Below are positions 1-14,615 of a stretch of 14,615 bases of DNA, piece after piece. The stretch lies in contig PWWF01000397.1 of the NCBI GenBank assembly GCA_003561595.1, positions 1 through 14,615 on the forward strand, written 5' to 3'. The DNA comes from Paracoccaceae bacterium. GTDB lineage: Bacteria > Pseudomonadota > Alphaproteobacteria > Rhodobacterales > Rhodobacteraceae. Positions within the stretch are counted from its first letter, which is position 1. Every line of letters begins with the position of its first letter. Made by a program: the position numbers and the translations under genes. Below the pieces are notes generated by a model. It made no database searches and was not told the origin of the DNA. It saw only the letters and a program-made list of their open reading frames with translations.

Positions 1-65
1 CCCATGCGCGTGGCCAGCCCCCCGGCAAGGATGATCCCGGCAGTCCGGGTCACGGCATGGACCAT
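1..65 (-). CDS. mobA: Molybdenum cofactor guanylyltransferase MobA, N-terminal fragment
   Basis: Reading leftward from an ATG at 65-63, the minus strand encodes 21 whole codons with no stop before the window edge. They contain IILAGGLATRMG. This is the N-terminal nucleotide-binding signature (LAGG-x-x-x-RMG) of MobA, which transfers GMP from GTP to molybdopterin to form the guanine dinucleotide cofactor in the cytoplasm. The loop begins about 10 residues from the start, as expected for the family. No strong Shine-Dalgarno precedes the ATG, and an in-frame GTG at 53-51 is a possible alternative start. The gene is divergent from the acetyltransferase at 289. The 223 bp between them hold no recognisable gene. 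Other nucleotidyltransferases share LAGG loops, so the MobA call rests on a short fragment, though the GGLATRMG form is typical of MobA. Confidence 0.72.
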   Translation of the reverse strand, partial: MVHAVTRTAGIILAGGLATRM

Positions 66-288
66 GTTGGTTTGTAGGGCATGCGAGTTTGCATCCGTAG
101 CGTGAACAGGGTTGGGGCGGGCGGTTCTGGATATGTCATGGTAAACTGCCTCGGCAAGCACAATTGCGGCAGAGCGTGTTCGCGGATTGGAAACGCAGCG
201 GTTCGCAGATAGCGCTTGCCTGGACTGGTGCAAAATCCCTTCATGATGTATGACGTGTTAATGTTTTAGTCACCGGGGGCCGTACGCC

Positions 289-924
289 ATGCAGATGTCA
301 GACCACAAATCCGGGCATTGGCTGCCCGTGGATCAGGCCGAGACGCTGCGCGGCAAGGATACCGATGTGCCGCGCCTGGTGCCCCCGCAGGCCAGTATCC
401 TGTCGCGGTTGCGCTTTCGCAACTGGGGCGAACAGGACGCGCCGCAGTTCCGCGCGATGCTGGATGACGCCGACCTGTGGCGTTTCATGCATGAGGAGTA
501 TCCCGGCACGATCACCGATGATCTGGCCGCAACGCTGATCGAATTGTCGCGGCAGGCCAGCCATCACAAGGTGCGTGCCGTGGAATTTGACGGCCAGTTG
601 ATCGGGCAGGCGCGGATGCAATGGCACAGCACAACCACGCCCCCGCAATCGGGCGAGGTCAGCTATTGGCTGGCGCGCGCGCATTGGGGCAAGGGGCTGG
701 CCGCACCCATGGTTGCGGTCTTTATCTGGCGTTGCTTCAGCATGTTCCCCGCCCTGTCGCGGATCACGGCGCGCATTCACCGCGACAACACAGCCTCGCA
801 TCGCGTGGTTGACCGGCTGGGTTTCCGGCTGCTGGAGGATGATCTGGGCGATGGCTGGCAAAGCTATGCGCTGGACCGCGCCGACGGGATCGATCTGTCG
901 CGCGTGGCGCTGCCGGATCGCTGA
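289..924 (+). CDS. GNAT-family N-acetyltransferase (RimJ/RimL-like, Acetyltransf_3 type)
   Basis: The 211-residue protein has the GNAT fold from about residue 38 to 198. It opens with LRFRNWGEQDAPQF (first strand and helix), followed by a central EVSYWLARAHWGKGLA stretch. This is the acetyl-CoA pyrophosphate-binding motif A, with W-G-K-G-L-A in place of the classic R/Q-x-x-G-x-G/A. The segment ARIHRDNTASHRVVDRLGF is the motif B region typical of RimJ/RimL-type enzymes. These transfer acetyl from acetyl-CoA to a primary amine of a protein N-terminus or small molecule, and the substrate cannot be read from the sequence. The first 35 residues are a low-homology extension. The start is ATG 289, with a G-rich stretch at 275-279 as a weak ribosome-binding site; ATG 295 is equally possible. 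The gene is monocistronic and ends 16 bp from the 3' end of the convergent tRNA gene. Confidence 0.85.
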   Translation: MQMSDHKSGHWLPVDQAETLRGKDTDVPRLVPPQASILSRLRFRNWGEQDAPQFRAMLDDADLWRFMHEEYPGTITDDLAATLIELSRQASHHKVRAVEFDGQLIGQARMQWHSTTTPPQSGEVSYWLARAHWGKGLAAPMVAVFIWRCFSMFPALSRITARIHRDNTASHRVVDRLGFRLLEDDLGDGWQSYALDRADGIDLSRVALPDR

Positions 925-940
925 GCCCTTTGGTCGGGGA

Positions 941-1015
941 TGGTGGGCGATGAGAGATTTGAACTCCCGACATCTTCGATGTGAACGAAGCGCTCTACCA
1001 CTGAGCTAATCGCCC
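941..1015 (-). tRNA. tRNA-Val, anticodon CAC
   Basis: The minus strand from 1015 to 941 folds as a complete 75-nt cloverleaf. The acceptor stem is GGGCGAT paired with ATCGCCC. The D arm is GCTC-AGTGGTA-GAGC. The anticodon stem CTTCG/CGAAG holds the loop TTCACAT, and the T arm is GGGAG-TTCAAAT-CTCTC with one G-U pair. Positions 34-36 are CAC, which reads the valine codon GUG. The discriminator base is A and the terminal CCA is encoded (943-941). GUG is used heavily in this GC-rich window, so a dedicated CAC isoacceptor fits. The gene lies downstream of lon on the same strand but has its own likely promoter. Confidence 0.96.
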
Positions 1016-1024
1016 CCGAGCGGC

Positions 1025-1053
1025 TCTTTACCGGGGTCGCGCGGCTGGCGCAA
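1025..1053 (-). promoter_or_regulatory. Possible housekeeping promoter of tRNA-Val
   Basis: On the minus strand TTGCGC (1053-1048) and TAAAGA (1030-1025) are separated by exactly 17 bp. Initiation would fall about 3-5 nt before the mature tRNA 5' end at 1015. Both hexamers match the sigma-70 consensus only partly. The case rests on spacing, position and the terminator that isolates the tRNA from lon. Confidence 0.45.
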
Positions 1054-1073
1054 GCCCCCTCAGACCGTTTCGG

Positions 1074-1111
1074 AAAATCTGCCGGGCCGCGCGGTTGCCG
1101 CGCGGCCCGGC
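1074..1111 (-). terminator. Intrinsic terminator of lon
   Basis: A perfect 14-bp GC-only stem (1111-1098 with 1094-1081) closes over the three-base loop CAA on the minus strand. It is followed by AGATTTT, a short T-rich run. It begins 9 nt after the lon stop codon, as expected for a Rho-independent terminator. Confidence 0.85.
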
Positions 1112-1120
1112 ACTGTCTGA

Positions 1121-3526
1121 TCAATGTGGTGCGCGTGCCGTGTCGGACCCGGTCGGTGCTGTCAGGCGGGCCAGGCGCGCAGCCTCATCCGCGGCCTCGT
1201 CCCACTCAATGGGCTCGGGCTTGTGCACCAGCGCATGGCGCAGCACATCGCGCACATTACTGACGGGAATGATCTCCAACCCCTGTTTCACGTTGTCGGG
1301 GATCTCGGGCAGGTCCTTGGCGTTTTCTTCCGGGATAAGCACAGTCGTGATCCCGCCGCGCAGGGCCGCAAGCAGCTTTTCCTTCAGCCCGCCAATGGCC
1401 AGCACATTGCCGCGCAAGGTCACCTCGCCGGTCATGGCGATGTCCTTGCGCACCGGGATCTGCGTCAGCACCGACACGATGGATGTCACCATCGCGATCC
1501 CCGCACTGGGGCCATCCTTGGGCGTAGCGCCTTCGGGCACGTGCACGTGGATGTCCAGCGCGTCAAACCGTGGCGGCGTCACCCCGATCTGCGGCGCGAT
1601 GGAGCGCACGAAGGAGCTTGCCGCGTCGATGGATTCCTTCATTACATCGCCCAGCTTGCCCGTGGTCTTCATCCGGCCCTTGCCCGGCAGTTTCAGCGCT
1701 TCGATCTGCAACAGATCGCCGCCGACCTGGGTCCAGGCCAGCCCGGTGACCACACCGATCTGATCCTCTTTCTCGGCCAGCCCGTAGCGATGGCGCGGCA
1801 CGCCCAGGAAATCGCCCAGGTTGTCGCGTGCCACGATCACCTTTTCGGTTTCCTTCTTGACGATCTGAGTCACCGCCTTGCGCGCGACCTTGTTCAGCTC
1901 GCGCTCAAGGTTGCGGACGCCGGCCTCGCGCGTGTAGCGGCGCAGGATTTCGGTGATCGCCCCGTCGGAAATGGTGATCTCACCCCGCCGCAGCCCGTGA
2001 TTCTTGATCGTCTTGGGCAGCAGGTGGCGGCGCGCGATCTCCAGCTTTTCATCCTCGGTATAGCCCGAAAGGGGAATGATCTCCATCCGGTCCAGCAGCG
2101 GGCTGGGCATGTTGTAGCTGTTGGCCGTGGTCAGGAACATCACGTTCGACAGATCATATTCGACCTCGAGATAGTGGTCGACAAAGGTCGAGTTCTGTTC
2201 CGGGTCCAGCACCTCCAGCATGGCCGAGGCCGGATCACCGCGGAAATCCTGCCCCATCTTGTCAATCTCATCGAGCAGGATCAGCGGGTTCGTGGTCTTG
2301 GCCTTTTTCAGCGCCTGAATGATCTTGCCGGGCATCGAGCCGATATAGGTCCGACGGTGGCCGCGAATCTCGCTCTCATCACGCACGCCGCCCAGGCTGA
2401 TGCGGATGAATTCGCGCCCCGTGGCGCGTGCGACCGACCGGCCCAGACTGGTCTTGCCCACGCCCGGAGGGCCCACAAGGCACATGATCGGCCCCTTGAG
2501 CTTGGTCGAGCGCGCCTGAACGGCCAGATATTCGACGATGCGTTCCTTGACCTTCTCAAGGCTGTAGTGATCCTCGTCGAGGATTTTCTCGGCGCGGCCA
2601 AGGTCTTTCTTGACGCGGCTTTTCACGCCCCACGGGATCGACAGCATCCAGTCAAGGTAGTTGCGCACCACGGTCGCCTCGGCGGACATGGGTGACATGT
2701 TCTTGAGCTTCTTCAGCTCGGCCTCGGCCTTGTCGCGCGCTTCCTTGCTCAGCTTGGTGGCGTTGATGCGGTCTTCGAGTTCCTTGACCTCGTTCTGGCC
2801 ATCCTCGCCGTCGCCCAGCTCCTTCTGAATGGCTTTCATCTGCTCATTCAGGTAATACTCGCGCTGGGTCCGTTCCATCTGGCTTTTAACACGGCTCTTG
2901 ATCTTGCGCTCGACCTGCAGGACGGACAATTCGCCCTGCATCATGCCATAGATCTCTTCCAGCCGCTTGACGGTGTCATCCGTCTCGAGCAGTTTCTGCT
3001 TCTGCGCGACATCGGCCCCCAGATGCCCGGCGGCCAGATCGGCCAGCACGGCGGCATCGGACGCATCGGCAATCGCGGTCAGTGCCTCATCCGGGATGTT
3101 CTTGCGCACCTTGGCATAGCGTTCGAATTCGCCCTGAACCGACCGCATCAGCGCCTTGACCGCATCGGCATCGCCCGTCTGATCGGGCAGGGCCTTGGTC
3201 TCGACTTCGAAAAAGGCGTCATTTTCGATGAAATCCGCGATCTCGACCCGGCTGCGCCCCTCGACCAGCACCTTGACAGTGCCATCGGGCAGCTTGAGAA
3301 GCTGAAGCACATTGGCCAGCACGCCCACGCGATAGATATCGTCGCTGCCCGGATCTTCCTGCGCGTGATCCTTCTGCGAGATCAGCAGGATCTGCTTGTC
3401 TTCGGCCATCACCGCTTCCAGTGCGCGCACGGATTTTTCACGCCCGACGAACAGCGGCACGATCATGTGCGGGAACACCACCATGTCGCGCAGCGGCAGC
3501 AGCGGGTAGCTTTGTGTCTGCGACAT
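1121..3526 (-). CDS. lon: ATP-dependent protease La (Lon), class I
   Basis: The 801-residue protein is full length for LonA. It has an N-terminal substrate-binding domain (PLLPLRDMVVFPHM from residue 8) and a coiled-coil-rich linker (about 185-275, with QREYYLNEQMKAIQKELG). The AAA+ module has Walker A GPPGVGKT at 352-359 and a Walker B ILLDEIDKM near 415. The C-terminal protease domain has the Ser-Lys dyad: KDGPSAG places Ser674, and GGLKEKLL places Lys717, the same 43-residue spacing as in E. coli Lon. Cytoplasmic Lon hexamers degrade misfolded proteins and short-lived regulators. The start is ATG 3526-3524, preceded by AAGGATGAAGTGA, which holds a good ribosome-binding site. The gene is monocistronic, with a candidate heat-shock promoter upstream and a strong terminator downstream. 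Confidence 0.98.
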   Translation of the reverse strand: MSQTQSYPLLPLRDMVVFPHMIVPLFVGREKSVRALEAVMAEDKQILLISQKDHAQEDPGSDDIYRVGVLANVLQLLKLPDGTVKVLVEGRSRVEIADFIENDAFFEVETKALPDQTGDADAVKALMRSVQGEFERYAKVRKNIPDEALTAIADASDAAVLADLAAGHLGADVAQKQKLLETDDTVKRLEEIYGMMQGELSVLQVERKIKSRVKSQMERTQREYYLNEQMKAIQKELGDGEDGQNEVKELEDRINATKLSKEARDKAEAELKKLKNMSPMSAEATVVRNYLDWMLSIPWGVKSRVKKDLGRAEKILDEDHYSLEKVKERIVEYLAVQARSTKLKGPIMCLVGPPGVGKTSLGRSVARATGREFIRISLGGVRDESEIRGHRRTYIGSMPGKIIQALKKAKTTNPLILLDEIDKMGQDFRGDPASAMLEVLDPEQNSTFVDHYLEVEYDLSNVMFLTTANSYNMPSPLLDRMEIIPLSGYTEDEKLEIARRHLLPKTIKNHGLRRGEITISDGAITEILRRYTREAGVRNLERELNKVARKAVTQIVKKETEKVIVARDNLGDFLGVPRHRYGLAEKEDQIGVVTGLAWTQVGGDLLQIEALKLPGKGRMKTTGKLGDVMKESIDAASSFVRSIAPQIGVTPPRFDALDIHVHVPEGATPKDGPSAGIAMVTSIVSVLTQIPVRKDIAMTGEVTLRGNVLAIGGLKEKLLAALRGGITTVLIPEENAKDLPEIPDNVKQGLEIIPVSNVRDVLRHALVHKPEPIEWDEAADEAARLARLTAPTGSDTARAPH

Positions 3527-3573
3527 TCACTTCATCCTTGTCTGATGCGCAATCTTGCTTGCGCCCTGTCCCC

Positions 3574-3603
3574 AATCTGGGCGTTGGGGGCACAGGTTTC
3601 AAG
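3574..3603 (-). promoter_or_regulatory. Possible sigma-32 (RpoH) heat-shock promoter of lon
   Basis: The minus strand carries CTTGAAA at 3603-3597, an exact match to the RpoH -35 consensus. After 15 bp comes CCCAGATT (3581-3574), a partial match to the -10 consensus CCCCATNT. Initiation would give a leader of about 40 nt for lon. lon is a classic RpoH target, which supports the reading. The weak -10 is the main doubt. Confidence 0.42.
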
Positions 3604-4123
3604 CGTCTGTTATCTGCGGGGCGGGCAGAGAGTCCAGCCAGACGGTCAGTGCAATCGGCCAGAATGTCATCGCCTGCGGGTTTCGAACCACGCACCACCC
3701 AAGGCTTCGGACGGGTCATGCGACGCACAGCGGGGACGCTATGCCGCACCATTATCGTGACGGGATGCGACATGCGCATCCTCCCCGGATGCCATGGCAA
3801 GGCGCGGCTGGGCCTGCGCAATCAGTTCATGCGCGGAGCGAGCGGGCGACACGCCCGATCGACTTGCCGTCAGGCGCTTGCGGTCGCACGATGTGAGCAG
3901 TCCACATTCCGCCCCGGTCGAACGGCAGGCAAGCCGCACCGATCAGCGATTTCAGACGTATCCGGCGCGAATTGGGGTTCCGGCCAGCCGGAACCCCACT
4001 CACCCACGTGCCCTTCACGTCACGGGAAGTAAAGACCCCGGTCATCCTGACCAGATGTCCTAGCTTCGCTGAAACCCATGCGCCTGCCAAGCACAAAACC
4101 CGGGCAAGTTTAGCGATCCGTGG
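3604..4123. other. Gap upstream of lon without a convincing gene; contains hairpins
   Basis: Between the transglycosylase stop and the lon promoter region I find no protein with recognisable domains. The open frames here are short, mutually overlapping, rich in Arg/Pro/Ala/Ser and lack good ribosome-binding sites. The segment contains several inverted repeats. GGATGCG/CGCATCC lies at 3763-3781, an 11-bp stem at 3973-3998, ACGTG/CACGT near 4005-4019, and GGTCA/TGACC at 4040-4052. No tRNA or known riboswitch fold was recognised. It could be a long 3' region, a small-RNA locus or the remains of a decayed gene. Confidence 0.4.
3973..3998 (-). repeat. 11-bp perfect hairpin, possible terminator downstream of the transglycosylase gene
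   Basis: TGGGGTTCCGG (3973-3983) pairs perfectly with CCGGAACCCCA (3988-3998) over a 4-nt loop. It lies about 126 nt downstream of the minus-strand transglycosylase stop. Neither side has a T tract, so a classic intrinsic terminator is not supported. An RNA-stabilising or attenuating stem is equally possible. Confidence 0.4.
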
Positions 4124-5302
4124 CTAAAGGCTGCGCAGCAGTTGGGGCGTGGGCCAGCCATCGGCAGGCAGGCCCAGCTCTGCCTGTACATCCTGAACGG
4201 CCGCGCGCGTATTTGCACCCAGAATGCCGTCAATGCCCCCCACATCATAGCCGCGCTGCGTCAGGCGTTGCTGCAGATCGCGCATCTGGTCCTGATTCAG
4301 CCCTGTTTCGGGGGTGCCTGCCTGATAGACCGGGGCGCCCATCAGCCGCGTGCCGAAATAGGCCGCCGTGGTGACATAGATGAAGCTCTGGTTCCATTCG
4401 AACAGAACGCGGTAATTGTGAAACACCATGAAGGCCGGGCCGCGATGGCCCTGCGGCAGGATGATCGAGCCGCGCATATCGCCCGAGGGCAGGCTGCCAT
4501 GCGCCGGGCGCACGCCCATCGCCTGCCAGTCGCTCACGGACATTTCGGTGCGCAGTCCTGTGCGTGTCAGATCCATGCCCTGCGGGATCGTCACCTCATG
4601 CAGCCATGGCTCGTTCGCGCGCCAGCCATTCGCGCGCAGCATCGACGCGGCGGACATCAGCGCATCTGCGGCCGAGTTCTGAAGGTCGATCCGCCCGTTG
4701 CCATCGCCATCAACCGCGTGGTCAATGATATCCGACGGCAATTTCTGCACCATCCCGATCTCACCCGCCCAGGCGCCCTGCGTGCTGCGCGGGTCCAGCT
4801 CGCCCCGACGATACATCTCGAGCGCGGCAAAGACCTGCGGGCGGAAAATCTCGGGCCGGCGGCAATCATGGGCCAGCGTGACCAGCGCGTTCACGGTGTT
4901 GAAATTGCCCTGATTGGCGCCGAAATCGGTCTCGAATGCCCAGAAGGCCAGCAGAATGCCCGGCTGCACCCCGAATTCCGATCGCGCGCGGTCGAACACG
5001 GAACGGTACTGGTCCAGCCGCGATCTGCCTGCCGCCATCCGGTTCTGCGAGATCAGCGCACGCGAGAAATCGAGGAAGGGGCGCTGGAATATGCCCTGGC
5101 TGCGATCTGCATTGATAACCGCCTGATTGCGCTGAACGCCGCGAAAGAAAGTCTCGGCCAATCCGCTGTCATAGCCGCGGCTGACTGCCTCGCTGCGCAG
5201 GTCATTGACGAAACTGCCGAAATCGCCACCACAGGACTGGGCCTGGGCGGCAGACGCGATGGAAAATGTCAGGCTTGCCGCCAGAATGGAAAGAATGCGC
5301 AT
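4124..5302 (-). CDS. Lytic murein transglycosylase, MltB-type (SLT_2) with C-terminal peptidoglycan-binding domain
   Basis: The enzyme cleaves the MurNAc-GlcNAc bond of peptidoglycan, leaving 1,6-anhydro-MurNAc, in the periplasm. From ATG 5302-5300 it has 392 residues. The signal peptide begins MRILSILAASL and has a likely cleavage site after AQA, with Cys a few residues further on. There is no lipobox, so it should be soluble, unlike MltB of E. coli. The catalytic domain contains FWAFETDFGANQGNFN; the Glu (about residue 124) corresponds to the catalytic Glu of the MltB family. The last 55 residues (from MRDLQQRLTQRGYDVGG) form a PG_binding_1 domain. A GTG 27 nt upstream (5329) is in frame, but it would put charged residues before the signal peptide and lies inside a hairpin, so I prefer the ATG. 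The gene lies about 75 nt downstream of the reductase gene on the same strand. Confidence 0.93.
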   Translation of the reverse strand: MRILSILAASLTFSIASAAQAQSCGGDFGSFVNDLRSEAVSRGYDSGLAETFFRGVQRNQAVINADRSQGIFQRPFLDFSRALISQNRMAAGRSRLDQYRSVFDRARSEFGVQPGILLAFWAFETDFGANQGNFNTVNALVTLAHDCRRPEIFRPQVFAALEMYRRGELDPRSTQGAWAGEIGMVQKLPSDIIDHAVDGDGNGRIDLQNSAADALMSAASMLRANGWRANEPWLHEVTIPQGMDLTRTGLRTEMSVSDWQAMGVRPAHGSLPSGDMRGSIILPQGHRGPAFMVFHNYRVLFEWNQSFIYVTTAAYFGTRLMGAPVYQAGTPETGLNQDQMRDLQQRLTQRGYDVGGIDGILGANTRAAVQDVQAELGLPADGWPTPQLLRSL

Positions 5303-5303
5303 T

Positions 5304-5329
5304 GTGCCCCCGTGTTTGATCGGGGGCAC
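5304..5329 (-). promoter_or_regulatory. Hairpin covering the ribosome-binding site of the transglycosylase gene
   Basis: On the minus strand GTGCCCCCG and CGGGGGCAC form a perfect 9-bp stem with an 8-nt loop. The 3' arm carries the only Shine-Dalgarno-like sequence (GGGGG) and ends one base before the ATG at 5302. The stem could mask translation initiation. It could also serve as the 3' end structure of the upstream reductase mRNA, although no T run follows. Confidence 0.5.
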
Positions 5330-5377
5330 GTTAACGCGAAGTCTGTCTGGACGGAATCGCTTTTCCGTGATGCCTGA

Positions 5378-6358
5378 TCAGAGCGTGTCGCGCCCATGCG
5401 GCGCGGTGAAATCCAGCACCGGATTGACCGGGATGATCCGGTTCGGATTGATCGTGTCGTGGCTGTAGTGATAGTGGCGCACGATATGCCCCAGATGCAC
5501 GGTCCCGGCGACGCCCGGATGTTGATACAGCTCGCGCGTATAGGCCCAGAGCGCGGGGTAATCCACGATCCGCTTGCGATTGCACTTGAAATGCAGGTGA
5601 TAGACACTGTCGAAGCGCACAAGCGTGGTGAACAGCCGCCAGTCGGCCTCGGTCAGCTGGTCACCGGCCAGATAACGCTGGCGCGACAGCCGGTCCTCCA
5701 GCCAGTCGAGCGTGTCAAACAGCGGAACGACAGCCGCGTCATAGGCCGACTGCGTCGTGGCAAAGCCGGATTTGTAAACGCCGTTATTGACCGTGTCATA
5801 GACGCGGGCATTCACCTCGTCGATTTCCGCGCGCAGGGCGTCGGGGTAGTAGTCATCCGTATTGCCGGTCAGCCCGTCAAAGGCGGAGTTGAACATGCGG
5901 ATAATCTCGGCGGATTCGTTGGACACGATGGTGCCTTGCGCCTTGTCCCACAGCACCGGAACCGTCACCCGGCCCGAGATTTCGGGATCGGCGCGCAGAT
6001 AGACATCGCGCATGAAGGGCGCGCCGTGCAGCCGGTCGCCGGTTGCGCCGTCGAAATCCTGCGCGAATGTCCAGCCGTCATCCAGCATGTCGGGATGCAC
6101 GACCGAGACATCGATCAGATCCTCCAGCCCCTTGATCGCACGGAAGATCAGCGTGCGATGCGCCCAGGGGCACGCGTAGGACACATAGAGGTGGTAGCGC
6201 CCCGCCTCGGCCTTGAACCCACCCTGACCCGAGGGGCCGGGGCTGCCATCGGGGGTGACCCAGTTGCGGAATTTCGCGGTGCTGCGCTTGAACGCGCCGC
6301 CCGTTGATTTGGTGTCATACCATTCGGTCGACCATTTGCCGTTGACCAGTTGTCCCAT
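5378..6358 (-). CDS. yqjG: Glutathionyl-hydroquinone reductase (Xi-class glutathione S-transferase)
   Basis: The protein matches the YqjG/ECM4 family, which reduces glutathionyl-hydroquinones with glutathione in the cytoplasm. The N-terminal thioredoxin-like domain carries the catalytic motif YACPWAHR; Cys is about residue 63. It is followed by HPDMLDDGWTF, and by VPVLWDKAQGTIVSNESAEI, the glutathione-binding cis-Pro and Glu-Ser region. The helical C-terminal domain has LVRFDSVYHLHFKCN and a tail ending RIIPVNPVLDF, both characteristic of the family. Length (326 residues) is normal. Three ATG codons lie in tandem at 6364-6356. AGGAG abuts the first, so the third, 6 nt away, has the best ribosome-binding spacing and is the start given here. 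It lies about 70 nt downstream of the PLP-enzyme gene, possibly co-transcribed. The native quinone substrate is unknown. Confidence 0.93.
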   Translation of the reverse strand: MGQLVNGKWSTEWYDTKSTGGAFKRSTAKFRNWVTPDGSPGPSGQGGFKAEAGRYHLYVSYACPWAHRTLIFRAIKGLEDLIDVSVVHPDMLDDGWTFAQDFDGATGDRLHGAPFMRDVYLRADPEISGRVTVPVLWDKAQGTIVSNESAEIIRMFNSAFDGLTGNTDDYYPDALRAEIDEVNARVYDTVNNGVYKSGFATTQSAYDAAVVPLFDTLDWLEDRLSRQRYLAGDQLTEADWRLFTTLVRFDSVYHLHFKCNRKRIVDYPALWAYTRELYQHPGVAGTVHLGHIVRHYHYSHDTINPNRIIPVNPVLDFTAPHGRDTL

Positions 6359-6428
6359 CATCATCTCCTGTTTCGCTGCACCTTAGATGCGATGATGGTG
6401 CGTCAGCACAAGGCGCCGGGACGGGGGG

Positions 6429-7601
6429 CTATTGCAGGTCGGAAAAGGCGTGCTGCATCCGGTCGATGGCATCCTCGATCACCGCGCGCGGCGCGCCGAG
6501 GTTGAAGCGCAGATAGCTTTCGCCGCCTGTGCCGAATGTCGGGCCGTGATTGACGGCGATCTTCGCCTCACGCTCCACCCGCGCGGTGAATTCCGCCTGC
6601 GACATGCCGGTGCCCGCAAAATCCACCCATGCCAGATAGGTCGCCTGCATCGGCATGGCACGCAGCCCCGGGATTGCGTTGATCGCGGTATCGAACAGGC
6701 GCAGGTTGCCATCGAGATAGGCGCAGAGCGCATCGACCCATTCCGCGCCCTCGGGCGAATAGGCGGCGGTCACGGCATGCAGCCCGAAACTGTTGGGCGA
6801 AATCCCCGCGCCCACCAGCGTCTGCGCGAAATCCTTGCGCAGGCGGGCATCGGGCAGGATGACATTGCCGCAATGCGTGCCCGCAATGTTGAAGGTCTTG
6901 GAGGCCGAGGTCAGCATCACCAGCCGCGACAGGGCCTCGGGCGCGGCAAGTGGCATGGGCACATGCTGCTGGCCGGGCATCAGCAGATCATGATGTATCT
7001 CGTCCGAAACCAGCAGCAGGTCGTGGCGTTCGCAGAAGTCGGCCAGCGCGCGCAGTTCGTCCGCGCTCCAGACCCGGCCGCCGGGATTATGCGGCGAACA
7101 CAGGATCAGCATTTTCTCGCGCCCGGTCATCGCCGCATCGGCCGCGTCAAAATCCATCTCGTATCGGCCATCCACCAGCGCCAGCGGGCATTCCACCACC
7201 TGCCGCCCGGCCCCTTCGATGGTACGGGCAAAGGCATGATAGACCGGGGTGAACAGCACCACCCCGTCACCCGGTGCGGTCCATGTCTGCAGACACAGAC
7301 CCACCGCATTGACCAGCCCATGCGTGGAAAAGACATGGCCAGGGTCCACCTGCCAGCCATGGCGCTCGGCCATCCACCAGCAGATCGCCGCACGATAGGC
7401 GGCATCATCGCCGAAATAGCCATAGACCCCATGATCGACCGCCTTGCGCAGCGCGTCCTGAATACAAGGGGCTGCGGCAAAATCCATATCGGCGACCCAC
7501 ATCGGGATTCCGCTCTCGGGTGATACGCCATAGCGTTCGCGCATCATGTCCCATTTCATCGAATGCGTGTTGCGTCGGTCGATGATGCGGTCGAAATCCA
7601 T
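6429..7601 (-). CDS. PLP-dependent aminotransferase/C-S beta-lyase, MalY/PatB family
   Basis: The 390-residue protein is a fold-type I PLP enzyme. It opens with the MalY/PatB signature (DRRNTHSMKWD, then PMWVADMDF), which separates this group from ordinary aspartate aminotransferases. SPHNPGG (169-175) and SDEIHHD (199-205) are cofactor-binding motifs. SASKTFNIAG carries the Schiff-base lysine, Lys235. The C-terminal RFNLG contains the substrate-carboxylate Arg. Family members cleave cystathionine or cysteine (beta-lyase) and some transaminate, so the likely role is sulfur amino-acid metabolism. The start at 7601 is preceded by AAGGA at good spacing. It is divergent from def across 109 bp. 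The exact substrate cannot be determined from sequence. Confidence 0.92.
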   Translation of the reverse strand: MDFDRIIDRRNTHSMKWDMMRERYGVSPESGIPMWVADMDFAAAPCIQDALRKAVDHGVYGYFGDDAAYRAAICWWMAERHGWQVDPGHVFSTHGLVNAVGLCLQTWTAPGDGVVLFTPVYHAFARTIEGAGRQVVECPLALVDGRYEMDFDAADAAMTGREKMLILCSPHNPGGRVWSADELRALADFCERHDLLLVSDEIHHDLLMPGQQHVPMPLAAPEALSRLVMLTSASKTFNIAGTHCGNVILPDARLRKDFAQTLVGAGISPNSFGLHAVTAAYSPEGAEWVDALCAYLDGNLRLFDTAINAIPGLRAMPMQATYLAWVDFAGTGMSQAEFTARVEREAKIAVNHGPTFGTGGESYLRFNLGAPRAVIEDAIDRMQHAFSDLQ

Positions 7602-7673
7602 GCACTGTCCTTTTCATCTGCCTGTCGCGCAACCTGACCGGGCTGCACGGGCGCTGCAAGCGGGAAATGCCCA

Positions 7674-7701
7674 TTGAACGGCCCGCGTGCTTGGCTTACA
7701 T
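7674..7701 (+). promoter_or_regulatory. Possible sigma-70 promoter of the def-fmt operon, giving a near-leaderless mRNA
   Basis: TTGAAC (7674-7679) and TTACAT (7696-7701) are 16 bp apart, in the short divergent gap. The expected initiation point, about 7 nt past the -10, is 7708-7709. The def start codon is at 7711, with no Shine-Dalgarno before it, which is what a leaderless transcript would look like. Confidence 0.4.
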
Positions 7702-7710
7702 CGCCTGATC

Positions 7711-8232
7711 ATGAGCCTGCGTCCCATATTGATCCACCCTGATCCGCGCCTCAAGAAGCGCTGCGCCCCGGTCGAAAGCATCACGCCCGAGATCGGCAAG
7801 CTGGCCGAGGACATGCTGGAGACGATGTATGATGCCCCCGGTGTGGGGCTGGCCGCACCGCAGGTCGGTGTGCTGACGCGCCTGTTCGTGATGGATTGCG
7901 TGAAGGAAGAGGGGGCCGCGCCGCACCCGATGGTGCTGATCAACCCCGAGATCGTCAGCACCTCGGATGAGGTGAACACGTATGAGGAAGGCTGCCTCTC
8001 GATCCCCGAACAATATGCCGAGGTGACGCGCCCCGCGCGCGTAGTGATGCGCTGGACAGGTCTGGATGGCGCGCGGCTGGAAGAGGAATTCGACGGCCTC
8101 TGGGCGACCTGTGCGCAGCATGAGCTGGACCATCTGGACGGGCGTCTGTTCATCGACCATCTGGGCGCGATCAAGCGCGGGATGATCACCCGCAAGATGG
8201 CCAAGCTGAAGCGCGAGAAGGCGCGGGGGTGA
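7711..8232 (+). CDS. def: Peptide deformylase
   Basis: This enzyme removes the formyl group from the N-terminal methionine of nascent proteins at the ribosome exit. The 173-residue protein has all three family motifs. [10 protein letters not shown] (44-53) is motif I. EEGCLSIP contains the metal-ligand Cys95. QHELDH contains ligands His137 and His141 and the catalytic Glu138. The start at ATG 7711 gives the standard N-terminus MSLRPILIHPDPRLKK. An in-frame GTG at 7687 would add eight unconserved residues. It is the first gene of def / def-like / fmt; its TGA overlaps the next gene's GTG start by 4 nt (GTGA), implying translational coupling. Confidence 0.97.
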   Translation: MSLRPILIHPDPRLKKRCAPVESITPEIGKLAEDMLETMYDAPGVGLAAPQVGVLTRLFVMDCVKEEGAAPHPMVLINPEIVSTSDEVNTYEEGCLSIPEQYAEVTRPARVVMRWTGLDGARLEEEFDGLWATCAQHELDHLDGRLFIDHLGAIKRGMITRKMAKLKREKARG

Positions 8233-8726
8233 GCGTCCGGCGCTGCATTCCATGGCCCGACCCGCGCCCGCGCCGCGGAGCAGACCCCGTGGCCGTGATC
8301 ACCGATGAGGTGCGGGCAATCTGGGCCGACATGATCGACACGATGGAAGCAATGCCTGGGGTGGGGCTTGCCGCGCCGCAGATCGGGGTGATGCGGCAAC
8401 TGGCGGTGGTCGATGCCTCGGACACGCGCGGGCAGGCCGTGCGCATGGCGAACCCGGTGGTCCTGCATGCAAGCCACCAGATGCGCCCCCATGACGAGGC
8501 CAGCCCCAACCTGCCCGGCGTCTCTGCCCGAATAGAGCGCCCGCGGGCCGTGACAGTGCGGTTCCTGAACGCGGATGGCGCAGAGGAAGAGCGCGATTTC
8601 GTGGGGCTCTGGGCCACAAGTGTGCAGCACCAGATCGACCACCTGGCCGGGCGGATGTATTTCGACCATCTGGGCCGTGTGAAACGCGACATGCTGCTGC
8701 GCCGCGCGCGTAAGGTGGGTCGATGA
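8229..8726 (+). CDS. Peptide deformylase-like protein, probably catalytically impaired
   Basis: The 165-residue protein is clearly homologous to deformylase along its whole length. Motif [11 protein letters not shown] (44-53), is intact. Motif II reads EASPNLPG where active enzymes have EGCLSIP, so the metal-ligand Cys is Ser92. Motif III reads QHQIDH rather than QHELDH: both His ligands remain (134 and 138) but the catalytic Glu is Gln135. Losing both a metal ligand and the general acid/base makes normal deformylase activity unlikely. The reading frame is intact, so the protein is probably kept for another purpose, such as binding or an accessory role. The start is GTG 8229, overlapping the def stop. 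The last five residues (RKVGR) and the TGA come from a REP palindrome that also holds the fmt start; the two genes overlap as ATGA. It is often annotated simply as def. Confidence 0.9.
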
Positions 8727-8737
8727 CCCACCCTACG
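8709..8737 (+). repeat. REP element 1, at the def-like/fmt junction
   Basis: GTAA (8710-8713) is followed by GGTGGGT (8714-8720), a 5-nt spacer and ACCCACC (8726-8732). The flanks CGTA and TACG extend the palindrome to nearly 29 bp with one mismatch. Read on the other strand the element begins GTAG-GGTGGGT. It matches three further copies near the RAYT gene but has a spacer one base longer. The spacer contains the fmt ATG and part of the stop codon of the preceding gene. Confidence 0.82.
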
Positions 8738-9646
8738 ACACGGTTGCGCGTGGTGTTCATGGGAACGCCCGATTTTTCGGTCCCCGCGCTGGAGGCCCTG
8801 CATCGTGCGCATGAGATCGTCTGCGTCTATACCCAGCCGCCACGCCCGGCAGGGCGCGGCAAGCAGCCCCGCCTGACACCCGTTCATGCGCGCGCAGACG
8901 CGCTGGGCCTGCCAGTGCGCCACCCGATCTCGCTGAAAGGGACAGAGGAGCAGGCGGAGTTGGCAGCGCTCGAGGCAGATGTCGCCGTCGTGGTGGCCTA
9001 TGGGCTGATCCTGCCGCAACCGGTTCTGGACGCGCCGCGCTTCGGCTGCCTGAACATCCATGCGTCGCTCTTGCCACGCTGGCGCGGGGCGGCGCCCATT
9101 CAGCGCGCAATCATGGCGGGCGATGCGCAGACGGGCGTGTGCATCATGCAGATGGAGGCGGGGCTAGATACCGGGCCGGTCCTGCTGCGCGCTGCAACAC
9201 CGATCACCGAGGCCGACACCGCGCAGCATCTGCATGACCGGCTGTCCCGGATGGGGGCAGAACTGATCGCCGAGGCGCTGGCCAGGCTGCCGGAATTGAC
9301 CCCCGAAGTGCAGTCCGACCACGGCGTGAGCTATGCGGCCAAGATAGACAAATCCGAGGCGCGGGTGGACTGGTCCCGCCCGGCGCGCGAGGTCGCGCGC
9401 CAGATACGCGGGCTGTCGCCCTTCCCCGGGGCGTGGTGCGAGGCTCCGTTCGGGCGGCTGAAACTGCTGGATGCGCAGGCGGTTGAGGGGCAGGGCACAC
9501 CCGGGCAGGTGCTGGACGGGCTGACAATTGCCTGCGGCGAAGGGGCGGTTGCCGTGACGAAGGTGCAACGCGAGGGCAAGCGCGTGCTCGCTGCCGAGGA
9601 CTATCTGCGCGGGACGGACGAACTGCGCGGCTGCATCCTGTCGTAA
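8723..9646 (+). CDS. fmt: Methionyl-tRNA formyltransferase
   Basis: Fmt transfers a formyl group from 10-formyltetrahydrofolate to Met-tRNA(fMet), making the initiator tRNA. The 307-residue protein has the N-terminal Rossmann domain starting [18 protein letters not shown]. The active site is [18 protein letters not shown] (catalytic Asn and His), with the Asp of [10 protein letters not shown]. The C-terminal tRNA-binding domain begins around [15 protein letters not shown]. Starting at ATG 8723 gives the usual few residues before the first strand. An internal ATG at 8759 would delete that strand. The first residues (MTHPT) are encoded by REP element 1, whose TAAGGTGG (8711-8718) serves as a near-consensus ribosome-binding site. 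The TAA stop lies in REP element 2. The gene partners def functionally and positionally. Confidence 0.97.
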
Positions 9647-9666
9647 GGTGGGTGGCAACCCACCCT
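9643..9666 (+). repeat. REP element 2, containing the fmt stop codon
   Basis: GTAA (9643-9646), GGTGGGT (9647-9653), spacer GGCA and ACCCACC (9658-9664) follow the same pattern as the other copies. The TAA of GTAA is the fmt stop codon. GGGTGGC (9650-9656) can alternatively pair with GCCACCC (9670-9676), so two exclusive hairpins are possible here. Confidence 0.85.
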
Positions 9667-9723
9667 TCGGCCACCCTCGATAATTTACCGCTGGTTAAAG
9701 ATGATCGGGTTAGCCTTTAGGCC

Positions 9724-10236
9724 ATGCCGGAGTATCGTCGTCGCCATGTGCCCGGGGGAAGCTATTTCTTCACGGTGAATCTCGAAGACCGGGAATCGCG
9801 TCTGCTGGTCGAGCAGATCGATATCCTGCGCGGCGCTTATCATTCGGTCTGCAAAGAGCATCCGTTCACCACCCAGGCCATCGTGATCCTGCCGGACCAT
9901 ATTCACGCTGTCTGGACCTTGCCGCCGGGTGATGCGAATTTCTCCACCCGCTGGAAGAAGATCAAGGCCCGGTTTTCGCGTGCGGTTCATTCCAGGGGGC
10001 TGGGATACGGCGTATCATTATCGCCAAGTCGCATAAGCCGGGGCGAGACGGGACCGTGGCAGAGGCGATTCTGGGAACACACGATCCGCGATCAGGCGGA
10101 TCTTGCCCACCATATTGCCTATTGCCACAACAACCCGGTCTGGCACGGGCTGGTTTCCGCGCCCGAGCAATGGCCGTATTCCAGTATCAAGCGATGTAAG
10201 GTGGGTGCCAACCCACCCGCTGTGTCGGGCGGCTGA
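9724..10236 (+). CDS. REP-associated tyrosine transposase (RAYT, Y1_Tnp/IS200-like)
   Basis: The 170-residue protein belongs to the single-domain Y1 HUH nuclease superfamily. The start MPEYRRRHVPGGSYFFTVNL is the typical RAYT N-terminus. ILPDHIHAVW contains the HUH metal-binding pair His59 and His61. PWQRRFWEHTIRD and HIAYCHNNPVWHGLV are the C-terminal RAYT signatures; Tyr133 is the likely nucleophile. RAYTs cut single-stranded REP hairpins next to a short guide sequence. Four matching palindromes lie within 1.5 kb, two of them flanking this gene and one in its 3' end. Residues 158-165 (CKVGANPP) are encoded by that REP copy, so the native C-terminus may have been replaced. No insertion-sequence ends or partner orfB are present, which fits a domesticated single-copy RAYT. 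No clear ribosome-binding site precedes ATG 9724. Confidence 0.92.
   Translation: MPEYRRRHVPGGSYFFTVNLEDRESRLLVEQIDILRGAYHSVCKEHPFTTQAIVILPDHIHAVWTLPPGDANFSTRWKKIKARFSRAVHSRGLGYGVSLSPSRISRGETGPWQRRFWEHTIRDQADLAHHIAYCHNNPVWHGLVSAPEQWPYSSIKRCKVGANPPAVSGG
10196..10218 (+). repeat. REP element 3, inside the RAYT 3' end
   Basis: GTAA (10196-10199), GGTGGGT (10200-10206), spacer GCCA and ACCCACC (10211-10217). It is in the coding frame of the transposase and supplies eight of its last thirteen codons. It forms an inverted pair with element 4, with 18 bp between them, the arrangement called a BIME in other bacteria. Confidence 0.85.
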
Positions 10237-10259
10237 GGGTGGGTTCACACCCACCTTAC
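10237..10259 (-). repeat. REP element 4, between RAYT and metK (inverted copy)
   Basis: On the minus strand it reads GTAA (10259-10256), GGTGGGT (10255-10249), spacer GTGA and ACCCACC (10244-10238). It sits between the ends of two convergent genes: 4 nt past the metK stop and immediately after the RAYT stop. The hairpin may act as a terminator or 3'-end stabiliser for either mRNA; no T tract is present. Confidence 0.85.
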
Positions 10260-10263
10260 AAGA

Positions 10264-11430
10264 TCACACGTTCTTTTTCAGCGTATCGACCAGATCCGTC
10301 CGCTCCCACGAGAACCCGCCATCCGCTTCGGGCGCCCGCCCGAAATGACCATAGGCCGCAGTGCGCGCATAGATCGGGCGGTTCAGGCCCAGATGGGTGC
10401 GAATGCCCAGCGGGGTCAGGTCCATTGACTGCGCGATGACCTGTTCGATCGCCTCATCCTCGACCTGGCCGGTGCCATGCGTATCGACATAGATCGACAA
10501 GGGCCGCGCAACCCCGATCGCGTAGGAGATCTGCAGCGTGCAGCGCCGCGCCAGCCCTGCCGCGACCACGTTCTTTGCCAGATAACGTGCCGCGTAGGCC
10601 GCCGAACGATCCACCTTGGTCGGGTCCTTCCCTGAAAAAGCCCCGCCCCCATGCGGGGCCGACCCGCCATAGGTATCGACGATGATCTTGCGCCCGGTCA
10701 GCCCGGCATCGCCATCGGGCCCGCCGATCACGAAGGTCCCTGTCGGGTTCACCCACCATTCCGTCCGCTCGGTCAGCCAGTCGGCGGGTAACACCTCGCG
10801 GATATGCGGCTCGACAATGGCGCGTATATCGTCCGAGCTTTGCGTCGCATCCGCATGCTGGGTCGAGAGCACAAGCTGCGTCACCTCGACCGGCTTGCCG
10901 CCCTCATAGCGCAGCGAAAGCTGGGTTTTCGCATCGGGCCGCAGGCTCGGTTCGGCACCGGATTTCCGTGCTTCGGCCAGTCGGCGCAGGATGGCATGGG
11001 AATACTGGATCGGTGCGGGCATCAGATCGGGCGTTTCATCCACGGCATAGCCGAACATGATGCCCTGATCACCGGCCCCGTCCCGTGACACGCCCTGCCA
11101 GATATGGGCGGATTGCTCATGCAGGAAATTCAGCACATGGCAGGTGTTCCAGTGGAACTTTTCCTGCTCGTACCCGATATCCTTGATGCAGTCGCGCGCA
11201 ATCTGGGGGATGCGGCCCATGTAATCCTTCAGCCGGTCGGGATCGCTCAGCCCCACCTCACCGCCAATAACAACGAGCGATGATGTCGCAAAGGTCTCAC
11301 ACGCAACACGCGCGGTTTCCTCTTCTGCCAGCAGCGCATCCAGCACAGCATCCGAGATACGGTCGCAGACCTTGTCGGGGTGCCCTTCGGAGACGGATTC
11401 CGAAGTGAAAATGTAATTCTGCCGCGCCAT
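10264..11430 (-). CDS. metK: S-adenosylmethionine synthetase
   Basis: MetK makes SAM, the main methyl donor, from methionine and ATP in the cytoplasm. The 388-residue protein is full length with the family signatures in order. [16 protein letters not shown] is at the N-terminus, with the ATP-binding His in [17 protein letters not shown] follows in the first third, then the P-loop-like [16 protein letters not shown] around residues 258-273. The start is ATG 11430-11428, preceded by GGGCAGGC, a modest ribosome-binding site. It lies 115 nt downstream of the esterase gene on the same strand. That gap has an AT-rich patch (about 11480-11520) that could hold its promoter, but I could not place clear -35/-10 elements. 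The 3' end abuts a REP hairpin. Confidence 0.98.
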
Positions 11431-11545
11431 GCCTGCCCACCCGTTCTGTCACCACCCGAGCGCGCCACAAACGCCCGGATTTCCAAATTGCAATCGAGTT
11501 GCCATTAGCAAGAAAGCACAGGGGCGGCAACGGGCCAGCGCAATC

Positions 11546-12271
11546 TCAGCCGCGCTCTGACAGCACCTGTTCGAGGAAGGCCTGCACCTCTGGCCCGATC
11601 CCTTCGACAATCAGCGCGACACCGTCGGCATTGGGGTGAATATGATCGTCCTGCATCAGATCGGAAAAGCTTTGTCCGGCATCGGCCTTGTCGGACAGGG
11701 GCTGCATGAAATCGGGGTAAAGCGGCACATCATGAATGCCCGCCAGATCAACATACATCCGCTCGAACGCGCGCTGGAATTCGGGGCCGTAATTTCCCGG
11801 CGCGGGCAGCCCGGCCAGCATGGCTGGTATCCCCTCGCGTCCCAGCCGCGACAATATACCGTCCAGGTTCTCGCGGCTGGCCTCGGGGTTGATCCCGCGC
11901 AACAGATCATTGCCACCCAGAATCACCAGCATCGCATCCACAGGCTCGGCCAGTGTCCAGTCCATCCGTGACAGCCCGCCTGCCGTGGTATCGCCCGATA
12001 CGCCCGCATTGATCACGTCCACGTCAAGCCCCTGGTCCTGCAACCAGCCCTGCAGTTGCGGCACGAATCCGTCATCGCTTGGCAACCCGTAGCCTTGCGT
12101 CAGGGAATCCCCCAATGCCACAAGCCGCAAGGGTTCGGACGCGGCACCGACGGGAATTGCCAGCAGCAGCGTGAAGCCCACAATCGCCGCAGTGCAGCGG
12201 TTGCCGATTGCCCGCGCGGCCCCATATGCTGAAGACGCCGCGACTCGAAGGATGGTTTGAATGACGGACAT
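11546..12271 (-). CDS. tesA: GDSL-family arylesterase / acyl-CoA thioesterase I-like (TesA), exported
   Basis: The 241-residue protein is an SGNH hydrolase. Block I is VALGDSLTQGYGLP with nucleophile Ser56. Block III is GGNDLLRG. Block V is DDHIHPNADG, giving catalytic Asp209 and His212. A hydrophobic segment (FTLLLAIPVGAA, residues 33-44) before the mature domain is a signal peptide, so the enzyme should act in the periplasm on esters or acyl thioesters. The leader is long (about 45 residues) from ATG 12271. A GTG at residue 31 would leave almost no basic region, so I keep the ATG, with GAGAG as a weak ribosome-binding site. The start overlaps the divergent ABC ATPase gene by 11 bp, as with tesA/ybbA in E. 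coli. Confidence 0.92.
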   Translation of the reverse strand: MSVIQTILRVAASSAYGAARAIGNRCTAAIVGFTLLLAIPVGAASEPLRLVALGDSLTQGYGLPSDDGFVPQLQGWLQDQGLDVDVINAGVSGDTTAGGLSRMDWTLAEPVDAMLVILGGNDLLRGINPEASRENLDGILSRLGREGIPAMLAGLPAPGNYGPEFQRAFERMYVDLAGIHDVPLYPDFMQPLSDKADAGQSFSDLMQDDHIHPNADGVALIVEGIGPEVQAFLEQVLSERG

Positions 12272-12962
12272 GGTTCTCTCGCTGAAGGATGTGGACCTGA
12301 CATTGCAGGGCAATGCGGGGCCGGTGCATATTCTGCGCGACATAACGCTGGATGTGCCACGCGGCGAGACTTTGGGCCTGATCGGGCCATCGGGGTCGGG
12401 CAAATCGTCGCTCCTCATGCTGATGGGCGGGCTGGAACGCGCGACAGACGGGCAGGTGATGGCGCTGGGCCACGATCTGACCAATCTGGGCGAAAACGCG
12501 CTGGCCCGGTTTCGCAGAGAGCATATGGGGGTGGTGTTCCAGTCTTTCCACCTGATCCCCACCATGACAGCCCTTGAAAATGTCGCGACCCCGCTGGAAC
12601 TGGCAGGCCGTCGGGACGCTTTCGACCGCGCCGAGGACGAATTGCGCGCGGTCGGGCTGGGCCACCGGATGGACCATTACCCCGCCCAGCTATCGGGCGG
12701 TGAACAGCAGCGCGTCGCGCTGGCCCGCGCCGCCGCCCCGCGCCCCGATATCCTGCTGGCGGATGAACCGACCGGAAATCTGGATGGCCCGAACGGGCAG
12801 GCGATCATGGATATGCTGTTCGGGCTGCGCGACCGGCACGGCGCGACGCTGATCCTTGTGACGCACGCGCCCGAGCTTGCGGCGCGCTGTGACCGGGTCA
12901 TCCGGCTGGCCGACGGCGCCATCGCGGGCGAGGACCGCCACCGCGCCGAGGCCGCCGAATGA
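12261..12962 (+). CDS. ybbA: ABC transporter ATP-binding protein, YbbA/LolD-like
   Basis: The 233-residue ATPase has Walker A GPSGSGKSS (42-50), Q-loop FQSF, signature LSGGEQQR (144-151), Walker B ILLADEPTG (from 164) and the switch His in VTHAPEL. The DEPTGNLD form places it with the MacB/LolD/FtsE group, which pairs with FtsX-type permeases. The start at ATG 12261 has AAGGA 8 nt upstream. A second ATG at 12270 has no such site. Its stop overlaps the permease start (ATGA), so the two are translationally coupled and should form one complex. Placement next to a TesA gene and an 800-residue-type permease matches E. coli ybbA/ybbP. The transported substrate is unknown, though the link to an esterase suggests lipid or lysophospholipid handling. 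Confidence 0.93.
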   Translation: MTDMVLSLKDVDLTLQGNAGPVHILRDITLDVPRGETLGLIGPSGSGKSSLLMLMGGLERATDGQVMALGHDLTNLGENALARFRREHMGVVFQSFHLIPTMTALENVATPLELAGRRDAFDRAEDELRAVGLGHRMDHYPAQLSGGEQQRVALARAAAPRPDILLADEPTGNLDGPNGQAIMDMLFGLRDRHGATLILVTHAPELAARCDRVIRLADGAIAGEDRHRAEAAE

Positions 12963-14615
12963 GCGCCGTCGCCTGGAACATCGCCCGGCGCGAGCTGCGC
13001 GGCGGCTTGCGCGGCTTCTGGGTGTTTCTGGCCTGTCTGACATTGGGCGTGGGCGCGATTGCCGCCGTGGGCTCGGTGCGCGGGGCCATTGATGACGGGC
13101 TGGCACGCGAAGGGGCGACGCTGCTGGGGGGCGATGCGGAACTGCGCATGACCTACCGCTTTGCCACCGAGGATGAGCGCGCCTGGATGGACGGGGCGGC
13201 CGATCAGGTCTCGGAAGTGGTGGATTTCCGGTCGATGGCGATTGCCGGGACGGGCGATGATGCCGAACGCTCTGTCACGCAGGTCAAGGGCGCAGATGCC
13301 GCCTATCCGCTGGTGGGCACCGTGGGGCTGGAGCCTGCGATCCCGCTCGATCAGGCGCTGGGCGATCAGGACGGGCTGCCCGGCGGCGTGATGGAGCCGA
13401 TCCTGGCCGAACGCCTGGGGCTGGAGATTGGCGATACCTTTCGCCTGGGCGTGCAGGAGTTTCGCCTCAGCGCGCATCTGACGCGCGAACCCGACGGGCT
13501 GGGCGCGAATTTCGGCTTTGGCCCGCGCACCCTTGTGCGGACCGAGGCGCTGGCCAATGCCGAATTACTGGGCCCTGGCACGCTTTATGAGGTGAATTAC
13601 CGGCTGCTGCTGCCGGGCCAGAACCTGGATGCGGCGCGCGCCGCCACTACGGCCGAATTCGATGGCGCGGGCGTGCGCTGGCGCGACAGCCGCAATGCCG
13701 CGCCCCAGATCCGCAATGTGATCGAGCGCATTTCCTCCTTTCTGGTGCTGGTGGGGATCGCCGGGCTGGCCGTGGGCGGCGTGGGCGTCTCGGCGGCGGT
13801 GCGGACCTATCTGGATGGCAAGACCAAGGTGATCGCGACGCTCAAGACCATCGGGGCGGAAAGCCGCACGATCTTTGCCGTGTATTTCCTGCAGATCGGG
13901 GTGCTGACCGCGCTGGGGCTGGTGCTGGGGCTGGCATTGGGGGCGGTGGTGCCCTTTGCGGTCGCGCCGCTTGTCGCCGATCAGGTGCCGGTCGATCTGG
14001 TGGTGGGGCTGCAGCCGCAAGCGCTGGTCGAGGCTGCGATCTACGGCGCGATGACGGCGCTGATCTTCACGCTCTGGCCGCTGGCCCGGACCGAAGAGGT
14101 GCGCGCCGCCGCGATCTTTCGCGGCATGACCGAGGGGCGCGGCGGCTGGCCGCGCTGGCCCTATCTGGCCGCGACGCTGGCGCTGGTGGGGCTGCTGATC
14201 CTGACCACGGCCTGGTTTGCTGCCGTGCCAATGCTGGCCTATGCGACTGCGGGCGGGGTGATCGCGGCGCTGGCGGTGCTGACCGGCGCGGCGTTTCTGG
14301 TGCGCCTGCTGGCGGGTCGCTTGGCGCGGGCGCGCGCGCTGCGCGGACGGACTGCGCTGCGCATGGCGATGGGCGCGATCAGCAATCCGCGCGAAGGGGC
14401 AACCGCGGTGATCCTGTCGCTGGGGCTGGGGCTGACGGTGCTGGCGGCAGTGGGCCAGATCGACAGCAATCTGCGCCGCGCCATCACGCTCGATCTGCCC
14501 GACCGCGCGCCGAGCTATTTCTTCCTCGACATCCAGAATGAACAGCTAGAGGGGTTCCTGTCGCGGCTGGATGATGACGACAATGTGGACCGGGTGGAGA
14601 CCGCGCCCATGCTGC
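12959..14615 (+). CDS. ybbP: FtsX-like ABC permease, YbbP-type, 3' end beyond the window
   Basis: An open frame of 552 codons runs from ATG 12959 to the window edge without a stop. It opens with a cytoplasmic stretch (NIARRELRGGLRGFW) and a first membrane helix at about 20-40. A periplasmic domain follows, to about 255. Helices lie near 259-282, 305-340 and 358-378, forming an FtsX module with the typical KTKVIATLKTIGAESRTIFAVYF coupling region. Further helices are at 402-425 and 429-453, and a second ABC-type repeat begins at 462 (RGRTALRMAMGAI) with a helix at 482-500. The two-repeat layout is that of YbbP (about 800 residues), so roughly a third is missing. It overlaps the ATPase gene by 4 nt. 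It is a membrane partner for export or extraction of an unknown, probably lipidic, substrate. Confidence 0.92.
   Translation, partial: MSAVAWNIARRELRGGLRGFWVFLACLTLGVGAIAAVGSVRGAIDDGLAREGATLLGGDAELRMTYRFATEDERAWMDGAADQVSEVVDFRSMAIAGTGDDAERSVTQVKGADAAYPLVGTVGLEPAIPLDQALGDQDGLPGGVMEPILAERLGLEIGDTFRLGVQEFRLSAHLTREPDGLGANFGFGPRTLVRTEALANAELLGPGTLYEVNYRLLLPGQNLDAARAATTAEFDGAGVRWRDSRNAAPQIRNVIERISSFLVLVGIAGLAVGGVGVSAAVRTYLDGKTKVIATLKTIGAESRTIFAVYFLQIGVLTALGLVLGLALGAVVPFAVAPLVADQVPVDLVVGLQPQALVEAAIYGAMTALIFTLWPLARTEEVRAAAIFRGMTEGRGGWPRWPYLAATLALVGLLILTTAWFAAVPMLAYATAGGVIAALAVLTGAAFLVRLLAGRLARARALRGRTALRMAMGAISNPREGATAVILSLGLGLTVLAAVGQIDSNLRRAITLDLPDRAPSYFFLDIQNEQLEGFLSRLDDDDNVDRVETAPML

Follow-up and report, generated by a model that had tools for sequence, protein, structure and literature searches.

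A RAYT gene with GTAR-headed REPs in a Paracoccaceae genome: REP stems that appear to change in place and a possible lasting role of RAYT in hairpin binding

The window (the whole analysed stretch, 14,615 nucleotides, of contig PWWF01000397.1 from a Paracoccaceae bacterium, genome G000) carries a REP-associated tyrosine transposase (RAYT) gene with its cognate REPs, an arrangement that is almost certainly a REPtron as far as identity alone is concerned. Comparison with genomes of the same genus led us to a broader reading, to which we assign a probability of roughly 0.7: this REPtron consists of old REP sites, with stems that evolve in place, and of a RAYT whose lasting role is to bind the REP hairpin. 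The family itself is best read as the known RAYT/REP kind in a GTAR variant.

The coordinates and profile score of the gene (Table 1) confirmed the initial annotation, which had described a complete RAYT gene surrounded by four palindromes, and the matches of the neighboring genes to TIGR00460 and TIGR01034 verified its placement between fmt, located upstream, and metK, which converges from the downstream side. When aligned to E. coli TnpAREP (4er8; alignment E-value 3.2e-38), the HUH (DHIHAVW) and Tyr/Asn (YCHNNP) motifs were intact, resulting in the residue signature HHYN-WQR with all of the GTAG-contacting W, Q, and R present. NF047646 matched nothing besides the window RAYT in the draft genome, which measures 3.3 Mb. 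No Pfam-A family was found for this RAYT at an E-value of 1e-3; because PF01797 (Pfam Y1_Tnp) misses it, this profile was rejected as a RAYT detector and NF047646 was used instead. Assignment to an IS200/IS605 insertion sequence was also rejected, given the single NF047646 match in the genome and the lack of Pfam families. The profile score over the cut-off, the HUH, Tyr, and Asn residues, the single copy, and the flanking REPs, which are abundant in the genome, all correspond to a RAYT. A separate Y1_Tnp gene was also encoded in the genome (L031; G000 C167:1080-1436; PF01797, 115 bits). Judging from its intact HUH and Tyr motifs, the window RAYT should be able to nick beside a REP, and it would be expected to recognise the hairpin and its GTAR head when binding single-stranded REP.

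Table 1. Location of the RAYT gene, REP elements, and adjacent genes in the window, and of RAYT genes with R, L, L, S at the catalytic positions (RLLS) in related genomes.
Feature	Location	Strand	Remarks
RAYT (REP-associated tyrosine transposase), 170 aa	9724..10236	+	NCBIfam NF047646 180.1 bits, cut-off 80
REP element 1	8710..8736	+	GTAA-GGTGGGT-CGATG-ACCCACC-CTAC; palindrome match 8710-8732
REP element 2	9643..9664	+	GTAA head; upstream REP of RAYT gene
REP element 3	10196..10217	+	GTAA head; within 3' end of RAYT ORF
REP element 4	10238..10259	-	GTAA head; inverted; just past metK end
Peptide deformylase homologue (def)	8229..8726	+	PF01327; last codons and stop inside element 1
fmt, methionyl-tRNA formyltransferase	8723..9646	+	TIGR00460 282 bits
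metK	10264..11430	-	TIGR01034 492 bits; convergent on dimer of elements 3 and 4
RLLS RAYTs	L057:1495-2079; L059:1492-2049; L060:1357-1941; L061:1357-1941; L062:1495-2079		GGTGCGT-type palindromes on both sides

Four copies of GTAA-GGTGGGT-N4/5-ACCCACC were found in the window, where 200 shuffles gave a mean of 0.00. Element 1 spans the def/fmt overlap, containing the def TGA and the ATG of the fmt ORF (8723, in the loop), and it reads GTAG on the opposite strand, as the initial annotation had noted. Two peptide deformylase genes lie in tandem upstream of fmt (7687-8232 and 8229-8726). The fmt stop codon is the TAA of the element 2 head; a stop supplied by GTAA ahead of a REP arm was also found for fmt in G024, G013, and G036, and one supplied by GTAG ahead of a one-mismatch arm in G011. 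Elements 3 and 4 form a dimer with heads outward. Element 1, which overlaps def and fmt, is not intergenic, and element 3 lies inside the RAYT ORF. REP heads supplying stop codons and RAYT 3' ends captured between REPs have already been described, in the available portions of PMC3733652 and PMC2817692, respectively.

A search of the whole genome supported the proposal of a cognate REP family, with 54 strand hits of the GTAR form (29 + 25) and none in the reversed control; a looser pattern gave 78 hits in the genome versus 4 in the control. The genome-wide family is made up of approximately 42 tagged GTAR-GGTGGGT...ACCCACC palindromes. The fetched loci contained 44 distinct palindromes, of which 10 were tagged by GTAA only, 21 by GTAG only, 12 by both, and 1 by neither, counted by a script that missed two reverse-oriented copies of a GGTGGGATATCTCCCACC variant. 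This stem variant occurs in three copies on a single contig (G000 C279; L100). GTAG was the commoner head tag in the fetched loci (33/55, versus 22/55 for GTAA). GTAA had initially been regarded as a conserved guide present on one side only. The one-sidedness holds for window elements 2-4, which have a GTAA head without GTAG on the opposite side, but not genome-wide, where heads are GTAR, and a conserved GTAA is not borne out in the closest relative, G024, in which the ortholog of element 4 (L034) has a GTAG head.

The palindromes are short, of high copy number, located mostly at gene 3' ends, and found also as dimers, as REPs are. Convergent or co-directional genes, assigned by a home-made gene caller, were found at 35/43 elements of G000 and 57/61 fetched elements of G036. 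Because a GTAG/GTGG tetranucleotide does not accompany every copy (window elements 2-4 have GTAA), the family was filed as a REP variant. A head ending in A is still unusual compared with published REPs: degeneration is reported at head positions 2 and 3 in the accessible text of PMC3733652, and 'GTAA' as a word start is absent from the main text of PMC8266576, PMC3733652, PMC2817692, PMC3686654, and PMC6006769.

All 12 doubly tagged palindromes of G000 were mixed, with GTAA and GTAG on opposite strands, and the same was true of 10/10 doubly tagged copies in G024; for seven of these, the site carries a double tag in G000 as well. Matched states were common among the doubly tagged fetched elements of G036 (24/43), G013 (11/27), and G011 (13/19), with Fisher values versus G000 of 0.0005, 0.009, and 0.0001, respectively, when copies are treated as independent, which they are not. 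Since a head base and the tail base facing it can pair, GTAG/CTAC, mixed, and GTAA/TTAC can be read as a single pair in its G-C, mismatched, and A-T states, respectively. Such pairing cannot explain single-tag GTAA (10/31); single tags in G012 were GTAG in 24/24. An RNA-level cause of the strand choice, in which the sense strand would carry the G-U form, was rejected for want of bias: among co-directional mixed copies only, sense heads were GTAG in 4 and GTAA in 3 for G000, and GTAG in 1 and GTAA in 4 for G036.

Among 37 screened genomes of the genus, 12 had NF047646 matches, 11 of them over the cut-off. Four of these 11 had GGTGGGT REPs and six had GGTGCGT REPs, none had both, and G020 had neither. 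Tagged GGTGGGY strand hits numbered 54 in G000, 45 in G024, 40 in G012, and 37 in G017, and were missing from all six GGTGCGT genomes, while tagged GGTGCGT hits numbered 83 in G011, 117 in G013, 125 in G014, 19 in G025, 115 in G029, and 155 in G036, and were missing from the former four. In the 26 genomes without a RAYT over the cut-off, including G003 with its frame-broken RAYT remnant (L064), only 0-21 strand hits were found with both stems summed (at most 21 in G030, 14 in G027, and 8 in G007); the palindrome is thus not equally common without a RAYT, in line with the initial pairing of the two. G030, without a detected RAYT, nevertheless had more hits than the RAYT-bearing G025. The RAYT gene lies between fmt and metK in G000 and G024, elsewhere in G012 and G017, at a third place in five genomes described below, and apart from these in G025. 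In G036 and G012, fmt and metK are adjacent without a RAYT, indicating that the gene either arrived in the G000/G024 line or was lost in others. In a check of distant RAYTs (20 loci from named genomes, 1.2 kb searched on each side), GTAG-GGTGGGT hairpins were found beside the RAYT in L035 and L051 (Sulfitobacter) and in L037, GGTGGGC hairpins in L045, and in L034 hairpins of the type present in the window; the remaining 15 loci had no hairpin of these types within 1.2 kb on either side.

Several REP sites are orthologous between genomes, and at these shared sites each genome shows solely its own stem, that of the resident RAYT. From G000 to G024, 34/43 elements were shared, 32 of them within 20 nt, with four A/G head changes. 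From G000 to G036, flanks were found for 19/43 elements, 15 of which had a REP nearby (12/15 within 20 nt); several G036 REPs were credited to two or three G000 elements (dimers, and the three window REPs past fmt), so that the 15 correspond to 9 sites and 11 distinct G036 REPs. Flanks of 18 of the 28 G013 elements were found in G036, 17 with a REP within 110 nt, and 16/18 found flanks of the 28 G011 elements had one. The remaining comparisons gave 9/12 for G000 to G012 (43 elements), 8/8 for G012 to G036 (25), 8/11 for G013 to G011 (28), 8/13 for G000 to G013 (43), 4/13 for G000 to G011 (43), and 4/5 for G012 to G013 (25). These fractions are biased upward, as loci were fetched around perfect REPs and only sites inside fetched loci are visible; in addition, for some G000 sites the aligned locus in G036, G012, G013, or G011 had no REP close by.

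The def-fmt site was assessed with loci picked regardless of REPs (30 of the 35 genomes with a strong fmt hit). A palindrome was present there in 8/9 RAYT genomes versus 0/21 others (Fisher 1.5e-6, kinship not corrected), without GTAR tags in G012 and G017. The exception, G011, had a REP-like palindrome with one arm mismatch at the fmt end only. The CRATG loop was kept at this site, and one stem pair was G:C or C:G according to the RAYT type.

Shared sites of this kind could also arise if each REP type had inserted independently at the same few open places, with no in-place conversion. The concentration at gene 3' ends noted above agrees with such hot spots, and so does the C59 site, where the heads of the dimer point inward in G000 but outward in G036, a difference that fits separate insertions. 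Independent insertion is nonetheless the less likely course, as offset, tag side, and dimer layout were identical at several sites, e.g., C80 and C136, the latter being occupied in G000, G036, and G012 by an inverted dimer whose flanks align while stem and loop are particular to each genome, and as the CRATG loop was kept at def-fmt beneath both stems. Three REPs exactly 367 bp apart, resembling a REP-carrying tandem repeat, were observed in G036 (C24:340962-341725; L135).

In five of the six GGTGCGT genomes (G011, G013, G014, G029, and G036), the residues H, H, Y, and N of the RAYT are replaced by R, L, L, and S. These RLLS proteins, encoded at one common locus, lack the histidine pair of the HUH motif together with the catalytic tyrosine and the metal asparagine, and do not qualify as active RAYTs. 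They formed one clade with support of 99/98 in a tree of 149 columns whose bootstrap had not settled. Head-contact W, Q, and R, residues named in the part of PMC6006769 available, were kept, except for a change of Q to A in G029. Over 10 pairs, dN/dS was 0.13-0.29, while two intact pairs gave 0.15 and 0.16 (home-made NG86 on the first 160 alignment columns, the core). In an AlphaFold2 model of P0001, which is 98% identical to the G036 protein, the mean pLDDT was 80.6, with 113/194 residues above 90, and the closest structure was 4er8 (TM 0.81 by target). No second NF047646 match and no PF01797 match was found in the five RLLS genomes, four of which are 71-88% complete and could be missing a second RAYT; G036 is rated 100%.

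The label for HUH loss changed five times on the RAYT tree, at least three of these changes being forced by supported branches, and among the best 120 of 3309 homologues, at least one HUH histidine was missing from 15, the RLLS group accounting for six of these. Degenerate catalytic residues were also seen outside RLLS in L058:1465-1938 (G025), P0032, P0076, P0094, P0099, and P0101; these proteins keep the head-contact W, Q, and R, P0101 alone having K for Q.

We lean towards the view that a catalytically dead RAYT is kept as a REP-hairpin binder and that fixed-site REPs evolve in place to match the resident RAYT. On the fmt tree, G030 was sister to the RLLS genome G029 (100/100), and G011 fell outside the other four RLLS genomes, this being a single-gene tree. 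G029 has the RLLS RAYT, 115 GGTGCGT hits, and the def-fmt palindrome; in G030 no RAYT was found, GGTGCGT hits numbered 17, and the def-fmt palindrome was absent, although this assembly is 86% complete and the gene may be missing from it. If the binder view is true, this contrast would mean that even a dead protein maintains its REPs.

A selfish element, in which REPs are copied by an active RAYT and the RLLS genes are dead, with leftover REPs that have yet to decay, is a doubtful alternative. The low REP counts in genomes without a RAYT and the RAYT remnant in G003 would suit it, and the available text of PMC3686654 proposes that REPs are sustained only by an active RAYT and decay after its loss. 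The RLLS loss, however, is common to five species with pairwise dS of 0.52-1.31 and the low dN/dS given above, and a perfect-arm REP stood near its G036 place for 17/28 G013 and 16/28 G011 elements. With 16 unconstrained positions and a G036-G013 pS of 0.38, the chance of all matching is about 0.0005, in elements that were chosen for perfect arms. It is highly improbable, despite the 3'-end location, that these palindromes have nothing to do with the RAYT and serve as ordinary terminators or as hairpins stabilising mRNA, since REP presence and stem type track the RAYT, the GTAR tetranucleotide beside the arms is conserved, and inspection of the sequence found no T run after any of the four window stems.

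In the reading favored here, the REP sites would be long established, with stems that adapt in place to the RAYT of the genome. The lasting role of that RAYT would be binding of REP hairpins, with effects on expression or on how DNA is organised at the 3' ends of genes, and transposition would presumably be rare, or absent in the RLLS clade. From the sequences compared, it seems somewhat probable that RAYT binding, and not only cleavage, maintains REPs. The joint switching of dozens of dispersed stems might result from RAYT-driven replacement, selection on compensatory changes, or preferred-site turnover. According to the available portion of PMC8266576, TnpAREP binds single-stranded REP and the tetranucleotide serves cleavage-site choice; the guide rule is shown there for Marinomonas only, whereas for the proteins of E. 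coli and S. maltophilia this was attempted without success. Under this published rule, CT would be selected by GTAG and, if the rule is extended, TT or TA by GTAA. The GTAA/GTAG mixture allows a direct test of the rule at the fourth head base. The exact function of RAYTs is called unknown in the accessible text of PMC8049555. A literature search, covering titles and the starts of abstracts and few subscription papers, recognised no paper on dead or exapted RAYTs and found nothing on concerted evolution of REPs. If the reading is correct, RAYT/REP would be a DNA- or RNA-binding regulatory system able to outlive transposition. A single genus in which RAYTs are intact, dead, or absent while REP sites can be compared offers a natural experiment on why RAYTs are retained so long as single genes and on whether REPs need RAYT catalysis.

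Among known systems, REPtrons as presented in the available text of Nunvar et al. (2010; PMC2817692), such as that of Haemophilus parasuis (GTAGGGTGGGTCTTGACCCACC), have a REP stem nearly identical to that of the window, and share with it a single-copy RAYT beside REPs and a REP at the RAYT 3' end; unlike them, G000 has GTAA in 22/55 tags, varied short loops, and mixed tags in every doubly tagged copy. E. coli TnpAREP (4er8) was the sole PDB sequence match at an E-value cut-off of 1e-3 for both the window RAYT and RLLS P0001, and the window RAYT has its head-contact residues W94, Q95, E100, H101, and R104. As far as described in the part of PMC8266576 available, a stem bulge is required in E. 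coli REPs and no change in GTAG is tolerated, whereas the matched arms of the window family are perfect and the head is GTAR. The Orthoswitch of Nunvar, Licha and Schneider (2013; PMC3686654, available text) likewise couples a shift in REP class among relatives to the RAYT. In that proposal, copies of the new class spread as those of the old class decay; in the present genus, several chromosomal places are common to the two classes, and the change affects both arms. Finally, TnpAY1 proteins without the motifs were omitted as probably non-functional in the accessible part of PMC6006769; like the RLLS proteins, they belong to the RAYT family but lack HUH/Y motifs. The RLLS clade differs from such proteins in being vertically kept, under purifying selection, and accompanied by 83-155 REP strand hits per genome.
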